Shown: one piece after another, positions 1-64,000 of the stretch
How the letters are laid out: each line of letters begins with the position of its first letter
Position numbering within the stretch: position 1 is the stretch's first letter
Assembly (NCBI GenBank): GCA_024239075.1
Contig: JANBVI010000063.1
Location: 1-64,000, forward strand
Direction of reading: 5' to 3'
Source: Fischerella sp. CENA71
GTDB lineage: Bacteria; Cyanobacteriota; Cyanobacteriia; Cyanobacteriales; Nostocaceae
DNA length: 64,000 nt
The notes under the pieces: generated by a model
What the model was told of the DNA's origin: nothing
The model's input: only the letters and a program-made list of their open reading frames with translations
Databases searched by the model: none
Position numbers and translations under genes: made by a program

Positions 1-103
1 TTCAAAGAAAGAGGGTTTATTTCTCTGATGAAGAACATCTAAAACCTTAATTTTTATGCAAATTTAACTTTGATTATATTCTATCAGTTGTTTGTGTAAT
101 TAA

Positions 104-796
104 TTCTGCTTAGTTACTTATCAACTCGCCTTTCGTCACAAAAAGCAGATCATCGATATCGCGCTGGCGAGTGGCTACGAAAATCATGAATCGTTTTCTC
201 GCGCATTCAAAAAGAGCATAGGGCAGACCCCTTCTGAGTTCAGAAAGCAGCCGCAGTGGGGTCTTTGGCACTTGACTTACCAACCATTAACTGACATAAG
301 GATCAATTATATGAAACTAGAAAACCAGCCCGCGCAAGTCAAGCTAATTTCCTTTAAAAACACCAAAGTTGCAGTCCTTGAGTACCGTGGCAACCCAAAT
401 CTCATAGGGAACTCCGTGTGCAAATTTATCGAATGGCGAAAGCAGAACTGTCTGCCGCCTACGGTCAGTGACACTTTCAACATCCTCTATGATAATCCGT
501 CCGAGACCGCACCCGACGACTATCGCCTTGATATATGTGCATCAACGGAGCGTGATGTGGTTGACAACCCATTTGGGGTTGTAGGAAAAATCATTCCTGG
601 TGGAAGATGTGCTGTATTGCGGCACATAGGTTCTGACAGCAATATCAGTCAGAGCATAACTTATTTGTACTCTATATGGCTCCCGTTGAGCGGAGAAGAA
701 CCGCGAGACTTTCCACTGTATCTCCAGAGAGTCAGTTTTTTTCCTGATGTGCCTGAGTATGAGGCTATCACCGACATATTTCTACCCCTCAAGTAG
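104..796 (+). pseudogene. 5'-truncated AraC-family regulator with GyrI-like effector domain
   Basis: An open frame begins right after a stop at 101-103 and runs to the stop at 794-796. Codons from about 125 to 260 encode the C-terminal half of an AraC helix-turn-helix, with IIDIALASGY and ESFSRAFKKSIGQTPSEFR matching the second HTH and its tail. From about 311 on the frame matches a GyrI-like (AraC effector-binding) domain. This is the Rob-like order HTH then GyrI. The first HTH and any credible start codon are missing; only a TTG at 272 or an ATG at 311 would give a free-standing GyrI domain. Base composition is more GC-rich than the AT-rich flanks, so acquired DNA is plausible. I read it as a remnant, although the effector domain itself could still be translated. 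Confidence 0.7.
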
Positions 797-929
797 CAGT
801 AGTATTTGTACTCGTTACCGACAAGTGGGGAGCGGTTAACGTTTGAGCCATTACGTTGAATAGGCGACTCAAACCATTAATTTATCGTGATTGTGACCTC
901 TGTGTTCTCACTTTTCAGTCCCAACCTAA

Positions 930-956
930 TTTAATTTACATCAAGCGTAAATTAAA
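930..956. repeat. AT-rich inverted repeat between two genes
   Basis: TTTAATTTAC (930-939) pairs perfectly with GTAAATTAAA (947-956) across a 7-nt loop. It lies between the AraC remnant and the 3' end of the convergent lipoprotein gene. It lacks the GC stem expected of a strong terminator, so its role is uncertain. Confidence 0.4.
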
Positions 957-1006
957 AATTGGTAAGAAAGACAAGGCGGACATGGAAAGGGAGAAAACTA
1001 GAAATT

Positions 1007-1513
1007 TTACTTAGCGACTTCCGCTTTCTCGACAGAGTTATTATCTACACCCAAAGTTAGCTGGAGAGGAATATTTGATGGATATGCTTTAACTACTTGC
1101 CGATAAACTTCGTAGTTTGTGGATAAAGTTTTTTGTTGAGAATCTGCTGTATACGTGAGCTTATACTCTACAGATTTTAAGATTTCGGGTGTACTTGCTT
1201 GTTCTTGAGGTTTTTTTCGCTCTTCTACTTGCGACACTGAAGGTCGTGGTGGTAAAGTCGGCCACCATAAACCTTTGTCATCAGGGCCGATCACTGCTCC
1301 AGCAGGCTTGATTCCATTACGATTTAGCACAGAAGCTGTAGCAAAGGTTTCCAAGCGTGGTGATGGTTCATTCGCAAGCTCATATGCATATTTAACTTGC
1401 CACGTATAAGTAGTTAACGCTGTGGCTTCGTACTGGTTAGTAGTGAGAGTGCTGCAACTAGTAAGTGTGAGTGCTGTTGCTCCAAGCATCATCGAAAGCA
1501 AAAATCTCTTCAT
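1007..1513 (-). CDS. Small lipoprotein, function unknown
   Basis: The product is 168 aa with a lipoprotein signal peptide: basic MKRF start, hydrophobic core, then the lipobox LTSC placing the lipidated Cys at about residue 20. The ATG at 1513 is chosen over an upstream GTG at 1525 because GGAG sits six bases before it. The mature part is Thr-rich at first, then contains a Pro-rich stretch (TLPPRPSVSQ) and ends AEVAK. I see no catalytic motif. Probably a membrane-tethered envelope protein. It converges on the AraC remnant and is flanked upstream by GC-rich repeats. Confidence 0.65.
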   Translation of the reverse strand: MKRFLLSMMLGATALTLTSCSTLTTNQYEATALTTYTWQVKYAYELANEPSPRLETFATASVLNRNGIKPAGAVIGPDDKGLWWPTLPPRPSVSQVEERKKPQEQASTPEILKSVEYKLTYTADSQQKTLSTNYEVYRQVVKAYPSNIPLQLTLGVDNNSVEKAEVAK

Positions 1514-1554
1514 CAATTTCTCCACAGCGATCGCAAACTGCTAAATCTAACATC

Positions 1555-1640
1555 AAGGAGACACGGGGACACGGCGAGAGTTTATAATAATTTCCCCGCG
1601 TCACCGCGTCTCATTATCTCCGCGTCTTCTTCAGTTAATG
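1555..1640. repeat. Dispersed GC-rich repeat (CGCGTC / ACACGG type)
   Basis: Short motifs such as acacggggacacgg, ccccgcgtc and ctccgcgtcttc recur here between the lipoprotein gene and the SDR gene. The same vocabulary reappears inside the aspartate kinase (about 25670-25775) and the M28 peptidase (about 43207-43305), so it is a dispersed cyanobacterial repeat family. Confidence 0.5.
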
Positions 1641-1728
1641 GTATGCCCTCGGTGTCACCCTTACGAAAGATGTATCGTCGCTTAATCAAAGTTAATACAG
1701 GGAAGGAGAAACATAGAGATGATCAATC

Positions 1729-2751
1729 ATGCAATTAAAGCCCATTAATCAGCAAGTAGTCTCGGTGGTTGGTGCTTCCAGTGGTATCGGACGGTTAACA
1801 GCACTGAAGTTTGCCAAACGTGGTGCCAAAGTAGTAATTGCTGCTCGTAGCGAAGCGGGGCTAAAGTCTTTAGGAGATGAGATTCAAGGTTTTGGTGGTG
1901 AGGCTACATATGTAGTTGCAGATGTGAGTGATGCCCAACAAGTCAAAGCGATCGCAGACAAAACGGTAGCCGAATATGGACGGTTAGATACTTGGGTTCA
2001 TCTTGCTGCTACAGGTATAATTGCACCTTTTGAGAAAATCACACCAGAGGAATTTGAACGAGTTGTTGATGTGACTTTGATGGGACAGGTATATGGTGCA
2101 ATGGCAGCATTACCCCATCTGAAAAAAGAGGGACGTGGGGCGTTAATTCATATATCCTCAATGGAAGGTAGGCGAAGTTTGCCATTGCAAAGTCCCTACT
2201 CGACTGCTAAACATGGTTTAGAAGGTTTTTTAGATGCTTTAAGGGTCGAGTTACAGTACGAAAAATGGCCCATCAATGTGACATCAATCTTGCCTGCAAC
2301 AATAAATACACCTTTCTACAACAAAGTCGGCACTAAACTAGGGGTAAAGCCAACTGGTATACCACCCTACTATCAACCTGAGATTGTTGCTGATGCTATC
2401 CTTTACGCTGCCGAACATCCTATGCGTGATTTTATCGTCGGCGATGCTGGCAAGGCGTTAGATATTTTACAAAAAATTTCGCCTGCTTTTGCAGATACAC
2501 TACTGACAACGATTGCTTTTGCAGGACAGCATACGGCTGAACCAAAGTCAGAAGACGATCCAAATAATGTTTTTGCACCAATCTCAGGCTATGATCGCGT
2601 GGAAGGAGACTTTAATCAGCTAGCAATACCCTCTTTCTTGGATTGGTTAGATATGAATCCCCCATTGAAGTGGGGAGTAGTAGCATTAGCTGCATTAGGC
2701 ATTGTAGCATTTTTGGGCGGATGGCAACTCCCCAGACCTGAAGGGCGGTGA
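1729..2751 (+). CDS. Short-chain dehydrogenase/reductase with C-terminal membrane anchor
   Basis: A classical SDR of 340 aa. The cofactor motif GASSGIG is at residues 15-21, the active-site Ser at 143/144 (HISSMEG), and the catalytic pair Tyr157/Lys161 lies in SPYSTAKHG. The usual NNAG is replaced by HLAAT (91-95). It is about 90 residues longer than a classical SDR. The extra C-terminal part ends in a hydrophobic helix of about 20 residues (315-334), so the enzyme is probably membrane-attached with a cytosolic catalytic domain. NAD(P)-dependent oxidoreductase activity is expected from the family; the substrate is unknown. It appears monocistronic. Confidence 0.85.
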   Translation: MQLKPINQQVVSVVGASSGIGRLTALKFAKRGAKVVIAARSEAGLKSLGDEIQGFGGEATYVVADVSDAQQVKAIADKTVAEYGRLDTWVHLAATGIIAPFEKITPEEFERVVDVTLMGQVYGAMAALPHLKKEGRGALIHISSMEGRRSLPLQSPYSTAKHGLEGFLDALRVELQYEKWPINVTSILPATINTPFYNKVGTKLGVKPTGIPPYYQPEIVADAILYAAEHPMRDFIVGDAGKALDILQKISPAFADTLLTTIAFAGQHTAEPKSEDDPNNVFAPISGYDRVEGDFNQLAIPSFLDWLDMNPPLKWGVVALAALGIVAFLGGWQLPRPEGR

Positions 2752-2759
2752 TTCTAGGC

Positions 2760-2969
2760 TCAAACAGCAATTACAAGCTTCCAGAACCAATCACGCATTT
2801 GATGAGAAATATCCTCATGCTTGCGTACTAGGTTCTTCCTAGCCCATTCCCGATGAGATTGGGCTTTTAGTTTTTTGGTGTATTGTCTACTTGCTTCCTT
2901 AATTGGTGGTAACAGACAACTTGAAATATTGAGATGACTCAATCTAAGAGCCATGATAAATACATACAA
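2760..2969 (-). pseudogene. Possible TnpB (IS200/IS605 OrfB) fragment
   Basis: Only about 69 codons are open. The segment with AQSHREWARKNLVRKHEDIS followed by HQMRDWFWKL resembles the N-terminal third of TnpB/OrfB, where a run of basic residues is followed by an I(A/S)xxRxDWFWKL-type motif. The RuvC-like catalytic part and the zinc ribbon are absent, so it would be a decayed fragment. No left or right IS end is visible. Identification rests on a short motif from memory and needs a profile search. Confidence 0.35.
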
Positions 2970-3135
2970 ATAATTTACATTTGCATAGTAGTTTATTTAC
3001 ATAATATTTATAAATCAGTGATTTTTCTCTGGAAACAGACGTTAGATTTAAAAAATAGTCGTTTTGGAGCAATAAGTAAATTAATTGCCACGTTAGTTAA
3101 AGTAACTTGTTAAGATTTACGACTAAAATTGCCTT

Positions 3136-5724
3136 ATGTTAAGCAGACATCGGGTATCGAATATCCGACGCTTATTGCAGTTTTTATTTATATGCATTTT
3201 TGCCTGTGGCTTATGCATAAAATATTTTCCGTCATGGGTCAGAATATTTAGCGAAGCAATTCCGGTACAAACACAAACAATAGTTAAAAATGAGTACAAT
3301 CAGGACTTTCTCGCTCCAGCTAGTGATTTTAGTCAACTACTAGAACAAGCTTGGAAAAAATATGAAGCTAGAAATATGCAAGATGCGATCGCACATCCAC
3401 AAATAGCTTCAAATACAACCATTGTCGAGAATTTGGTAAGTGTATATCACGAAATAGGTGAGTCGAAAAAAGCGATCGCCTACTATCGTCAAATTAACAA
3501 CTGGTCAAAGGTAGGACTAATTATCATCGAGCAAGCACAAGCATACAATAAGCTGGGTAAACCAAATTATGGGAGGATGCTTTCTGAAATTGCTTTACAA
3601 ATTGCTCATACTTACAATGATGATGGTTTAGAGTCTGCTGCCTTTCGTGTTAGAGGTGAAGCTCATCGAATCGCAGGTAACTATTACAAAGCGATTAATG
3701 ATTTAACTTTTAGCATTAACCTTGCTCAGGATACTCATAATTTAGAATATCAAACTGCTGCTTTAAATCAATTAGGAATTACTTATATAAATTTGGCTCA
3801 AACAAATTATAAATATGCCAAAACAGCTTTGAATGCAGATGATAATAATCAAGCTCAATATTTTCAAAAGCAAGCACAGATATTTGATTTAAAAGCTTTA
3901 GCAATTTTCCAGGATAGTTCAACTATTTCTCGACAATACAAAGATAAGATTAACGAAATTAACTTATTAATAGATTCGATTCCACCTGCCAGTCGGCTTG
4001 GGAAATCACAATTAGTCACGGCAAAATTACAACTAGTTTTATTGTTATTAAAAAGTTTACCAATTTCCGATGCTAAAGCTGATGCAGCTATTAATGTATC
4101 TGAAGTATTGCAATATTTAGCATCTGAACAAAATTTGGATTTTGCCAAATGTCCAGCTAATTACCGAGAATCACAAGCGATTGATTTACTCAATGAAGCT
4201 GTATCAATTTCTCAAATTTTGTCAAACTATCGTGCTTTATCTTTTGCTTTTGGTCATCTCGGTCATATCTATGAGTGTAAACACAACTATGAGCAAGCAC
4301 TAAAATTAACGCAACAAGCACAACAAGCTGCACAAATAAAACCGAATGCTCAAGATAGTTTGTATTTATGGTATTGGCAAGCAGGAAGAATTTTAAAATC
4401 ACAAAATCGACCAATGGAAGCGATCGCAGCTTATGAAAAAGCTGTGTCTACTCTTGAAAATATCTCCACTCAGATAGTTGTTACTAATCCAGATTTACAG
4501 CTAGATCCTTATGATACTTTGGAATGGATTTATCACGAGTTGATCGCACTCAAGTTAACTCTAGAAGATAATGAGGGTGAATCAAGTCATCTTTATTCTG
4601 CAATCACTAGCCTTGATGCTCTTAAACTAGCAGAAATCCGAAATTATTTCCGCAATGATGATGTTTCTATCACACTTCATCAAGCCAAAGCCGATTTACT
4701 AAGTAGTAAGACAATTACGGCTGTATTTTGGTCAATTGTATTAGAAGACCGTAGTGCAATTGTAGTTTATCTTCCTAATGGTGAGACCAAATTAGAATGG
4801 ATTAAACTTGATCGTCAAAGCTTCAAAGATGAAATCAACAAATTTCGCCTTGGGCTAGAGAGACGTAGTGATATCATTTATCATCGCAGCCAAGCACAAA
4901 AGCTATATGATTTGATTATTCGTCCTTTTGCTGTTGATTTAGAGTCACTACAAGTAAAAACACTAGTTTTTATTCCAGACAGTTTTCTCCGTAGTGTACC
5001 AATGGCAGCACTACATGACGGAAATGATTTTCTCATTCAAAAATATGCGATCGCATCTACCCCTAGTTTGAGTTTGACAGATCCATTCAAACTCAAATCT
5101 GAAAAATTCAGAGCATTAGCTGTGGGGTTGACTCAAGATGCAAAGATGGATGGCCGCATATATAAAGCTTTGAGTAATATCAAACAAGAAATCAAACAGG
5201 TTTTGATGTTGATACCGGGTAGCAAACAGTTATTAGATGAGAATTTCACACGCGATCGCTTGCAAGCAGAACTCCAGCGCAGTGTTTATTCAATAGTTCA
5301 TATTGCTACTCATGCTGAATTTGGTATTGCTCCCGAAGATACATTTCTGCTCATGGGTAACAACGAAAAGCTTACCATTAGAGACTTGTATGGTATCATT
5401 CAAGCTGTCTCACAAGGTCTAAATACAGTCGATTTATTGTTATTAACTGCTTGTGAAACTGCCCGTGGAAATGATAATACTAACTTGGGTCTAGCTAGTA
5501 TGGCAGTTTCCGCAGGTGTGAGAAGTACTTTTGCTTCTCTATGGTCAATCGATGATGCAGCTACAGAGATTTTAGTCACAAAATTTTATCAATACTGGCA
5601 TCATTACGGTTTTAGTAAAGCAGAAGCTTTGCAAAAAGCCCAGCAAGACCTGATTGCTTTAGGGAAAAAATATGCTCATCCTTATTATTGGGCGCCTTTT
5701 ATTCTTCTAGGTAACTGGTTGTAG
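3136..5724 (+). CDS. TPR-CHAT domain protein (caspase-like peptidase family)
   Basis: An 862-aa protein. Residues about 12-35 form one hydrophobic anchor. Residues about 60-480 hold degenerate TPR helices (for example IAYYRQINNWSKVGLIIIEQ and RPMEAIAAYEKAVSTL). The C-terminal third is a CHAT domain with the His motif VHIATHA (candidate catalytic His726) and the Cys motif LLLTACETARG (Cys773), then the usual FASLWSIDD and YYWAPFILLGNW ending. CHAT domains are the caspase/separase-clan domains first named from HetF. Both dyad residues are present, so it may be an active peptidase facing the cytosol or the periplasm. The partner is unknown; TPRs suggest protein recruitment. Confidence 0.85.
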   Translation: MLSRHRVSNIRRLLQFLFICIFACGLCIKYFPSWVRIFSEAIPVQTQTIVKNEYNQDFLAPASDFSQLLEQAWKKYEARNMQDAIAHPQIASNTTIVENLVSVYHEIGESKKAIAYYRQINNWSKVGLIIIEQAQAYNKLGKPNYGRMLSEIALQIAHTYNDDGLESAAFRVRGEAHRIAGNYYKAINDLTFSINLAQDTHNLEYQTAALNQLGITYINLAQTNYKYAKTALNADDNNQAQYFQKQAQIFDLKALAIFQDSSTISRQYKDKINEINLLIDSIPPASRLGKSQLVTAKLQLVLLLLKSLPISDAKADAAINVSEVLQYLASEQNLDFAKCPANYRESQAIDLLNEAVSISQILSNYRALSFAFGHLGHIYECKHNYEQALKLTQQAQQAAQIKPNAQDSLYLWYWQAGRILKSQNRPMEAIAAYEKAVSTLENISTQIVVTNPDLQLDPYDTLEWIYHELIALKLTLEDNEGESSHLYSAITSLDALKLAEIRNYFRNDDVSITLHQAKADLLSSKTITAVFWSIVLEDRSAIVVYLPNGETKLEWIKLDRQSFKDEINKFRLGLERRSDIIYHRSQAQKLYDLIIRPFAVDLESLQVKTLVFIPDSFLRSVPMAALHDGNDFLIQKYAIASTPSLSLTDPFKLKSEKFRALAVGLTQDAKMDGRIYKALSNIKQEIKQVLMLIPGSKQLLDENFTRDRLQAELQRSVYSIVHIATHAEFGIAPEDTFLLMGNNEKLTIRDLYGIIQAVSQGLNTVDLLLLTACETARGNDNTNLGLASMAVSAGVRSTFASLWSIDDAATEILVTKFYQYWHHYGFSKAEALQKAQQDLIALGKKYAHPYYWAPFILLGNWL

Positions 5725-5844
5725 TGAAAAAGACGCTATCAGTACCTTAAATAAAATTAAATTCATCCGCGGAGATAGGGAACTCTTAACCTACTATTAT
5801 TTGGGTCATTCTATTTTCTTACTAGTTAGTGTTAAGCCAGTTAA

Positions 5845-6150
5845 TCAATAAAAAGCTTCTATGTTGTGTCGAAAAGCGATTAAGGCGTGCTTCCCCTGCT
5901 CCTCTTTTAGCCCACAAAGGATCGCATCAGATACTTCTAATGAAACTATTGTCTTAATTTCAATATTAGTGTTGTAGCCTGCTAAGTCTGACAAGCGTCT
6001 TCCGTGACCGCCTTCACCCTGCACTTGACTAATGGTGTAGCCGCTGACATTATGTTTTTTTAGGAGCTTAACAATACGGTCTTTAAGCACCGTTTCACCA
6101 ATGATGGTGAGTAAAACAGCAGGTTCTAGGGAAGTGTCTGAGTCTGACAT
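5845..6150 (-). CDS. PII-like signalling protein
   Basis: A 101-aa protein of PII-fold size. The pattern VLLTIIGETVLKDRIVKLLK, then GYTISQVQGEGG, resembles the first beta-alpha-beta unit and T-loop start of PII-like proteins (SbtB-type and related). The canonical PII uridylylation/phosphorylation T-loop sequence is absent, so this is not GlnB. A ligand-sensing trimer is expected from the fold. GGAG lies six bases upstream of the ATG. No transporter gene adjoins it, so the partner cannot be inferred. Confidence 0.6.
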   Translation of the reverse strand: MSDSDTSLEPAVLLTIIGETVLKDRIVKLLKKHNVSGYTISQVQGEGGHGRRLSDLAGYNTNIEIKTIVSLEVSDAILCGLKEEQGKHALIAFRHNIEAFY

Positions 6151-6312
6151 GGAGAACTCCAGAGATTAGGTTTTGGCTGAAAGAGCTTAAATTTTCGCTG
6201 TCCAGTCCAGATTCTGTATTCAAAAGGCTCAAGCATTTCTGCCTAAGCCAGTACTGAATGCAATTAATGTGCTAGATTAATCGATTAGCTTCAAAAGCTC
6301 AATCGATAAAGC

Positions 6313-6612
6313 TTAGTAGCGGTTACGTCCGCCGTAGCTTCGGCGACCATCATTAAATGAACTTCTATCTTCTCTAGGTTTAGCCTTATTAACTTTAAGA
6401 CCACGTCCCATCCACTCAGCACCATCAAGCGCTTCAATTGCAGCTGTTTCTTCTGCATCTGTACCCATTTCCACGAAACCAAAACCGCGTAAACGACCTG
6501 TTTCACGATCAGTAGGTAGCTGAACCCGCTTCACAGAACCATATTCTGCAAAAACTGCATTCAGACTATCTTCTGTAACTTCGTAAGAAAGATTGCCTAC
6601 ATAAACTGACAT
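6313..6612 (-). CDS. Cyanobacterial RRM RNA-binding protein (Rbp type)
   Basis: A 99-aa protein with one RNA recognition motif: RNP2 VYVGNL at 3-8 and RNP1 RGFGFVEM at about 42-49, followed by a short Gly/Arg/Tyr tail (GRRSYGGRNRY). This is the standard cyanobacterial Rbp architecture, members of which bind mRNA and are often cold-induced. GGAG is seven bases upstream of the ATG. About 270 bases of non-coding sequence lie upstream, enough for the long regulated leader typical of the family, but I cannot define a promoter. Confidence 0.9.
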   Translation of the reverse strand: MSVYVGNLSYEVTEDSLNAVFAEYGSVKRVQLPTDRETGRLRGFGFVEMGTDAEETAAIEALDGAEWMGRGLKVNKAKPREDRSSFNDGRRSYGGRNRY

Positions 6613-6883
6613 AAATTGTCTCCGAAATTGTAAGGGTGCAGAGATTTAAGTTTCGGAGAAAAGTCTGTAAATACCAAAAGGAAAAAGCCCGTCAATACTA
6701 AAAACAAACGCGGTCGCCGAATTAACTCTCATCTATATAGTATGACATAACCAGCAATGATCACAGGATAGTTGCAAAAACCGTTATATAAAGTTATGTA
6801 AACCGTTTATAGCTAAGTATGGATGATAAGTTGCGATACCTGCGGCGGGCTGGGCTGATTTAGGAATTTAAAATAGTAATAAC

Positions 6884-7332
6884 TTATATGAAAGTAGCGA
6901 ACGCTACTATGAATTTTTCTGGATCTACTGGTTTAGATAAGTGTTTTTGAAAACCTGTTGCTAGAGCTTGTTTTTGATTAGATTCTCCAACACAAGCTGT
7001 AAGTGCGATCGCTGTTATCTGTCCGCCTTGTTCTTTTGCAGCTGCAATAGTTGCAGCTAAATCAACTGAAGAAATGTTCAGTGTTAATTTGCCTTGTAGA
7101 ATGCGGGAAACATGTAATAAATCACCGATAAGTTGAGTTTGTAATACCAATTTGAAAAAAGAATGCGACAGATGAATTCCGTAGAGACGCGTAGACGCTC
7201 GTTCGTAAGAGTATTATCGCGTCTCATATTCTGAAGTGTGGCAAACTTTTTTGAATTGGTATAATTTAGCAGTGGTTCGATTGTTTCCAAAGCGCTCCCC
7301 TGGTGTACGCAGTTCATGAAGACTGTTGGCAA
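6884..7332 (-). pseudogene. Broken hybrid histidine kinase / response regulator
   Basis: Read on the minus strand, three frames carry consecutive pieces of one hybrid kinase: an H-box (LHELRTP) near 7300-7325, then after a frameshift ALETIEPLLN, then after an inserted element QTQLIGDLLHVSRILQGKLT. This is followed directly by the end of a receiver domain (ITAIALTACVGESNQKQALA, then FQKHLSKPVDPEKF). The ATPase domain and most of the receiver, including the phospho-acceptor Asp, are missing. It cannot work as a kinase. The surviving 88-codon frame at 6884-7150 could be translated but would be an inert chimera. Confidence 0.75.
7144..7262. mobile_element. MITE-like element inside a broken histidine kinase gene
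   Basis: The left end ATACCAATTTGAAAAAAG and the right end CTTTTTTGAATTGGTAT are near-perfect inverted repeats, differing by a single indel. About 119 bp are enclosed, with an internal gtagagacgcg segment typical of cyanobacterial miniature elements. It carries no ORF of its own. Flanking TA or TAA might be a short target duplication, but this is weak. It separates two parts of a dimerisation domain that are contiguous in intact relatives. Confidence 0.6.
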
Positions 7333-7414
7333 TTATCGTAAGCCTATGTATTATGCAAGCCGATGCATTAATAATCCAAGTCACTGCATTAACAATACAC
7401 ATTCTTACATCAGC

Positions 7415-8155
7415 TTAAAAATCATATTTTTCTAGAGCAATTAGATATACATCCTTAATTTGTGGTGACTTTTCTAAGTTAGCTAGGTCTTTTAATAAAT
7501 TTATTGCTAGTTTTCCCAATTGGCCATCACGAGTATTCGCTAAAGCTTCAGCCAAGGCATCGTACCACATCCCAGCTTCAGCATAGAGGCTAGCTCTTTG
7601 GGTGCGATCGTATTTTCGATGGAGTGCATTTTGCAAACTGGCTGGTATGGGTACAATAGCAATGTCTGCTGTCGCAAGTAAATTGTGTGAAGGATGGTTA
7701 AAATCACATAAAATTTCTACCTGCCATATATAATTTTTACCTAAGACTAAACCAGGCAAATTTTCTGGGACAGATAGTTTCATAATCCCTGGAGAACTTT
7801 GTAATCGAGATTTATAAGTTAGTTTCGGTTGTTCGTTACTGCTTAACTCATAAATAGAAAATTCTAGCGGGATTTGTGGGTGATGAGGTACAAACCAAGC
7901 GAAAGTAGGATGGGTTGAAGTGGTTTGTCCAATGTGTGTAACAGGAGCAAGCAGGGTTATAGAATCAGCATCACTAGCTTTGCATGTTCCCCTAGTTCCC
8001 GATGATTCTGTATAACCACTTGGTGGTTTTTGATCTGGGGGGGGTTTATATGCAGCTAAAGTTACCTGGTTAAATGAGAAGGGAATGGTCAAAGCACAAA
8101 TTGTTAATATCTTTAGATTAAAAACTTTGTGCAAGAGCCACTGTGTGTGAGTCAT
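7415..8155 (-). CDS. DUF928 family exported protein
   Basis: A 246-aa protein using the ATG at 8155, preceded by GAGGG at seven bases; the upstream ATG at 8173 has no ribosome site. It has an N-terminal signal-like hydrophobic segment ending near FNQVTLAA, then a Pro-rich stretch, then the family core: SGTRG, LLAPVTHIGQTTSTHPTFAW and a long beta-rich middle. It ends with helices (RASLYAEAGMWYDALAEALA) resembling a TPR-like cap. The biochemical function of DUF928 is unknown. Families of this kind often accompany CHASE2 and CHAT genes in cyanobacteria, which fits the neighbouring CHASE2 kinase. Confidence 0.8.
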   Translation of the reverse strand: MTHTQWLLHKVFNLKILTICALTIPFSFNQVTLAAYKPPPDQKPPSGYTESSGTRGTCKASDADSITLLAPVTHIGQTTSTHPTFAWFVPHHPQIPLEFSIYELSSNEQPKLTYKSRLQSSPGIMKLSVPENLPGLVLGKNYIWQVEILCDFNHPSHNLLATADIAIVPIPASLQNALHRKYDRTQRASLYAEAGMWYDALAEALANTRDGQLGKLAINLLKDLANLEKSPQIKDVYLIALEKYDF

Positions 8156-8437
8156 TATTTTCCCTCTTGGCATTGCACTAAAAAAAATATACTTATTGGT
8201 AGATGTAGGTAGTTAGTAATTGGTATTTATTTTTTATTGCCATTAACCATAGACAATTAGCAATTGGTTATACCTGATTGCTTATTACCGTTACTGACAA
8301 GAAAGTATTTTTTGTTAACCACGCTACAGAATATACTTTCATTCTATTACTAGTAAATGGCTAAATTCATTTCAGATTTTAGCCATTTCTATTGCAGAAA
8401 AATACATAAAAAATGTTTTGATTCTTAATAAAAACAT

Positions 8438-10324
8438 TTACCAAAAACCTAATTTTGGTACAGGCCAAGATAATTCACAAAGAGTACCGCGAGGAGAAAG
8501 AGGCGATCGCGTAAATTTTCCTCTGAGTTGTCTAGCTAAATCTCTAAATTGTTGTGTTCCCCGACCTTCTTTAGCAGAAATGCTACCTAAGCCATCATCG
8601 ACTATTTTCAAAGTGTACCACCCTTCGTTTTGGGTACAACTTACCTCTAAGCGAGTTACACCTGTGGCGTGTTTACCAACATTACACAAAGCTTCTTCTA
8701 AAAATCTACAAAGTCCACGTTTTTGGTCAATACTTAAGTGATAATCATCAATAGGATCAAATGTTACTATTTTAATCCTAAGTGTATTAAAACAGGAAAA
8801 TTCGCGCTGTAATGTATGGTCATAAACTTGATAAAGAACCGTATGAATAGGCTCTTGTAAATTTAGCAGTAAACCTTTTCCTAAATAAAGACTTCTATCT
8901 TGAGTTAGAGGTTCTCTTTGTAAAAATTCATATATTCCCCGTAATTCATAGTTTAATTTTTCTAAATCTTTTTCAAGTACTGGTAGTAATTCTTCTGGCG
9001 ATAAATCATGTTCGCGAATTCTTTTCAATGCTTTAGCTAGGGTTTGCAATGGACCATTATGAATTGTTTCAAAAGTACGTTCTATTAGTGCTTGACGGGC
9101 TTCGATTCGAGAACGCAATGCTTGATCATATTGATATAAAGCCGTCATTGTAAAACCATTCAAATTGAAAACGAGAATTGCTGGTATTAGTGGAACCCAC
9201 AAACCCCAAAGCAACAAAAGTAAATAACTAACAATTGTTAAAATGATGCTAGCAATCACAACAGCGACAAGATTTCGCCATGGGGACTTGGTAAGTCTAG
9301 CAAAAGCAATTCCTAAAATCCCCCAGCTGATGATCCATGCATATTCCCAGTAGTCTGTCCAAGTATTCAAAAGTGGTCTAGAATTTAACACGGCACTAAT
9401 GATTGCAGAACTTGTATGTGCTTGAAGTTCCACTCCATAAATGCGTCCCTCAGCAGGTTGTATGGATGTGACAGCAGAAGTAGTGATGAAGTCTTTGACA
9501 CTAGGAGCAGTTACACCAATAATTGCGATGCGATCGCGTATCCACTGCGGCTGATATCTTCCGTTTTTAATATCATTCAGAGATAAAATTCTAAATCTTT
9601 TGGAACCACTGCGAAAATTGAGTAGTATCTGTACTCCACCAGCATCAGTTCTGACATATCCCCCAGAATTAGGCAAAAACCGGGGTAATTCAATATTTCC
9701 GAACCTCATAGCTTCAGGATCACGAATACCATTCTCTAGACTATAACCTTCCTTTGCTAAGTAAGTTTTTGCTAAACAAACAGACAAAGAAAACTTGTAT
9801 TCTTTATCTGTTGGTGTTCCTAATAAACTACGTCGTAATTTCCCATCAGCATCAATAATTTGGTCTGCAAAACAAACTTGTTCTGACGGTAATATTGGCG
9901 GAGGAGCAATTTTTTCGGGTAAGACTTTTTCAATAGCAAATAAATTTTTAATATCTCTAAATGCACTAATCAGTTCAGCATGTCCAGGTTCAACAGGTAA
10001 ATCTTTGACTATATCAAGACCGATGACTCTAGGCGCAAGAGAATTTAGTTTTCTCAGTAGTGCTGCTATTTCTTTGTCTGGTATGGGATATGTTCCAACA
10101 CTCTGGATATCTTCTTCATTAATTCCAACAATCACAATACGTTCGTCAATCGGTTCAGTAGGACGTATACGTAAAAAATTATCATAGGCTAACCACTCTA
10201 GAGACTGCATATGACCACTAAAACGAGTAATTATTACCAGTGCTATGACTGTCATTCCTGGTAATAGACCTACACGCCAAATGATTATTTGCTCTTTAAT
10301 GATTCTCCAAAGTTCAGCCTGCAT
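8438..10324 (-). CDS. CHASE2-domain sensor histidine kinase
   Basis: A 628-aa protein with an N-terminal membrane helix (about 19-34), an extracytoplasmic CHASE2 sensor (about 35-300, including IVIVGINEEDI and RIAIIGVTAPSVKDF), and a block of transmembrane helices (about 320-400). A dimerisation domain follows with phospho-acceptor His422 in ETIHNGPLQTL, then an HATPase (EEALCNVGKHA N-box, KIVDDGLG G1-type box). The H-box and ATPase are of the NarL-partner (HisKA_3-like) type, which matches the LuxR-type regulator 54 bp upstream. The pair probably senses an unknown extracellular cue and may control the adjacent peptide export genes. Confidence 0.88.
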   Translation of the reverse strand: MQAELWRIIKEQIIIWRVGLLPGMTVIALVIITRFSGHMQSLEWLAYDNFLRIRPTEPIDERIVIVGINEEDIQSVGTYPIPDKEIAALLRKLNSLAPRVIGLDIVKDLPVEPGHAELISAFRDIKNLFAIEKVLPEKIAPPPILPSEQVCFADQIIDADGKLRRSLLGTPTDKEYKFSLSVCLAKTYLAKEGYSLENGIRDPEAMRFGNIELPRFLPNSGGYVRTDAGGVQILLNFRSGSKRFRILSLNDIKNGRYQPQWIRDRIAIIGVTAPSVKDFITTSAVTSIQPAEGRIYGVELQAHTSSAIISAVLNSRPLLNTWTDYWEYAWIISWGILGIAFARLTKSPWRNLVAVVIASIILTIVSYLLLLLWGLWVPLIPAILVFNLNGFTMTALYQYDQALRSRIEARQALIERTFETIHNGPLQTLAKALKRIREHDLSPEELLPVLEKDLEKLNYELRGIYEFLQREPLTQDRSLYLGKGLLLNLQEPIHTVLYQVYDHTLQREFSCFNTLRIKIVTFDPIDDYHLSIDQKRGLCRFLEEALCNVGKHATGVTRLEVSCTQNEGWYTLKIVDDGLGSISAKEGRGTQQFRDLARQLRGKFTRSPLSPRGTLCELSWPVPKLGFW

Positions 10325-10378
10325 TTATTTATTTATTTTTTTATTGTTTATGATTTGTTGTTAAAATCCAATCCCTAA

Positions 10379-11056
10379 TCAATCAATTAATCCTTCTTCT
10401 CTCGCTCGCATTTCTGTTTGAATTCGCATATTTTTTCCATCTTCAGGATAAACATCTAAAGCATCTTGCAGCTTGCTCCAATAATGACGTACCATGCGTT
10501 CGCCAACACACATTCGCTCTGCGATCGCTTTATCTGTTAATCCTTCTTCAAATGCGAGAGTTAGCACCCTTAACCATTCTGGTTTTACTTCTAATCCGTA
10601 ATGAACACCTTTAATATCTTTTGTATGAGTTAATCCCTGTAACGCCCAATCTACTCTAGTCAACATTTCTTGGCTAGAAAGACTTTTATCTGCGACTGTA
10701 AAACCTCCTTTATGAACATCAATATCAGGTCTGATTCGCACTAATGTTCTTACATGAGCGCTTTGGACTACGATATTTAAATTAATATGGTTTTTCATTA
10801 AGTTTCTGAGTAATTTTACACCTGTATCTGGTCGCGCCATTTTTCCTGGACTCTCTGGTAAAGAAAGATCCATAACTACAAGATCAGGTTGCAGATTTGC
10901 TACTTGAGAAAGTGCTTCTTGAGCGGTGACAGCTGTCAAAAACTCAGCATCTACATATTTTTTTCGTAGTACTTCTATAGTTCCACCCAATACTGATTCA
11001 TGGTCATCTATTACTAAAATTTTTAGTAATTCTTGTTTTGTTAACGCTTGTTTCAT
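10379..11056 (-). CDS. NarL/LuxR-type response regulator
   Basis: A 225-aa protein. The receiver has the acidic pair Asp17/Asp18 and phospho-acceptor Asp63 in VVMDLSLPES. The C-terminal LuxR-type HTH is EGLTDKAIAERMCVGERMVR and the following helix, a slightly divergent recognition helix. GAGG lies eight bases upstream of the ATG. It sits directly upstream of the CHASE2 kinase in the same direction, so the two are very likely cognate. The receiver lacks a clear Lys in the usual switch position (VHKGGF is the closest), which is common in this cyanobacterial group. Confidence 0.85.
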   Translation of the reverse strand: MKQALTKQELLKILVIDDHESVLGGTIEVLRKKYVDAEFLTAVTAQEALSQVANLQPDLVVMDLSLPESPGKMARPDTGVKLLRNLMKNHINLNIVVQSAHVRTLVRIRPDIDVHKGGFTVADKSLSSQEMLTRVDWALQGLTHTKDIKGVHYGLEVKPEWLRVLTLAFEEGLTDKAIAERMCVGERMVRHYWSKLQDALDVYPEDGKNMRIQTEMRAREEGLID

Positions 11057-11338
11057 AATTCACACCTCAACAATTGAGAAAATAACTATTACGGCTAACC
11101 GAGAAGTTAGAAATAAGTAGAGATGGGATGTTTATCGCGTCTATACGAAGAGTAAAAAGTTTTATACTGATTAACTAAAATGTATAATTTTACCGTATTT
11201 TTATATACGTATTATTTGTAGCCTACGGAAGAAAAGAATTTATATCATATATTCATTAAATATTAAAGAGTAGTAAATTTTAATTCATTTAAATATGTCT
11301 AATACTAGTATAAACGAAACCAAGTAATATTTATTTAT

Positions 11339-12046
11339 TTACCAATATAAGTAGCAAACCACACTGAGGTTATTACTAGAACAAAAACATTTGCCTGATG
11401 TTAAAAATCCAAAAGTTTTACAAATAAATTCTCGCTCCGGTAAATTTTTGTAAAATATAACAGTAGAAATATCAGGATAAGTAATTTTTATTATTAGCTT
11501 GCTGACATTAGCCTGTTGTTGTAGACATATATAAATAGAAGTTTGTGTCAAAACATCAGGTAAACTAATTCTAAGCAACTCTTCTATAGTCTTTAAGATA
11601 ATTAGGCTGCGATCTACTGATTCATGTCGCCAAGTATTAGGCATATCAAGATGAAAATATATATGAGAATGAGATCGAAACCATGTTTCTAATAGATACT
11701 GAATAGCTAAAGGCAAATTATCTTGAATATATATTGGAAACAAGCGATCGCTCAATTGCGCTAGAGATTGATGGAAATTATCAAATTTTTTTAAAAGTTC
11801 TTGAATTTGATTTGCCGATAACTCTAAATTACCTTCTGGTAATAGTTCTAGACTGCGACGAATAGTAAAAGATTCCTGTAATAGACCATCGCGAATTTTC
11901 TCTGCTTCTAAAAACATTTTTAGCGATTGTCTACAAGACCACCACTGCAATGCTTGTTGAGTTTTATAATAATTTTTCACTAAAATAATTAGTGTCGTCA
12001 TGTAGAAAATCAGAATTAAAATTTGTACAGTAAATTGATAATTCAC
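11339..12046 (-). CDS. Membrane protein resembling a histidine kinase core, acceptor His replaced by Arg
   Basis: A 235-aa protein with an N-terminal transmembrane helix (about 7-24). Residues 47-70 (EAEKIRDGLLQESFTIRRSL) align with the H-box of the neighbouring CHASE2 kinase: IRDGLLQ corresponds to IHNGPLQ, putting Arg52 where His422 is. A following helix (IQELLKKFDNFHQSLAQLSD) completes a dimerisation hairpin. The ATPase part is degenerate: IEELLRISLP stands where the Asn-containing N-box should be, and no DxGxG box is visible. It is probably a pseudokinase or scaffold. It lies between the HlyD gene and the two-component pair, all on the same strand. Confidence 0.6.
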   Translation of the reverse strand: MNYQFTVQILILIFYMTTLIILVKNYYKTQQALQWWSCRQSLKMFLEAEKIRDGLLQESFTIRRSLELLPEGNLELSANQIQELLKKFDNFHQSLAQLSDRLFPIYIQDNLPLAIQYLLETWFRSHSHIYFHLDMPNTWRHESVDRSLIILKTIEELLRISLPDVLTQTSIYICLQQQANVSKLIIKITYPDISTVIFYKNLPEREFICKTFGFLTSGKCFCSSNNLSVVCYLYW

Positions 12047-12256
12047 AGCACATAAGGTTATTAGAGTTTTAGGAACTACATCTAGGGATATTAAATAGCA
12101 TATGCTATTTTTTACATAAATAAATTGCTTAAATTAGACAATATTTTTTCCCAAAAGCGCTGTAATTATTACCTAAAAGTGCATTTCATAAATAATTCAA
12201 TATTGAAATAATTCAAAAGTTATTACTCAATAGTAAGTAAGCAATAACGAGAGAGC

Positions 12257-12304
12257 AGAACCCCGACTTCTACCCTACGGGTGTCTATCAAAAGTCGGGG
12301 TTCT
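12257..12304. terminator. GC-rich hairpin between HlyD and pseudokinase genes
   Basis: AGAACCCCGACTT pairs with AAGTCGGGGTTCT around a 22-nt loop. It lies 24 bases beyond the HlyD stop, so it could end or attenuate the export transcript before the regulatory genes. A clear U-run is missing on either strand. Related stems occur at 33819-33852 and 39499-39527. Confidence 0.5.
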
Positions 12305-12327
12305 TGTCATTTACGATATCATGAAAC

Positions 12328-13737
12328 TTATAAATCAGTGATTAACCTAGTCTTTCTTAATAAGAATTGGAGAGCCGTTTCTTGTTTAGAAATAATATCA
12401 GCAGAAGCATTCATTCCAACTTGTAGATTACAGGTATGTTCCTGATTTCCAAAACTGTAACTTTCAGGTTCAATCATTGCTTCAAAAGATCCAGCAGCAG
12501 GACTTGTAGTAGTTGCTGCGATCGCATCTGAATTATTTGCAGGTGCGATCGTATCTGGAGAAATAGCAGTCACAACACCTTGGAGAGTACCATAATCAGG
12601 ATATGGACAAGCATCAACTCGCATCTGCACTTTTTGACCGATTTCCACCTTTTTAATTTCAGCCGCAGGAATTATAGCTTTTACAATTAAAGGTGCATGA
12701 TGTGGGACAATTTCTGCAATAGGTTCTGACGGACGTACAACCTGACCAGGATTACGTAAATTCAGCTTGAGAATCACACCATCGCTAGTAGCGCGAATGA
12801 CGCTACTTTGCATTTGAATTATATTTTTTTGTAGTTCCTGTTGATATTGTTTAGTTTGATTTACAAGTTCAATTTGTCGTTGAATTAAATTGTTTTTTTC
12901 TCTGATTAAACCAGCAATACTAGATTGACCTTTCGCCTTTTCTTGTGCGATACGTTCCTGAGCAATTTCTACAGTTGCTTCACTAGGATTAAGAGCAGCT
13001 TTTGCTGTTTGCAGCGTTGCTTTAGCTATATCTATAGCTCTTTTTTCAGCTTCTACTTCTAATTCTGCTTGCTCAACAGCTAATTTTCTCTGCTCATAAT
13101 CACGTTTTCCAATTGCTCCATACTGTGATAATTCTTTATATCGCTCTCGATCCTGTTTAGCAAATTTCAAATCAGCATTGGCTTTTTTTAAACTTGCTTC
13201 AGCTTTTTGTAGGTTTGCTTGTGCTGATAGTAATTCGCTTTGAGTTTTAACTTGCTCATTTCGGTAATCTCGTTTATTATGTTCTAAATCTGCTTTAGCA
13301 GAAATAATTTTTCTAGCGATAACTTCTTCTTCAGCATCAATTTGAATATTTAAAGCTTGAATTTGAGCTTGAGTTTGAGCTAGTTGTAATTTACCTTCTT
13401 CAATACTGTTTTGTAACTGACTATTTTTGATATGTAGTTCCATATCATCAAGTTTCGTAATGATATCTCCTTGTTTAACTATCTGATTTTCCTTAACAAA
13501 AATACCTTTTACTGTTCCTTCTATTTCTGGTTGTACGATCCGCACATCTCCTGTAGGACGTACAGTTGCAGAAGTCTTGACACTGACATTGTATTTAATA
13601 TATGAAGCCAGAGCGATCGCTGTACCAAAATTAACAACCAAAAATATCCCCGCCAAAGTTGTCCAACGACTAATCGGCGGTAGAAACTCATCGGTATTAA
13701 CTGAAGGAAGAAATTTTTGATTATGAGTGTAGAGCAT
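12328..13737 (-). CDS. HlyD-family membrane fusion protein of a peptide exporter
   Basis: A 469-aa protein with a short cytosolic N-terminus and one transmembrane helix (about 26-48). Next comes the first half of a biotinyl-lipoyl-like domain (VQPEIEGTVKGIFVKENQIV), a long alpha-helical coiled-coil hairpin (about 95-310, rich in Ala/Gln/Glu), the second lipoyl half (VIRATSDGVILKLNLRNPGQ) and a beta-barrel C-terminal part. This is the periplasmic adaptor linking an inner-membrane ABC exporter to a TolC-like outer-membrane channel, which is not encoded here. It lies 209 bp downstream of the C39 ABC transporter, the usual partner. Confidence 0.9.
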   Translation of the reverse strand: MLYTHNQKFLPSVNTDEFLPPISRWTTLAGIFLVVNFGTAIALASYIKYNVSVKTSATVRPTGDVRIVQPEIEGTVKGIFVKENQIVKQGDIITKLDDMELHIKNSQLQNSIEEGKLQLAQTQAQIQALNIQIDAEEEVIARKIISAKADLEHNKRDYRNEQVKTQSELLSAQANLQKAEASLKKANADLKFAKQDRERYKELSQYGAIGKRDYEQRKLAVEQAELEVEAEKRAIDIAKATLQTAKAALNPSEATVEIAQERIAQEKAKGQSSIAGLIREKNNLIQRQIELVNQTKQYQQELQKNIIQMQSSVIRATSDGVILKLNLRNPGQVVRPSEPIAEIVPHHAPLIVKAIIPAAEIKKVEIGQKVQMRVDACPYPDYGTLQGVVTAISPDTIAPANNSDAIAATTTSPAAGSFEAMIEPESYSFGNQEHTCNLQVGMNASADIISKQETALQFLLRKTRLITDL

Positions 13738-13837
13738 AATTTTTGATAGTTATCTTACTTAGTGTTTAGTTGTAGATAGTTATTAAAAATTTTTATTTTT
13801 TAGTGATTAACCATCAACCACTAACCACTTTACGGGT

Positions 13838-13931
13838 GTAGACGCGCAAGCAGCTTAAAGGCAGAGTAGCATTTGGTAAGTTATCTATTTCATAAAACTA
13901 ATAAATGATCGCCCAAATGCTTCGCCCCTAC
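13838..13931. repeat. Decayed miniature inverted-repeat element
   Basis: GCATTTGG and CCAAATGC face each other in the middle of a segment bounded by gtagacgcg on the left and cgcccctac on the right. The right arm looks intact; the left carries extra bases. This fits a degenerate intergenic MITE between the ABC exporter and HlyD genes. Confidence 0.45.
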
Positions 13932-13946
13932 TAACCAATAACCAAT

Positions 13947-16097
13947 TCAAGGAATTAAAAAATCTAAATGTTCTCCAGGGATAGAATTTAATTCTTCTAC
14001 AGAACCTTGTAGTTTTAACCTACCTTGTTCTAAAAACACAATCCAATCAGCACGATTAATAACTCGCGGACGATGGCTAATCAAAATAGTTGTTTTTCCT
14101 CGGCGATGCTGAAATAATTTATCTAAAACTTGTGCTTCACTGACAGGATCTAGCCCAGCAGTAGACTCATCCAAAATTAATATTGGTGGCTCATTAACTA
14201 TAGCACGTGCTATTGCTAATCTTTGCCGTTGACCACCAGAAATATTTGCGCCAAATTCTCCTAAAACAGTTTGATATGTCTCAGGAAGTTTGCTAATAAA
14301 TTCATCCGCTTCTGCTATTTGACAGCATCTAACAATCTGCTCAAATGTAGCATGAGGTGATCCTAAACGGAAATTTTCAACAATAGAACGACTCCAAAAA
14401 TGGGCATCTTGAGGAACTAAAACTATCTGATGACGCAGACAATCAAGAGCAAGGTCATTTAAGTTATATAATCCAATACGAATGTTTCCAGATTGTAATT
14501 GATATAAACCTGCAATTAATTTAGCAAGAGTACTTTTACCACATCCAGATTTACCAATAAAAGCAATTACTTTACCACCTGGAATTGTTAATGAAAAATC
14601 TTCTAATAAATCCATCCTACCAGCATAGTGAAAGTTGACATTAGTACAAGTAATGTCAGCATCTCCAGGTATCCTAACAAACTGCTTTTTCGTATCTTTA
14701 TCATCTTCTGGAGTTGCATCAATAACTTCCGTCAGACGTTGAATAGCAGTTTTTGCGCGAGTATATTCATCTACAAAACCAATGACACTACCAATTAAAC
14801 CCAGGAAATTAGCATTCATCGCATTAAAAGCTAATAATTGCCCAATACTAAGATGTTCCTGCGGTTGAATCACCAAATTACCACCAAACCACAACAAAAT
14901 CACACCGCCAATAGCAGCGACAAAGCCTGAGAATGTACTATTAATAATGGCAATTTGAATTGTATTTAAAGTCAGGGTTGTCAGACGACTAAATCGGCTT
15001 TGAAATTCATCCCAAAATTGTGGTGAAGCAGTAGTTGTCTTGAGGGTGAGCGCGCCTTTAAAAGTTTCTACTAAAACGCCTTGATTTTCTGCTTCTTGAA
15101 CTAATAGCTCACGAGTTTTATTTCGTAAAGTCGGCTGAAATACAACAGTCGAAATACTCATGGCTAGAGCAATAACTACAGCTACCGTCGTTAGCTTCCA
15201 GCTATAAAATAGCATGAAGCCAAAAGAAATTATAGCAATAAAAAATTGGCTAGGTAAACCAACAATAACTTGAGCTACTAATTGATTAATCTGATCTATA
15301 TCTCGTAAACGGCTAATAATTTCTCCACTTCTACGAGCTTCATAGTAAGAAAGAGGTAAGCGCAAAATTTGTCGTCCAAATTCTAACACTAAACCTAATT
15401 GCAAACGCTGGGCAAAATGAGCAATTAAATTAGACTGAACAAATGAAAGACTAGTAGAAACAAAATGCATCACAACCACAGCAATAGCAACAGTCGTGAG
15501 CAATTTTGTATCTCCTCTCACCAACACATCATCAGTCAAAATTTGGAGCAAAAATGGTGAGGCTAAAGATAGCAATCCCAAAATTAAGTTTAAAGGTAAT
15601 GCTTGCGCCAGTATGCCACGAAAAGCCCAAACACGCCTTAAAAAACGCCAAAAACCACTAATTTTATCGTCTTCTTGGGAAAAAAAGCGAGTTTGATCTG
15701 GCTGCAATAATAACATCAGCCAATCTGTCCAATTATCTGCGACATCCTTTTTAGACACATAACGAATGCCTACTGCTGGATCAGCAATTACACATTTTTG
15801 ACCTTGCTTGCCATACAAAACAACCCAATGATTTCCCTGCCAGTGAATAATTGCTGGTAGAGGTGCTTCTTTCATTCGGTTTAAAAGTTCTGGCGAAGTT
15901 TTAACTGGACGAGCATTAAAACCAAGTGCTTCTGCACCCCGCTTTAATCCTAATAAAGTAGTTCCAAACTGTCCAGTACCAACAGCTTCACGGATGTGAT
16001 TGAGAGTAAAATTACGTCCATAATGCTTAGAAATGGTAGCGAGACAAGCCGCTCCACAATCTTCTTCACTATGCTGTTTAACAAACTTGTATTTCAT
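13947..16097 (-). CDS. Peptidase-containing ABC transporter (C39, double-glycine leader processing)
   Basis: A 716-aa protein using the ATG at 16097 with GGGTGA upstream; a TTG at 16112 is less likely. Residues 1-130 are a C39 peptidase with Gln8, Cys14 (EEDCGAAC), His90 (GNHWVVLYG) and Asp106 (IADPA). The membrane domain with about six helices follows (about 160-450), then the ATPase with Walker A GKSGCGKST, the signature SGGQRQRLAIARA and Walker B ILILDEST. Such PCAT proteins cut leaders after GG and export the released peptide. Five genes for GG-leader peptides lie immediately upstream on the same strand, which makes the substrates obvious. Confidence 0.93.
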   Translation of the reverse strand: MKYKFVKQHSEEDCGAACLATISKHYGRNFTLNHIREAVGTGQFGTTLLGLKRGAEALGFNARPVKTSPELLNRMKEAPLPAIIHWQGNHWVVLYGKQGQKCVIADPAVGIRYVSKKDVADNWTDWLMLLLQPDQTRFFSQEDDKISGFWRFLRRVWAFRGILAQALPLNLILGLLSLASPFLLQILTDDVLVRGDTKLLTTVAIAVVVMHFVSTSLSFVQSNLIAHFAQRLQLGLVLEFGRQILRLPLSYYEARRSGEIISRLRDIDQINQLVAQVIVGLPSQFFIAIISFGFMLFYSWKLTTVAVVIALAMSISTVVFQPTLRNKTRELLVQEAENQGVLVETFKGALTLKTTTASPQFWDEFQSRFSRLTTLTLNTIQIAIINSTFSGFVAAIGGVILLWFGGNLVIQPQEHLSIGQLLAFNAMNANFLGLIGSVIGFVDEYTRAKTAIQRLTEVIDATPEDDKDTKKQFVRIPGDADITCTNVNFHYAGRMDLLEDFSLTIPGGKVIAFIGKSGCGKSTLAKLIAGLYQLQSGNIRIGLYNLNDLALDCLRHQIVLVPQDAHFWSRSIVENFRLGSPHATFEQIVRCCQIAEADEFISKLPETYQTVLGEFGANISGGQRQRLAIARAIVNEPPILILDESTAGLDPVSEAQVLDKLFQHRRGKTTILISHRPRVINRADWIVFLEQGRLKLQGSVEELNSIPGEHLDFLIP

Positions 16098-16201
16098 CTG
16101 AAATTCACCCAAAAGATTGAGAACCTAAAGGTTTAGTCAATCTGCTTATTTGTTATTATTAGTGTTAATTAAATTAGTTAATAATTACGACAAATAACTA
16201 A

Positions 16202-16510
16202 TTAAGTGAACAGATAAAAAATCAATCTTCGTAAGACTTCCAAGCCACTTAAACCATACTTACGTCCACTTTTACCAAAACTAAAGCCAAAGGTAAGCTC
16301 TGATAATGAATAGCCAGTTTGTTGCTTAGATGTAATGTTGTGTACACCATCTGAAAAATTATTTTCATAATTTGCAAAAGTCACAATGTTTGTCCTTTTG
16401 ACAAAAAAATCAAATAGTGATGATGAACGACCTCCTGTTGCAATTTCCTGCTCCTGTTCAGACAAATCTACAAAAAGTTCGGACTTGGTTAGTTCTCTAT
16501 CTGTAGACAC
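16202..16510 (-). CDS. Divergent double-glycine precursor peptide
   Basis: A 102-aa product from a GTG start (GAGG seven bases upstream; no ATG available). The leader has the shape SELFVDLSEQEQEIATGG, with GG at residues 26-27, giving a predicted 75-aa core. The core is rich in Ser/Phe/Gly, lacks Cys, and ends hydrophobic (LRRLIFYLFT). Its leader follows the same rule as the four upstream peptides but the core is unrelated. It is the precursor closest to the exporter gene (105 bp) and is separated from the others by a hairpin, so it may be differently expressed. Confidence 0.7.
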   Translation of the reverse strand: MSTDRELTKSELFVDLSEQEQEIATGGRSSSLFDFFVKRTNIVTFANYENNFSDGVHNITSKQQTGYSLSELTFGFSFGKSGRKYGLSGLEVLRRLIFYLFT

Positions 16511-16635
16511 CTTTTCACCTCTTTGCTATATGTGCATAGACAGTTGAAAAAAGTATAAGTATCACGCAATTTTTTGGTTTTCATCAATAGTCAGCTATCA
16601 TCTCAAGTTCACATGATCACTTATAATTCCTGTTG

Positions 16636-16675
16636 AACCTCACGCCCTCTTCTTAGTTAGGAGAGAGGTGAGGTT
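16636..16675. repeat. Hairpin between precursor peptide genes
   Basis: AACCTCAC (16636-16643) pairs with GTGAGGTT (16668-16675), with additional CCCTCT/AGAGAGG pairing inside. It is a REP-like palindrome in the 256-bp gap between the fourth tandem peptide gene and the divergent one. No U-run follows on the transcribed strand, so partial termination or mRNA stabilisation is possible but unproven. Confidence 0.45.
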
Positions 16676-16766
16676 GGATATAAGCAGAATTGAAAGGATG
16701 ATTAATTCTGACTCAATATCACGGTTTTTAATTAGTTGAACCAATTAATTGTCTGATCCAACTACA

Positions 16767-17006
16767 TTAATATGCTATGTATGGATCATAAGAATCGAGA
16801 TAGAAATCCTTGTAAGCACTGGTATCTATCTCTAATTCAGCAAATTGTTGGTTCACATAACTACCATTCGGACCAGAACCAATTGAAAAGTTAAAAGCAG
16901 TTAAATCTTGATAGTAGTTAGTGTTAATGTAGTCGTAAATACTCTTACCACCAGCGACCAATTGCTGTTGTTCTTCGCACACTTCACTAAACAATTCATT
17001 AGACAT
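16767..17006 (-). CDS. Double-glycine precursor peptide, paralogue 4
   Basis: A 79-aa product from the ATG at 17006 (AGGAG nine bases upstream; an ATG at 17066 would add 20 unconserved residues). The leader MSNELFSEVCEEQQQLVAGG is 20 residues. The core starts KSIYDY, keeps the paralogue signature SGPxGS and FAExEIxTSAYK, and ends in an aromatic tail (DSYDPYIAY). It is the most diverged of the four tandem copies and the only one with a Cys, in the leader. It is processed and exported by the C39 ABC transporter by inference. Confidence 0.78.
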   Translation of the reverse strand: MSNELFSEVCEEQQQLVAGGKSIYDYINTNYYQDLTAFNFSIGSGPNGSYVNQQFAELEIDTSAYKDFYLDSYDPYIAY

Positions 17007-17091
17007 TATTAAAGACTCCTTGTTCAGATTTATATAGTTGTGTTGAAAGTTGAGTAACCGAGCCAAATGAGCTACTCAACTTTTCAATTAC

Positions 17092-17346
17092 TTAGTATGG
17101 ATAGACATAGTAGTAGGGATTGAGTTGGAAACTCTTATTAGCGCTGGTATTAATTTCTTGTTCAGCAAATTCTTGAGTTACCACACTACCTTTAGGACCA
17201 GATGCTGCACTGAAAGCAAAAGCAGTTGTATCTGCATTGAAGTAAGTGCTGAGATAATCATTAATGCTCTTACCACCAGCAACTAGCTGCTGTTGTTCTT
17301 CTGCTACTTCACTAAACAAATTAGATGCAAAAACTTCCTTAGACAT
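17092..17346 (-). CDS. Double-glycine precursor peptide, paralogue 3
   Basis: An 84-aa product. The leader ends EEQQQLVAGG (25 residues), and the core begins KSINDYLSTYFNADTTAF. The core contains SGPKGSVVTQEFAEQEINTS and ends NPYYYVYPY. It is almost identical to paralogue 2; the main differences are Lys for Gly in SGPxGS and the tail. GGGAG lies eight bases upstream of the ATG, and the 41-bp spacer to paralogue 2 is itself conserved, showing recent tandem duplication. No Cys, so no disulfide or lanthionine chemistry is possible in the core. Confidence 0.85.
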   Translation of the reverse strand: MSKEVFASNLFSEVAEEQQQLVAGGKSINDYLSTYFNADTTAFAFSAASGPKGSVVTQEFAEQEINTSANKSFQLNPYYYVYPY

Positions 17347-17387
17347 GATTAAAGCTCCCTTATTTTGCTTTTAAAAATTTCAATTAC

Positions 17388-17639
17388 TTACCATGGATAG
17401 TAGTAGTAGGGATTGAGTTGGAAACTCTTATTAGCGCTGGTATTGATTTCTTGTTCAGCAAATTCTTGAGTTACCACACTACCGCCAGGACCAGATGCTG
17501 CACTGAAAGCAAAAGCAGTTGTATCTGCATTAAAGTAAGTGCTGAGATAATCATTAATACTCTTACCACCAGCAACTAGCTGCTGTTGTTCTTCTGCTAC
17601 TTCACTAAACAAATTAGATGCAAAAACTTCCTTAGACAT
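17388..17639 (-). CDS. Double-glycine precursor peptide, paralogue 2
   Basis: An 83-aa product with a 25-residue leader ending LVAGG. The core has SGPGGSVVTQEFAEQE and an aromatic tail NPYYYYPW. The leader and first half of the core are identical to paralogue 3. Translation signals are strong (GGGAG, eight-base spacing). Tandem position, 41-bp spacers and nearly identical sequence point to duplication after recent common ancestry. Confidence 0.85.
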   Translation of the reverse strand: MSKEVFASNLFSEVAEEQQQLVAGGKSINDYLSTYFNADTTAFAFSAASGPGGSVVTQEFAEQEINTSANKSFQLNPYYYYPW

Positions 17640-17680
17640 GATTAAAACTCCCTTATTTTGCTTTTGAAAATTTCAATTAC

Positions 17681-17929
17681 TTACCATGTATAGTAGTAGG
17701 GATTGAGTTCAAAAGTTTTGTAAGCACTGGTATTAATTTCTTGTTCAGCAAATTCTTGAGTTACTACACTACCGCCAGGACCAGATGCTGCTGCAAACTT
17801 AAAAGCAGTTGTATCTGCATTAAAGTAAGTGCTGAGATTATCGTAAATACTCTTACCACCAGCAACTAGCTGCTGTTGTTCTTCTGCTACTTCACTAAAT
17901 AAATTAGATGTAAAATTTTCGTTAGACAT
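17681..17929 (-). CDS. Double-glycine precursor peptide, paralogue 1 (first in operon)
   Basis: An 82-aa product from the ATG at 17929 (AGGAG upstream); the longer frame from 17971 adds 14 residues unlike the siblings. The leader is MSNENF then SNLFSEVAEEQQQLVAGG. The core is KSIYDNLSTYF onward, with SGPGGSVVTQEFAEQE and the tail NPYYYTW. It is the promoter-proximal copy. All four cores share a Thr/Ala/Phe-rich first half, a Gly-Pro turn, a Gln/Glu-rich stretch and a C-terminal Tyr/Trp cluster. No maturation enzyme of a known RiPP class adjoins. Confidence 0.83.
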   Translation of the reverse strand: MSNENFTSNLFSEVAEEQQQLVAGGKSIYDNLSTYFNADTTAFKFAAASGPGGSVVTQEFAEQEINTSAYKTFELNPYYYTW

Positions 17930-18064
17930 ATTAGTACAACTCCTTGCCTGTCTTGTTGTTGTTGAGTGCAATATTTGAAGTTGGACAGCTTTATTTATTA
18001 GTTCAACTTCTTGCTTGCTTATTACGATATACTCTTGCTAATATGTCAGTCACTTACACTTTCT

Positions 18065-18078
18065 GTAAACTTATTTAC
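18065..18078 (-). promoter_or_regulatory. NtcA-type palindrome upstream of peptide genes
   Basis: GTAAACTTATTTAC matches the NtcA consensus GTA-N8-TAC. It lies 136 bp before the start of the first peptide gene. The spacing to a TAN3T-type -10 element is not clearly right, and the consensus occurs by chance about every 4 kb, so this is only a candidate. Confidence 0.3.
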
Positions 18079-18146
18079 CTGCTTGAGAAGCATGAATAGC
18101 AGAATTATACGAGTGTTATTTCTGAAAAGTACACGCCAATCAAAGC

Positions 18147-18175
18147 AAAAACCCGGTTTTTCCATAAACCGGGTT
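18147..18175 (-). terminator. Rho-independent terminator of the 146-aa gene
   Basis: On the minus strand AACCCGGTTT, a six-base loop and AAACCGGGTT form a perfect stem followed by TTTTTG. It lies 63 bases beyond the stop of the upstream gene and insulates the peptide operon. Confidence 0.85.
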
Positions 18176-18238
18176 CATTAAAATTAAAAACATAAAATAA
18201 ATAAGAAAATATTTAAACCAAATCAATTCATTCAAAAA

Positions 18239-18679
18239 TCAACTATTAGAATGATGAGAAAGTTCATTCATTTTTGTAATACGATCGCGAATCAATTGTA
18301 ATTGTTTTTGACTGTTCACTGGATCTTTAGGAAGAGGAACTTCTGTATTTGGCCAGCCAGAGAGATCATTGCATGGACAAGAATCCGCAGGCATTCCCAT
18401 ATTTCGCACAGGTATAGGCATTGTACAGCGCGAACAGGGATACATTTCCCAAGCGGATGTCAGCAGTTCTCCGATAGTTTCGCTTGTACCTTCAAGATGG
18501 CAGTCACCTGCTTGTTCAGCAATAATTTTCTGCCAGCATTCTTCAAACTCGTCACTATAGCGATCGCCTGCAACAACAGACTTGGGCGACAAAACTTCTG
18601 CACCATTATTGATGATGACTTTCTTGCCCAACTGAAGCCAGTAAGCTAGGTATTTTTTAACTTCATTTTTAGATGCCAT
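18239..18679 (-). CDS. Conserved hypothetical protein with Cys-rich putative metal site
   Basis: A 146-aa protein. The N-terminal part is helical (KKYLAYWLQLGKKVIINNG). The centre has CSRC (about 82-85) followed by SCPCNDL, a CxxC...CxC arrangement that could bind zinc or an Fe-S cluster. The C-terminal helix is charged. The product is probably soluble. It ends in its own terminator, so it is not part of the peptide operon. I do not recognise a characterised relative. Confidence 0.6.
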   Translation of the reverse strand: MASKNEVKKYLAYWLQLGKKVIINNGAEVLSPKSVVAGDRYSDEFEECWQKIIAEQAGDCHLEGTSETIGELLTSAWEMYPCSRCTMPIPVRNMGMPADSCPCNDLSGWPNTEVPLPKDPVNSQKQLQLIRDRITKMNELSHHSNS

Positions 18680-18742
18680 ACTTCAATTTTATTGAAATTT
18701 TTAATACTCAATTTGGAATAAATTCTTAAGAAGAGTTATTTG

Positions 18743-19324
18743 TCATTGGTCATTGGTTATTCTCCGCGTCCCCGATCCCCGATCCCCAACAGATAAAGGA
18801 GAGCCAAGCAAACTGAGGTTGAGAACATGTCCACCAGTAACTAGATAAACAGGTTCACAGATTGTGCCTAAGTGTCGTACTAATCCACCTAAGCGATCGC
18901 GAAAAGTTCTACCCATGGGATAAGCCGGTACCACACCCCATCCTGTTTCTTCAGCGACAAAAATCATATCGGCTGCTACTAGTTCCACTGTCTCTAAAAA
19001 CTCTTCCACAGTCTTTTCCCAAATTGCTTCTTCCTGAGAAAGTAGATTAGCTACCCAAGTTCCCAAAGAATCAACTAAAACGCAGGTGTTCGCTGGTATG
19101 TGGGCAAGAGTATCAGACAATTGTCCTGGTACTTCCAATGTCACCCAATCCTCAGGGCGTCGTTGCTGATGCTTTTGAATACGTTGCAGCCACTCTTGAT
19201 CAGCAGGATCGCGACTAGCTGTTGCTATGTAAACTACTGGTTTGTCTGATTGGATTGCTAAAGTTTCTGCCCACTCACTTTTACCAGAACGCGCTGGCCC
19301 AGTCACCAGGATGATTTGATTCAT
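18743..19324 (-). CDS. cobU: Adenosylcobinamide kinase / adenosylcobinamide-phosphate guanylyltransferase
   Basis: Bifunctional enzyme of the cobalamin nucleotide-loop pathway: phosphorylates adenosylcobinamide and then transfers GMP from GTP. The P-loop GPARSGKS is at residues 9-16, followed by YIATASRDPADQEW with the family's typical position for the guanylylated His (RIQKHQQRRP), then VLVDSLGTWVAN (Walker B-like) and FVAEETGWGVVP. The start is the ATG at 19324. The last about 12 residues (GDRGSGTRRITN) are encoded by the local cccgatccc repeat, so the native C-terminus appears replaced or extended by repeat sequence. No other cob gene adjoins. Confidence 0.88.
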   Translation of the reverse strand: MNQIILVTGPARSGKSEWAETLAIQSDKPVVYIATASRDPADQEWLQRIQKHQQRRPEDWVTLEVPGQLSDTLAHIPANTCVLVDSLGTWVANLLSQEEAIWEKTVEEFLETVELVAADMIFVAEETGWGVVPAYPMGRTFRDRLGGLVRHLGTICEPVYLVTGGHVLNLSLLGSPLSVGDRGSGTRRITNDQ

Positions 19325-19755
19325 TTTTAGCTCAATAAACCCAATTATAAAAATCTCATAACACAAAGTTAAAAATAAAATAAGAAAAGGGGAATCATAA
19401 ATTAAAACAGAAAAATAACCATTACCCTTGCCTCATAAGTGATCCCCAATCTTTAAGACTCAATAGTCCCAGCTATTACAAGGAGGGAAACCTGCAAAAC
19501 ACTAGCTTGCCAATACTCCTAATTATTGCCTTTATTCGCAGCCCTTGACTGAATATCTTGAAGAAACCAGGAATTTAAACCTTTACCATAATTTTTCCCT
19601 TTGGGGATGAGATTGTTGACCCCAAATAACTTTTAAGAGATAAAATTAACACTCAGCATCCTATTGATGTAACTATTGGGAATACTCAAAAATCCCAACT
19701 ATCAATTCAGCACCATCCACAATCACAAGTCACAGAAAAGTTAGAGATACCCATT
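19325..19755. other. 431-bp intergenic region, no recognised element
   Basis: It separates divergently transcribed cobU and the 255-aa gene, so it holds both promoters. A GGAGGG occurs near 19483 without a following ORF of note, and a weak TGGGG...CCCCA pair lies near 19600-19625. I tested it by eye for a cobalamin riboswitch box and saw none. Confidence 0.4.
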
Positions 19756-20523
19756 ATGAAAGCAAGCTTAAAGCGTATTGAGGCTACTCTACACGATTTA
19801 GGAAATCGCGACACCAGCACTACTGAGCCATCAGAAGTTAATAAGCAGTCTTTATCATTTCGGATCAGTGTTGGTGAAATAGAAAAATCAGAAAATGGTG
19901 AGACCGAATCCGAAGATGAATATGATGAACAATCACAAGAGTACTCCCAGTTTCATCACGACTCTGTCCAAACATTCCCAGTAGAAGAAAACGGTTACAA
20001 AACACCAAGCCTACCTAAATTCAAAACTCCTAGCTTTACCAACCATCGCAATGCAGCAAACCCAGCATTGGCAATGAATCTGTTGCAAGAAATACAAGAA
20101 ATTGTTGGTGCTTGGCAGACAGAACTGCACAAAATCGTGCGGCAAATCCAAGACGTATATCTGGAAGGGCCAATAGTTAATGGTTGGTTAGAGTCACACA
20201 CAGACAACGAACCCAAAGGAAGCGCAACACTACGTCATGCAGAAATCAATCGCTTGATGGACTACGTAGAAGAAATTTGCGCTCAACAAGCTAAAATTTC
20301 TTCTCAATCATCCTCTGCTGGCTATCGTTTGTGTGGTTTAGATGCTTCTGGTACAGTGTGGACGCGTCCGTGTCCCCCCGATCAGGTTGCAAGTGTGAGT
20401 ATGGCGATCGCTCGTTACCAAAAGTTACGCCAGTTATTAGGACGCAAGCAATACTTAGAAACTCGTCTAGCACAACTAGCTGAAACGCTTGTGGTATTAC
20501 ATGGTCATATTCAATGTCAGTAA
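19756..20523 (+). CDS. Conserved cyanobacterial hypothetical protein
   Basis: A 255-aa protein in two parts. Residues 1-100 are low-complexity, acidic and Ser/Glu-rich, ending in a basic Pro/Lys patch (TPSLPKFKTPSF), likely disordered. Residues about 105-255 are mostly helical, with YRLCGLDASGTVWTRPCPPD and then a heptad-like helix (KLRQLLGRKQYLETRLAQLA). No enzyme motif or membrane segment is present. A scaffold or nucleic-acid-associated role is possible but not shown. Confidence 0.65.
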   Translation: MKASLKRIEATLHDLGNRDTSTTEPSEVNKQSLSFRISVGEIEKSENGETESEDEYDEQSQEYSQFHHDSVQTFPVEENGYKTPSLPKFKTPSFTNHRNAANPALAMNLLQEIQEIVGAWQTELHKIVRQIQDVYLEGPIVNGWLESHTDNEPKGSATLRHAEINRLMDYVEEICAQQAKISSQSSSAGYRLCGLDASGTVWTRPCPPDQVASVSMAIARYQKLRQLLGRKQYLETRLAQLAETLVVLHGHIQCQ

Positions 20524-20765
20524 AGCAAGTAACAGGTAATTAAGAATAAAGCCTCAAAACTTTTAATTTGCGGTGATAGCAAATTTAATTATGAGCATCT
20601 TACGAGAAGATATCAGGGTGATTTCCGAAAAAACTCGGTTGGTGAGTCAGGATTTTTTGGTATAGATTAGCTCCAGAACAGGCAAGATTGAATTTTTTTA
20701 TGGTTAGTAGTTATTAAAACAACCAACAAAAATTCAACATCCAATTCCAAAACCAAAAACTTCCT

Positions 20766-21701
20766 ATGCCAGATACGCCAATCTCTGCCATTATCTGTAC
20801 TCACAATCGAGATAATTATTTAGGCACTGCTATAGATAGCCTCTTAGCACAGGATTTTGCAGATGGCTTTGAAGTGATAGTGGTGGATAATGGTTCTAGC
20901 GATCGCACCAGTTCTGTTGTAGAACAAAGAGCAAATCATCCCCACCTGAAATACGTTTTTGAACCTGTTGTTGGTCTGTCTGTAGCTCGGAATACAGGCG
21001 CTCAGGTTGCAAGCGGTGAAATTCTAGCTTACCTTGATGATGATGCTGTAGCAAGCCAAGGTTGGTTGCAAGTTTTATATAATGCCTATAAAAATAACCC
21101 AAAATTAGCGATCGCTGGTGGTAAAGTCAGCTTGTTATGGTCAGAGGGAATGCAAGCACCACGGTGGTTATCTCAAGGATTAGCCGCTAATTTAGGAGCA
21201 TACGATCTAGGTGACAACACAGTTTACTTAGACAAGCCTGGTTTAACTCCCAGAGGTTTAAATTACTCAATCCGTCGCAGTTTTTTAGAAGAAATAGGCG
21301 GCTTTGATCCTCATCTTGGGCGCATAGGTAAAAATTTACTATCCAACGAAGAATTGCAAATGACCGAACTTGCCCTGCAAAGAGGTTGGCAAGTTATGTA
21401 TTTACCGCAAGCCCACGTATTTCACAATGTAGCCCCCGAACGTCTGAAACGTTCTTGGTTTTTAAATCGTGGTTGGTGGCAAGGTATCAGCGAGTGTTAT
21501 CGAGAACAACTAGCAGGTACCGCAGGTTTAGGTCAGTTACAACGTGGTAGCGAACGTTTTTCACGTGGTTTATATAAAGCAATTAAATATTTTGCTGATC
21601 CAGCAGAACGATTCGACAAACTTGTCTACGCCTATGGTCAGATTGGTTATTTAAATGCTGCGATCGCAGGCTTGTTATCAAAAAGAGTCAATAGTCAATA
21701 G
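20766..21701 (+). CDS. Family 2 glycosyltransferase
   Basis: A 311-aa GT-A-fold enzyme. ISAIICTHNRDNYL opens the nucleotide-binding half, VVDNGSSDRT is the first Asp motif, and AYLDDDAV (about 89-96) is the DxD metal/nucleotide site. NEELQMTELALQRGW corresponds to the ED(x)E catalytic-base region. No transmembrane domain, so it acts on the cytosolic face. It is the first of three co-directional polysaccharide genes (102 and 50 bp gaps), pointing to exopolysaccharide or surface-glycan synthesis. The specific sugar is not predictable. Confidence 0.85.
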   Translation: MPDTPISAIICTHNRDNYLGTAIDSLLAQDFADGFEVIVVDNGSSDRTSSVVEQRANHPHLKYVFEPVVGLSVARNTGAQVASGEILAYLDDDAVASQGWLQVLYNAYKNNPKLAIAGGKVSLLWSEGMQAPRWLSQGLAANLGAYDLGDNTVYLDKPGLTPRGLNYSIRRSFLEEIGGFDPHLGRIGKNLLSNEELQMTELALQRGWQVMYLPQAHVFHNVAPERLKRSWFLNRGWWQGISECYREQLAGTAGLGQLQRGSERFSRGLYKAIKYFADPAERFDKLVYAYGQIGYLNAAIAGLLSKRVNSQ

Positions 21702-21802
21702 TCATTTGTCATTTGTCATTAGCGATTAACTACTATACAGGCGCACATTTGTACGCCCCTACTAACAACTAACTACTAATTACTAACAACTAAAAAATAT
21801 TT

Positions 21803-22696
21803 ATGTCATCTTCTAAAATACCAATTTCTGTACTAATTCCAGCTAAAAATGAAGAAGCAAACTTGCCCGCTTGCCTTGCTAGTGTGCAAAGAGCAGATGA
21901 AGTTTTTATCGTAGATTCACAAAGTAGTGATCAAAGCGCCGAAGTTGCAAAAAATTATGGTGCAAATGTCGTGCAATTTTATTTCAATGGACACTGGCCT
22001 AAAAAGAAAAATTGGTCTTTAGAAAACCTCAATTTTCGCAATGAATGGGTTTTAATCTTAGATTGCGATGAGCGTATCACCCCTGATCTCTGGGAAGAAA
22101 TTGCTCAAGCAATTCAAAATCCAGAATATAATGGCTACTACTTGAATCGCCGTGTATTTTTCTTAGGTAAATGGATTCGCCACGGTGGTAAATATCCAGA
22201 TTGGAATTTGCGTTTATTTAAGCATCAAAAAGGGCGTTACGAAAATCTGCATACAGAAGATATTCCTAATACAGGTGATAATGAAGTTCACGAACATGTC
22301 ATCTTAGATGGAAAAGTCGGATATCTCAAAAACGATATGATTCACGAAGATTTTCGTGATCTTTTCCATTGGTTAGAACGCCACAATCGCTATTCAAACT
22401 GGGAAGCCCGCGTTTACTATAATTTGCTTACAGGAAATCATGATCACGGTACTATTGGCGCGAAATTATTTGGTGACGCCGTACAGCGTAAACGCTTTTT
22501 AAAAAGAATTTGGGTGCGACTACCATTTAAACCATTTTTGCGATTTGTGTTGTTCTATTTTATCCAGCGTGGTTTTTTGGATGGTAAGGCTGGATATATT
22601 TACGCAAGACTATTGAGCCAATACGAATATCAAATAGGGGTTAAACTCCACGAATTATGCCACTGTGGCGGCAAACTCAATATTAAATCTATCTAA
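21803..22696 (+). CDS. Family 2 glycosyltransferase, WaaE/KdtX-like
   Basis: A 297-aa enzyme with the short GT-A start ISVLIPAKNEEANLPACL, VDSQSSD, and the compact DCDE acidic motif (WVLILDCDERIT) typical of the WaaE-like branch that adds beta-linked glucose or a similar sugar to a core oligosaccharide. The conserved RHGGKYPDWNLRLF and HEHVILDGKVGYL blocks support the branch. The C-terminus has an amphipathic or membrane-associating stretch (FVLFYFIQRGFLDGKAGYIY). Probably cooperates with the flanking GT and acetyltransferase in one glycan. Confidence 0.82.
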   Translation: MSSSKIPISVLIPAKNEEANLPACLASVQRADEVFIVDSQSSDQSAEVAKNYGANVVQFYFNGHWPKKKNWSLENLNFRNEWVLILDCDERITPDLWEEIAQAIQNPEYNGYYLNRRVFFLGKWIRHGGKYPDWNLRLFKHQKGRYENLHTEDIPNTGDNEVHEHVILDGKVGYLKNDMIHEDFRDLFHWLERHNRYSNWEARVYYNLLTGNHDHGTIGAKLFGDAVQRKRFLKRIWVRLPFKPFLRFVLFYFIQRGFLDGKAGYIYARLLSQYEYQIGVKLHELCHCGGKLNIKSI

Positions 22697-22745
22697 TTGG
22701 GATCGGGAACGCGGAGAATAACCAATGACTATTGACTATTGACAA

Positions 22746-23315
22746 ATGACCAATAACCAAGCATTTATAGATTTACGCAAATATGACCAATCTTGGTTTG
22801 ACCGTGGGCGTCCCAGTTGGTATGTTTTGTTGTGGTGGTTTGTGCAGGCGATCACTTTTCCTCTGACTCCTCACCCGTTAAATGGTCTGCGTTGTGCTTT
22901 ATTACGTCTGTTTGGCGCTCGTGTTGGTAAAGGCGTCTTCATTAGACCGACTGCTCGCTTCACCTATCCTTGGAAAATCACAATCGGTGACTATAGCTGG
23001 ATTGGGGATGACGTAGTTTTATACAGTCTGGATTACATACATATAGGTGAACATTGCGTAATTTCTCAGGAAAGCTATCTATGTACTGGTAGTCATGATA
23101 TGTATGATCCAGCCTTCGGGTTAAAGACAGCGAGTATCTGCATCGGTAATGGAGTATGGTTAGCAGCAGATTGCTTTGTTGGCGCTGGGGTTAAAATTGG
23201 CGCAAATGCAGTTATTGGCGCTCGTAGCAGTGTTTTTACTGATATACCACCTGCACAAGTGTGTTGGGGAACACCATGCCGCCCTCGTTATCCCAGATTC
23301 CAAGAACAAACTTAA
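22746..23315 (+). CDS. WcaF-like hexapeptide-repeat O-acetyltransferase
   Basis: A 189-aa protein of the left-handed beta-helix acyltransferase family: isoleucine-led hexapeptide repeats start at about residue 75 (ITIGDYSWIGDDVVLYSLD) and continue through IGNGVWLAADCFVGAGVKIG and NAVIGARSSV. The catalytic His lies in GSHDMYDP. The N-terminal WYVLLWWFVQAITFPLTPHP block is typical of WcaF-type colanic-acid acetyltransferases. Acetyl-CoA-dependent O-acetylation of a sugar in the pathway of the two upstream glycosyltransferases is expected. The short gap (50 bp) supports co-transcription. Confidence 0.86.
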   Translation: MTNNQAFIDLRKYDQSWFDRGRPSWYVLLWWFVQAITFPLTPHPLNGLRCALLRLFGARVGKGVFIRPTARFTYPWKITIGDYSWIGDDVVLYSLDYIHIGEHCVISQESYLCTGSHDMYDPAFGLKTASICIGNGVWLAADCFVGAGVKIGANAVIGARSSVFTDIPPAQVCWGTPCRPRYPRFQEQT

Positions 23316-23347
23316 TTTACCACCACTACCGCCTACCTCTACTTCCC

Positions 23348-23894
23348 GTTTCAATCCTTAATAGGGATTAATGTTAGTTGCAACAGGAATAAATTATTTT
23401 TTGTCTAGTGATTTCAGTGTTTCAATCCCTAATAGGGATTAATGTTAGTTGCAACCTGGATGGTCTACCCATTAATTCCATCCTAAATATTCGTTTCAAT
23501 CCCTAATAGGGATTAATGTTAGTTGCAACTTTGTAGCCTACAAGTTGATGAAGAAAAACAACATGTTTCAATCCCTAATAGGGATTAATGTTAGTTGCAA
23601 CTTCAGGATTTGCCCCTATGGCGTCCATCGTCAAAATCTCGCGTTTCAATCCCTAATAGGGATTAATGTTAGTTGCAACAAACTCTCTTTAATCACCGAC
23701 AAAGTTGAAGTAAGTTTCAATCCCTAATAGGGATTAATGTTAGTTGCAACCTACCCAAATAATTAAGCTGACAATTACCTCAATTGCAGTTTCAATCCCT
23801 AATAGGGATTAATGTTAGTTGCAACCCTACAATGTGTCGTTTGTCAAGTGTTCCGATGTTTCAATCCCTAATAGGGATTAATGTTAGTTGCAAC
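23348..23894 (-). CRISPR. CRISPR array, 8 repeats of 37 bp and 7 spacers
   Basis: Repeats begin at 23348, 23419, 23493, 23565, 23643, 23714, 23789 and 23858. Each starts GTTTCAATCCCTAATAGGG and ends GTTAGTTGCAAC. Spacers are 34, 37, 35, 41, 34, 38 and 32 bp. The repeat at 23348 differs by one base (CCTTAAT for CCCTAAT), the sort of decay found at the leader-distal end. On the minus strand the repeat ends GGGATTGAAAC, the typical cyanobacterial crRNA handle, so the array is read leftwards with the leader at the right. No cas gene lies in this window. Confidence 0.97.
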
Positions 23895-24146
23895 CGCTCG
23901 ATTCAGAAGCCTTGCTGTATTTGGTTTTCAAGGTTCAGTGGTGCAGACCTAGAGCAAATATAACGTTTTAGCGATCGCACTGTCAAGAGTAAATGAGTAT
24001 AAAATCGCTCAAACCTAGTCAGGGCAAGATTTACAGAAAAGGTGCAGACCTCATTTCCCATCAAATCAGCCTCTAACATAGACAGAACAAGAGTTTCAGC
24101 CGTAAAAATTGACTGCTTTTTTTCTACACCTATTGGTCTGCACCAT
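23895..24146 (-). promoter_or_regulatory. Putative CRISPR leader with repeated GGTGCAGACC motif
   Basis: The AT-rich region right of the last repeat. It begins with an agaagccttgctgtattt stretch that looks like the conserved leader end in related arrays. GGTGCAGACCT occurs near 23940-23951 and 24041-24051, and its inverse GGTCTGCACC near 24135-24144. The spacing of about 100 bp and one inverted copy suggest protein-binding or integration signals. Assignment as leader is inferred from array polarity. Confidence 0.5.
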
Positions 24147-24286
24147 CATCAAGCAAAAAACATTGTAGTCTTGATTGGCATTTTGCTGCTAATGCGCTCA
24201 ATTTTAACCTGATAGCAAGCACCAAGAAAAATTAATTCGCCAGTGTCAGGTAAAATACTGGTTAAGCAGTAGATAAAAAACTAGGT

Positions 24287-24310
24287 AAAATAGTATAAAA
24301 ATACTATTTT
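24287..24310 (+). other. AT-rich hairpin upstream of aspartate kinase
   Basis: AAAATAGTAT, AAAA loop, ATACTATTTT form a perfect ten-base-pair stem running into a T-run on the plus strand. It lies about 95 bases before the lysC start and 390 bases after the CRISPR array. It may be a weak terminator or part of the lysC leader. Confidence 0.35.
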
Positions 24311-24403
24311 TTCATATATTTAGACACCAAAACTGAATAAAAGACTAGTTGTTTACTATAAATACTAGACCAATTCACTCAAAGCCTTGATTTTAAAGAG
24401 TTC

Positions 24404-26269
24404 ATGCTCATAGTTCAGAAATACGGTGGTACATCTGTCGGTTCCGTTGAGCGCATTGTCTCTGTCGCGCAACGTGTTTCTCAAGCCGCAAAAGCAGGAA
24501 ATTCCATAGTGGTGGTAGTTTCTGCAATGGGTAAAACAACTGATGGACTTGTGAAATTAGCTGCGGAAATCTCTAAAAATCCTTGCCGTCGAGAAATGGA
24601 TATGTTGCTTTCTACGGGTGAGCAGGTATCTATTGCGCTGGTGAGTATGGCGTTGCAAGAATTAGGACAACCAGCAATTTCTTTGACTGGCGCTCAGGTA
24701 GGAATTGTCACCGAAGCTGAACATACCCGCGCCCGAATTTTACATATTCAAACAGAACGGATTAAAAAGCACTTAGAAGAAGGTAAAGTTGTTGTCGTTG
24801 CAGGATTTCAAGGTATTAGCAGTACTAATGCATTGGAAATCACGACCTTGGGACGAGGCGGTTCGGATACTTCTGCGGTGGCGATCGCAGCTGCTTTACA
24901 GGCAGATTTTTGTGAAATTTATACCGACGTGCCAGGGATTCTCACTACAGATCCCCGTCTAGTTCCAGAAGCGCAGTTAATGAGTGAAATCACCTGCGAT
25001 GAAATGCTAGAACTCGCCAGTCTCGGCGCAAAAGTCTTGCATCCTCGCGCCGTCGAAATTGCCCGTAACTACGGAATGCCCTTAGTGGTACGCTCTAGCT
25101 GGACAGATGATCCCGGTACTTGGGTAACTTCATCCCAGATTAAAGAGCGATCGCTGATCAATTTAGAAATTGCGCGTCCAGTAGATAGCGTTACATATGA
25201 TACTGATCAAGCCAAGGTAGCCTTGTTACGTGTTCCAGATAGACCAGGTGTCGCAGCTAGCCTATTTGGTGAAATTGCCCGTCAGGATGTAGATGTAGAT
25301 TTGATTATTCAATCAATCCATGAAGGTAATACAAACGACATTGCTTTTACAGTATTTACACCAATCTTACCAAAAGCCGAAGCCGTAGCGGCTGCTATTG
25401 CTCCTGTTCTCCGCAGTCACAAGACTAACCAAGCTGAAGAAGCTGAAGTCATGGTGCAGCAAAATATTGCTAAAGTCAGTATCGCCGGCGCAGGAATGAT
25501 CGGTCGTCCTGGAGTCGCCGCCAAGATGTTTGCCACCCTAGCAGCAGCAGGCGTAAACATCCAAATGATTTCTACCAGTGAAATAAAAGTCAGCTGCGTA
25601 ATTGCTGCCCAAGAATGCGATCGCGCCGTCGCCGCCCTGCGGCAAGCATTTGAAATTGAAGGAGAAGATAAGGGGGACAAGGAGAAGGGAAGACGCGGTG
25701 ATGCGGAGAATCCTTTTGATGAATTCGCCGCGTCAGAGTATCCCCGTGTCCCCGTGTCTTCTTCCCCTGTACGCGGTGTCGCCCTCGATATGAACCAAGC
25801 ACGTCTAGCCATTCGCCAAGTTCAAGATCGTCCAGGAACGGCGGGAAAACTGTTTGGACTTTTAGCAGATCACAATATCAGCGTAGATATGATCATTCAG
25901 TCCCAACGCTGCCGTATAGTCAATGGTGTGCCGATGCGTGATATTGCTTTCACAGTGGCACGGATAGATGCAGAAGCAGCACAGAAAATGTTGCAAGCAA
26001 AAGCAGCAGAATATGGTTGGGGTGAAGTAGCCTTAGATCAGGCGATCGCTAAAGTCAGTATCGTTGGTGCTGGTATGGTAGGACAACCAGGCGTTGCAGC
26101 GAAAATGTTTGAAGCCCTAGCGCAGCATCATATCAACATTCAAATGATTGCTACCTCAGAAATTAAAATAAGTTGTGTAGTAGCCCAAGAAGAAGGTGTC
26201 AAAGCACTACAAGTGATTCACGCAGCATTTGGATTAGCAGGTAGCGAGAAATTTATAGTTCCTGCGTAG
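24404..26269 (+). CDS. lysC: Aspartate kinase with duplicated ACT pairs
   Basis: First step of the aspartate pathway (Lys, Thr, Met). The kinase domain begins VQKYGGTSVGS (residues 4-14) and includes VVVVSAMGKTTDGL, GFQG, GRGGSDTSAVA and the substrate loop YTDVPGILTTDPR. Four ACT domains follow as two similar pairs (about 265-415 and 460-620; VALLRVPDRPGVA and IRQVQDRPGTA each open a pair). This doubled regulatory region is known in cyanobacterial aspartokinases, and 621 aa fits. The linker between pairs (about 421-457) is low-complexity and made of dispersed repeat DNA, so it is probably a recent in-frame insertion. Feedback by Lys/Thr is expected from the family. Confidence 0.93.
   Translation: MLIVQKYGGTSVGSVERIVSVAQRVSQAAKAGNSIVVVVSAMGKTTDGLVKLAAEISKNPCRREMDMLLSTGEQVSIALVSMALQELGQPAISLTGAQVGIVTEAEHTRARILHIQTERIKKHLEEGKVVVVAGFQGISSTNALEITTLGRGGSDTSAVAIAAALQADFCEIYTDVPGILTTDPRLVPEAQLMSEITCDEMLELASLGAKVLHPRAVEIARNYGMPLVVRSSWTDDPGTWVTSSQIKERSLINLEIARPVDSVTYDTDQAKVALLRVPDRPGVAASLFGEIARQDVDVDLIIQSIHEGNTNDIAFTVFTPILPKAEAVAAAIAPVLRSHKTNQAEEAEVMVQQNIAKVSIAGAGMIGRPGVAAKMFATLAAAGVNIQMISTSEIKVSCVIAAQECDRAVAALRQAFEIEGEDKGDKEKGRRGDAENPFDEFAASEYPRVPVSSSPVRGVALDMNQARLAIRQVQDRPGTAGKLFGLLADHNISVDMIIQSQRCRIVNGVPMRDIAFTVARIDAEAAQKMLQAKAAEYGWGEVALDQAIAKVSIVGAGMVGQPGVAAKMFEALAQHHINIQMIATSEIKISCVVAQEEGVKALQVIHAAFGLAGSEKFIVPA
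25668..25775. repeat. Dispersed repeat inserted in frame within lysC
   Basis: The DNA here has the ggacaaggagaag, gacgcggtgatgcggagaat and ccccgtgtccccgtg vocabulary of intergenic repeats elsewhere in the window. It encodes a charged, low-complexity linker (for example KGDKEKGRRGDAENPFDEFA) between two ACT pairs without breaking the frame. Confidence 0.6.
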
Positions 26270-26275
26270 AAAGGA

Positions 26276-26400
26276 TCGGGAATCGGCGATCAGGGATCGG
26301 GGAGCAGGAAAATACAATATACCTTGTCCCCCTTGTCCCCCTTGTCCTCCTTCCAATTCCCAATTCCCAATTCCCAATTTCCAATCCCCAACCCCCGCTC
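26276..26400. repeat. Heptameric short tandem repeats
   Basis: Runs of gatcggg-type units, then cttgtcccc repeated three times, then CAATTCC repeated four times, fill the gap between lysC and the VOC gene. Typical STRR-type intergenic filler in heterocystous cyanobacteria. Confidence 0.7.
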
Positions 26401-26406
26401 CCCCAT

Positions 26407-26766
26407 ATGCAAATTAATCAGTGTGTTCATACAGCCATTCTTGTAACTGACTTAGAACGCTCCGAACATTTTTATGGCACTGTATTGGGATTATCTAAAG
26501 TAGAACGCCCGATGAAATTTCCTGGTAGTTGGTATCAAGTCGGCGAGTATCAAATTCACTTGATTGTAGCACTTAGCGTTCATGGTGAAACCAAAAATGA
26601 AAAATGGGGACGCAATCCCCACATTGCTTTTTTAGTTTCCGACTTAGATGCCGCTAAACAGCAGCTACTAAATTATAACTGTCTAATACAACCCAGCGCT
26701 TCTGGTCGCCCTGCTGTTTTTACCCAAGATCCGGATGGAAATGTGATTGAGTTGAGCCAGCAATGA
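26407..26766 (+). CDS. VOC superfamily (glyoxalase/dioxygenase-like) protein
   Basis: A 119-aa single-module vicinal-oxygen-chelate protein with two beta-alpha-beta-beta-beta units: HTAILVTDLERSEHFYGTVLG with metal-ligand His8, the QIHLI strand, then PHIAFLVSDLDAAKQQL and FTQDPDGNVIEL with the final Glu ligand. It may bind a metal and act as lyase, dioxygenase or resistance protein; the substrate is unknown. Its stop overlaps the start of the recombinase gene (ATGA at 26763-26766), so the two are translationally coupled. Confidence 0.83.
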   Translation: MQINQCVHTAILVTDLERSEHFYGTVLGLSKVERPMKFPGSWYQVGEYQIHLIVALSVHGETKNEKWGRNPHIAFLVSDLDAAKQQLLNYNCLIQPSASGRPAVFTQDPDGNVIELSQQ

Positions 26767-28061
26767 AAATTCTTGCTTACACCTACAGTAATCCTTTACT
26801 AGAAACTGCTTGTGATCCTCAGACTTGGGGATGGGATGTAAATAAGGTGTATCAAGATTTAGGACAGCGCACGGAGTTACAACAATTACTAATTGACTGC
26901 CAAACTGATCCACCTGATTATTTAGTTGTTCGTCGTTTAGAAGAATTGGGGGACAATGTCGAGGAAGTGAGCGATCGCCTTTCTGAGATCGAAGCTATGG
27001 GGATAACCCTGGTTGCAGTTGAGCAAGGTTACAACTCTGCGGATCAATCTCCTCATCTTCATGCTCAATTGTTGCAATTACTACACCAAATTCAACGACA
27101 GCAACACAGTCGTCGTATTCGTCAAGGTCATGCCCGCAACCGTTTAGAGGCTGCTCCTCCTCCGGGAAAAGCGCCCTATGGTTATCGAAGAGGTAAAGAT
27201 AAGTACATTGTTGACCGTAGTACTTCTCCTGTAGTTAAAGATTTTTTTGAACACTTTCTCCTCTATGGTTCGCTGCGGGGAGCAGTACGTTACCTGGCGA
27301 AAAAATATGCTAAGAAAATTTCTGTCACCACAGGACGTCGTTGGTTGACTAATCCAGTTTATCGTGGCAACACTGCTTATCAAAATGGAGAAATTCTTGC
27401 TAATACCCACGTCGCCATCATTTCTCAGGAAGAAGCAGCGCAAGTTGACAGGCTTTTACGCCGCAACAGTCGTTTACCATCACGAACTGCAAGTGCGCCG
27501 CGTTCTCTGGCGGGGTTAGTTGTCTGTGGTGAATGTCAATCACATATGGGTGTTGCTCGCGTTACTATTCGCAACCAAGATAAAGAGTATCTTTATTTAC
27601 GTCCAATTAGCTGTATAAAAAAACCTAAATGTCGGGCTATTCCTTACCAAGAAGTCTTAGATCATACTATTCAAGCTGTTTGTCGTGACTTACCTGTGGC
27701 GGTGGATAAGATGAATTCTCCGCAATTGGATGCAGTTAAGAATAGCTTAGGGGATGCGATCGCTCATCAGCAAGAAATACTCACACAATTACCTGCTTTA
27801 GTCGAAACTGGGGTGCTAGATCCAGAAACAGCCAAAATCAGAGCATACAAACTCCGCACTGAAATATCTACGCTACAAGCAAAGTTAGCAACCCTACCAC
27901 CAGTGAACTTACGCTCTGTAGCTGTTGCGGTTTCTATCCCTCAATTTTGGTTGGATTTATCAGAATCAGAACGACGATTTTATTTTCGCGAATTTATTCG
28001 TCAAGTAGAAATTCTTCGTCAACATCAACACTGGCAATTACGAGTCATTTTTATTTTTTGA
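26763..28061 (+). CDS. Large serine recombinase-like protein (XisF family), resolvase site altered
   Basis: A 432-aa protein. Residues 1-110 are a resolvase-like domain with AYTYSN (Ser9 near the expected catalytic Ser). However, the motif LDRLGR that carries catalytic arginines in active enzymes reads LEELGD here (59-64), and the usual Arg before the Ser is Tyr. Residues about 125-240 form the Recombinase domain (KAPYGYRRGKDKYIVD, RRWLTNPVYRGNTAY). A zinc ribbon follows (CGECQ ... SCIKKPKC), then a coiled-coil C-terminus. Active relatives excise elements such as those of heterocyst genes. The changed residues suggest loss of recombination activity, with DNA binding possibly retained. Coupled to the VOC gene. 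Confidence 0.78.
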   Translation: MKILAYTYSNPLLETACDPQTWGWDVNKVYQDLGQRTELQQLLIDCQTDPPDYLVVRRLEELGDNVEEVSDRLSEIEAMGITLVAVEQGYNSADQSPHLHAQLLQLLHQIQRQQHSRRIRQGHARNRLEAAPPPGKAPYGYRRGKDKYIVDRSTSPVVKDFFEHFLLYGSLRGAVRYLAKKYAKKISVTTGRRWLTNPVYRGNTAYQNGEILANTHVAIISQEEAAQVDRLLRRNSRLPSRTASAPRSLAGLVVCGECQSHMGVARVTIRNQDKEYLYLRPISCIKKPKCRAIPYQEVLDHTIQAVCRDLPVAVDKMNSPQLDAVKNSLGDAIAHQQEILTQLPALVETGVLDPETAKIRAYKLRTEISTLQAKLATLPPVNLRSVAVAVSIPQFWLDLSESERRFYFREFIRQVEILRQHQHWQLRVIFIF

Positions 28062-28270
28062 GTGTTGATTGTTACTAACCAAAACAGTACAGCGAATGTA
28101 AATGACATCATAAAAAGCATTCAAAAAACATTTGAAGACTCTTGATGCAGGCAGATATTGTATTACTTTTTTTAATTTTTTTGTATGTAATTAAATACAA
28201 ATATTTAATCAGAGAATTTATAAAAAAATATACATAATCAAAGCTAATGGTTGTATAATTACTCCCAATA

Positions 28271-28295
28271 GGGGCATTCGATGCCCCTAGTTTTT
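28271..28295 (+). terminator. Rho-independent terminator after the recombinase gene
   Basis: GGGGCAT, TCG loop, ATGCCCC and then TAGTTTTTC. A short perfect GC stem with a U-run, placed 210 bases after the stop. Confidence 0.85.
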
Positions 28296-28433
28296 CACCC
28301 GCAAGCTAGTTATCAGGGTAGCCAAATATTTACCAGGGTATCTACCTTTTTTACAGGCACCTACCATCCTTAATTTGACTTATTTGTAGCAGTATCTGAC
28401 TTATTCATTGTGTCAGTACTGCCATGCTAACAC

Positions 28434-28486
28434 TTGTCATTTTTTCATGTCAATCATTCATGTGAAAATGACAAAAAATCATGTCA
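28434..28486 (+). promoter_or_regulatory. Candidate operator of the RHH regulator
   Basis: TTGTCATTTT (28434-28443) and AAAATGACAA (28465-28474) are perfect inverted repeats; TCATGTCA occurs at 28445-28452 and 28479-28486. ATCATG and CATGAT follow nearer the gene. Such stacked repeats just upstream of a ribbon-helix-helix gene suggest autoregulation. Confidence 0.5.
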
Positions 28487-28546
28487 AACAATTTAGATAT
28501 CATGAGAGAGAATAGAAAGCAAACATGATATCAAACAGTCAATAAA

Positions 28547-28999
28547 ATGACCGACAGAAGGCGTTGTGATGATTACAAACAGGTCAGCGGTTATGTGCCG
28601 GTAGATTTGGCGCGGGAATTCAAAAGCATTTGCGCTCGTGAGGGTCTTTCTCAAAGCGACGCATTGGAAGAGATTATCCGTGAGTGGCTAGGCAAAAAAA
28701 CAGCCTCCAACTCTTCAAATCCCGAACAACCAAACCGCCTGATCACAATTGCTGATGTAGTTCGAGCCAATATGGCAAAGCTTAAGCGCTGTGGAGTCAA
28801 AAACCTACAAGCGCTTGCCAAAGGGGAAGTACTACCTACACCAGGGGACTTCGCCATCATCATGTCTAGTTTGGCTATCCCTGAGGAAGAACAAAAAATG
28901 ATTTGGCAAAGAACTTTTAGTTCCCTACATAGTGATTTTGGTGGAGTGAATGAGTGCGAGCGTTCTGAAAGTCCTAAACCAACCGGGCTGGAATTATAA
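28547..28999 (+). CDS. Ribbon-helix-helix (CopG/Arc-type) DNA-binding protein with second helical domain
   Basis: A 150-aa protein. Residues about 11-48 form a ribbon-helix-helix: strand QVSGYVPVDLAREFK followed by helices with GLSQSDALEEIIREWL. Residues about 68-125 (VRANMAKLKRCGVKNLQALA, then GEVLPTPGDFAIIM) resemble a small HTH. It probably represses its own promoter, where repeats are present. Its last 50 bases overlap the start of the next gene in another frame, so the pair is co-translated. Plasmid-like partition or toxin-antitoxin roles were considered, but the partner is not a toxin I recognise. Confidence 0.7.
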   Translation: MTDRRRCDDYKQVSGYVPVDLAREFKSICAREGLSQSDALEEIIREWLGKKTASNSSNPEQPNRLITIADVVRANMAKLKRCGVKNLQALAKGEVLPTPGDFAIIMSSLAIPEEEQKMIWQRTFSSLHSDFGGVNECERSESPKPTGLEL

Positions 29000-29630
29000 A
29001 TTATCCTATGATGGGGTTTCTATTTTTGCCCCAACAAAAAAGGATGCTACCCACCTTGCCCAATGCTACGGATATGCTTTGAGCGAAACCGCAGCAAAAA
29101 TCAATGGCAAGGTGCGGATTGGGTGGAGACACTGCAAGCGGCCAATTGAGTTTTACAGTTGGATGGCAACCCAGCAGTTACCTACACCCGCCGAAACTGC
29201 TGAACGCATGTTACCTCTGGGAGGAGAAGTCTTTTGCAGTCAACTGTACTTACCAGTAGAGTTATTGAAACGCATGGTTAATGCTGCTGAAAGTGAACGC
29301 CCGATTAGTATTGTCAGACAAGATAACCAAAAACAAATAATTGTTAACCAGTTAATGTCTGATATGTTACAAACTCCTCCAGAGGTTGCCACTCAAAGAG
29401 TAATGAATCGATTTTGGTTACCAAAAGATTTGGCAGAACTGGAACGACGTCTACGTCAAGAGAGTCGATTCACTATGACTTACTCTGCTGGACTCAACGA
29501 GCAAACTTGGGCAATCCTCACAACCCAATTTGAGAGTTTTGAGGTTGATGGGATCTGGTACAGACAAGGAACTTCCTTAGCAACTCCTGAACTGATACCA
29601 ATTCCGCCAGAAGCTTTTGCCCCAATTTAA
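28950..29630 (+). CDS. PAS-like domain protein overlapping the RHH gene
   Basis: A 226-aa protein whose ATG at 28950 lies inside the preceding gene (GGAG just upstream). The N-terminal 110 residues have a GWNYKLSYDGVSIFAPTKKD block without known relatives. Residues about 115-215 look like a PAS fold: ISIVRQDNQKQIIVNQLMSD, FWLPKDLAELERRLRQESRF, then MTYSAGLNEQTWAIL and a final DGIWYRQGTSL strand. No output domain is attached, so it may sense a ligand and modulate its RHH partner. No membrane segment. Confidence 0.65.
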   Translation: MSASVLKVLNQPGWNYKLSYDGVSIFAPTKKDATHLAQCYGYALSETAAKINGKVRIGWRHCKRPIEFYSWMATQQLPTPAETAERMLPLGGEVFCSQLYLPVELLKRMVNAAESERPISIVRQDNQKQIIVNQLMSDMLQTPPEVATQRVMNRFWLPKDLAELERRLRQESRFTMTYSAGLNEQTWAILTTQFESFEVDGIWYRQGTSLATPELIPIPPEAFAPI

Positions 29631-29699
29631 GTAGTGTATATAGTTTGACTACTTCAAGATATGAAAAATCATCAGGTGTGTAAATTTATTCATTCAGGG

Positions 29700-29870
29700 A
29701 ATGCACTACCTCAGTTGGAAATCGGGAATGAGGGAGACAAGGGAGACAAGGCAGAATATTTTTGATTAATTCACCGCGTCTCCCACTCTCAGTTCTCCGT
29801 TGTATCTTCCCAATAACCAATGACCAATGACTAATGACGAATGACTAATGACAATCGACTAACAAAGTAT
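29700..29870. repeat. Short tandem repeats (GGGAGACAA and AATGACTAATGAC types)
   Basis: gggagacaagggagacaagg, a cgcgtctccc stretch and tandem AATGAC(C/T/G)AATGAC units fill the gap between two convergent genes. Low-complexity STRR-type filler. Confidence 0.65.
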
Positions 29871-29872
29871 AT

Positions 29873-32176
29873 TTAGACTTTATTTAAAACAGATATTTCT
29901 CGGATACGCCATCCATCAGTTTTACGAACCAAGTTATATCTAACTCTGACTGTTTCAGTCGAGGAATTTTTCTCGTTCAGTTGACCGTTTTCATAAAAAC
30001 TGGTTGCTTCAGTTATGGAAGCTTGCACCGCAGCATGTTCCTGATCCTTAGGATTGATCTCTAAAGATTCTACTTTAACAGTGTGTTGATATTTGCGATA
30101 ACGGTTATCAGCCTTATCTTCCTTAGCAACGAGTTGCCACTGAGTTAGGGCTGAGTCTATTAAAATATTTTCTAAACTATCAATTTCATGATTTGGCCCC
30201 AAGGCAGCAGATTTAGTTGCTAACCAAGTCTGAATCACTTCTTCTGCTGTCGCTTCTGTTAATAACCCTGTGGGAAACAGGGGTTTACTATTACGGTCAG
30301 GGATAGGTAGTGGTGGTTCATTTATTTGTATTAATAACTGTTTACCTTGTAAAGCAGGTGCTGGTCTCAAGGCATTATGGACGAATTTTACAGTCGTTGA
30401 AATCGCTAACCATAAAACTAATATACTTCCAATACTAGTCAAAACTACCCACAATAACCGCTTGTTGGTATTGACGTCGCGAGTAGCAGAGCGCCGTCGC
30501 CGTGCAGCAGGTGGCCGCTGTTCCCAGTGACGTTCTCTAGCATAAGCAGATGGGCTGGGTTTGCGCCTTCTTGAGGTTGGTGGTTGAGAGGGTACATTAG
30601 CTCTAGCAGAACCATTCATCTGATAGTCATTGCTTCTGCTAGCACGTTCCACGCCCGAAACTTGTGTAAAGGGCATGTCTACTCTTGTGTCTTCACCGTC
30701 TGACTGAGAAGATGAAACTTGAAAGAACGAGGATGATTGAGTTTGGGGAGAATTTGCAGAATTGCTTCTGTTACCTGGAAATTGACCGTAGACTATATTA
30801 GTATCGCTGCGGGCATTCTGGCGATTTATCCGAGTTTGAGGATATAATGGCTGGTTTGTTATTGACCCTTCATAATTGGTTTCTACTTGTGTCGGTAGCT
30901 GTTCGAGATAGGCTTGTACATGCTGATTAGCAAAATAATCTTTCAGGGAAGCTTGCTGCTTGGCTAAATCTCGAAAGTTGGGAAAAACATCGTTTTGTAA
31001 CCAATGTTCACCGTATAAACACAAGCCTGGAAGTAAATCGGGAGAGTTTTGAGAATTTTCCCGAATAAAAACTAGGGCTTCGTATTCCTGACTCAGTTCT
31101 AAAGCACGGGTAGCTTCTTCTGTTTGACCCAACATCAAAGCGCATAACGACTGTTCTAAATGCACATCTTGGCGCTTCCCTAGACGCATCAGCATCTGTT
31201 TGGCTTGGTAAATCAAAGCTGGTTGACGTTGGGTAAATCCGCGTGCTATCAATGCATAAACAGCTAAGTATATGGCTACGCCAGAAGGACGTTTACTTTC
31301 CGCTTCAAATAGTTGGTGTTGTTCTGCTACTGTCAAGTGGTTACGCAGTTGCTGGATAAAGCGTAAAAAATCATCAATGTTTAAACCAGAGTAGTCATTC
31401 CCCGCGCCATCAATACCGCCGCGATCGCTTAAAATTTCTTGTAATAACTTCAATCCTTGATTGCGTTCGGCAGTTTTTTCTAGTGGCAGGGCAAGTAACT
31501 CTAAAATTCTATATGGTCGCAGTCTGTAAAGATCCGCTTGAATTTCAGCCTGAACATTAGGGAATAGTCCAAAATGTGCTAATAATTCATCGCCTGTTTC
31601 TAGAGAAGCAGCAGCATTTTCGTAATGACCTTGTTGCCATTCTTCTCGACCTAACTCTAGGCACGCCAGAGCAACCGTGAGAACAACATCTGGTCTTTGC
31701 GGATCAAGATCACTATATTCGCCTATTTCTAAAGTGTTGCTTGCTTGCAAACCATTACTATTATTTGTCGTTAGGTATGGATGACCTAACTTCAGTACTA
31801 GTTCGTATTCCCCTAAATCTTGCAGAATCAGCAAAGCACCTGCTAATTCCTCTGAGTTAATTTCAATGCTCAGACCTTGAGACTCAATCAAGCTATTGTC
31901 AGCAGAACGGTTTTCCACTGTCACGCCAGCATTGTGTTCCCTATCGGGACCATAGGCATGAGCAAGATAACTTTGATCGTAGGCTCTGCGTTCTTTGGGA
32001 TCTGATAAAACCACGTAAGCTTCTTCAATCAGTTGTTTGCGAGAGTTAATCGCTATCTGGGAATACTCGCGTCGTGGCAATTGCTGTCGGCGATCGCTAT
32101 ACGCCTGCCGCAATTGCTCCTCACTTGCCGCCAAAGGCAGTCCTAAAATTCGGTAGTAATCTAGCGGAATTCGCAC
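29873..32176 (-). CDS. zipN: Cell division protein ZipN/Ftn2 (ARC6 homologue)
   Basis: A 767-aa protein, cyanobacterial counterpart of chloroplast ARC6, which anchors and organises the FtsZ ring. The N-terminus is a J-domain-like segment (LDYYRILGLPLAASEEQLRQ ... DPKERRAYDQ, about 5-70). A helical middle (about 100-430), a disordered Ser/Gln/Arg-rich stretch (about 440-570), one transmembrane helix (about 572-595: LLWVVLTSIGSILVLWLAIS) and a C-terminal periplasmic IMS-like domain (about 630-767) follow. The start is a GTG at 32176 with AGG close upstream; the DYYRILGL motif fixes the N-terminus. Likely essential for septation. Confidence 0.9.
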   Translation of the reverse strand: MRIPLDYYRILGLPLAASEEQLRQAYSDRRQQLPRREYSQIAINSRKQLIEEAYVVLSDPKERRAYDQSYLAHAYGPDREHNAGVTVENRSADNSLIESQGLSIEINSEELAGALLILQDLGEYELVLKLGHPYLTTNNSNGLQASNTLEIGEYSDLDPQRPDVVLTVALACLELGREEWQQGHYENAAASLETGDELLAHFGLFPNVQAEIQADLYRLRPYRILELLALPLEKTAERNQGLKLLQEILSDRGGIDGAGNDYSGLNIDDFLRFIQQLRNHLTVAEQHQLFEAESKRPSGVAIYLAVYALIARGFTQRQPALIYQAKQMLMRLGKRQDVHLEQSLCALMLGQTEEATRALELSQEYEALVFIRENSQNSPDLLPGLCLYGEHWLQNDVFPNFRDLAKQQASLKDYFANQHVQAYLEQLPTQVETNYEGSITNQPLYPQTRINRQNARSDTNIVYGQFPGNRSNSANSPQTQSSSFFQVSSSQSDGEDTRVDMPFTQVSGVERASRSNDYQMNGSARANVPSQPPTSRRRKPSPSAYARERHWEQRPPAARRRRSATRDVNTNKRLLWVVLTSIGSILVLWLAISTTVKFVHNALRPAPALQGKQLLIQINEPPLPIPDRNSKPLFPTGLLTEATAEEVIQTWLATKSAALGPNHEIDSLENILIDSALTQWQLVAKEDKADNRYRKYQHTVKVESLEINPKDQEHAAVQASITEATSFYENGQLNEKNSSTETVRVRYNLVRKTDGWRIREISVLNKV

Positions 32177-32753
32177 AGCCTACTTCCCCTGCAGCGCGAT
32201 CGACATAATTTTAAGAAAGTATTCCAAGAGTGTAAAAGCGTGCCATAATAATAACTCGTTGTTTTCACACAACAAGTGTGTTTTGCAACAAGTTTACTTC
32301 TGCCTCTCCAATCTCTTTGACGGCAGGGCCAGTCATATTCTGTTGGCAGATATTTATTATTTTCCTCTATTTGGAATGTATTTTTTAAGCATTCCTGCGG
32401 CTGGCGCTGAGGGAAGTTTCCCAACATCCCATCAGACAGACACTGTTCCGTAGTTTTGCTTCTGCTTGCAAGCGACCCGAAGTATAACATAGTTGGATAT
32501 TTATGGCAATTAGCTAGAGAAGTAAAAACATAGAAGATAGAATTTTTGAATTTGTTAATGAATATGCAGAAAGCAAGCTATCCTGGTTGGTAGTCTTGGG
32601 TCTAAGGTTGTTATCTTAACCTTTCCCAGAAAAAACATAAAACAGCAATAGCCAATGACTGTTTAATTTTTAACTCTTTTTTTTGGGTTCAAAATTATTC
32701 AATTCTTTTTAGCATGGTAACTTTAAGTGTTACTACAGGGATACTAAAAAATA
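32177..32753. other. 577-bp divergent promoter region between zipN and pdhA
   Basis: It holds promoters for two divergent housekeeping genes. Apart from a GTAAC-N7-GTTAC palindrome near the pdhA start I see no repeat, RNA or credible ORF; the open frames here are low-coding shadows. Confidence 0.5.
32717..32733 (+). promoter_or_regulatory. Inverted repeat upstream of pdhA
   Basis: GTAAC-N7-GTTAC centred about 30 bases before the pdhA ATG. The spacing is wrong for NtcA (which needs GTA-N8-TAC), so another regulator or an mRNA-leader role is possible. Weak evidence. Confidence 0.25.
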
Positions 32754-33788
32754 ATGGTTCAAGAACGCACTTTACCGACATTTGACGTTGCTAATGCCCA
32801 GATTGATAAAGAAGAAGGGCTACGGTTGTATCAAGATATGGTACTAGGGCGCACCTTTGAAGACAAATGTGCGGAAATGTATTACAGAGGCAAAATGTTT
32901 GGTTTTGTCCATCTGTACAATGGTCAAGAGGCAGTCTCCACGGGTGTAATTCAAGGGGCAATGCGACCGGGAGAAGATTTTGTTTCTAGTACTTACCGTG
33001 ACCACGTTCATGCTTTGAGTGCCGGAGTACCAGCAAAAGAGGTGATGGCAGAATTATTTGGCAAAGCTACAGGTTGCAGTAAAGGACGTGGCGGTTCCAT
33101 GCACATGTTCTCTGCTGAACATGGTTTGCTGGGTGGTTATGCTTTTGTTGCCGAAGGCATTCCTGTAGCTGCTGGGGCAGCTTTTCAAAGTAAATACCGC
33201 CGGGAAGTACTGGGTGATGCCAGTGCGGATCAAGTGACAGCTTGCTTTTTTGGTGACGGTGCTTGCAACAATGGTCAGTTTTTCGAGACCTTAAATATGG
33301 CTGCACTGTGGAAATTGCCAATCCTTTTCGTCGTCGAAAATAACAAATGGGCTATTGGTATGGCCCATGAACGAGCAACTTCCGACCCAGAAATTTATAA
33401 AAAAGCCAGCGTCTTCAACATGGTGGGTGTGGAAGTAGACGGTATGGATATTATGGCAGTGCGTGCAGTCGCACAAGAAGCTGTAGCCCGCGCCCGCGCC
33501 GGTGAAGGCCCGACCTTGATTGAAGCACTGACTTACCGTTTCCGGGGCCACTCTTTGGCAGATCCGGACGAACTGCGAACCAAAGATGAAAAAGAATTTT
33601 GGTTTAGCCGCGACCCAATCAAGAAATTTGCTGCTTATCTTACAGAAAGAAACCTGGCAACAGCGGAAGAATTAAAAGAGATTGATCGCAAAATCCAGCA
33701 AGAAATAGAAGAAGCAGTGAAATTCGCTGAAAATAGCCCGGAACCAGACCCCAGCGAACTTTATCGCTACATTTTTGCGGAAGACTAG
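32754..33788 (+). CDS. pdhA: Pyruvate dehydrogenase E1 component, alpha subunit
   Basis: A 344-aa protein that decarboxylates pyruvate with thiamine diphosphate as part of the pyruvate dehydrogenase complex. The ThDP motif starts GDGACNNG and ends VENN (about 169-200). The [16 protein letters not shown] and [15 protein letters not shown] regions carry family active-site residues and the regulatory loop. Length and ends match cyanobacterial PdhA. The beta subunit is not adjacent, as is common in cyanobacteria. A strong hairpin follows the gene. Confidence 0.95.
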
Positions 33789-33818
33789 TGGTTCATCGCA
33801 TTCATGATCAGGCGTTAC

Positions 33819-33852
33819 AGATCCCCAACTTCTTTAAGAAGTCGGGGATCTG
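33819..33852 (+). terminator. Hairpin terminator after pdhA
   Basis: AGATCCCCAACTTCTT and AAGAAGTCGGGGATCT form a nearly perfect stem with one mismatch, 31 bases past the pdhA stop. No clear U-run follows, but position and stability favour termination or 3'-end stabilisation. Confidence 0.65.
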
Positions 33853-33971
33853 AACACCCGCAACTTATCAAAATTAATGCGATAGACGCACTATTAAAAG
33901 TTATGAATTATGAATGCTGAAAATTTTCATAATTTCATAATTCATCATTTATAATTCATCATTCCAAAGCC

Positions 33972-34841
33972 GTGTTTTCTATATATATTCAACAACAACA
34001 ATATAAAACCTACATTCTCACGGATGAAACCGCCAACTCTCAGCTAGAGGTTGTTCCAGAACGGGGCGGTATCATCACTCGCTGGCGTGTTCAAGGGCAA
34101 GAAATTCTCTATTTAGATACAGAACGGTTTGCTAATCCAGAATTGAGTGTTAGGGGTGGTATCCCGATTTTGTTTCCGATTTGCGGCAATTTACCGGAAA
34201 ATAGTTACAATTACAACGGTAAGCAATATACTTTAAAACAACACGGTTTTGCCCGTGATTTACCTTGGCAAGTAACTGACCAAGTTACTCAAAATGCAAC
34301 AAGTTTTACTCTTACCCTTAATAGCAATGAGCAAACACGAGCAGTATATCCTTTTGATTTTCAGGTAAGTTTCAGTTATAAAATCCAAGGCAATTCCTTA
34401 GAAATCCAGCAAAAGTATACCAATCTCTCCTTGGAAGTAATGCCTTTTTCTTTTGGGTTTCATCCTTACTTTTTTACACAGGATAAAACCCAATTAGAGT
34501 TTGAAATTCCTGCTCCAGAGTACCAAGATCAAAGAAGCAAAGAAATTCATTCTTTTGATGGTAAATTTAATTTCAATCAAGATGAAATTGATGTGGCATT
34601 TAAACAACTAAGTAGTCAATCTGCCAGTGTAAATGACAATAGCCGCAAGTTAAAACTCACGCTGGAATATGACAATATATTTTCTACTCTCGTGTTTTGG
34701 ACACTCAAGGGCAAAGACTTCTATTGTCTGGAACCGTGGAGTGGGCCTCGTAACGCCATTAACACTGGTGAACATCTGACAATTTTGCAACCAGGAGCCA
34801 CTTGTGCAGCGAGTGTGAGAATTTTGGCAAAATTTTTCTAA
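33972..34841 (+). CDS. Aldose 1-epimerase / mutarotase-like protein
   Basis: A 289-aa galactose-mutarotase-fold protein. SQLEVVPERGGIITRWRVQG opens the fold, RGGIPILFPICGNL is the conserved substrate loop, KQHGFARDLPW carries a likely catalytic His, FGFHPYF gives the second His and CLEPWSGPRNAIN has the catalytic Glu. The best fit is the aldose epimerase / glucose-6-phosphate 1-epimerase group; which sugar cannot be told. The start is a GTG at 33972 as no ATG is available. Single gene, cytosolic. Confidence 0.82.
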   Translation: MFSIYIQQQQYKTYILTDETANSQLEVVPERGGIITRWRVQGQEILYLDTERFANPELSVRGGIPILFPICGNLPENSYNYNGKQYTLKQHGFARDLPWQVTDQVTQNATSFTLTLNSNEQTRAVYPFDFQVSFSYKIQGNSLEIQQKYTNLSLEVMPFSFGFHPYFFTQDKTQLEFEIPAPEYQDQRSKEIHSFDGKFNFNQDEIDVAFKQLSSQSASVNDNSRKLKLTLEYDNIFSTLVFWTLKGKDFYCLEPWSGPRNAINTGEHLTILQPGATCAASVRILAKFF

Positions 34842-34902
34842 ACCCCTTTACAAAATTGGGACTTCTTATGATATATTAATAAAGTTGCAAATCGCTGGCA
34901 AC

Positions 34903-34974
34903 GGGTCGCTAACTCAATGGTAGAGTACTCGGCTTTTAACCGATTAGTTCTGGGTTCGAATCCCAGGCGACCCA
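34903..34974 (+). tRNA. tRNA-Lys (anticodon TTT)
   Basis: 72-nt cloverleaf: acceptor GGGTCGC pairs with GCGACCC, D-loop AACTCAATGGTAGAG, anticodon arm CTCGGCTTTTAACCGAT with anticodon TTT, T-arm TGGGTTCGAATCCCA and discriminator A. The 3' CCA is not encoded. Confidence 0.96.
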
Positions 34975-35177
34975 TATAAATTTTCATAAGTTATAACAAC
35001 TAAAACTAAAAAGCTTGATGGGTAAGGCTTTAGCTTATTTTGTGATCACAGTTTAGCATACCCGTCTCTTTGATCTGAAGAGAGGTCAAAAAATGTATCA
35101 ATTGATGCTAATTTGTGTTGACACAAGAGTTAGGATTGCTAGATTGCGATAAATTGTGATTACCTCTTTTAAACTTA

Positions 35178-36446
35178 TTGTTACCAAAACCCATCAACAC
35201 CGTGTTTTCAACCTCGGTTCTTACACTCAATAATGGTTTAACGTTTATCCATCAAGAAATTGCTGACACTCCTGTGGTTGTAGCGGATGTTTGGGTGCGT
35301 GCCGGTGCTAGGATTGAACCCAGTTCTTGGTTTGGTATGGCTCACTTTCTAGAACATATGATCTTCAAAGGAACTCCAAACCTGCTACCAGGAGTATTTG
35401 ATCAAAAAATTGAAAACAGAGGTGGGGTAGCTAATGCGGTTACTAGCTATGATTATGCCCATTACTCTATTACTACAGCTGCCAGTTTTATTGAAGAGAC
35501 TCTCCCTTATTTAGCAGAACTATTGCAAAATGCGGCGATTCCAGAAGATGAATTTAGCCGTGAACGAGATGTGGTGTTAGAAGAAATTCGTTTTTGCCAA
35601 GATGATCCTGATTGGATAGGATTTCAAACATTACTCCAGAGTGTTTATCAGCGCCATCCCTATGGACGTTCGGTGTTGGGCACAGAACAAGAACTCATGC
35701 AGCACTCACCAGAAAAAATGCGCTGCTTTCACCGCACTTATTACCAACCCGAAAACATGACGGTGGTGATTGTTGGAGGAATAGCCCAAGAAGTAGCTTT
35801 AGAATTAGTGAACCGTACGTTTAATAATTTTGGCGATCGCTGTTGTGATTGTCCACCAACAGAAGAAGTAGCAAGACCAATCATCGCAGGAATTCGCCGC
35901 CAACAGCTAGATTTACCCCGCCTGGAACAAGCACGATTGATGATGGCGTGGACGGGACCTGGAGTCGAACAGCTCCGCAGCGCCTACGGATTAGATTTAC
36001 TCTCAGTTTTACTAGCAGAAGGACGGACATCACGCCTAGTTAGAGACTTGCGAGAAGAACAGCAATTAGTTCAGGGTATATGCAGTAATTTTTCCCTGCA
36101 AAGAGATTCGAGTTTATTTACTATTACTGCTTGGTTAGAACCAGAAAACCTGGAACTTGTCGAGTCCTTAATTCGTCTCCACTTAGAGGATTTACTGAGT
36201 CATGGTATTTCCCCTCAAGAACTCACCCGTTCTCAACGCCTGTTATGTAATGATTTTGCCTTCTCCACAGAAACACCCAATCAACTAGCAGGACTATATG
36301 GATACTACAACACCATCGCCGAAGCAGAATTAGCGACGACATATCCCGAAAAAATCCAGTCCTTTGATACACAACAACTGCAACAATTAGCACAAGAGCT
36401 TCTTTCACCCAATCACTACGTAGTTACGGTATTGAAGCCTTGTTAG
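35178..36446 (+). CDS. M16 family zinc peptidase, catalytic member
   Basis: A 422-aa pitrilysin-type peptidase. The inverted zinc motif HFLEH (His56, Glu59, His60) is intact, followed by MIFKGTPNLLPG and the distal acidic region ERDVVLEEIRF. The second M16 lobe includes GPGVEQLRSAYGLDLLSVLL. No signal peptide; the start is uncertain (TTG at 35178 or GTG at 35202). It probably dimerises with the next gene's product, which lacks the zinc site, like the two subunits of bacterial M16B pairs and mitochondrial processing peptidase. Confidence 0.88.
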   Translation: MLPKPINTVFSTSVLTLNNGLTFIHQEIADTPVVVADVWVRAGARIEPSSWFGMAHFLEHMIFKGTPNLLPGVFDQKIENRGGVANAVTSYDYAHYSITTAASFIEETLPYLAELLQNAAIPEDEFSRERDVVLEEIRFCQDDPDWIGFQTLLQSVYQRHPYGRSVLGTEQELMQHSPEKMRCFHRTYYQPENMTVVIVGGIAQEVALELVNRTFNNFGDRCCDCPPTEEVARPIIAGIRRQQLDLPRLEQARLMMAWTGPGVEQLRSAYGLDLLSVLLAEGRTSRLVRDLREEQQLVQGICSNFSLQRDSSLFTITAWLEPENLELVESLIRLHLEDLLSHGISPQELTRSQRLLCNDFAFSTETPNQLAGLYGYYNTIAEAELATTYPEKIQSFDTQQLQQLAQELLSPNHYVVTVLKPC

Positions 36447-36555
36447 TCATTTGTTATTAGTCATTTGTCATTTGTTACTCCTTAATAAATGAAAGACAAA
36501 TGACCAAGGACAATTAACAAATGACCAAGGACAAATGACCAAGGACAATTAACAA
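36447..36555. repeat. Tandem repeats in the M16 intergenic gap
   Basis: GTCATTTGT units are followed by AAATGACCAAGGACAATTAAC repeated in full and partial copies up to the next start codon. The AAGGA in the last copy may serve as the ribosome site of the following gene. Confidence 0.7.
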
Positions 36556-37854
36556 ATGACTACTTCCCTACAAAAATCCCATATTCACCGCACTGTCTTA
36601 GATAATGGCATAGTATTACTTCTGACAGAAAATCCCACAGCAGATATCATTGCAGGGCGGATTTTTATTCGTGCTGGTAGCTGTTACGAAAATCGGGAAC
36701 ATGCTGGATTAGCACATTTGCTGTCTGCGGTATTAACAAAAGGGTGTGAGGGACTTTCCAGCTTGCAAATCGCCGAACAGGTGGAGTCTATCGGCGCACA
36801 TTTAAGCACAGATACTGCTGCTGATTATTTCCAGGTGTCTTTAAAGACGGTGACAGCAGATTTTGCTGATATTTTGGCATTAGCAGGAAAGATATTGCGA
36901 TCGCCTACTTTTCCAGAAGTAGAAGTGGAATTAGAACGACGCATCGCTCTGCAAGATATTCGTTCTCAAAAAGAGCATCCTTTTAGTATCGCCTTTGATC
37001 AACTACGCCAGGTGATGTACCAAGATCATCCCTATGCTATATCAGCACTGGGAAATGAATCAACTATGAGTAGTATTACCCGTGCAGATTTAGTGCAGTT
37101 TCACAAAACTTATTTTCGTCCAGATAATTTGGTGATTAGTATTGCCGGTCGCATTACTCTAGATGATGCTGTTGCAGTAGTCAAAGAAGTTTTTGGCGAT
37201 TGGCAAGCACCTGCTGATACGCCACTGCCTAAACTAAATTTACCAAATATTACCGTCCAGCCACAACAGGTTATAGTAACCCAACAGACACAACAATCAA
37301 TCGTCATGCTGGGTTACATTGCCGCAGCAGTCAATTCTCCAGATTACGCTGCTTTGAAGTTATTATCTACCTACTTAGGCAATGGACTTTCCAGCCGCTT
37401 ATTTGTGGAACTGCGAGAAAAGCGGGGATTAGCTTACGAAGTATCCGCATTGTACCCCACACGGTTGTTTCCTGCTACATTCGTAGTATATATGGGTACG
37501 GCTCCCGAAAATACTCAAATTGCTCTATCTGGGCTGCACACAGAAGTAGATTTACTGTATACTAAGCCACTTACAGAAGTAGACTTACAAGCAGCAAAGA
37601 ATAAAATTTTAGGACAATACGCCTTGGGTAAGCAAACTAATGGACAACTTGCTCAAATATATGGCTGGTATGAAATTTTGGGATTGGGAATCGATTTCGA
37701 CCAGGAATTTCAGGAACTAATTGCTAATGTTAATGCTGATGATGCGATGACAACAGCTTTTCGTTATTTACAGAAGCCTTATGTATCTTTAGTGGGTCCA
37801 GAAGAAGCAGTTAAATCAGTGAACAGTGAACAGGGAACAGGGAACAACGAATAG
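36556..37854 (+). CDS. M16 family protein, non-catalytic partner
   Basis: A 432-aa M16 fold. At the zinc-site position it reads HLLSA (54-58) instead of HxxEH, so it cannot bind catalytic zinc. The C-terminal lobe keeps the substrate-positioning motif LREKRGLAYEVSALY, which the catalytic neighbour lacks. The two proteins therefore complement each other as a heterodimer. The last residues (VNSEQGTGNNE) come from repeat DNA. Adjacent and co-directional with the catalytic member (109-bp gap). Confidence 0.88.
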   Translation: MTTSLQKSHIHRTVLDNGIVLLLTENPTADIIAGRIFIRAGSCYENREHAGLAHLLSAVLTKGCEGLSSLQIAEQVESIGAHLSTDTAADYFQVSLKTVTADFADILALAGKILRSPTFPEVEVELERRIALQDIRSQKEHPFSIAFDQLRQVMYQDHPYAISALGNESTMSSITRADLVQFHKTYFRPDNLVISIAGRITLDDAVAVVKEVFGDWQAPADTPLPKLNLPNITVQPQQVIVTQQTQQSIVMLGYIAAAVNSPDYAALKLLSTYLGNGLSSRLFVELREKRGLAYEVSALYPTRLFPATFVVYMGTAPENTQIALSGLHTEVDLLYTKPLTEVDLQAAKNKILGQYALGKQTNGQLAQIYGWYEILGLGIDFDQEFQELIANVNADDAMTTAFRYLQKPYVSLVGPEEAVKSVNSEQGTGNNE

Positions 37855-38036
37855 TTATCGGGTGTATAACTATACGGCTTTGCAAAGAAAAAATATTATG
37901 GTTATCCTGAGATTGATAACTAAGTAACTGTTAAAAATACAGTTTTTTAGTAGCAAGTATCAGTTTTTTCTTCTTGCGTTTTATTACCTTTTGCCGTATA
38001 GAGTATTACCATCAACTTTAGCGAGGACAGAGTTTC

Positions 38037-39080
38037 ATGACAGCCAGTTTCTTTGGCTATTTAAGTTCGCTAAACATATTTGTAAAATACTGTTTATTCA
38101 GACAGAAGCAGGGGGATAGATCCTTATTAGGAATGAAATTGCTGCTATTTTCCTCTGCACCTCTGTTGTTGGCTGTTTCTGGTGTCTCGGTATTTGCAGC
38201 ACCATCACCGCAGATCGCTCAGATAGCCCAAGTTAGCATCACTCGCCCTAGCTTACAACTAGGTAGCCAAGGACAGTCGGTATCAGAATTGCAAGCTGCG
38301 CTGAAACTTTTAGGCTTCTACACAGGTGCTGTAGACGGAATTTATAACGAAGCAACAGCCAAAGCAGTTTCTCGGTTTCAACAAGCTGCTGGCTTAAATG
38401 CCAATGGTATTGTTGATGCTATTACTTGGCAAAAACTTTTTCCTGATGAAGCGATCGCATCATCTCCTTCCTCTAGTTCTACCACTGCTGTCAGCAATTC
38501 AGCCAGTAACTTTCCGGTTCCGACTCAGATTGTCAATAACTCTACAACGACTACAACCCAGACAGCAAATAATTCCACAGTAAATACAACTCAGACTGCG
38601 AATAATTCCACAACACTGACTACACCTCCTGAACCAAAACCAGCAACACCACCTCAACAAACTACATCTACTAATTCTCAAAAGAAAACTGCTACTCAAT
38701 CATCATCTAATCGTTCTCAACAAAGCACACGCACTCAGCGAAGCACAAGTCCCCAGCCAACTAAACGCACCCAACAAAGTACACGTTCAACACGTTCTCA
38801 ATCAACTAAACCTACTCAACCAACACTGCGTTTTGAGCAAATTCCTGGTGTTCAATACACTTCCAAAGGATATCCGATTTTGCGCTCAGGAATGAATAAC
38901 GCCGAAGTCAGAAGATTGCAACTGAGGTTGCGAAAACTTGGTTATCTCAAAACTGATGCTGATGGAGACTTTGGCGAAGAAACGGAAGCAGCAGTTAAAG
39001 CTTTCCAAGAGCGCCATGACATTGAACCTGATGGTGTAGTTGGTGGTGCAACTTGGGATGTTTTACTACGACGGCGTTAG
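38037..39080 (+). CDS. Secreted protein with two peptidoglycan-binding domains
   Basis: A 347-aa protein. A hydrophobic export signal (about 33-56, KLLLFSSAPLLLAVSGVSVF) ends at an Ala-rich cleavage site. The first PG_binding_1 domain is about 72-112 (LGSQGQSVSELQAALKLLGF ... TAKAVSRFQQAAGL). A long Thr/Ser/Gln/Asn-rich linker covers about 125-275, and the second PG_binding_1 domain is about 282-345 (RSGMNNAEVRRLQLRLRKLG). No catalytic domain; it probably anchors to cell wall. GAGG lies upstream of the first ATG; a start at residue 33 is an alternative. Confidence 0.85.
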   Translation: MTASFFGYLSSLNIFVKYCLFRQKQGDRSLLGMKLLLFSSAPLLLAVSGVSVFAAPSPQIAQIAQVSITRPSLQLGSQGQSVSELQAALKLLGFYTGAVDGIYNEATAKAVSRFQQAAGLNANGIVDAITWQKLFPDEAIASSPSSSSTTAVSNSASNFPVPTQIVNNSTTTTTQTANNSTVNTTQTANNSTTLTTPPEPKPATPPQQTTSTNSQKKTATQSSSNRSQQSTRTQRSTSPQPTKRTQQSTRSTRSQSTKPTQPTLRFEQIPGVQYTSKGYPILRSGMNNAEVRRLQLRLRKLGYLKTDADGDFGEETEAAVKAFQERHDIEPDGVVGGATWDVLLRRR

Positions 39081-39218
39081 TTTTTATAACCTCAGTCTCT
39101 CACTCACGACTGATGTCATAGCCTCAATTCAACTTGAAAAATTGTAACAAACCTACAAAAAATTTTGTAGGAATAAGCAGCTATTGGTTTGCTGTTGTTA
39201 CTAAGATTGGAGGCAAAA

Positions 39219-39461
39219 ATGAATCCTGAGCAATATTATGACCCTAATACACCAGGCTCTTCAACTCATGGTAGTAGAGAAATTAATATCGATGCAGGGC
39301 CAGATAATTCTGATAATTCTCAACTGCAACAACCAGATTTAAATGATTCTAGTCACGAATTTGAAAATTCTGACGTCGCGATTCCTGAGCCTTTCAACGA
39401 TCATCAAGATGAAAACATTGTTGATCGCCAAATCGGAATTATCGGTCGTACAGCAGGATAA
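39219..39461 (+). CDS. Small acidic hypothetical protein
   Basis: An 80-aa product from an ATG with GGAGG five bases upstream (a longer frame from 39189 has no such signal). Rich in Asp, Asn, Ser and Gln, with a C-terminal DRQIGIIGRTAG stretch. Probably disordered. A hairpin terminator follows within 40 bases, supporting a true short transcript. Function unknown. Confidence 0.6.
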   Translation: MNPEQYYDPNTPGSSTHGSREINIDAGPDNSDNSQLQQPDLNDSSHEFENSDVAIPEPFNDHQDENIVDRQIGIIGRTAG

Positions 39462-39498
39462 TCGATTTTTTTCTATTCTGCAAATATGAAAAAACAAG

Positions 39499-39527
39499 AA
39501 CCCCGATTTCTCTTATAAATCGGGGTT
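39499..39527 (+). terminator. Hairpin terminator after small acidic gene
   Basis: AACCCCGATTT and AAATCGGGGTT form a perfect 11-bp stem around a 7-nt loop, 38 bases beyond the stop. Confidence 0.7.
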
Positions 39528-39748
39528 ATGTGTCATTAATAGATATATAATTCATCATCAATATTCAGACCGAAAACTAAATTTTTATACCTAAAAAAAT
39601 ATAAAAATCTTTGTAAGATGAGCTTTAGCGCTTATTATTAAATTTTAAAGCAATAACAATCGCCTGCTGCACATTATTATTTATATATGCTCATCTACTG
39701 ATTTTAGGGAAATCCTAGAAAAACAAACAAATCATCATTAAACAGGGT

Positions 39749-40114
39749 ATGAAAAACTTTTTATTAACTTGGCTTGGAACAGCCGTTGCGTTGCTAATAA
39801 CAGCTAATATTCTTCAATATTTCGATATTGGCTTTGAAGTAGATAGTTTTGTTACAGCCTTGATTGCTGCTATATTCATTGGGATTGTCAATGGTTTTAT
39901 TCGTCCAATACTAAGAATATTAGCTTTTCCCATAACCCTGCTTACCTTTGGTTTATTTTCCTTTGTCATCAATGCATTTGCTTTATGGTTAGCCAGTTTC
40001 TTAACTCCCAGCTATGGTTTTGAAATTCAAGGCCCGATAGCAGCTTTATTAGGTTCAATTGTACTATCAATTGTTTCTAGTATAATTAATTATCTTTTAA
40101 GAGTTGTTGATTAA
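39749..40114 (+). CDS. Phage-holin-like four-helix membrane protein (PF04020 type)
   Basis: A 121-aa protein with four hydrophobic segments: about 2-20, 33-52 (FVTALIAAIFIGIVNGFI), 58-80 (LAFPITLLTFGLFSFVINAF) and 95-118. The NGFIRP(I/L)L motif between helices two and three is the family signature (YvlD-like). Not a true lysis gene in this setting; members are widespread chromosomal inner-membrane proteins of unknown function. Confidence 0.8.
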   Translation: MKNFLLTWLGTAVALLITANILQYFDIGFEVDSFVTALIAAIFIGIVNGFIRPILRILAFPITLLTFGLFSFVINAFALWLASFLTPSYGFEIQGPIAALLGSIVLSIVSSIINYLLRVVD

Positions 40115-40149
40115 TTATTATTGGTAATTCGATTTTGGATTACCCTGCG

Positions 40150-40250
40150 CTTCGACACGTAGACGGACGAAGTCCGGCTTATCATAGAGTAGTGGCTACT
40201 TGCAGAACTCGCTTCTGCGCTTACCAAAGTAGCCGCAGAAGCGTCTATAG
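40150..40250. repeat. Nested inverted repeats (GGCTACTT / CGCTTCTGCG)
   Basis: GGCTACTT faces AAGTAGCC, and CGCTTCTGCG faces CGCAGAAGCG in an interleaved arrangement, with ggacgaagtccgg to the left. The compact structure between two convergent genes suggests a decayed MITE or a structured 3' end. Confidence 0.45.
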
Positions 40251-40350
40251 ATTTTGGAATTGATTCCATAGATAAATCCACTTTCTTGTACAATCAAATA
40301 AGTATCGGTTAATCGTTAAAATAGGTTTTTCTTGCACCCTCCTCACACAT

Positions 40351-40776
40351 TTATTTGAATTGAGCAATAGCTACTGTTACCGTACCCTTTTGATTGTTGA
40401 TCGCACACCGGAAAATTTGTTTAGTAACTAACAGATGTGTAGACTCAGCGGCACATAAAGCAGCAGCTTCAGCAACACTAGGAGTTTTTATGTGTTTGTG
40501 AATCAATGGGGAAGGGTTGGGAACAGAAACTGTACACAGAATTTCAGCAGCAAAGGTTTTGAAAAGCCAATTGTTTTCTCTACAAAGTTCCACCAAACTA
40601 ACTTCATTAGCTTTATGATCAATCGTCGCAATACCTGCGATCGCATTTTGGGAAAGTTGATTTTCTCTAAACACATGTGTAATCGCTGCTTCTATGAATT
40701 CTCGTGAAGTACCTCTTTGACAACCAATTCCCACCCACAGATTTCTGAATTCGAGAGAAAATTCTGATAACAGCAA
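40351..40776 (-). CDS. CbiG C-terminal-domain (CobE-like) cobalamin biosynthesis protein
   Basis: A 141-aa protein matching the CbiG_C/CobE fold: WVGIGCQRGTSREFIEAAIT at the start, IAGIATIDHKANEVSLVELC, then TPSVAEAAALCAAES and KGTVTVAIAQF at the end. In the pathway this domain accompanies opening of the cobalt-precorrin delta-lactone or an accessory step. Here it stands alone and not fused to CbiG-N or CobJ. The start is a TTG at 40776; a GTG in VGIG is possible. No other cob gene is adjacent. Confidence 0.8.
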   Translation of the reverse strand: MLLSEFSLEFRNLWVGIGCQRGTSREFIEAAITHVFRENQLSQNAIAGIATIDHKANEVSLVELCRENNWLFKTFAAEILCTVSVPNPSPLIHKHIKTPSVAEAAALCAAESTHLLVTKQIFRCAINNQKGTVTVAIAQFK

Positions 40777-40822
40777 TTGAGATAACCTAATAATTACAAA
40801 CTAGTACTTCACCACACTAATT

Positions 40823-41044
40823 TTGGTTTGGGTTATTTTAAACGGTACAGGATTATTAGAGCAAGTAATCTCCTCAATTCGCGGAATAGTAGAAATAGAA
40901 CAAGCTAAACGCGATCGCTCGTTAGAACAAACAATCCAAATTAAGCGAACTCTCACAAGGAACGGGGAACGGGAAATAATGTGTGTAATTCTGCTTGAGT
41001 ACTTATATATGGCTTTTCTCTTCTGTCTTTTTTATTTGGTTTGA
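40823..41044 (+). pseudogene. Possible remnant of a cyanobacterial membrane protein
   Basis: The stretch GLLEQVISSIRGIVEIEQAK then RDRSLEQTIQI looks like a helical linker seen in some cyanobacterial membrane proteins, followed by a Leu/Phe-rich tail. It overlaps the end of the convergent SafE-like gene and has no ribosome site. Low confidence; it may be a chance frame. Confidence 0.2.
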
Positions 41045-42241
41045 TTTGCTCGGAGGTATATAAAACTTTTCTAACGATAACACTGACCAAAATAATTTGG
41101 TTCTAACTAGCAATACACTCAAAGTAATTATTCCCAACAGTATTGTTGTAAATTTATTTTCCAGGTAATGAGAACCAATCATGACGGTATGAATGGCACT
41201 CAATAATAAAGCTGGTAAACTTAATAAATGAATCTGTCGCCAGCGTTTACCTAAAGACTTTTGCAGTGAATCAAAACTCGTTAAAGCAGCAGGAGTCATC
41301 AAGATTAACGCCACAGCCCCCGCAATCATCCCCCACTGAAAATCAGGCGGTAAGAACCAGAAAGCATCAATATTCCATTGCAGCGAGTGTTCCATCATGT
41401 GGACGCCGTGAACAACAGCAAGTACAAAAGCGCCTACCCCCAAAGCACGACGGTAACGCAAAGGTGTTGCCCACAATTCACTGATCGGACGAGCAACCAA
41501 TGCTAGCATCAACAATATCAATGCCGCATGTCCGGTATAATCTGCCATTGTGTCACCAGTCCGCAGCAGTGTCAGCACACCAATAGTGAGAGTTACCCAG
41601 CCACCTAAACGAAACAATTGACTGCGTCTGTCTTTACTCAATACAGATGTGGACACACCTACACCCAACATCATCGGGAAAGTTCCCAAACCAAAAGCCA
41701 GCATTGTTGCTGCACCCATCCACAAATTACCAGTTTCTACAGCTTTAATTTGGGCAACATACAAAAAACCACACGGCATTAAACCCCAAGTCATACCCAA
41801 AACTGCTGGTGTCCACCATCTATTTTCTAGGGAAAGTTTGACCATTGCACTACTTAAGCGGTTGTGCAAATTTTTTTGTAATAGAGGGTGTAATACTGGT
41901 ATGCGCGGTAGTAAGTCGGGTTTGATGTGTCCTAACCCAAACCAAATCAACATGACACCAGTCAAGATAGCAACCCACTGGCGTAATTGACTCCCAACAC
42001 CCGCCATTTGACTACTCGCAAGTAATACAGAACCCAATACCCCAATTCCTCCGCCAACTAGGGTATAACTCAGCATCCGCCCTAAATTTAGCAGTATGTG
42101 AAATTTGATTTGCTGTCGCCAGTTACGAGTTTCTTGTTGATGAGATAGAGAAAAAGCCACAGCCAAAGGGCCACACATTCCTAAGCAATGTCCAAAACTT
42201 CCCAAAAATCCTAAAGTTATGAGTAGCCACAAATCGAGCAT
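41003..42241 (-). CDS. SafE/DsbD-like transmembrane protein fused to a heme-type membrane domain
   Basis: A 412-aa protein with about eleven hydrophobic helices. Residues 1-225 match the SafE/UreH-like (DsbD_2) group: GFLGSFGHCLGMCGPL at the start and LGMTWGLMPCGFLYVAQ in the middle, each with a Cys near the membrane face, as in CcdA-like metal or thiol transporters. Residues about 260-390 resemble a ferric-reductase-type four-helix domain with paired His (VVHGVHMMEH, then RQIHLLSLPALLLSAIHTVM). A combined electron/metal handling role is inferred. Gene alone, plasma membrane. Confidence 0.7.
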   Translation of the reverse strand: MLDLWLLITLGFLGSFGHCLGMCGPLAVAFSLSHQQETRNWRQQIKFHILLNLGRMLSYTLVGGGIGVLGSVLLASSQMAGVGSQLRQWVAILTGVMLIWFGLGHIKPDLLPRIPVLHPLLQKNLHNRLSSAMVKLSLENRWWTPAVLGMTWGLMPCGFLYVAQIKAVETGNLWMGAATMLAFGLGTFPMMLGVGVSTSVLSKDRRSQLFRLGGWVTLTIGVLTLLRTGDTMADYTGHAALILLMLALVARPISELWATPLRYRRALGVGAFVLAVVHGVHMMEHSLQWNIDAFWFLPPDFQWGMIAGAVALILMTPAALTSFDSLQKSLGKRWRQIHLLSLPALLLSAIHTVMIGSHYLENKFTTILLGIITLSVLLVRTKLFWSVLSLEKFYIPPSKSNQIKKTEEKSHI

Positions 42242-42440
42242 GTTAACTTAGCTGTGTTTCTTGAGAGACTTTAAGCTAAGTTTGTACGTCTGTCAAAAGA
42301 CGAGCTGTCAAATTTAAGCTTGAAGTTTGGGGTTTTAAACGAGAATGTTTTAGTTTGAAGCGAGAACGTTGAAGCTTGAAGAAGAAACTTCATCCTTTAG
42401 ACTTGAAAAGTGTTAAATCAAAAAAGCAGGGCTGCATCAC

Positions 42441-43541
42441 ATGAAAAAATGGATTTGGTTGCTGTTGGCGGTAATAGTAGCCTTTGCGGTAGTAGGTAGT
42501 AGCGAGTTTTGGCAGCAGCAACAATCAGCTGTGATGGAAACGGTAAAAGCAAACAATTTAGAGCCAGCGAATCAAGATACTGAAAAGCTCACCGTCTCCC
42601 CGCCTCTTAATGTCTCCGCCTCTTCTCCCCCACAAGTGTCAAGACAAAAGCTATTTACCCATGTTCAAAATTTGAATTTTAAACGCTACACTAATGCAGA
42701 GCGATCGCGTAGCCGCACTTATATAATTTCTCAACTGAAAAAATTTGGCTGGAAACCCCAACTACAAAATTTCTCTGAAGGTATTAACGTCTTCGCCCAA
42801 CGTCAAGGAAGTGACAAAACAGTAGGAGCAATTTTAATAGGGGCGCATTACGACACGGTTGCTGTTTCCCCTGGTGCTGATGACAATGCTAGTGGTGTGG
42901 CTGTGGTGCTGGAAATTGCTCGGTTACTTGGTTCTCGCTCCACACCCCGGACTTTGCAACTAGCATTCTTTGATAAAGAAGAAGCCGGATTACTAGGAAG
43001 TCAAGCTTTTACAGCAAAAGCAGCCAATCTGAAAAACTTGGATGGTGTAATTATCTTAGATATGGTTGGTTATGCTTGCTACACTGCTGGTTGTCAAAAA
43101 TACCCTGCGAATTTACCAATTACCCCACCCAGCAACAAAGGGGATTTTCTGGCGGTAGTGGGCGATACAGAAAATTTACCGTTGTTGCAGGCTTTTGAAC
43201 GTTCTAATTCAGACACGAAGACACGGGGAAACGGTGACGCGGCGATTTCCTCCACCAATCTCTCCGCGTCTTTGCGTCTCAACGTCGCCGCGTCAACTCT
43301 TCCACCACCTATATTGACTTTGCCAGTTCCTCTCAAAGGCTTACTCACTCCAGACACCCTACGCAGCGATCATGCTCCTTTCTGGTTGCAAGGGGTGGGT
43401 GCTGTCTTAGTGACAGATACAGCTAATCTCCGTAGTTCCCACTACCATCAAGCAAGTGATCTTCCCTCTAATATTGAACGTTCGTTTTTTACATCAGCCG
43501 CGCAAGCTGTTGTAAATGCTACTAATTTTTTGTTATACTAA
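42441..43541 (+). CDS. M28 family zinc aminopeptidase, exported
   Basis: A 366-aa protein with an N-terminal signal or anchor (WIWLLLAVIVAFAVVGS). The dinuclear-zinc peptidase domain has GAHYDT (first His), DDNASG (bridging Asp), FFDKEEAGLLGS (Glu-Glu) and VILDMVG (Asp); the last His is in RSDHAPF. M28 enzymes remove N-terminal residues from peptides. A repeat-derived insert (about residues 257-290) lies between the fourth ligand and the last, apparently in a loop, so function may persist. An N-terminal linker is similarly repeat-like. Confidence 0.86.
   Translation: MKKWIWLLLAVIVAFAVVGSSEFWQQQQSAVMETVKANNLEPANQDTEKLTVSPPLNVSASSPPQVSRQKLFTHVQNLNFKRYTNAERSRSRTYIISQLKKFGWKPQLQNFSEGINVFAQRQGSDKTVGAILIGAHYDTVAVSPGADDNASGVAVVLEIARLLGSRSTPRTLQLAFFDKEEAGLLGSQAFTAKAANLKNLDGVIILDMVGYACYTAGCQKYPANLPITPPSNKGDFLAVVGDTENLPLLQAFERSNSDTKTRGNGDAAISSTNLSASLRLNVAASTLPPPILTLPVPLKGLLTPDTLRSDHAPFWLQGVGAVLVTDTANLRSSHYHQASDLPSNIERSFFTSAAQAVVNATNFLLY
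43207..43305. repeat. Dispersed repeat within the M28 peptidase gene
   Basis: gacacggggaaacggtgacgcgg, ctccgcgtctttgcg and gtcgccgcgtc match the intergenic repeat family seen at 1555-1640. The insertion keeps the frame and encodes a Ser/Thr/Ala-rich loop. Confidence 0.55.
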
Positions 43542-43640
43542 TTATCTATGTAGATGAATTCAATCAAGCGATCGCCCTTAATCCATCATCACTTCAATTG
43601 TGCGATCGCACCTAATATTTTATTTATTAAAAATAATCAT

Positions 43641-43669
43641 AGCGCCAACCTCAATATAGGCAGGCGCTA
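43641..43669 (-). terminator. Possible terminator of the GlsB-type gene
   Basis: AGCGCC and GGCGCT form a short stem with a long loop; on the minus strand it is followed by an A/T-rich ATTATTTTT run. It lies 82 bases after the stop. Weak. Confidence 0.3.
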
Positions 43670-43750
43670 CTGCTTCATTTAAATTCAGGGATAAAATATA
43701 GTGAAATGAATTCCCTGAGGTTTATTATAAATTGAGTGTAATTTCATTGC

Positions 43751-44020
43751 TTACACAGCACGACGACTTAATGCATTCCACACGAAAACGGCAATAATTG
43801 CACCAAGAACTGCTACTATAATACCGGGAATGCTCAGAGTTGAAGCTGCTAGGGCAAAGCGTCCTGTCGCGAAAAATACGCCCAAGCTACCACCAATAAA
43901 TGCACCAATAATTCCTAAAAGAATTGTTCCTAAAATTCCGCCGCCTTGATGACCGGGGTAGATAGCTTTGGCAATAGCACCAGCAATTAGACCTAAAACA
44001 ATCCAAGCAAGAATATTCAT
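43751..44020 (-). CDS. GlsB/YeaQ/YmgE family membrane protein
   Basis: An 89-aa protein of the transglycosylase-associated family: LAWIVLGLIAGAIAKAIYPG, then GGGILGTILLGIIGAFIGG and a third hydrophobic helix (about 58-82). Three transmembrane segments with Gly-rich packing. Members are general-stress-induced inner-membrane proteins of unknown mechanism. Full length for the family. Confidence 0.88.
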   Translation of the reverse strand: MNILAWIVLGLIAGAIAKAIYPGHQGGGILGTILLGIIGAFIGGSLGVFFATGRFALAASTLSIPGIIVAVLGAIIAVFVWNALSRRAV

Positions 44021-44496
44021 TGTTCTGTATTTGGTAAAGGTTTTTCAGTAACAAATACACATTAACAGTCGCAAATTGATATCCAATCTATCAACAGTAC
44101 TAATTATTCATTAACCCTAAGTAATAATTAAATTCCTACCATTTCTTTGGATATACGCCTGATTGTCAATGGATCATAAATTAGAAAAAGTCCCTAGTAG
44201 GTCTAAGACTAGGGACTGATACAATTCTTGCTTAGTAATTGCAGTATATGCATTTTTAATTAATTATTGACTCTACTTGAAGAGTTAAGCTCAAGTTCAA
44301 ATTAGGCTTTTTTCACACATGTAGAAGTGTGCGATCGCCTTTGGTGATTCATAGGTTTGGCTCTAATTTTAGTATTGACCCAAAATTAGCTTCCAAATGC
44401 TACTGGAGAATTAGACTAACTCCCTCAGTTAGATATATATCAATTGATGACTTAATTAGTTAGCTTGAGACTAGCGACCATTAAAGGTGAAAAAGC
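44021..44496. other. 476-bp intergenic region upstream of a small membrane gene
   Basis: Contains a strong hairpin (44189-44217) and a CTAATTTT ... AAAATTAG inverted repeat near 44373-44394. It should hold the promoters of the two divergent flanking genes. No ORF is convincing. Confidence 0.5.
44189..44217 (-). terminator. Terminator-like hairpin read on the minus strand
   Basis: AGTCCCTAG and CTAGGGACT pair perfectly; on the minus strand TTTTTC follows. No annotated minus-strand gene ends nearby, so it may close an unannotated small RNA or a read-through transcript. Confidence 0.45.
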
Positions 44497-44673
44497 ATGA
44501 ATAGGACACTATTAACGATTTTGATGTTTGGATTTTTACTGTTATTCATCACCTCTCCCTTTGCTGCCCTTGCTAGCTTAATGCTTGTGTTGTTAGTTGC
44601 GGCGTTTTTCTTTTTAGTAGGAAACTTGTTCCAAGTGATTATTGGTGGCAATGCTGATCCTAACGGCTCATGA
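44497..44673 (+). CDS. 58-aa two-helix membrane protein
   Basis: The gene is short but well formed: AGGTGA eight bases before the ATG, a start MNRTLLTILMFGFLLLFITS, a central SPFAALASLM turn, a second helix (LVLLVAAFFFLVG) and a polar tail (GNADPNGS). Two transmembrane segments span residues 4-19 and 24-42. The opposite strand carries a slightly longer frame (44481-44720) that lacks these qualities. Function unknown; small proteins of this type often sit in respiratory or photosynthetic membrane complexes, but nothing shows this here. A MITE follows 25 bases after the stop. Confidence 0.65.
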   Translation: MNRTLLTILMFGFLLLFITSPFAALASLMLVLLVAAFFFLVGNLFQVIIGGNADPNGS

Positions 44674-44698
44674 AAATGACATCCTCTCACCGCTAACC

Positions 44699-44812
44699 CA
44701 ATACGGTTCAGATAAGACAAATCGATTAGACATCTAATACCCTGTAGAGACGTGCCATGGCACGTCTCTACATCCCAAAGTATGACGAAAAATTCTTAAC
44801 CGAACCGTATTG
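44699..44812. mobile_element. 114-bp MITE with 10-bp target duplication
   Basis: The ends CAATACGGTTCAGATAAGA and TCTTAACCGAACCGTATTG are inverted repeats (11 of 11 outer bases match). ACCGCTAACC flanks both sides (44689-44698 and 44813-44822), a perfect target duplication. Inside is a perfect 30-bp palindrome centred on GTGCCATGGCAC (44743-44772). Non-autonomous; a transposase recognising CAATACGGTTC ends must act in trans. Confidence 0.9.
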
Positions 44813-45029
44813 ACCGCTAACCTAGCGGTATAGCGGTGACGACTCATGAATTTATCCCTCTTGTGTCACTTGCGGAAAACAATAATCGGAGCGAAACTCT
44901 GAAACTTTGATTTAATAAAGCTTTGAGCTTTTCTTTACTAACAGAAACTAAAATTTATAGCCAAAAACTGAAAAATAAAGCTCTCAAAGGCTTCCAGGTA
45001 TTGGCTTCTCCTAAAGTGACATAACAGAG
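44813..45029. other. Gap between the MITE and the GH1 chimera gene
   Basis: Together with the MITE this makes a 356-bp non-coding stretch. After the target duplication there is a gcggtatagcggtgac segment and then AT-rich sequence. No clear terminator for the minus-strand operon ending at 45030 is visible. Confidence 0.4.
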
Positions 45030-47225
45030 TTATACACTGCGTTTCTCAATTATTTCTCGATACGTAGCCACCGCTTGAGTTGGTATGCGCTTTAAATGCA
45101 AGTCTTTGTCTAGGTCTATGTGGTATAGTCCAAAGTCGCTGGCTGAGTTGAACTTCAAACCCCACTCACGATTAGAGGTTAGACTCCAGCAGACATAACC
45201 TAGCACTTTGACACCCTCGTTACAAGCGCGTTGCACTTGCTGGATGTGCTGACGCAGGTACTCTTCGCGCTTCACACCATCAGCGACATCAACGCAACCA
45301 TTCTCAACAATCATAATCTCTTTGTCTGGGAATAGCTTGGCGTGGAATTTGAGCATATCGTAGAGTACACCAGACCAAACGGGTGCATTGTTATACCGTC
45401 CAAAAGCAGCGTCCATCAATTGTTTAACGCGGTGAATTTGTAAATTGCTAGTACCCCAGTAATAGTCAAATCCGACAAAATCCTGTTGACCGACGCATTC
45501 TTTGGGACAGAGGAATTCTGGTAATTTTCCTGCCATACCAAGGTGCCACCAGTTACTAGTCAAGGATGTTGACAAGATGCTGAAAATCTTCTGCACTGGG
45601 TCAAAGATGCTAACAAGAGAACGCAATAGGGGTAAACGTTGTTCAGACTTGACCGGGCGAAACTGGACTTTGGTGCGATCGCCAAAAATTTGCTCTGCGA
45701 CTGTCCGCGCCAAATCTATTTCCAAACCGCTAAATTCACCTGTTTTTGGGTCACGATAGCCAAAACCGGGGATATTATCTTTGACTGCAACAATTAAATA
45801 ACCCCGATCTTGAATGCGACGTAACGCCGTTCCTGGTTTAGCAAGGGAATTTCCCGCGTCTTCTAGCGTATCTTTACCACTAATATCCCCCAAAGTCGAA
45901 CGTCTACCCATTTTCGGTGGTTCTGGGATCGGTTGACCAGGGAAATGATTGTGAAGGCTTTGTGACCAAGCCCCGGATTCTTTGAAGCGTCGTACTGCTT
46001 GATCTACAGCATTGAGTAAAAAGCGATCGCCTTTGACCACAGCAGCAGCATAGGGTTCTGTTGTCAACCTATGATTAACAATTCGATACTCTTCTGGATG
46101 CTGTTGGATAATTCCTAACAAAATGGCATCGTCAGCCAAGATTGCACTGACTTGATCATAGTCCAAGGCTCGCAGGGCATCTTCGTAATCTGGGAACACC
46201 TCTACATCGGTGTTAGGTAACATTGCGTAGATATTAGTTTCAGCAGTCGTGCTTTTGACAACTGCGACTTTTTTCCCCGCGAAATCACTTAGTTCTTGAA
46301 TTGGACTGCGGAACTTAACCAATAAAACTTCACCTGCTAGATAGTAAACCTCGGAAAATGCCACTTGTTCTTCCCGTTCTTGGTTCACGGTGAGCGTAGC
46401 AATCACTACATCTACTTGTCCTTTTTCTAGTAAAGCCCGTTCGGTGAAGCGTTTACCCTGAGCAATCAAATCTTTTTTGCTGCGAAGACGAGTGATGTTG
46501 GAATCCGCAATTTTTTGCAACCACAGAGGTAAACCTAGTAACATCGGATTGACTCCGACTTGAGCATCTGGGTTAAATTGCTTGAGAGCAGCTCTACCTC
46601 TAGTATGAGCAATGAACAAATTCCGCATCAAATCACCCACTGCTGACATTTGTTCTGACATGGAAGCGCCACGAGGTAGCCCAGGAGGCATAAAATAAGA
46701 CCGTTCCCACCAAGGTTTGACATAGCCGTAAATTAATTGACTAGGTTCATTAAAAGTAATCCAGTAGCGGGCTAAATTACCTAAACGTCTAGCAACTTCT
46801 GTTGCATAACTGGCATAAATCGTAGGAAAATCTTTGGCAATCAGACCACCTCGTTGTTCTACATGTAACGGATGAGTAAAGTGGTGTAGGGTGACAATGG
46901 GTTCCATGCCATAGGAACGGATGGTTTCAATGACTTGGCGGTAGTGGTCAAAAGCTGAATCACTAAACTGTCCTGGTTGCGGTTCTACCCGCGACCAAGC
47001 AATAGAAAAGCGGAACATCTTACAACCAAGAGATTTAGCGAGCGCAATATCTTCAGGATAGCGGTTCCAAAAGTCTGTAGCCTGACCCCGTAGCGTCATC
47101 GCACGACGACGTTCCCAAACATCGCGAATGTCCTCAAAGTTAGCATCATAAGCTTCGCATTGGTGGTCAGCAGAAGCAACACCAAACATAAATGATTCTG
47201 GAAATGGTGTAAGGCCATCGCTCAT
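45030..47225 (-). CDS. Family 1 glycoside hydrolase interrupted by a permuted solute-binding domain
   Basis: A 731-aa chimera. Residues 1-245 are the first part of a GH1 barrel, with FMFGVASADHQ and acid/base Glu160 in ITFNEP. Residues 265-440 match the second lobe of a family-3 (amino-acid) solute-binding protein (VDVVIATLTVNQEREEQVAF, DFAGKKVAVVKSTTAE). Residues 465-536 match its first lobe (RGYLIVAVKDNIPGFGYRDP, FSGLEIDLARTVAEQ), i.e. in reversed order. Residues 545-731 resume GH1, with nucleophile Glu641 in IVENG. No signal peptide, so cytosolic. GGAG is eight bases from the ATG. It could be a glycosidase or transglycosylase gated by a small ligand. Last gene of a five-gene operon. Confidence 0.8.
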   Translation of the reverse strand: MSDGLTPFPESFMFGVASADHQCEAYDANFEDIRDVWERRRAMTLRGQATDFWNRYPEDIALAKSLGCKMFRFSIAWSRVEPQPGQFSDSAFDHYRQVIETIRSYGMEPIVTLHHFTHPLHVEQRGGLIAKDFPTIYASYATEVARRLGNLARYWITFNEPSQLIYGYVKPWWERSYFMPPGLPRGASMSEQMSAVGDLMRNLFIAHTRGRAALKQFNPDAQVGVNPMLLGLPLWLQKIADSNITRLRSKKDLIAQGKRFTERALLEKGQVDVVIATLTVNQEREEQVAFSEVYYLAGEVLLVKFRSPIQELSDFAGKKVAVVKSTTAETNIYAMLPNTDVEVFPDYEDALRALDYDQVSAILADDAILLGIIQQHPEEYRIVNHRLTTEPYAAAVVKGDRFLLNAVDQAVRRFKESGAWSQSLHNHFPGQPIPEPPKMGRRSTLGDISGKDTLEDAGNSLAKPGTALRRIQDRGYLIVAVKDNIPGFGYRDPKTGEFSGLEIDLARTVAEQIFGDRTKVQFRPVKSEQRLPLLRSLVSIFDPVQKIFSILSTSLTSNWWHLGMAGKLPEFLCPKECVGQQDFVGFDYYWGTSNLQIHRVKQLMDAAFGRYNNAPVWSGVLYDMLKFHAKLFPDKEIMIVENGCVDVADGVKREEYLRQHIQQVQRACNEGVKVLGYVCWSLTSNREWGLKFNSASDFGLYHIDLDKDLHLKRIPTQAVATYREIIEKRSV

Positions 47226-47336
47226 TATAAAATCTCCTTTTTTTAGTTTTTGAAACGCAGAGGGACGCGGAGTCAGCGCAGAGGGGCGCAGAGTTTTTCC
47301 GAATTTTATTCGCTACGAATTTGTGAAATATTGTAT

Positions 47337-48467
47337 TTAGCTAACTTTTACTGTGCTTTGGTTTATATATTTGGATTGTTGCTTGTTTAAAAATTGCAGC
47401 AGTCTAGGAAAGATATCGATGTGGACGTTTTTACCCATGAATACGTCTTGATGTCCATAACCAGGAAATACATGAAGTTCATGTCTGCCTGGTACAATTT
47501 GTTCAAGTCTTTGGTGACAGACAATATTAGAATCGGTAAATACATGATTGCGATCGCCTGTCATGAATAAAACAGGAGTTTCGATTTCTCCTGCATACTC
47601 AAAATAGTTATTCGGTAGGCGATCGTATTTAGGATTATTTGGCTCAAACTTGACTGCTGTATTATTGTTTTTAACCATTTTGCGGACATGGCGATAGTAA
47701 TGTAACCCGTTTCCGCCGTACAAATCGCCGCCTCGACGATGGGTAACATCATGAAGATTTTCATGGCTGTACAAAGCAGGCCAACCTGTTCCCCACATTA
47801 AACTCAGCATATGGCAAGCTGGGACATCACATTCATGATGAAATGCTGAAACAGCTTTAGAGAAGATTTTGCCTTTTGTTAAACCTGGATCTTCACTCCA
47901 GCGTGGATTTATATAAGGAATTCCCAAAACATATTCGACTAAGAAAGGTGCAAAAGTTAATTTAACTTGTGACCAGTTAGGCACACGTGGAGTTAATGCC
48001 ACACTATTAGCAATCACGCTGGAAATACCCGTGACAGCTTTGGCAAATAGGCTCATGACAAAGGATACAGAACCTAAACAATGACAGATCACATGGATAC
48101 GGCGATCGCCTATGTGTTCACGCATCTTCGCGATCGCCGCCGGATGATCAAACAGTGCAATATCATCCATGTTGTAGCGATGCATCTGCAAGTTATACGA
48201 ATGTCTATTACTCATGCGATAATCTAAAGTCCAAACATCACCAAACCCGTTGTCCAACAAATACTGCACGAAATTGTAATGTTCAGGCATGATAAACATA
48301 TCAGTTGATGTAGTCAAACCGTGAATAATCAAAACTACATCATCAGAAGTTGCACGTTGGAAGCGTAACATACTCAGTCCCAACATATCTTCTGTAGAAA
48401 AGTGATGTGTAGAAATTTCTGCATTCTTCACACCTTCTAAAGTATAAAGTGGTATGTCACGTTTCAT
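47337..48467 (-). CDS. Alpha/beta hydrolase with Cys nucleophile
   Basis: A 376-aa alpha/beta hydrolase fold. The oxyanion region is LIIHGLTTSTDMF (about 46-58), the nucleophile elbow is ICHCLGS with Cys130 in place of the usual Ser, the acid lies near FMTGDRNHVF, and His is in PGYGHQDVFMG. This type is related to hydrolase modules found with or fused to cholesterol-oxidase-like GMC enzymes, and a GMC gene is in the same operon. A Cys nucleophile is seen in dienelactone-hydrolase-like enzymes. Probably hydrolyses or transfers an ester or lactone. GAGG seven bases before the ATG. No export signal. Confidence 0.8.
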   Translation of the reverse strand: MKRDIPLYTLEGVKNAEISTHHFSTEDMLGLSMLRFQRATSDDVVLIIHGLTTSTDMFIMPEHYNFVQYLLDNGFGDVWTLDYRMSNRHSYNLQMHRYNMDDIALFDHPAAIAKMREHIGDRRIHVICHCLGSVSFVMSLFAKAVTGISSVIANSVALTPRVPNWSQVKLTFAPFLVEYVLGIPYINPRWSEDPGLTKGKIFSKAVSAFHHECDVPACHMLSLMWGTGWPALYSHENLHDVTHRRGGDLYGGNGLHYYRHVRKMVKNNNTAVKFEPNNPKYDRLPNNYFEYAGEIETPVLFMTGDRNHVFTDSNIVCHQRLEQIVPGRHELHVFPGYGHQDVFMGKNVHIDIFPRLLQFLNKQQSKYINQSTVKVS

Positions 48468-48495
48468 AAATTTACCTCAATATGATTTTGTAGTA

Positions 48496-48509
48496 AGGGC
48501 TTAAGCCCT
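48496..48509. repeat. Half-site of a GTAGTAAGG-type hairpin element
   Basis: GTAGTAAGGGCTTAAGCCCT occurs in the gap before the hydrolase gene and resembles the arm of the large palindrome at 61732-61777. A solo or decayed copy of the same element family. Confidence 0.35.
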
Positions 48510-48563
48510 CCAAAATTCTCAAAATTATGTTGCGTTTTTTAATATTTATTGTCGTTATAACCA

Positions 48564-49526
48564 CTAACCATTCATCATCTCCTGCAACCCCATTTCTTTT
48601 GTCACAATAGGTTTATAACCCAACTCCCGTTTCACTTTAGAAATATTGTATTTTCTCGGCATAGCCACAAAAGAAATTTCAAATCGAGAAAGAGGAGGCA
48701 CAGTTTTAATATTGAATAATTTCCAGATTGCTTCTACAATACTTGCCAGAGGATTAACAATAAAACTTGGTAAATTAGTATTTGGAGGATTAATCCCACT
48801 GATTTTGAAAAGTTTAGTAAAGTAATCTTTCACAGTTATTGGCTCATCATCGGTAACTATATATATTTCTTTATTTTCTCCTTTGACACAAGCTAAAGAT
48901 ATTGCTTCTACTAGATTATCAACGTGAACTGTTTCAATTACGCATTCACCGTTATCTATCCATAAAAATTGTCCAGACTTAACTTTCTCAGCTAAGGTTT
49001 GGGGAGTTTTATCACCTTTACCCCAAATATAAGTAGGACGCAGGATAATACATGTCATATCTGTAGAAAAATTTAAAATTTCTGCTTCTGCTAATTTTTT
49101 AGCTTTGCCATAGTAGGAATTCGGTTCTGCTGGATAAGGATATGTTTCATCTATATCAATTAAAGGAGAAACATCCTGTAAAACTGATTCGGAACTAATA
49201 TAGATGAATTTTTTCACATTCATCTTACTAGCACTAATTAATAAGTTTTTTGTCGCCAGAGTAATTTCTCGATAAAACTTTTCCCAGGGACCCCAAAATT
49301 CAACTGGTGCAGCACAATGAATTACAATATCTTGCCCTAAAAGTAGCGCTTCCCATTCGTTAATATTGTCTAAATTACCTTTAATAACTTTTGCGCCTAA
49401 CTGCTCAATTGTTTTCTGTGCAGAATTAGACCTAGCCAAAGCCGTAACATTGTTATGATCACTAACTAAACGTTTGATTAATCTCTTACCAAGAAAGCCT
49501 GAACCGCCTGTGACAAAAATATTCAT
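48564..49526 (-). CDS. NAD-dependent epimerase / 3beta-hydroxysteroid-dehydrogenase-like protein
   Basis: A 320-aa extended SDR from the ATG at 49526 (GAGG upstream). The cofactor motif is VTGGSGFLG; the active site has the Ser of YISSESV and Tyr/Lys in SYYGKAKK; RPTYIWGKGD follows. The balance of motifs favours the 3beta-HSD/sterol C4-decarboxylase-like branch rather than sugar epimerases. Substrate inference: a hydroxylated polycyclic lipid or terpenoid, consistent with the GMC oxidase in the operon. The middle gene of five, gaps of about 96 and 157 bp. Confidence 0.82.
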   Translation of the reverse strand: MNIFVTGGSGFLGKRLIKRLVSDHNNVTALARSNSAQKTIEQLGAKVIKGNLDNINEWEALLLGQDIVIHCAAPVEFWGPWEKFYREITLATKNLLISASKMNVKKFIYISSESVLQDVSPLIDIDETYPYPAEPNSYYGKAKKLAEAEILNFSTDMTCIILRPTYIWGKGDKTPQTLAEKVKSGQFLWIDNGECVIETVHVDNLVEAISLACVKGENKEIYIVTDDEPITVKDYFTKLFKISGINPPNTNLPSFIVNPLASIVEAIWKLFNIKTVPPLSRFEISFVAMPRKYNISKVKRELGYKPIVTKEMGLQEMMNG

Positions 49527-49683
49527 CAAGCACCTCGATTAGAAATATGTCACTGCTATACGCCCTTCTACCTACAATTCATAGGTAGTGATTTCCAGAA
49601 ATGGTCAGTGGTTAGTGGTTTTTCATTGTTGTTGGATGTTGATTAACCATGCCCAATCTCCACATCTTTATAATTTTAAGGTA

Positions 49684-50748
49684 TTAAGCAACACAAATAC
49701 TATACATAGGTAATAATTCGTGAATTATGTAAAAGTGATGTGCTTGTAAAGCATCGTGAAATAGTTTCCAATCACTGGCTAAAAAGGTGCTGTGGTAGGA
49801 AAAAATCTCGTTATCTTGGTCTATATCTGCTTCTGTACCAAGGGCTTGGTATTTCCAAGAATTTTTTCCTTTGGGGATATAGGTGACATATTCTTTACCA
49901 AAACTAAATTTACCTTCAGCGATCGCTTGCAGCCATTGTTTGTGTCTAAATTTACCTTTGTTAGTCGTAATATTTTTGAGCATAGAAGCTATTGTATCCC
50001 GATCAGATTCTGGCAGCCCTGGTACATCTGCATCTGGATTACCTGCCACATAACGTTGCATGGCTTTACACATATGCTCTGCTGCTTCCAGAAAATCTTT
50101 AGGATTGTCTCTGGTAATTTTCTCGCCTCGTCCATTGGTGTAACCCCAACGTAAGTAAGGTTTGTCTGGATGACTCAGAACTGCGCCGTGTCCCAGGGGT
50201 AGAGCTTCACTGACACAATAGTTTTTGAGACGATCCATCAGACTGCGATCGGGATTACCATGTTCATCAACCAGCTTTTTCGCTTCATTAACTCGATGAT
50301 TGACACCCGCAAAACCTTGGTGCGCCCAAGTATCTACATATACATGCATTGTAATTCCCAGACGATGTAGTCCATAGATAGAATCGCGGCGAAGAATGCA
50401 TTCGCTGACCATATCCTGAGCTACATAACTATTGGGACGACAAATGAGCTTGTCAATAAAACTACCTGTAATATTTTCTTCTGCTTTTTTGCCGCCATTT
50501 CCAGGTAGAAAATGAAAGGGAATCCAAACGCGATGATTTGCTAATTCCTTAAAGTTACGGTAGTCAAGCATTTTATGTGCCGAACTCATGCGACTAAACA
50601 GCGCACCGTTATCAAAGCGGATCAGTCCGGCATTGGTGGCATCATCTACGTATTGAGCGCAATATGCAATGATACTAGCGGCTTGATGTTCAAATCCAGC
50701 TAGTCGTGCGACTACGTAAGTAACACCATGATGAAAGTCGATTTGCAT
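49684..50748 (-). CDS. DUF6765 family protein
   Basis: A 354-aa protein starting MQIDFHHGVTYVVARLAGF. His/Asp-rich motifs (DFHHG, YCAQYVDDATN, MHVYVDTWAHQGF, GHGAVLSHPDKPYLRW) resemble zinc-binding sets of phospholipase-C/S1-nuclease-like all-helical enzymes. The DUF6765 assignment is from these motifs. No signal peptide. Whether it is a lipase or a fold relative without catalysis is unknown. It lies 88 bp downstream of the GMC gene. Confidence 0.7.
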   Translation of the reverse strand: MQIDFHHGVTYVVARLAGFEHQAASIIAYCAQYVDDATNAGLIRFDNGALFSRMSSAHKMLDYRNFKELANHRVWIPFHFLPGNGGKKAEENITGSFIDKLICRPNSYVAQDMVSECILRRDSIYGLHRLGITMHVYVDTWAHQGFAGVNHRVNEAKKLVDEHGNPDRSLMDRLKNYCVSEALPLGHGAVLSHPDKPYLRWGYTNGRGEKITRDNPKDFLEAAEHMCKAMQRYVAGNPDADVPGLPESDRDTIASMLKNITTNKGKFRHKQWLQAIAEGKFSFGKEYVTYIPKGKNSWKYQALGTEADIDQDNEIFSYHSTFLASDWKLFHDALQAHHFYIIHELLPMYSICVA

Positions 50749-50836
50749 ATATAGTTAGTTGTTAATGGTTAGTAATTTAACAAGTAGTGAATTGTCCAAC
50801 ACTACTAACCACTATCTACTAACCGCTCACTTTTTC

Positions 50837-53167
50837 TTAAACGTAAATTTTAGTTAAGGTACCAGCAAAAAAGCGACTAAAGCGATCTATTGCTTGCAGT
50901 TGTTCCCAACGGGTTTTGGCATTAATGACTTTTAAAGTGGTCATTTGCTTAATGAAATCTACCGGTTGAATTTTGAGAATACCTTTACCAATCACAGGAT
51001 TTTTGTTGCTGTCACCTGCATAAACAGTGACGTAGAGAGTGGTGGTGTCAGCCCAGACATCGAAACCTGGATCATCGTGAATTTGCTTAAAGCCTTCAAA
51101 ATAGTAGCTTTGCCCGTTTTCTGCTGTCATGTACATGCCATAGCACATTTTACGGGTTTGCGGCTGATCTTCTGCTTCAATGAATAAATTAAAATCACCC
51201 TTGGTTACTGTCAATGGATCTGAAGAAATTACCGGGGCTGTGACTGTACCAATGATTTTGCCAGGGTGCTGAGGATCGTTTAGCAGTAAATCTATATCAT
51301 CAGCAATGACTGTCACGGTAAATTCTAGAGGTGAGGCATCTTTTTGACCTTGTTGTGCTGCTTTTTGATAGTCATCTTTGACTTTGGTAGAGAAGAAACC
51401 ACGCATCTTTTCTGTGAACTGAATTCCAACTTTGGCTGTGGGTGTGGCGTTGGTTGGTGCTGGTGCAGAAGATAGATCATAGTTAATTGTCCAACCTCGA
51501 TCTTTGGCAATTAAAGCGCAGCAACGTTCAGCAACAGCCGAAATAGTTAGTAGCGGATTAACTCCTAGTGTACGAGGGATTACTGAACCATCAGCAACAT
51601 ACAAATTTTCATAGACATCTGCACCCTGTTGGCTAGAAAATACTTGTCCTTTGTGGTTAACTACACCATGTTCAGCATCTTCTGCTAAGATACAGCCACC
51701 TAAAGGATGAACACTAATCAAGTCGTGACCAAAAACATTACTCCAAATTGGGTTAGGAATTTGCGTACCACCTAAAGGACGGGTTGCTTCTTCTAAGCGA
51801 TCATTGACTCTTTGAAATATGGGTTGTTTACCTACGCCTTCCCATTCGATACTGAGACGATCATTTTCTAAGTACATCCGTCCGGCTGCATCATCATGAG
51901 TCATGACTAAGTAAGTCTGGGTGTTGCGGACTGCACCTGTGTAAGCGCCGTGAGTTAAACTTTCTCCTTCTCGGAGTTTTTCTTGCAAGCGATCGCCTAT
52001 ACCTTGATCGGTATCTTCACCCAAGATTTTACCAGCAGCAGCAAAGCTACTCGGCAGGATCGGAGCAAGTGCGCCAGGAATAGAACCTTCTTCGATCACC
52101 ATACCATTGTCTAAGACGGGCTGTTGGCGCATATCCACAATACCAGTAATGCAAGGCCCTACAGGTTCCTGTTCGTTAGGGAGGCGATCGCCAAAGCCAA
52201 CACCATTAATTACTTGTTCGGTGTTGTATCCAAAAGCCAAGACATCACCGTTACCTGTAAAGTAGTGTCCTAGCTGATCAGATACAGACAAACCCTTGGC
52301 TTGAGAACGCAATAAAATTTCTGTAGACCCCAGTGTACCCGCCGCCAGAATTACCATATCGGCACTGATAAACATTGTCGGCGCGTTGAATTTATCCTGT
52401 CCTGTATTCATTAATTGGTAGTGAACCAACCAACGATTTTCTTGCCGTTCTAAATAACGTACTGATACTTGTGTATATATCTCTGCACCATGATTCTTAG
52501 CATCGGGCAGATAATTCATGAGTACAGTATTTTTAGCTTTATGATTACAACCAGAGACGCAATCACCACAGAGATTACAAGCCTTTTGTTCAACACCTAC
52601 ATGATTCACCCCATCTTTAAAAGTAACGTTAATCGGTGGTCTATAAAACTTCTCATTCAAGTATTTAGCAGATTTCTCTAAGGCTTGTAATTTGTGTATA
52701 TGTGGGAAATTTTGTGGATATGGAGTTGGTTTGAGCATTTCTTCGGCACGCCGATATCCTTCTGCCAATAAAGTATCTACATCATCACGCAATCCTTTCG
52801 GCCAACGGGTATCTGCAAAAACACGAGGTTCGGCTTTCAAAGAGACGTTAGCATTAACTAATGATGTGCCACCTAGACCACAACCTACGAAAACATTAAT
52901 ATCTTTATTAATATGAAAATCATATAAACCTGTGGGTGAACCAATGTGTTTACCACTAAGTAAATCTACTTGCATTTCTTTGACTGCTTCTTTTGGTTCA
53001 TTAGGATATTCCCCAGGTTGAAACTCTTTACCTCTTTCAAGGACACACACCTGTTGTCCCGCACGGGCGAGGCGTGAAGCCGCAATTCCACCCCCATATC
53101 CAGAACCAATTACTACTACTGTGTAGTGATTTTTGATATTTTCAATAGGACTTGATAAACGAGTCAT
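50837..53167 (-). CDS. GMC oxidoreductase, cholesterol-oxidase-like, with CxxCxxCxxxC motif
   Basis: A 776-aa FAD enzyme. The dinucleotide motif GSGYGGG is at 21-27. The FAD-binding VGCGLGGTSLVNANV block follows, and the active-site regions HPLGGC and GVNPLLTISAVAERC carry the catalytic His/Asn. An insert at 197-207 has Cys spaced CxxCxxCxxxC, a pattern able to hold a 4Fe-4S cluster. An extra C-terminal domain (about 575-776, beta-rich) extends it beyond ordinary GMC length. It should oxidise an alcohol on a hydrophobic, possibly steroid-like, substrate. First large gene of the operon, and its ATG overlaps the stop of a small upstream ORF. Confidence 0.85.
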   Translation of the reverse strand: MTRLSSPIENIKNHYTVVVIGSGYGGGIAASRLARAGQQVCVLERGKEFQPGEYPNEPKEAVKEMQVDLLSGKHIGSPTGLYDFHINKDINVFVGCGLGGTSLVNANVSLKAEPRVFADTRWPKGLRDDVDTLLAEGYRRAEEMLKPTPYPQNFPHIHKLQALEKSAKYLNEKFYRPPINVTFKDGVNHVGVEQKACNLCGDCVSGCNHKAKNTVLMNYLPDAKNHGAEIYTQVSVRYLERQENRWLVHYQLMNTGQDKFNAPTMFISADMVILAAGTLGSTEILLRSQAKGLSVSDQLGHYFTGNGDVLAFGYNTEQVINGVGFGDRLPNEQEPVGPCITGIVDMRQQPVLDNGMVIEEGSIPGALAPILPSSFAAAGKILGEDTDQGIGDRLQEKLREGESLTHGAYTGAVRNTQTYLVMTHDDAAGRMYLENDRLSIEWEGVGKQPIFQRVNDRLEEATRPLGGTQIPNPIWSNVFGHDLISVHPLGGCILAEDAEHGVVNHKGQVFSSQQGADVYENLYVADGSVIPRTLGVNPLLTISAVAERCCALIAKDRGWTINYDLSSAPAPTNATPTAKVGIQFTEKMRGFFSTKVKDDYQKAAQQGQKDASPLEFTVTVIADDIDLLLNDPQHPGKIIGTVTAPVISSDPLTVTKGDFNLFIEAEDQPQTRKMCYGMYMTAENGQSYYFEGFKQIHDDPGFDVWADTTTLYVTVYAGDSNKNPVIGKGILKIQPVDFIKQMTTLKVINAKTRWEQLQAIDRFSRFFAGTLTKIYV

Positions 53168-53322
53168 GCTATGTATTCCCCTGGCACAGCGAAATTTACT
53201 ACATCAGCCCCAACAAAGATATAAGGAAGCCAAAAATCTGTGAAACGCTGATTTGAGATTGCTAAGTTATTGTGTACTTCAACAACACCAAAAGCGGTTC
53301 CGCAAAATTTGCAAATGTACAT
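53164..53322 (-). CDS. Possible small ORF coupled to the GMC gene
   Basis: A 52-aa frame starting MYICKFCGTAFG, with a CKFCG knuckle, ending PGEYIA. Its TGA overlaps the ATG of the GMC oxidoreductase (ATGA), which is typical of translational coupling. There is no clear ribosome site and no relative I recognise. It may be a leader peptide, a truncated gene or a chance frame. Confidence 0.3.
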   Translation of the reverse strand: MYICKFCGTAFGVVEVHNNLAISNQRFTDFWLPYIFVGADVVNFAVPGEYIA

Positions 53323-53483
53323 ATTGACTACTGATTTTATTCTTCCCATCAGCAGTGGAAAAATTACATAGAGTGCTTCATGATGTTTTTGGGCTTTTTG
53401 GCTTATAACTCTGGGCAGGTAAAATATGAAGCAAGTATTGTTAATATATATAACGTGACTAAAGTTTATTCTAATTATTTAAA

Positions 53484-54260
53484 ATGCCAACTGCTTTAAT
53501 TACAGGAGCCTCTGGTGGTATTGGGAAAGCCTTTGCTGAAGAGCTAGCTGCACAAAATTATCATCTTGTTCTTGTTGCTCGTTCAGAGAATAAATTAAAT
53601 GAATTAGCAGAGCAACTATCCAAAAAATTTCAAGTTAAAGTTTATATAATAGCTAAAGATTTAACAGAAATAGGTGCGACTAATTCGGTATTTGAATTTA
53701 CCAAACAAAAAGAATTGACGATTGATTTATTAATTAATAATGCTGGTTTTGGAGACTACGGAGATTTTGCCGAAACTGATGAAGAACGGCAAACTAAAAT
53801 GATCCAACTTAATATTTTGGCATTAGTAGATTTAACGCATAAATATTTACCTTTGATGCGACAACGCCGTTCTGGCAGCATAATTAATGTATCTTCGATC
53901 GCTGCATTTCAACCAATGCCATATTTATCTGTTTATTCTGCTAGCAAAGCTTTTGTTCGTAATTTCAGTCAAGCATTGTGGGCAGAGAATCGTCAATATG
54001 GTATCCGCGTTTTAGTTTCTTGTCCAGGACCAACGGAAACTGATTTTTTTACAGAAGCAAAATTTCCGCCAACGCTCGCAAATAAAACCAATCAAATATC
54101 AACTTCACAAGAAGTAGTACAAGAAACCCTTAAAGCATTGGAAAGAGGAGATTCTACCGTTGTTATTGGTGGCCTTTCTACTCACTTCATTACCAAAGTA
54201 GCTGGTTTAGTTCCACGGGAAACATTGCTGAATATTTTGGAAAAACAGTTTAAAGCTTAA
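53484..54260 (+). CDS. Short-chain dehydrogenase/reductase (DltE-like)
   Basis: A 258-aa classical SDR. GASGGIG is at 8-14, NNAGFGDYG at about 90-98, the active-site Ser in NVSSIAAF, and Tyr/Lys in YSASKAF. SCPGPTETDF follows, as in the DltE-like group of NADP-dependent reductases with broad carbonyl substrates. Single-domain length is normal. It is divergent from the GMC operon with only 161 bp between the small ORF and its start, so it could share regulation and contribute a reductase step, but this is inference. Confidence 0.85.
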   Translation: MPTALITGASGGIGKAFAEELAAQNYHLVLVARSENKLNELAEQLSKKFQVKVYIIAKDLTEIGATNSVFEFTKQKELTIDLLINNAGFGDYGDFAETDEERQTKMIQLNILALVDLTHKYLPLMRQRRSGSIINVSSIAAFQPMPYLSVYSASKAFVRNFSQALWAENRQYGIRVLVSCPGPTETDFFTEAKFPPTLANKTNQISTSQEVVQETLKALERGDSTVVIGGLSTHFITKVAGLVPRETLLNILEKQFKA

Positions 54261-54339
54261 AACTATTGATTGTTGGGTGTTAATGGTTGATTGTTGATTG
54301 TTCCAAAAAATAACCAACTAGCAACCAAAAAACCAACAA

Positions 54340-55119
54340 CTACATATAACGAGTTAGTTGCACACGATATCTGTCTTTTTTGGTAATCGCAATTTCCCCA
54401 ACTTCTAAACGCCCTTTACCACGAATAGCAATTAAATCACCTGTTTTGACTTGAGAACTAGCTTGAGTGATTTCTTTCCAATTGACGCGCACATCACCGC
54501 CATCAATTAATTCCACCATTTTACTGCGGGACATGCCAAATCCGGCTGAGGCGATCGCATCCAATCTTAAGGAAGCTTCAACAGTAGTTAATTCTTTTTT
54601 CTTGGGTTCTCGGATTTTTAATTCACTTAAGTCAATGCGTTGAGTTTTCACTGGAACTGAACGCACTTGCTTCAAGTTCATTTCTAAAAATTCTACCAAT
54701 TCCGGTACGACGATCGCCTGCGCTCCCCGCTCGCCTAGTACAATAATATCCCCAGTCTTTTCGCGGATAATACCAGTTCCTAACATCGCGCCTAAAAAAT
54801 CACGGTGAGTCGCCGTATCAAACAGAAAATTTCCCGCAATATCTAGTGCTGCGATCGCCACTTGAGATACATCTAAAGGAAGTTCCGAACGTGCGATCGC
54901 AATTCTTTGACGTTCTGCTTGCGGATATCCTCCCCACACCTGTAATTGCACTTCAGTTAACCGACTAAATACCCGTTGAATTTCCACTAATTCTGGGGGA
55001 GATACAAAATCTGTGAAGACAACTTCCCAAGTTTTAATCGCCTGTTCCGCTTGATCAATGACACGAGCAACAGTATCTCTATTTTCAACACCTTTTAAAA
55101 GTTCTTCTCTTGGTAGCAT
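54340..55119 (-). CDS. Photosystem II S4-domain protein (YlmH-like RNA-binding)
   Basis: A 259-aa protein. The N-terminal two thirds (LLKGVENRDTVARVIDQAEQ, VWGGYPQAERQRIAIARSEL, HRDFLGAMLGTGIIREKTGD) match the YlmH-like fold. The C-terminal S4 RNA-binding domain (about 185-250) reads LRLDAIASAGFGMSRSKMVE and GGDVRVNWK, typical of S4. Cyanobacterial and plant members are named photosystem II S4-domain proteins, and YlmH relatives act in ribosome quality control. Cytosolic. Full length. Confidence 0.9.
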   Translation of the reverse strand: MLPREELLKGVENRDTVARVIDQAEQAIKTWEVVFTDFVSPPELVEIQRVFSRLTEVQLQVWGGYPQAERQRIAIARSELPLDVSQVAIAALDIAGNFLFDTATHRDFLGAMLGTGIIREKTGDIIVLGERGAQAIVVPELVEFLEMNLKQVRSVPVKTQRIDLSELKIREPKKKELTTVEASLRLDAIASAGFGMSRSKMVELIDGGDVRVNWKEITQASSQVKTGDLIAIRGKGRLEVGEIAITKKDRYRVQLTRYM

Positions 55120-55192
55120 TATTTCATGTTATTGATGGTTGGTTTTTGGCGGTTAATTGTTGGTAGTTTTTCCAAACAACAAACAACTAAAC

Positions 55193-55687
55193 CTACTCTT
55201 TATAACCTTGAATATTTTCTGGCTCAAACTGACGTAAAATCCGAGTTGCTTGACGGTGAACACTATCAGTACCTTGCACCACTATTAAGTATTTACCTTC
55301 ATTCAAGCGGTTACGGTAGGGTAAAGCATCGCCACTACCAGAAATTAATCCTACTCCACCACCAACAAATAGGCTACCCAAAGCACCACTCGCTGCTCCC
55401 AGCAATCCCCCTACTACATGATTACCAATTTCACCTGCCCAAGCAAAGGTGTCTAACCCGGTGATCAGGCTGAAAGTTGCTCCTGCAAAAAATCCAAAGG
55501 GTATTAGCCAGAAAGCCATGAGTCTTGCTTGCTTTTGAGCTACTTCTTTGGGATCAATTAAGCCAAACTCATCGGCACTTTTGTAGCCCTTACCAAGAAT
55601 TGTACCTTTTATGCCTTCTTTCTCTAAGGCTAAGTAAGCTGCTTCGGCTTGAATACGATCTGCTAATACGGCAATAAGGTAATTCAT
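55193..55687 (-). CDS. Gly-rich membrane protein of general-stress type
   Basis: A 164-aa protein. The N-terminal 40 residues (NYLIAVLADRIQAEAAYLAL) resemble a small ferredoxin-like or GspM-type fold. Two glycine-zipper membrane helices follow (about 58-80 WLIPFGFFAGATFSLITG and 90-115 VVGGLLGAASGALGSLFVGG), and the C-terminal part is basic. The start overlaps the stop of the upstream 126-aa gene (ATGA), so they form a translationally coupled pair. Function unknown. Confidence 0.7.
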   Translation of the reverse strand: MNYLIAVLADRIQAEAAYLALEKEGIKGTILGKGYKSADEFGLIDPKEVAQKQARLMAFWLIPFGFFAGATFSLITGLDTFAWAGEIGNHVVGGLLGAASGALGSLFVGGGVGLISGSGDALPYRNRLNEGKYLIVVQGTDSVHRQATRILRQFEPENIQGYKE

Positions 55688-56064
55688 TCCAAAACTTCAT
55701 CTAGTGGTTCACAAAAAGAGTTTACACCTTGTTTGAAGACATACATCAAAACTGGTGTTGCTAAAATTTGCGGAAATGTAGATATTGTTTTTATTTGTGC
55801 CATCAAGCTTTGAACTGAACCTTGGAGTAAATCCTCGCGGAATTCTTGTTCACAAATCAAAGTGCGCCACTTTTTCGCCAAAGCATCTAACCACTCTGAA
55901 TTATCTGTTTCTGGTTGTTGTCCAGCTCGAATAGCTAATGTCATTGCTGCATCTTCCAGATCGCCATCACAATCCTCAATTACATCCAGTGCTTCCATCA
56001 CTGTCGGAACTTCTGCTAGTTGAGAGCGAAACTGTGCTATTTCTTGCGCTGTGACTTTTGTCAT
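55684..56064 (-). CDS. Conserved hypothetical protein coupled to the glycine-zipper gene
   Basis: A 126-aa, mostly helical, acidic protein: VTAQEIAQFRSQLAEVPTVM, then EALDVIEDCDGDLEDAAMTL, a UBA/CUE-like three-helix pattern, followed by amphipathic helices. No membrane segment is strong. AGGA lies upstream of the ATG. The pair is too unlike known toxins and antitoxins to be called one. Confidence 0.65.
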   Translation of the reverse strand: MTKVTAQEIAQFRSQLAEVPTVMEALDVIEDCDGDLEDAAMTLAIRAGQQPETDNSEWLDALAKKWRTLICEQEFREDLLQGSVQSLMAQIKTISTFPQILATPVLMYVFKQGVNSFCEPLDEVLE

Positions 56065-56365
56065 AAAAACGTTTTCCTAGCGGAGGAATTGACCACTCAG
56101 CTTATGTTATTCCAAATTTGACCGAAAAATTTATTCCGTAACCTAGTTGAAATAAATGTATTGATTGTTAGTGGTTAGTAGGAGATCATCGCCTATTAGC
56201 AGCAAGACAAACTCAAGGACACTTGCAAGATCAGTTTTTCTGACTCACACGTGTCCATAGTGTTTACGCTTAATCATTACTCGAAAGTCACTAGTCTTAC
56301 AGTTGAAAACACTCACTTCCTATAGGTTGGGGAAGGGAGTGTACCGCTGGCATCATGACTAATGA
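56065..56365. other. 301-bp gap with terminator
   Basis: Besides the terminator at 56309-56342 it contains gacacttgcaagatc and cacacgtgtcc segments that may be parts of a decayed repeat. No ORF. Confidence 0.45.
56309..56342 (-). terminator. Terminator of the DprA-like gene
   Basis: On the minus strand ACACTCCCTTCC pairs with GGAAGTGAGTGT (one mismatch) and TTTTC follows. It lies about 24 bases after the stop. Confidence 0.7.
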
Positions 56366-56869
56366 CTAATCAAAGTAAAACAGCGTCACCAATTTTCTTT
56401 GTTCTTCTGCTTCTTGACAAGTTTGCAACAGAATACCACTGTCATGAAACGCAAAGCAAATTAATTGCTGGCAACGGGAGACAATCTCCTTATTGCACAG
56501 GTAACTAGCCTCTGCGAGAGACAGATGATCATTGCTGGGATTTTCCACCAAATGCATAACTTGTTCTAGTTGCAGGCGGGATTCATAGGGCTGGCGTTCC
56601 AAGCTTTGGGGCAGAATCACAGTTAACAATTTGGGATCGCCCCGCATAGCTCCCTTGATCGCAGCTGAATTAGTTCCCGTTGCACCAGAGGTGATGATCT
56701 GGTTCCCTGATAAAACCAGGGCAAAAGCCATCATCTCAATAAGATTTTGATGCGTAATCGGGACATGACGTGAACCCAATAAGGCGATTCGTTTAGAACC
56801 AGTTTGCTGGATGGTCGCCAGTTCTTGGGCTAATGTATCGACGTTAATAAGGTCTATTGACTGGCTCAA
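56366..56869 (-). CDS. DprA-like Rossmann-fold protein
   Basis: A 167-aa protein with the DprA/Smf and LOG-like nucleotide-fold hallmarks: IALLGSRHVPITHQNL, then GNQIITSGATGTNSAAIKGA, corresponding to the phosphate-binding and GxxGxxxxA turns, and a final CFAFHDSG strand. It is about half the size of DprA and lacks its SAM and winged-helix domains. In cyanobacteria such proteins are labelled DNA recombination-mediator A-like. A role in DNA uptake is possible, not shown. Confidence 0.72.
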   Translation of the reverse strand: MSQSIDLINVDTLAQELATIQQTGSKRIALLGSRHVPITHQNLIEMMAFALVLSGNQIITSGATGTNSAAIKGAMRGDPKLLTVILPQSLERQPYESRLQLEQVMHLVENPSNDHLSLAEASYLCNKEIVSRCQQLICFAFHDSGILLQTCQEAEEQRKLVTLFYFD

Positions 56870-56955
56870 AGACGGACGGAATCAGAATTAAACAACCTAG
56901 ATATTCTATCAGACTCAGAGGAAACACAAAGCTGCTTTAAGTTATATGTTGTTTT

Positions 56956-57012
56956 AGGGGATTGGGGATTGGGGAATGGGGATCGGGGATCGGGGATTGG
57001 GGATTGGGGATT
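56956..57012. repeat. GGGGATT/GGGGATC heptamer array
   Basis: About eight tandem copies of GGGGAT(T/C)-type heptamers, followed by GTGTGGGAA repeats. Typical STRR of heterocystous cyanobacteria. Confidence 0.8.
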
Positions 57013-57129
57013 AGCAAGTGTGGGAAGTGTGGGAAGTGTAGGGAGTAAAAATGTTTCCTATGATTGTCCTCCTTGTCTCCGGTGTCTCCCTGTTCCCTAT
57101 CTACATAACAAATGACAAATAACCAATGA

Positions 57130-60100
57130 CTAGTCCAATTGACCTGTAATCTTAAATCCTGCCCAATAATAGGGATGATGATAAATTTTGGTTTCTGGTG
57201 CCATTTGACTAATTCTGTATAGTTCCGATGCTAGATGGGTTTTGATTTTTAATCCCTCGGAAGGCATTTGTTCTAATAATTGTTCATACCATCGTGTTAG
57301 TTCAGAAGCAGTTAATTGTTTCAGCCATAGTATTGCTTCTGCCAAAGCGATCGCAGGTGATTTATTTTGCTTGATTCGTTGATAGAATCCTATGATCACC
57401 AAAGTGTTAGCCACAGATTCTACGTTCCAGAGATTAGTGACTATATGAGGAATTCCCAAATTTAGCAAACTAGTAGCTAAACCAGTATATTCAGTAGTAA
57501 TAGTTTGGAAACCAACAGAAGTAGTTTCAATATTACAATTACATAATGTAACTAATTTGTAGTTTGCTAATTGATTGATATCAAGTTCTGCAAGAGTGAC
57601 TTTTACTTGATTGGCTAATAATAATTCTGATGCATATGGTTGATTATTATTTTCAATTATTTGCCCCATAAAATGAAAGATATTATAATCCTTAAGTAGG
57701 CAATTTTTTACATATTCTTTAGTCGCTCGTGCTTCTGAGATACATTGAAAATTAGCAAATATTTGACTAATTACTTCAGTTTGAAACTTAGTAAATTTTT
57801 GTTTTGAGTAACTTGTAGCTTGTTCAACACATAACATCGACTTTTGAACTGTTTTGTCTATAGAGTTTGCATTCAGAGATAAACCCATTTGTGCGCTTGA
57901 CAGGTAAGTGATTGTGAAATGAGATGACACGTTTTGTGATTCTTCTTCACCAAGATAATCTAGATCAAAAAGTGCATGAAGAGGTAATTTGTGCAAGTCA
58001 CGGTGAGGAATCAAAATTAATTTATTGATGTCTTCTAGTTCTTGGACAATTGCAGAAATATTAAGTATTTTTTTAAGTTGCAGTAGTTTACGTTCAATGT
58101 CTAAGTCCCAAGAATACTTGTTTCGACTTTGTTCTTCTTCACTGAGACTGAAATATTCTTGATATTGTTGATACCATTGTTCCATCCAATCTTCAAATGC
58201 ACTCAAACGTGCGACTGATTCAGGTACAGGTAAATCATTAATTGAAGCAAAATTGAGTACAGGTGTAAAAATTGGAATTGGTTCAGGCGATTTATATTTA
58301 ATTACAAAAGTGCGTAATGTACACGGGCTAATATGCCAATAAATGATTGCGGTTTTGGGATTAAGTAATTGGTGAATTTCAGTGTAACTGGGTGAGTTAA
58401 TTTGCTGAGATAAATCAGAAAGTTGCCAGGTAAAACAAGCATTTTTCCCATATTCGGCAATTTCCCAACCTTGTGCTAATTCCCCAAATTGTATGGCAAT
58501 ATCAACTGCTAATTGTCCTAAACCCGCAAATTTTAAAGCCAGTTGTTTTTTGTCTGCATCGCTGCGAGTCGGTTCATTTAACAAACTTTGCAATAAATAA
58601 ATACCATGTTGTTGGTATTGGTGTGCTTGTTTTGTTTCTCCCAAAACAACTAGAGTTTTGATGAGATTTTGCAGACTCTCCAAATGCAACAAAGGAAAAA
58701 CTTCTTCTGTGAGGGTAATCAGTGCATTTTCGTAAGCAGCAGCAGCTTCTAACCAATAATGACGGGGTACAGGATGTCTTTTACCCCGATCATAGTGAGC
58801 ATTACCGATCGCCAGATGTAATCTACCCCAGCCTTCAGGATGAGTATTTGGGCTAAGATATCTCAACCCTTCCTGATAACTGGCCAATTTTCCCTCATAG
58901 CCACGTTCGTTGAGGGCATGATTATTGGCGGCGATGCTACTATAGACATTCGACTGCCATTCCAGCATAATTGCATTTCCAGCAGCATTACCTCGACCTA
59001 GCCAAGCTTCCCAGTAGTCTGGTTGAATTTGTAAAGCGCTATCATAGGAAACTATCGCCTCTTCAAATTGTCCTAAATAAAATTGGGCTAAACCCCGGTT
59101 GTACCAAGCAAGGTAAAAATCGCTTTGTATTTCTATGGCTTTGTCGTAGGATGAAATTGCTTCTTGACGACGTCCTAAATTATCTAAGGCTACACCCCGG
59201 TTAAACCAGGTTAAATAAAAATCAGGATTAATCGCTATGGCTTTATCCCAGGAGGCGATCGCTTCTTCCCATTTTTCCAAACTGGCTAAGATTACGCCTC
59301 TATCAATCCAAGCTTCATGGAAGTTGGGTTGAATTTGTGTACATCGATCATAGGCTGCGATCGCTTCTTCAATCTTGCCTAATTTTTCCTTGACACCAGC
59401 CAACCCATACCAAGCTTGGTAACATTCCGGGTTGATTTGAATGGCTTGATGATAATTGGCGATCGCCTCTTCCCAGTTACCAATGTTAAATAGTGCTACG
59501 CCTCGCTTATACCAAGCCAAATCAAATTCAGGATAATATTCAAGGGCTTGATTATAGCAGGCGATCGCGTCGTAATTTTGTCCAACTTCTGCTAATGCAG
59601 TTCCCCGGAAATACCAGCTTTCTGGATCTTCGGGTTGTATTTGTAATGAAGCATCAAAACTAGTAATTGCTTCGTGTAAATTTCCTAGCTTTAACTGTAC
59701 CAAGCCTCGTGCAGACCAAGCTTCTTGGTAGTCACCTTTCATTTTTAAAGCTTCATCAAAGGAGGCGATCGCTTCGGTAAAATTTCCTAACTCACTTAAA
59801 GCTGCACCTCTGTTGTACCAGCCTTTGTAAAAATCAGCTTTTATCTGAATAGCTTGATCATAAGAGGCGATCGCTTCAGTAAAATTTCCTAAATAAAATA
59901 GTGTTAAACCCCGGTTAAACCAATATTCATAAGCATCGGGATTTAATTCTAAGCTTTTATTATAGTATTTCAACGCTCCTGTCAAGTCGCCTATTTTAGC
60001 TTGTTGCAGACCTTCGTAAAACCATGCTTCTGCTTGGACATTATTTCCATTTGTTTCATCGCTGAGTGCCTCAATAATCGCATGAGTGTCGCTGGTTTGA

Positions 60101-60951
60101 ATTCCCAATCCCACAGCTAACTGTTGTACTAAATTAGTACTCTGCTCTAACCTCACCAACAAATCATCTAGTGAAGTGTCTACTAATGGCGGTGAATTTT
60201 TCCAAGATTCATCAACTGCTGTGACTGTGAGACTTTCTCTGACCCAAGTTTCCTCCTCATAGTCTTGCCAATCAGTATCCTCTTTTACTATATCCAAGGG
60301 CGGGACAAAATTAGCCAGTGTTTTACTTGCTACATGATCTTCTTGATAATCCCACAACAGTTCTCCAAAATTGCGTATCAAATCTATCCCTGGAGTCTCC
60401 GGAGTAAGTGTAGGTACAGTGTTTTCCTCATCTTGATTTGAATCTTGATTTGATAAATTTGAGGTCAATTCTAGTTGTGGTAAGGAAACAGGCGTAGGTA
60501 CGGGGGCTGCGATTTCCAATTCTTCTGCATCAGTTTGCCAATATTGTCCGCCTAGATTGCGTGTTAACAGGCGTATACCTATATCATAGGCAAGGTCTCC
60601 GATCATTCCAATCCTCAACTCACCTAGTTGCACCATCCGTTCTGCTAGATGATTATTTGGTGCGGGTGAGGTGAGTAATTTTTCGCCAAAATTTAACAGC
60701 CACTCTATCCAGCGCTCTGTACTGATGCGGTGTTCCATCCGTTGCAGATATTTGATCGCCCAGTACTGTCCTCGCGCTTGAGACACACCTTCGAGCAGTT
60801 GGGTAAACAAAAATTCCAGATCCGCGTTTGTCAGTTCTGGTAGCTGCTGTACCACCTGATATCCTGCTATAGCTTTACTACCAGCAGTCTGCTTTCTGCC
60901 ATAGGGGGACTTCCACAACTTTTTAAGCCACTGTACTAGCCACTTGAGCAT
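57130..60951 (-). CDS. TPR-CHAT protein with shared N-terminal domain
   Basis: A 1273-aa protein. Residues 1-140 form a domain (MLKWLVQWLKKLW; DLEFLFTQLLEGVSQARGQY; MVQLGELRIG) that recurs in the separate 234-aa gene at 62079-62783. Residues about 140-300 are acidic and disordered. About ten canonical TPRs cover 310-670 (GLQQAKIGDLTGALKYYNKS and others). A helical spacer follows, then a CHAT domain (about 960-1270). The Cys motif LVTLCNCNIET is present, but the His motif reads FHFMGQI where active CHATs have HxxTH, so His appears replaced by Gln. Possibly an inactive or non-classical CHAT acting as scaffold. Confidence 0.85.
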   Translation of the reverse strand: MLKWLVQWLKKLWKSPYGRKQTAGSKAIAGYQVVQQLPELTNADLEFLFTQLLEGVSQARGQYWAIKYLQRMEHRISTERWIEWLLNFGEKLLTSPAPNNHLAERMVQLGELRIGMIGDLAYDIGIRLLTRNLGGQYWQTDAEELEIAAPVPTPVSLPQLELTSNLSNQDSNQDEENTVPTLTPETPGIDLIRNFGELLWDYQEDHVASKTLANFVPPLDIVKEDTDWQDYEEETWVRESLTVTAVDESWKNSPPLVDTSLDDLLVRLEQSTNLVQQLAVGLGIQTSDTHAIIEALSDETNGNNVQAEAWFYEGLQQAKIGDLTGALKYYNKSLELNPDAYEYWFNRGLTLFYLGNFTEAIASYDQAIQIKADFYKGWYNRGAALSELGNFTEAIASFDEALKMKGDYQEAWSARGLVQLKLGNLHEAITSFDASLQIQPEDPESWYFRGTALAEVGQNYDAIACYNQALEYYPEFDLAWYKRGVALFNIGNWEEAIANYHQAIQINPECYQAWYGLAGVKEKLGKIEEAIAAYDRCTQIQPNFHEAWIDRGVILASLEKWEEAIASWDKAIAINPDFYLTWFNRGVALDNLGRRQEAISSYDKAIEIQSDFYLAWYNRGLAQFYLGQFEEAIVSYDSALQIQPDYWEAWLGRGNAAGNAIMLEWQSNVYSSIAANNHALNERGYEGKLASYQEGLRYLSPNTHPEGWGRLHLAIGNAHYDRGKRHPVPRHYWLEAAAAYENALITLTEEVFPLLHLESLQNLIKTLVVLGETKQAHQYQQHGIYLLQSLLNEPTRSDADKKQLALKFAGLGQLAVDIAIQFGELAQGWEIAEYGKNACFTWQLSDLSQQINSPSYTEIHQLLNPKTAIIYWHISPCTLRTFVIKYKSPEPIPIFTPVLNFASINDLPVPESVARLSAFEDWMEQWYQQYQEYFSLSEEEQSRNKYSWDLDIERKLLQLKKILNISAIVQELEDINKLILIPHRDLHKLPLHALFDLDYLGEEESQNVSSHFTITYLSSAQMGLSLNANSIDKTVQKSMLCVEQATSYSKQKFTKFQTEVISQIFANFQCISEARATKEYVKNCLLKDYNIFHFMGQIIENNNQPYASELLLANQVKVTLAELDINQLANYKLVTLCNCNIETTSVGFQTITTEYTGLATSLLNLGIPHIVTNLWNVESVANTLVIIGFYQRIKQNKSPAIALAEAILWLKQLTASELTRWYEQLLEQMPSEGLKIKTHLASELYRISQMAPETKIYHHPYYWAGFKITGQLD

Positions 60952-61172
60952 TTCGGAATCTCTTAGGTGATTTTCATATAGATTTTAGCGATCGATGTTT
61001 AAAAAAACTCATCAATTACGTAAAAACGTTAGATTTTTCCAGAGAAAAATTTGTAAAAATGTAACCAAAATATCTAACTAATTTTACAGTAAGATACTGG
61101 TCTAAAATTTATAGCTATTCTCTCAGTGAAGGTCAAGTCCATAGTATACATAAATTGTTAGTGAGAATCATT

Positions 61173-61544
61173 TCAGCGAACCCAAAAATCATTTCGACTT
61201 TTCTGATGACGCCAAAGATAGAGAAAGAGATTTTGTTGAACTTGTTCATAGAGTTGTAACCAATCTTGGCGCGATCGCACACTACTAGAGTTAGATATCT
61301 CAGCTTCTAGTAAAATTTCTGTCGGGATAGTGTGTAACTGATAGTGAAATGTAGGGAGTTGTGAAATAATACGCGATCGCACAGTATGGCTTCCCCAATC
61401 TTCTCTAGCCAAGCGACTAACAAGCTCGTGATTGACCACTACCACATCATTAACCATCCCATCTTGATTAAAATCCAGATGTTCAAACTCAATATTGGGA
61501 TATGCAGCACGAATTTTGTCTAGATAGTATACAGGTATTTTCAC
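61173..61544 (-). CDS. Hypothetical protein with EF-hand-like loop
   Basis: A 123-aa product from a GTG at 61544 (GGAG five bases upstream; the longer frame from 61580 has no signal). KIPVYYLDKIRAAYPNIEFE leads to DFNQDGMVNDVVVV, which resembles either an EF-hand Ca-binding loop (DxNxDGxxND) or the N-terminal lobe of an aminoglycoside-phosphotransferase-like fold (VNDVVVVNHELVSRLARE). The C-terminal half is helical with no kinase motifs. It sits between the two genes that share the CHAT N-terminal domain. Confidence 0.5.
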   Translation of the reverse strand: MKIPVYYLDKIRAAYPNIEFEHLDFNQDGMVNDVVVVNHELVSRLAREDWGSHTVRSRIISQLPTFHYQLHTIPTEILLEAEISNSSSVRSRQDWLQLYEQVQQNLFLYLWRHQKSRNDFWVR

Positions 61545-62078
61545 AGTGGCTCCAACAAAACTTAGCAACAAAAAACACAATTATTTTGGACTTTTTGCCC
61601 GAGTGAAGCGAATCCAATAATTTGTCTGTTTCTTTTGTTGCTTTAACGTACCACTTTGATTTCTTGATTTAAATTTTATTTCACAAGACTATCGCAAATA
61701 TAACTAAGATAACGCAAATAACAAAAGGTTTGTAGTAAGGACTTTAGTCCTCAAGAAAGGACTAAAGTCCTTACTACGAAATGTTTTCAATAATTTTACG
61801 TTGCTTAATATAGTTGGATTTATTCTCACTGAGATACTTAAATAAGTCATTTTTGAAAAACATTACAAAAATTTACAAAATATAAGTATTTTTCAAAAAC
61901 TTTGACAATTTCTCTTGGAATGACTTAGTATTTATGTACTATTAAATTTAACTAAAAATATCAATCTAGCTATTGAGCGATGATTATGAACTACGTACAC
62001 AAGATGTTTGAAATAAATCTTACAGCCTCTTGCTTTCTACTACAGTATTTGAACTGCGCCCACCAGGAGCGCAATAGT
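61545..62078. other. 534-bp intergenic region with a long palindrome
   Basis: Contains the perfect 20-bp-arm hairpin at 61732-61777, otherwise AT-rich and without ORFs. Confidence 0.55.
61732..61777. repeat. Perfect inverted repeat with 20-bp arms
   Basis: GTAGTAAGGACTTTAGTCCT and AGGACTAAAGTCCTTACTAC flank CAAGAA. Each arm contains its own AGGACTnnAGTCCT-type palindrome, so cruciform or alternative hairpins are possible. A dispersed element; a half copy lies near 48496. Confidence 0.85.
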
Positions 62079-62783
62079 TTATCCATGTTCTGTAGTTGAT
62101 TGATTGGCAGCATCAAATTGATCGATCAAAGCTTGGATAATCATTTGGGGATCTTCACTTTCAATTCCCAATTGTTGAGCAATCATCAGACGTAAATTAT
62201 CATCCTGCTGCATCAGAATCAACAATTCATCCAAAGTTACGGTTTGAAATTCTCCTTCAGGGAGATTTTGTACTTCATTTGTTGCTTGGAAGATTTGCTC
62301 GGTTGGGAAATTTTCTACACCAGTATCTGCTGCTGAGGTAAAGGTTTCAATTTGAGCGTCTGGGCCTTCATATTCCCACACTGGTTCTCCTTGATTACGT
62401 TCCAATAATTGCATCCCTATATTACGAGCAACATCTCCCACTTCTCCAACTTCTAATTCGCCTAATTGCACCATCCGAGCGGCTAATTCAGTATTAGGAG
62501 TGGGTGATGCTAGCAGTTTTTCACCAAAGCGATGCAACCACTCTATCCAACGTTCTGTTGAGACCCGATGCTCAATATTATGTAGCCATTTCAGCGCCCA
62601 GTGTTGTCCTCTAGCTTGATGTACTCCTTCTAACAGTTCGGTGAACAAAAATTCTAAATCTGTATCGCTTAGGGGTGGAGGTGGTTCTTTTTGATAATCA
62701 CGCCCAAATGCTGCTGGAGCCTTTTGGCTGCCCAATAAGCGTTGAAAAAACCTTTTTAACCATTGAATGAGCCGTTTGAGCAT
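62079..62783 (-). CDS. Stand-alone copy of the CHAT-associated N-terminal domain
   Basis: A 234-aa protein from the ATG at 62783 (AGGGGG eight bases upstream; homology to the other copy fixes the start). Residues 1-140 parallel the N-terminus of the 1273-aa CHAT protein: DTDLEFLFTELLEGVHQARG, STERWIEWLHRFGEKLLASP, MVQLGELEVGEVGD. The remainder is acidic, and a final stretch (LDELLILMQQDDNLRLMIAQ, then LGIESEDPQMIIQALIDQ) resembles a segment of the CHAT protein before its TPRs. It lacks TPR and CHAT. It could compete with or regulate the large protein. Confidence 0.72.
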   Translation of the reverse strand: MLKRLIQWLKRFFQRLLGSQKAPAAFGRDYQKEPPPPLSDTDLEFLFTELLEGVHQARGQHWALKWLHNIEHRVSTERWIEWLHRFGEKLLASPTPNTELAARMVQLGELEVGEVGDVARNIGMQLLERNQGEPVWEYEGPDAQIETFTSAADTGVENFPTEQIFQATNEVQNLPEGEFQTVTLDELLILMQQDDNLRLMIAQQLGIESEDPQMIIQALIDQFDAANQSTTEHG

Positions 62784-62860
62784 CTCCGGCACCCCCTGAG
62801 TTTTGTTTACCTTAAGATTGTAGCGATGTCTACGACCAGTCGCTACGCATTTTGATGGGC

Positions 62861-62975
62861 ATTGGGGATTAGGGATCGGGGATCGGGGATTGGGGATTGG
62901 TTATTCTCCCCACACTCCCCACACTCCCTTGTCTCCCCCCTCCCCCCTTTCCCCAATCCCCGATCCCCTCTTTAG
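62861..62975. repeat. GGGGAT(T/C) and CCCCA(A/C) repeat tract upstream of dnaX
   Basis: ggggattagggatcggggatcgggg, then ttctccccacactccccacac and ccccaatccccgatccc. The same heptamers in both orientations. STRR filler. Confidence 0.75.
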
Positions 62976-63040
62976 CTAAAATGATTGAATCCCAAACTCG
63001 ACTGGGTGCGACTCCCAAAACAGAAAAGGCATTGCCATCC

Positions 63041-64000
63041 ATGTTTTACGAACCTCTGCACCATAAGTACCGCCCAAAGAGTTTTGCTGAATTAGTGGGA
63101 CAAGAAGCGATCGCGACAACTCTCACTAATGCTATTTGTGCGTCCAAAATTGCACCAGCCTATTTATTCACAGGGCCAAGAGGTACAGGTAAAACCTCTA
63201 GCGCCCGCATTTTAGCTAAATCACTCAATTGTCTTAAAAGTGACAAACCCACAGCTGAACCCTGTGGTGTGTGTGATGTTTGTCAGGGAATCACTAAGGG
63301 TTACTCTTTAGATGTAATTGAAATAGACGCTGCCAGCAACACAGGCGTAGACAACATCCGAGAGATGATCGAAAGGGCGCAATTTGCCCCTGTTCAATGT
63401 CGTTATAAAGTGTATGTGGTCGATGAGTGTCATATGCTCAGTACCGCAGCATTCAATGCGCTACTCAAAACCCTCGAAGAACCACCTAAACATGTAGTCT
63501 TTGTCCTCGCAACAACAGACCCGCAAAGAGTACTACCTACAATTATTTCCCGGTGTCAACGGTTTGATTTTCGTCGCATACCCCTAGAGGCAATGGTGCA
63601 GCATTTAAGTACTATTGCTACCAAAGAAAATATTAATATTAATTCGGAAGCGATTACCCTTGTGGCTCAAATTGCTCAGGGAGGATTGCGGGATGCTGAA
63701 AGTTTACTCGATCAACTAAGTTTATTATCAGGGGAAGTGACGCCGGATCGAGTTTGGGATTTGGTAGGTTCAGTCAGTGAAAAAGACTTGCTCACACTTT
63801 TGAGTGCGATCGCCAAAGATAACGCTGAAGCAGTTCTAGATTGTACTCGTCAAATTCTGGATCGTGGTCGAGAACCTCTGATTATTCTCCAAAACCTCGC
63901 TGCTTTTTATCGCGATTTACTCATAGCCAAAACAGCACCCAACCGTCAAAACTTGGTTGCTTGCACTCCCCAAACTTGGCAAGAACTGGTTAATTCTGCT
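63041..64000 (+). CDS. dnaX: DNA polymerase III subunit gamma/tau, 5' part (runs off the window)
   Basis: Clamp-loader ATPase; the visible 320 codons have no stop. The family start YEPLHHKYRPKSFAELVGQE follows the ATG at 63041; an ATG at 62981 would add 20 unconserved residues. Walker A is GPRGTGKT, the zinc-binding Cys cluster ends CGVCDVCQG, Walker B is VYVVDECHML with Glu, sensor 1 is LATTDPQ and the arginine-finger SRC motif is IISRCQRFDFRR. No intein interrupts the visible part, although DnaX inteins exist in some cyanobacteria. The gene continues beyond position 64000. Confidence 0.95.
   Translation, partial: MFYEPLHHKYRPKSFAELVGQEAIATTLTNAICASKIAPAYLFTGPRGTGKTSSARILAKSLNCLKSDKPTAEPCGVCDVCQGITKGYSLDVIEIDAASNTGVDNIREMIERAQFAPVQCRYKVYVVDECHMLSTAAFNALLKTLEEPPKHVVFVLATTDPQRVLPTIISRCQRFDFRRIPLEAMVQHLSTIATKENININSEAITLVAQIAQGGLRDAESLLDQLSLLSGEVTPDRVWDLVGSVSEKDLLTLLSAIAKDNAEAVLDCTRQILDRGREPLIILQNLAAFYRDLLIAKTAPNRQNLVACTPQTWQELVNSA

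Follow-up and report, generated by a model that had tools for sequence, protein, structure and literature searches.

The question raised by this locus is what a solute-binding protein (SBP) of the amino-acid type is doing inside a glycoside hydrolase family 1 (GH1) enzyme, and whether such an arrangement is a working protein or an accident. The window, by which is meant the whole stretch of 64,000 nucleotides analysed, lies on contig C63 of Fischerella sp. CENA71, whose genome is 7.47 Mb. The continuous frame of 731 codons reported by an earlier, sequence-only reading was recovered as one ORF (731 codons plus stop); that reading had not given the strand, which is the minus strand, and the plus-strand frame over the same interval contains many stops.

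45030..47225, minus strand: whole GH1 gene with a nested, circularly permuted SBP domain (ORF, Pfam, alignment, structure model)
47234..47240, minus strand: Shine–Dalgarno-like AAAGGAG upstream of the ATG (47225-47223), read from the sequence

No hydrophobic N-terminus was detected by a crude hydropathy scan of windows starting at residues 1–40, in which the highest 11-residue Kyte–Doolittle mean was 0.84, so that no signal peptide is apparent, in keeping with the earlier reading. Pfam and NCBIfam matches covered the two halves of the protein separately. In the Pfam search PF00232 (GH1) scored 190.6 bits against a curated cut-off of 22.6 and PF00497 (family-3 SBP) scored 80.8 bits against a cut-off of 26.4, each in two stretches.

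46479..47225, minus strand: GH1 N-part, residues 1-249, as far as β5 and the first hairpin helix 234-245 (Pfam PF00232 at residues 7-226; model)
46746..46748, minus strand: acid/base Glu160, motif NEP (42 of 42 members; role by GH1 family knowledge)
45030..45566, minus strand: GH1 C-part, residues 554-731 and stop, starting before the NWWHLGMAGKLP motif (Pfam, alignment, model)
45303..45305, minus strand: nucleophile Glu641, motif ENG (42 of 42 members; role by GH1 family knowledge)

The two GH1 parts formed a closed (β/α)8 barrel in the structure model, which superposed on solved GH1 enzymes; neither a fault at the junctions nor an unfolded barrel, the outcomes that the sequence-only reading had named as refuting it, was observed. 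Glu160 and Glu641, which we take from family knowledge to be the acid/base and the nucleophile, stand where the sequence-only reading had placed them, and in the alignment of 42 full-length members described below (A1) they were invariant together with Q22, H115, N159, Y588, W680, E687 and W688; of these, Q22, H115, N159, E687 and W688 belong to the glycone site. The protein thus resembles GH1 β-glycosidases (PF00232; 1e4i, 6z1h and the human cytosolic enzyme 2e9l) in its barrel, its catalytic Glu pair and most of its glycone-site residues, and differs from them in carrying a flytrap of about 265 residues after β5 and in position 116, which is Trp in typical GH1s and in the 42 aligned members was occupied by F (24 members), N (17) or Y (one). 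The match to TIGR03356, the equivalog model of GH1 family β-glucosidases, was 188.9 bits and so below the cut-off of 478.5; this shortfall does not come from the insert alone, since the insert-free relatives L054 (194 bits) and L060 (171.1 bits) were likewise below it. Retaining β-glycosidase activity is predicted for the GH1 part. A plant-type glycolipid GH1 (SFR2) was considered as the closest relative and dropped, no support having been found in the open-access literature.

The inserted domain has a two-lobe flytrap fold in the model and falls into the following parts.

45936..46433, minus strand: SBP C-part, residues 265-430, comprising the second half of lobe 1, hinge, lobe 2, hinge and C-terminal helices (Pfam, 5eyf alignment, structure comparison)
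46059..46331, minus strand: lobe 2, about residues 299-389, missing in nine Eremiobacterota relatives (alignments)
45837..45935, minus strand: linker of the native SBP C- and N-termini, residues 431-463 (pLDDT <50 at 453-460; dN/dS)
45618..45836, minus strand: SBP N-part, residues 464-536, the first half of lobe 1 (Pfam, 5eyf alignment)

The native SBP order is not kept. When the protein was aligned with the solved SBP 5eyf (245 residues), its earlier stretch corresponded to 5eyf residues 73–239 and its later stretch to residues 8–75, indicating an SBP that is nearly whole but circularly permuted, with its two ends meeting within three residues. A linker of some 30 residues, modelled at pLDDT <50 at 453–460, connects the native termini, and the new ends are the two halves of a broken lobe-1 helix. 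The sequence-only reading had described the second lobe followed by the first; it was right that a permuted SBP is nested in an enzyme, but the lobes are not swapped, as both the 5eyf alignment and the model place the permutation point within the lobe-1 helix, and an exchange of whole lobes was rejected. Its suggestion that QRLPLLRS would run on naturally into RALLEKG agrees with the meeting of the 5eyf segment ends. When the 42 members were compared with free-standing SBPs, the C-part came first, in two segments, in 41, as judged by segment ends; a stricter overlap rule applied to the same comparison, in which some BLAST segments overran the break, gave 29 permuted and 12 not, and L032 gave a single segment. 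A complete amino-acid-type flytrap is therefore present in permuted form, as read from sequence and model. The lobes, hinge, carboxylate Arg, ammonium Asp and closed-form geometry are shared with family-3 SBPs (PF00497; Glu-bound 5eyf, Mycobacterium tuberculosis GlnH 6h1u, PEB1a 2v25 and GltI/DEBP 2vha), from which the domain differs in being permuted within the lobe-1 helix, nested in an enzyme and without an apparent signal peptide. The model is closed, although some ligand-bound SBP chains fitted it worse over longer alignments (2vha at 3.1 Å, 5lom at 3.5 Å); AlphaFold2 tends towards closed forms, and the closed model is accordingly weak evidence for a ligand-closed form.

The flytrap enters and leaves the enzyme through two helices, which had block means of only 70–86 pLDDT in the model.

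46443..46478, minus strand: entry helix 250-261, into the SBP domain (DSSP on the model; similar stretch in insert-free relatives)
45567..45617, minus strand: exit helix 537-553, from the broken lobe-1 helix back to GH1 (model; similar stretch in insert-free relatives)

The site of insertion can be located from relatives that lack the insert. When insert-free L054 is aligned with the GH1 enzyme 6z1h, the alignment is interrupted after β5, between 6z1h residues 225 and 279; in GH1 enzymes the connection after β5 lies on the catalytic face. The distance from the VGxNP-type to the NWW-type motif was 68–78 residues in six of nine insert-free forms (L050, L051, L053, L054, L060 and L115; the motif pair was not found in L116, L117 and L120, which were not scored), compared with 335 in the window protein. 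In these six forms this segment looks like a pair of helical stretches that are briefly joined; the inserted forms retain both hairpin stretches recognizably in sequence, and helices 234–245, 250–261 and 537–553 are modelled there. The flytrap thus appears to have replaced the join of a helical hairpin after β5, and both of its links to the enzyme pass through the broken lobe-1 helix. The junctions are in frame and conserved, which accords with the earlier impression that they are not broken.

A fusion artefact, a frameshift or a dead gene was considered as an explanation. A pattern scan of an 84,980-species collection with six exact peptide patterns, which covers only genomes holding one of them, revealed 58 loci encoding relatives, of which 41 could be aligned at full length with the window protein to give A1; both Pfam families were matched by all 42 members at E 0.001. 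The loci left out of A1 were insert-free (L050, L051, L053, L054 and L060), lobe-1-only (L056, L058 and L064), split or frame-broken (L021, L052 and L061) or fragments (L047, L048, L049, L062, L063 and L065). The members of A1, which come from isolates as well as bins, comprise 18 cyanobacteria (including the window), Chloroflexi, Eremiobacterota, one member of the Verrucomicrobiota and one bin labelled Proteobacteria. Some bins titled only 'bacterium' were placed with the Eremiobacterota because they fall in that clade, and are included in that group in the residue counts below; the 'Proteobacteria' label may be wrong, as the same genome reappeared in the sample of a Chloroflexi genome's phylum. 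The architecture was therefore found in other cyanobacteria, where the sequence-only reading had proposed to look for it, and in other phyla too.

Within the window's phylum, full-length carriers were present in four of 386 sampled genomes, all from the window's own family. Matches at 1e-60 were obtained in 28 of 218 genomes of that family, 26 of them at full length, with one gene split (G942) and one partial (G939). At 1e-50, 52 of 149 Eremiobacterota genomes matched, as did nine of 400 from the Chloroflexi phylum, with and without the insert. No plasmid-borne copy was found among 72,556 plasmid records at E 1e-30.

All parts of the protein have low dN/dS. In 14 close pairs (Nei–Gojobori) dN/dS was 0.02–0.12 for the GH1 parts, 0.08–0.20 for the SBP C-part and 0.03–0.18 for the SBP N-part. 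The linker (residues 436–462; 0.12–0.41) had the highest value of the five parts in nine of 13 pairs, was tied at two decimals in two and was lower in two. Damaged relatives do occur: in the near relative L021 from Westiellopsis a frame change within the linker splits the gene, L052 is spread over two frames, L061 is frame-broken, and Ala occupies the acid/base position of the lobe-1-only form L162. Set against these are the same architecture in 42 aligned members from several phyla, the low dN/dS and a confidently predicted fold. A frameshift or assembly error was accordingly rejected for the window gene, the artefact explanation being so improbable here that it can be treated as refuted, and the permuted SBP within a GH1 enzyme is as good as certain.

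What the flytrap might bind was considered from its pocket residues.

46374..46376, minus strand: Arg284, counterpart of the carboxylate-binding Arg of family-3 SBPs, role by family knowledge (42 of 42 full-length, eight of nine lobe-1-only members)
46131..46133, minus strand: Asp365, counterpart of the ammonium-binding Asp of family-3 SBPs, role by family knowledge (D in 41, E in one of 42)
45636..45638, minus strand: Arg530, aligned with GltI position 75, three residues past the side-chain contact S72 (42 of 42, and nine of nine lobe-1-only members)

In A1 the SBP residues D272, R284, F290, S291, Y294, E502 and R530 were kept in all 42 members. Lobe 2 residue T327 was present in all 23 cyanobacterial, Chloroflexi and 'Proteobacteria' members, in one of the 18 members of the Eremiobacterota group, and replaced by Val in the Verrucomicrobiota member. 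R284 and D365 are presumably the contacts to the carboxylate and ammonium groups of the ligand, as family knowledge suggests, and their conservation indicates that the ligand is probably a small carboxylate, an α-amino acid or a relative of one. The Arg of the N-terminal ligand loop of 5eyf, which we take, by comparison with GltI, to hold acidic side chains, aligns with P486 of the window protein; the bound amino acid need not therefore be glutamate, and side-chain preference has probably changed relative to the nearest solved SBP. GltI S72, as numbered from primers in PMC10942590, is a contact to the ligand side chain; position 527, which aligns with it, was variable among the 42 members. The lobe-1 helix of GltI starts closely after S72 according to the same source, its alignment to window residues 527–534 being that of the present analysis.

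These results can be combined into a mechanism, in which the two SBP lobes would close on a small carboxylate ligand, as the retention of R284 and D365 suggests, and the closing would pull hairpin helices 250–261 and 537–553, so that the active-site rim would open or close. Such a pull would be expected because both links to the enzyme run through a helix starting beside the ligand pocket. The protein would then be a retaining GH1 β-glycosidase, probably cytosolic, whose rim bears a small-molecule sensor that gates the active site; this reading has a chance just short of even. Ligand gating is plausible but unproven, and the earlier inference of a ligand-gated cytosolic glycosidase is supported in part. 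Of the readings considered it has the best odds, roughly even, and its main rival is a lobe 1 that is structural, with the flytrap optional. The wider claim, that this is a natural and widely conserved ligand-gated glycosidase with a circularly permuted flytrap receptor in the active-site rim of a TIM barrel, is put forward more tentatively.

Relatives with half an insert or none provide the main evidence for the rival. A GH1-part tree was built from 73 rows, all of them ORFs with both GH1 parts: 54 family rows (42 full, nine insert-free and three lobe-1-only) and 19 ordinary GH1s, after refetched copies of the same genes, further cyanobacterial copies (L066–L068) and L047, L048 and L061 had been dropped. 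The family rows formed their own clade against the ordinary GH1s with support 100/100. The nine insert-free members in the tree all kept Q22, H115, N159, E160, E641, W680, E687 and W688, and since both catalytic Glu are among these, the enzyme can do without the insert; one of them (L120) shares a genome with a full form (L027). The best tree required four changes between inserted and insert-free states, but a single clade of inserted forms was not rejected (AU p 0.308).

In nine Eremiobacterota forms the missing segment (approximately residues 297–390) coincides almost precisely with lobe 2, while lobe 1 remains; the fetched sequence of L159 does not include the N-part, and that of L162 contains undetermined bases. 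The nine do not form a single clade: a tree constrained to group them is worse by 78.9 log-likelihood units (AU p 9.7e-6), and parsimony gave four changes, at least two of which are forced by well-supported branches. Lobe 2 is therefore dispensable in the Eremiobacterota. Lobe 1 is still constrained in these forms (dN/dS 0.08–0.42 in four pairs), with R284 kept in eight of nine and E502, R530 and S536 in all nine, pointing to a separate role for lobe 1. In three pairs of full-length Eremiobacterota, lobe 2 had higher dN/dS (0.23–0.24) than lobe 1 (0.10–0.20). As R284, E502, R530 and S536 are kept where lobe 2 is missing, they may be structural rather than ligand-binding, and the lobe-1-only forms are the strongest evidence against taking invariant residues as proof of gating. 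With nine forms lacking lobe 2 and nine lacking the insert, gating is not essential to the enzyme family.

An insert that is a structural module, serving mainly through lobe 1 as a lid or as a surface for dimerization or docking, with lobe 2 and the pocket optional or a relic and no gating, is a doubtful but serious explanation. It would account for the conservation of lobe 1 without lobe 2 in forms scattered over more than one clade, for the invariance of R530, E502 and S536 in either case and for members that have no insert at all. It accounts less well for the full flytrap in the 23 cyanobacterial, Chloroflexi and 'Proteobacteria' members of A1, in which D365 was kept in 22 (E in one) alongside the constant T327, for the dN/dS of 0.08–0.12 of the SBP C-part in eight cyanobacterial pairs, or for full-length genes in all but the split and the partial carrier of the window's family. 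The lobe-1-only pattern itself is compatible with secondary loss of a gate or with a lobe 1 that is structural and a lobe 2 that is optional.

A further explanation, in which the flytrap captures a portion of the substrate, or a second substrate (an aminoacyl or amino-acid acceptor), and delivers it to the barrel, so that the protein would be a hydrolase or transglycosylase of amino-acid glycosides rather than an allosteric switch, is improbable. The position of the insert in the connection after β5 and the retention of amino-acid-type pocket residues would suit it, and the SBP fold can hold sugar–amino-acid conjugates, SocA with deoxyfructosylglutamine (5lom, 6hqh) being among the structure matches. 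The insert-free relatives, with their catalytic residues kept in nine of nine, nevertheless indicate that the barrel has a use needing no flytrap.

The ligand-gated reading was also compared with known systems. The NCBIfam model of MltF (NF008112) gave a weak match in the window protein. The regulatory domain of MltF is of the SBP type and is placed head to tail before the catalytic domain, in an envelope enzyme with a different catalytic fold. No family of the MltF-type SLT catalytic domain was among the Pfam matches of the window protein, whose catalytic part is GH1. In MltF, binding of muropeptides to the regulatory domain switches the lytic transglycosylase to its active form, according to PMC10746161, and on that account MltF is likewise a natural glycan-cleaving enzyme with a regulatory domain. 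XynA-XBP271, an engineered flytrap–enzyme switch made by domain insertion (PMC4896006), and RG13-type proteins, in which a permuted β-lactamase was engineered into maltose-binding protein (PMC6335823), couple a binding protein to an enzyme by insertion, and in RG13 also by circular permutation. Both are laboratory-made and hold the enzyme within the binding protein, whereas in the window protein a permuted binding domain lies within the enzyme. No naturally occurring enzyme that contains a permuted binding protein was found in the open-access PMC literature, which was searched partly through narrow word combinations.

By analogy, the GH1/SBP enzyme may be nature's counterpart of the ligand-switched enzymes that engineers construct. 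The closest flytrap–enzyme insertions met in print are designed chimeras; here a designed-looking chimera is natural and occurs in several phyla. The case bears on the way in which allosteric enzymes evolve from simpler components. If gating were true, evolution would have used the engineers' trick, and the insert-free and lobe-2-less relatives would be natural controls, the latter looking like enzymes whose gate was later taken away. Uninserted and half-inserted relatives allow a direct test of whether insertion of a permuted domain creates ligand control and of the effect of its partial removal, and the protein may be a ready-made biosensor scaffold.

The gene is preceded on the same strand by four others.

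47337..48467, minus strand: α/β hydrolase, the upstream neighbour (Pfam; close homologues, 87-97%, in L008, L012 and L021)
48564..49529, minus strand: NAD-dependent epimerase/3β-HSD-like protein (Pfam; cluster in three of 18 cyanobacterial loci)
49684..50748, minus strand: DUF6765 protein (Pfam; cluster in four of 18 cyanobacterial loci)
50837..53167, minus strand: GMC oxidoreductase (Pfam; cluster in eight of 18 cyanobacterial loci and beside insert-free L054)

Neighbour counts refer to 18 fetched cyanobacterial loci (split L021 included, window excluded), from which selected neighbours were scanned, and to loose single-linkage clusters, each named from one member via Pfam or NCBIfam. No ABC transporter part was found by Pfam among the five neighbours scanned at the window locus. 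The cluster holding the hydrolase was near the gene in 15 of the 18 loci, not all of its members being hydrolases by Pfam (that of L011 had no match). Besides the eight loci with a GMC gene, another eight had a P450 and a di-haem peroxidase-like gene nearby, and patatin was found in five. The best NCBIfam match of the L019 GMC homologue was a cholesterol oxidase model, far below the model's cut-off. A conserved metabolic neighbourhood was thus only partly found. As GMC oxidoreductase, patatin, P450 and hydrolase genes adjoin, it may be guessed that the cyanobacterial substrate is a glycoside with a hydrophobic aglycone. Insert-free L054 also had GMC and patatin genes nearby, and the Chloroflexi loci L024 and L025 had GMC genes. 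Elsewhere the neighbours were unrelated, including GH31 (L023), GH5 (L027), IF-2 with riboflavin kinase (L057) and RtcB (L053), and seven loci of the Eremiobacterota clade had a neighbour cluster whose one scanned member (L055) was 2-oxoglutarate dehydrogenase-like.

Flytrap lobe 2 was cleanly absent from the Eremiobacterota loci L056, L058, L064 and L158-L163, all of which retained lobe 1. These lobe-1-only loci did not form one clade; as a series, they represent domain-excision experiments done by nature. In one of them, L162 (genome G1083), the acid/base Glu (Glu160 in the window protein) was replaced by Ala, and this stretch also contained undetermined bases. Genome G393 carried the permuted full-length form (L027) together with an insert-free paralogue (L120/L123).

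Copies of the gene lying in two frames were as follows.

L021:7989-9431 and 9368-10195, pieces of the Westiellopsis prolifica gene, with the frame change within the linker that joins the native ends of the solute-binding protein
L052:2618-3700 and 3649-4674, copy from a Verrucomicrobiota bin, in two frames

Both W. prolifica pieces held a portion of each domain, and the frame change may reflect either a pseudogene or a sequencing error. The central part of the insert gave no match in the Verrucomicrobiota copy.

Genes neighbouring the enzyme in cyanobacteria included the following.

Window 49684-50748, functionally uncharacterized DUF6765 protein, encoded in one row of genes with the enzyme
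L011:867-2336, unnamed 489-residue protein, upstream of the enzyme
L011:2369-3940, di-haem peroxidase-like protein, upstream of the enzyme

The DUF6765 protein was found near the enzyme in four of the 18 fetched cyanobacterial loci (window excluded, split L021 counted), and the 489-residue and di-haem peroxidase-like proteins were jointly upstream in eight. A P450 and a lactonase-like gene accompanied this pair in what is an uncharacterized, possibly lipid-oxidizing cluster.

A different gene cluster was shared upstream of the enzyme in seven related loci (L030, L031, L033, L035, L036, L042 and L055), and its scanned member (L055) was 2-oxoglutarate dehydrogenase-like. The solved relatives of the insert included GlnH of M. 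tuberculosis, which has been observed with Glu and Asp bound; the pairing of this likeness with a 2-oxoglutarate dehydrogenase-like neighbour is probably coincidental.
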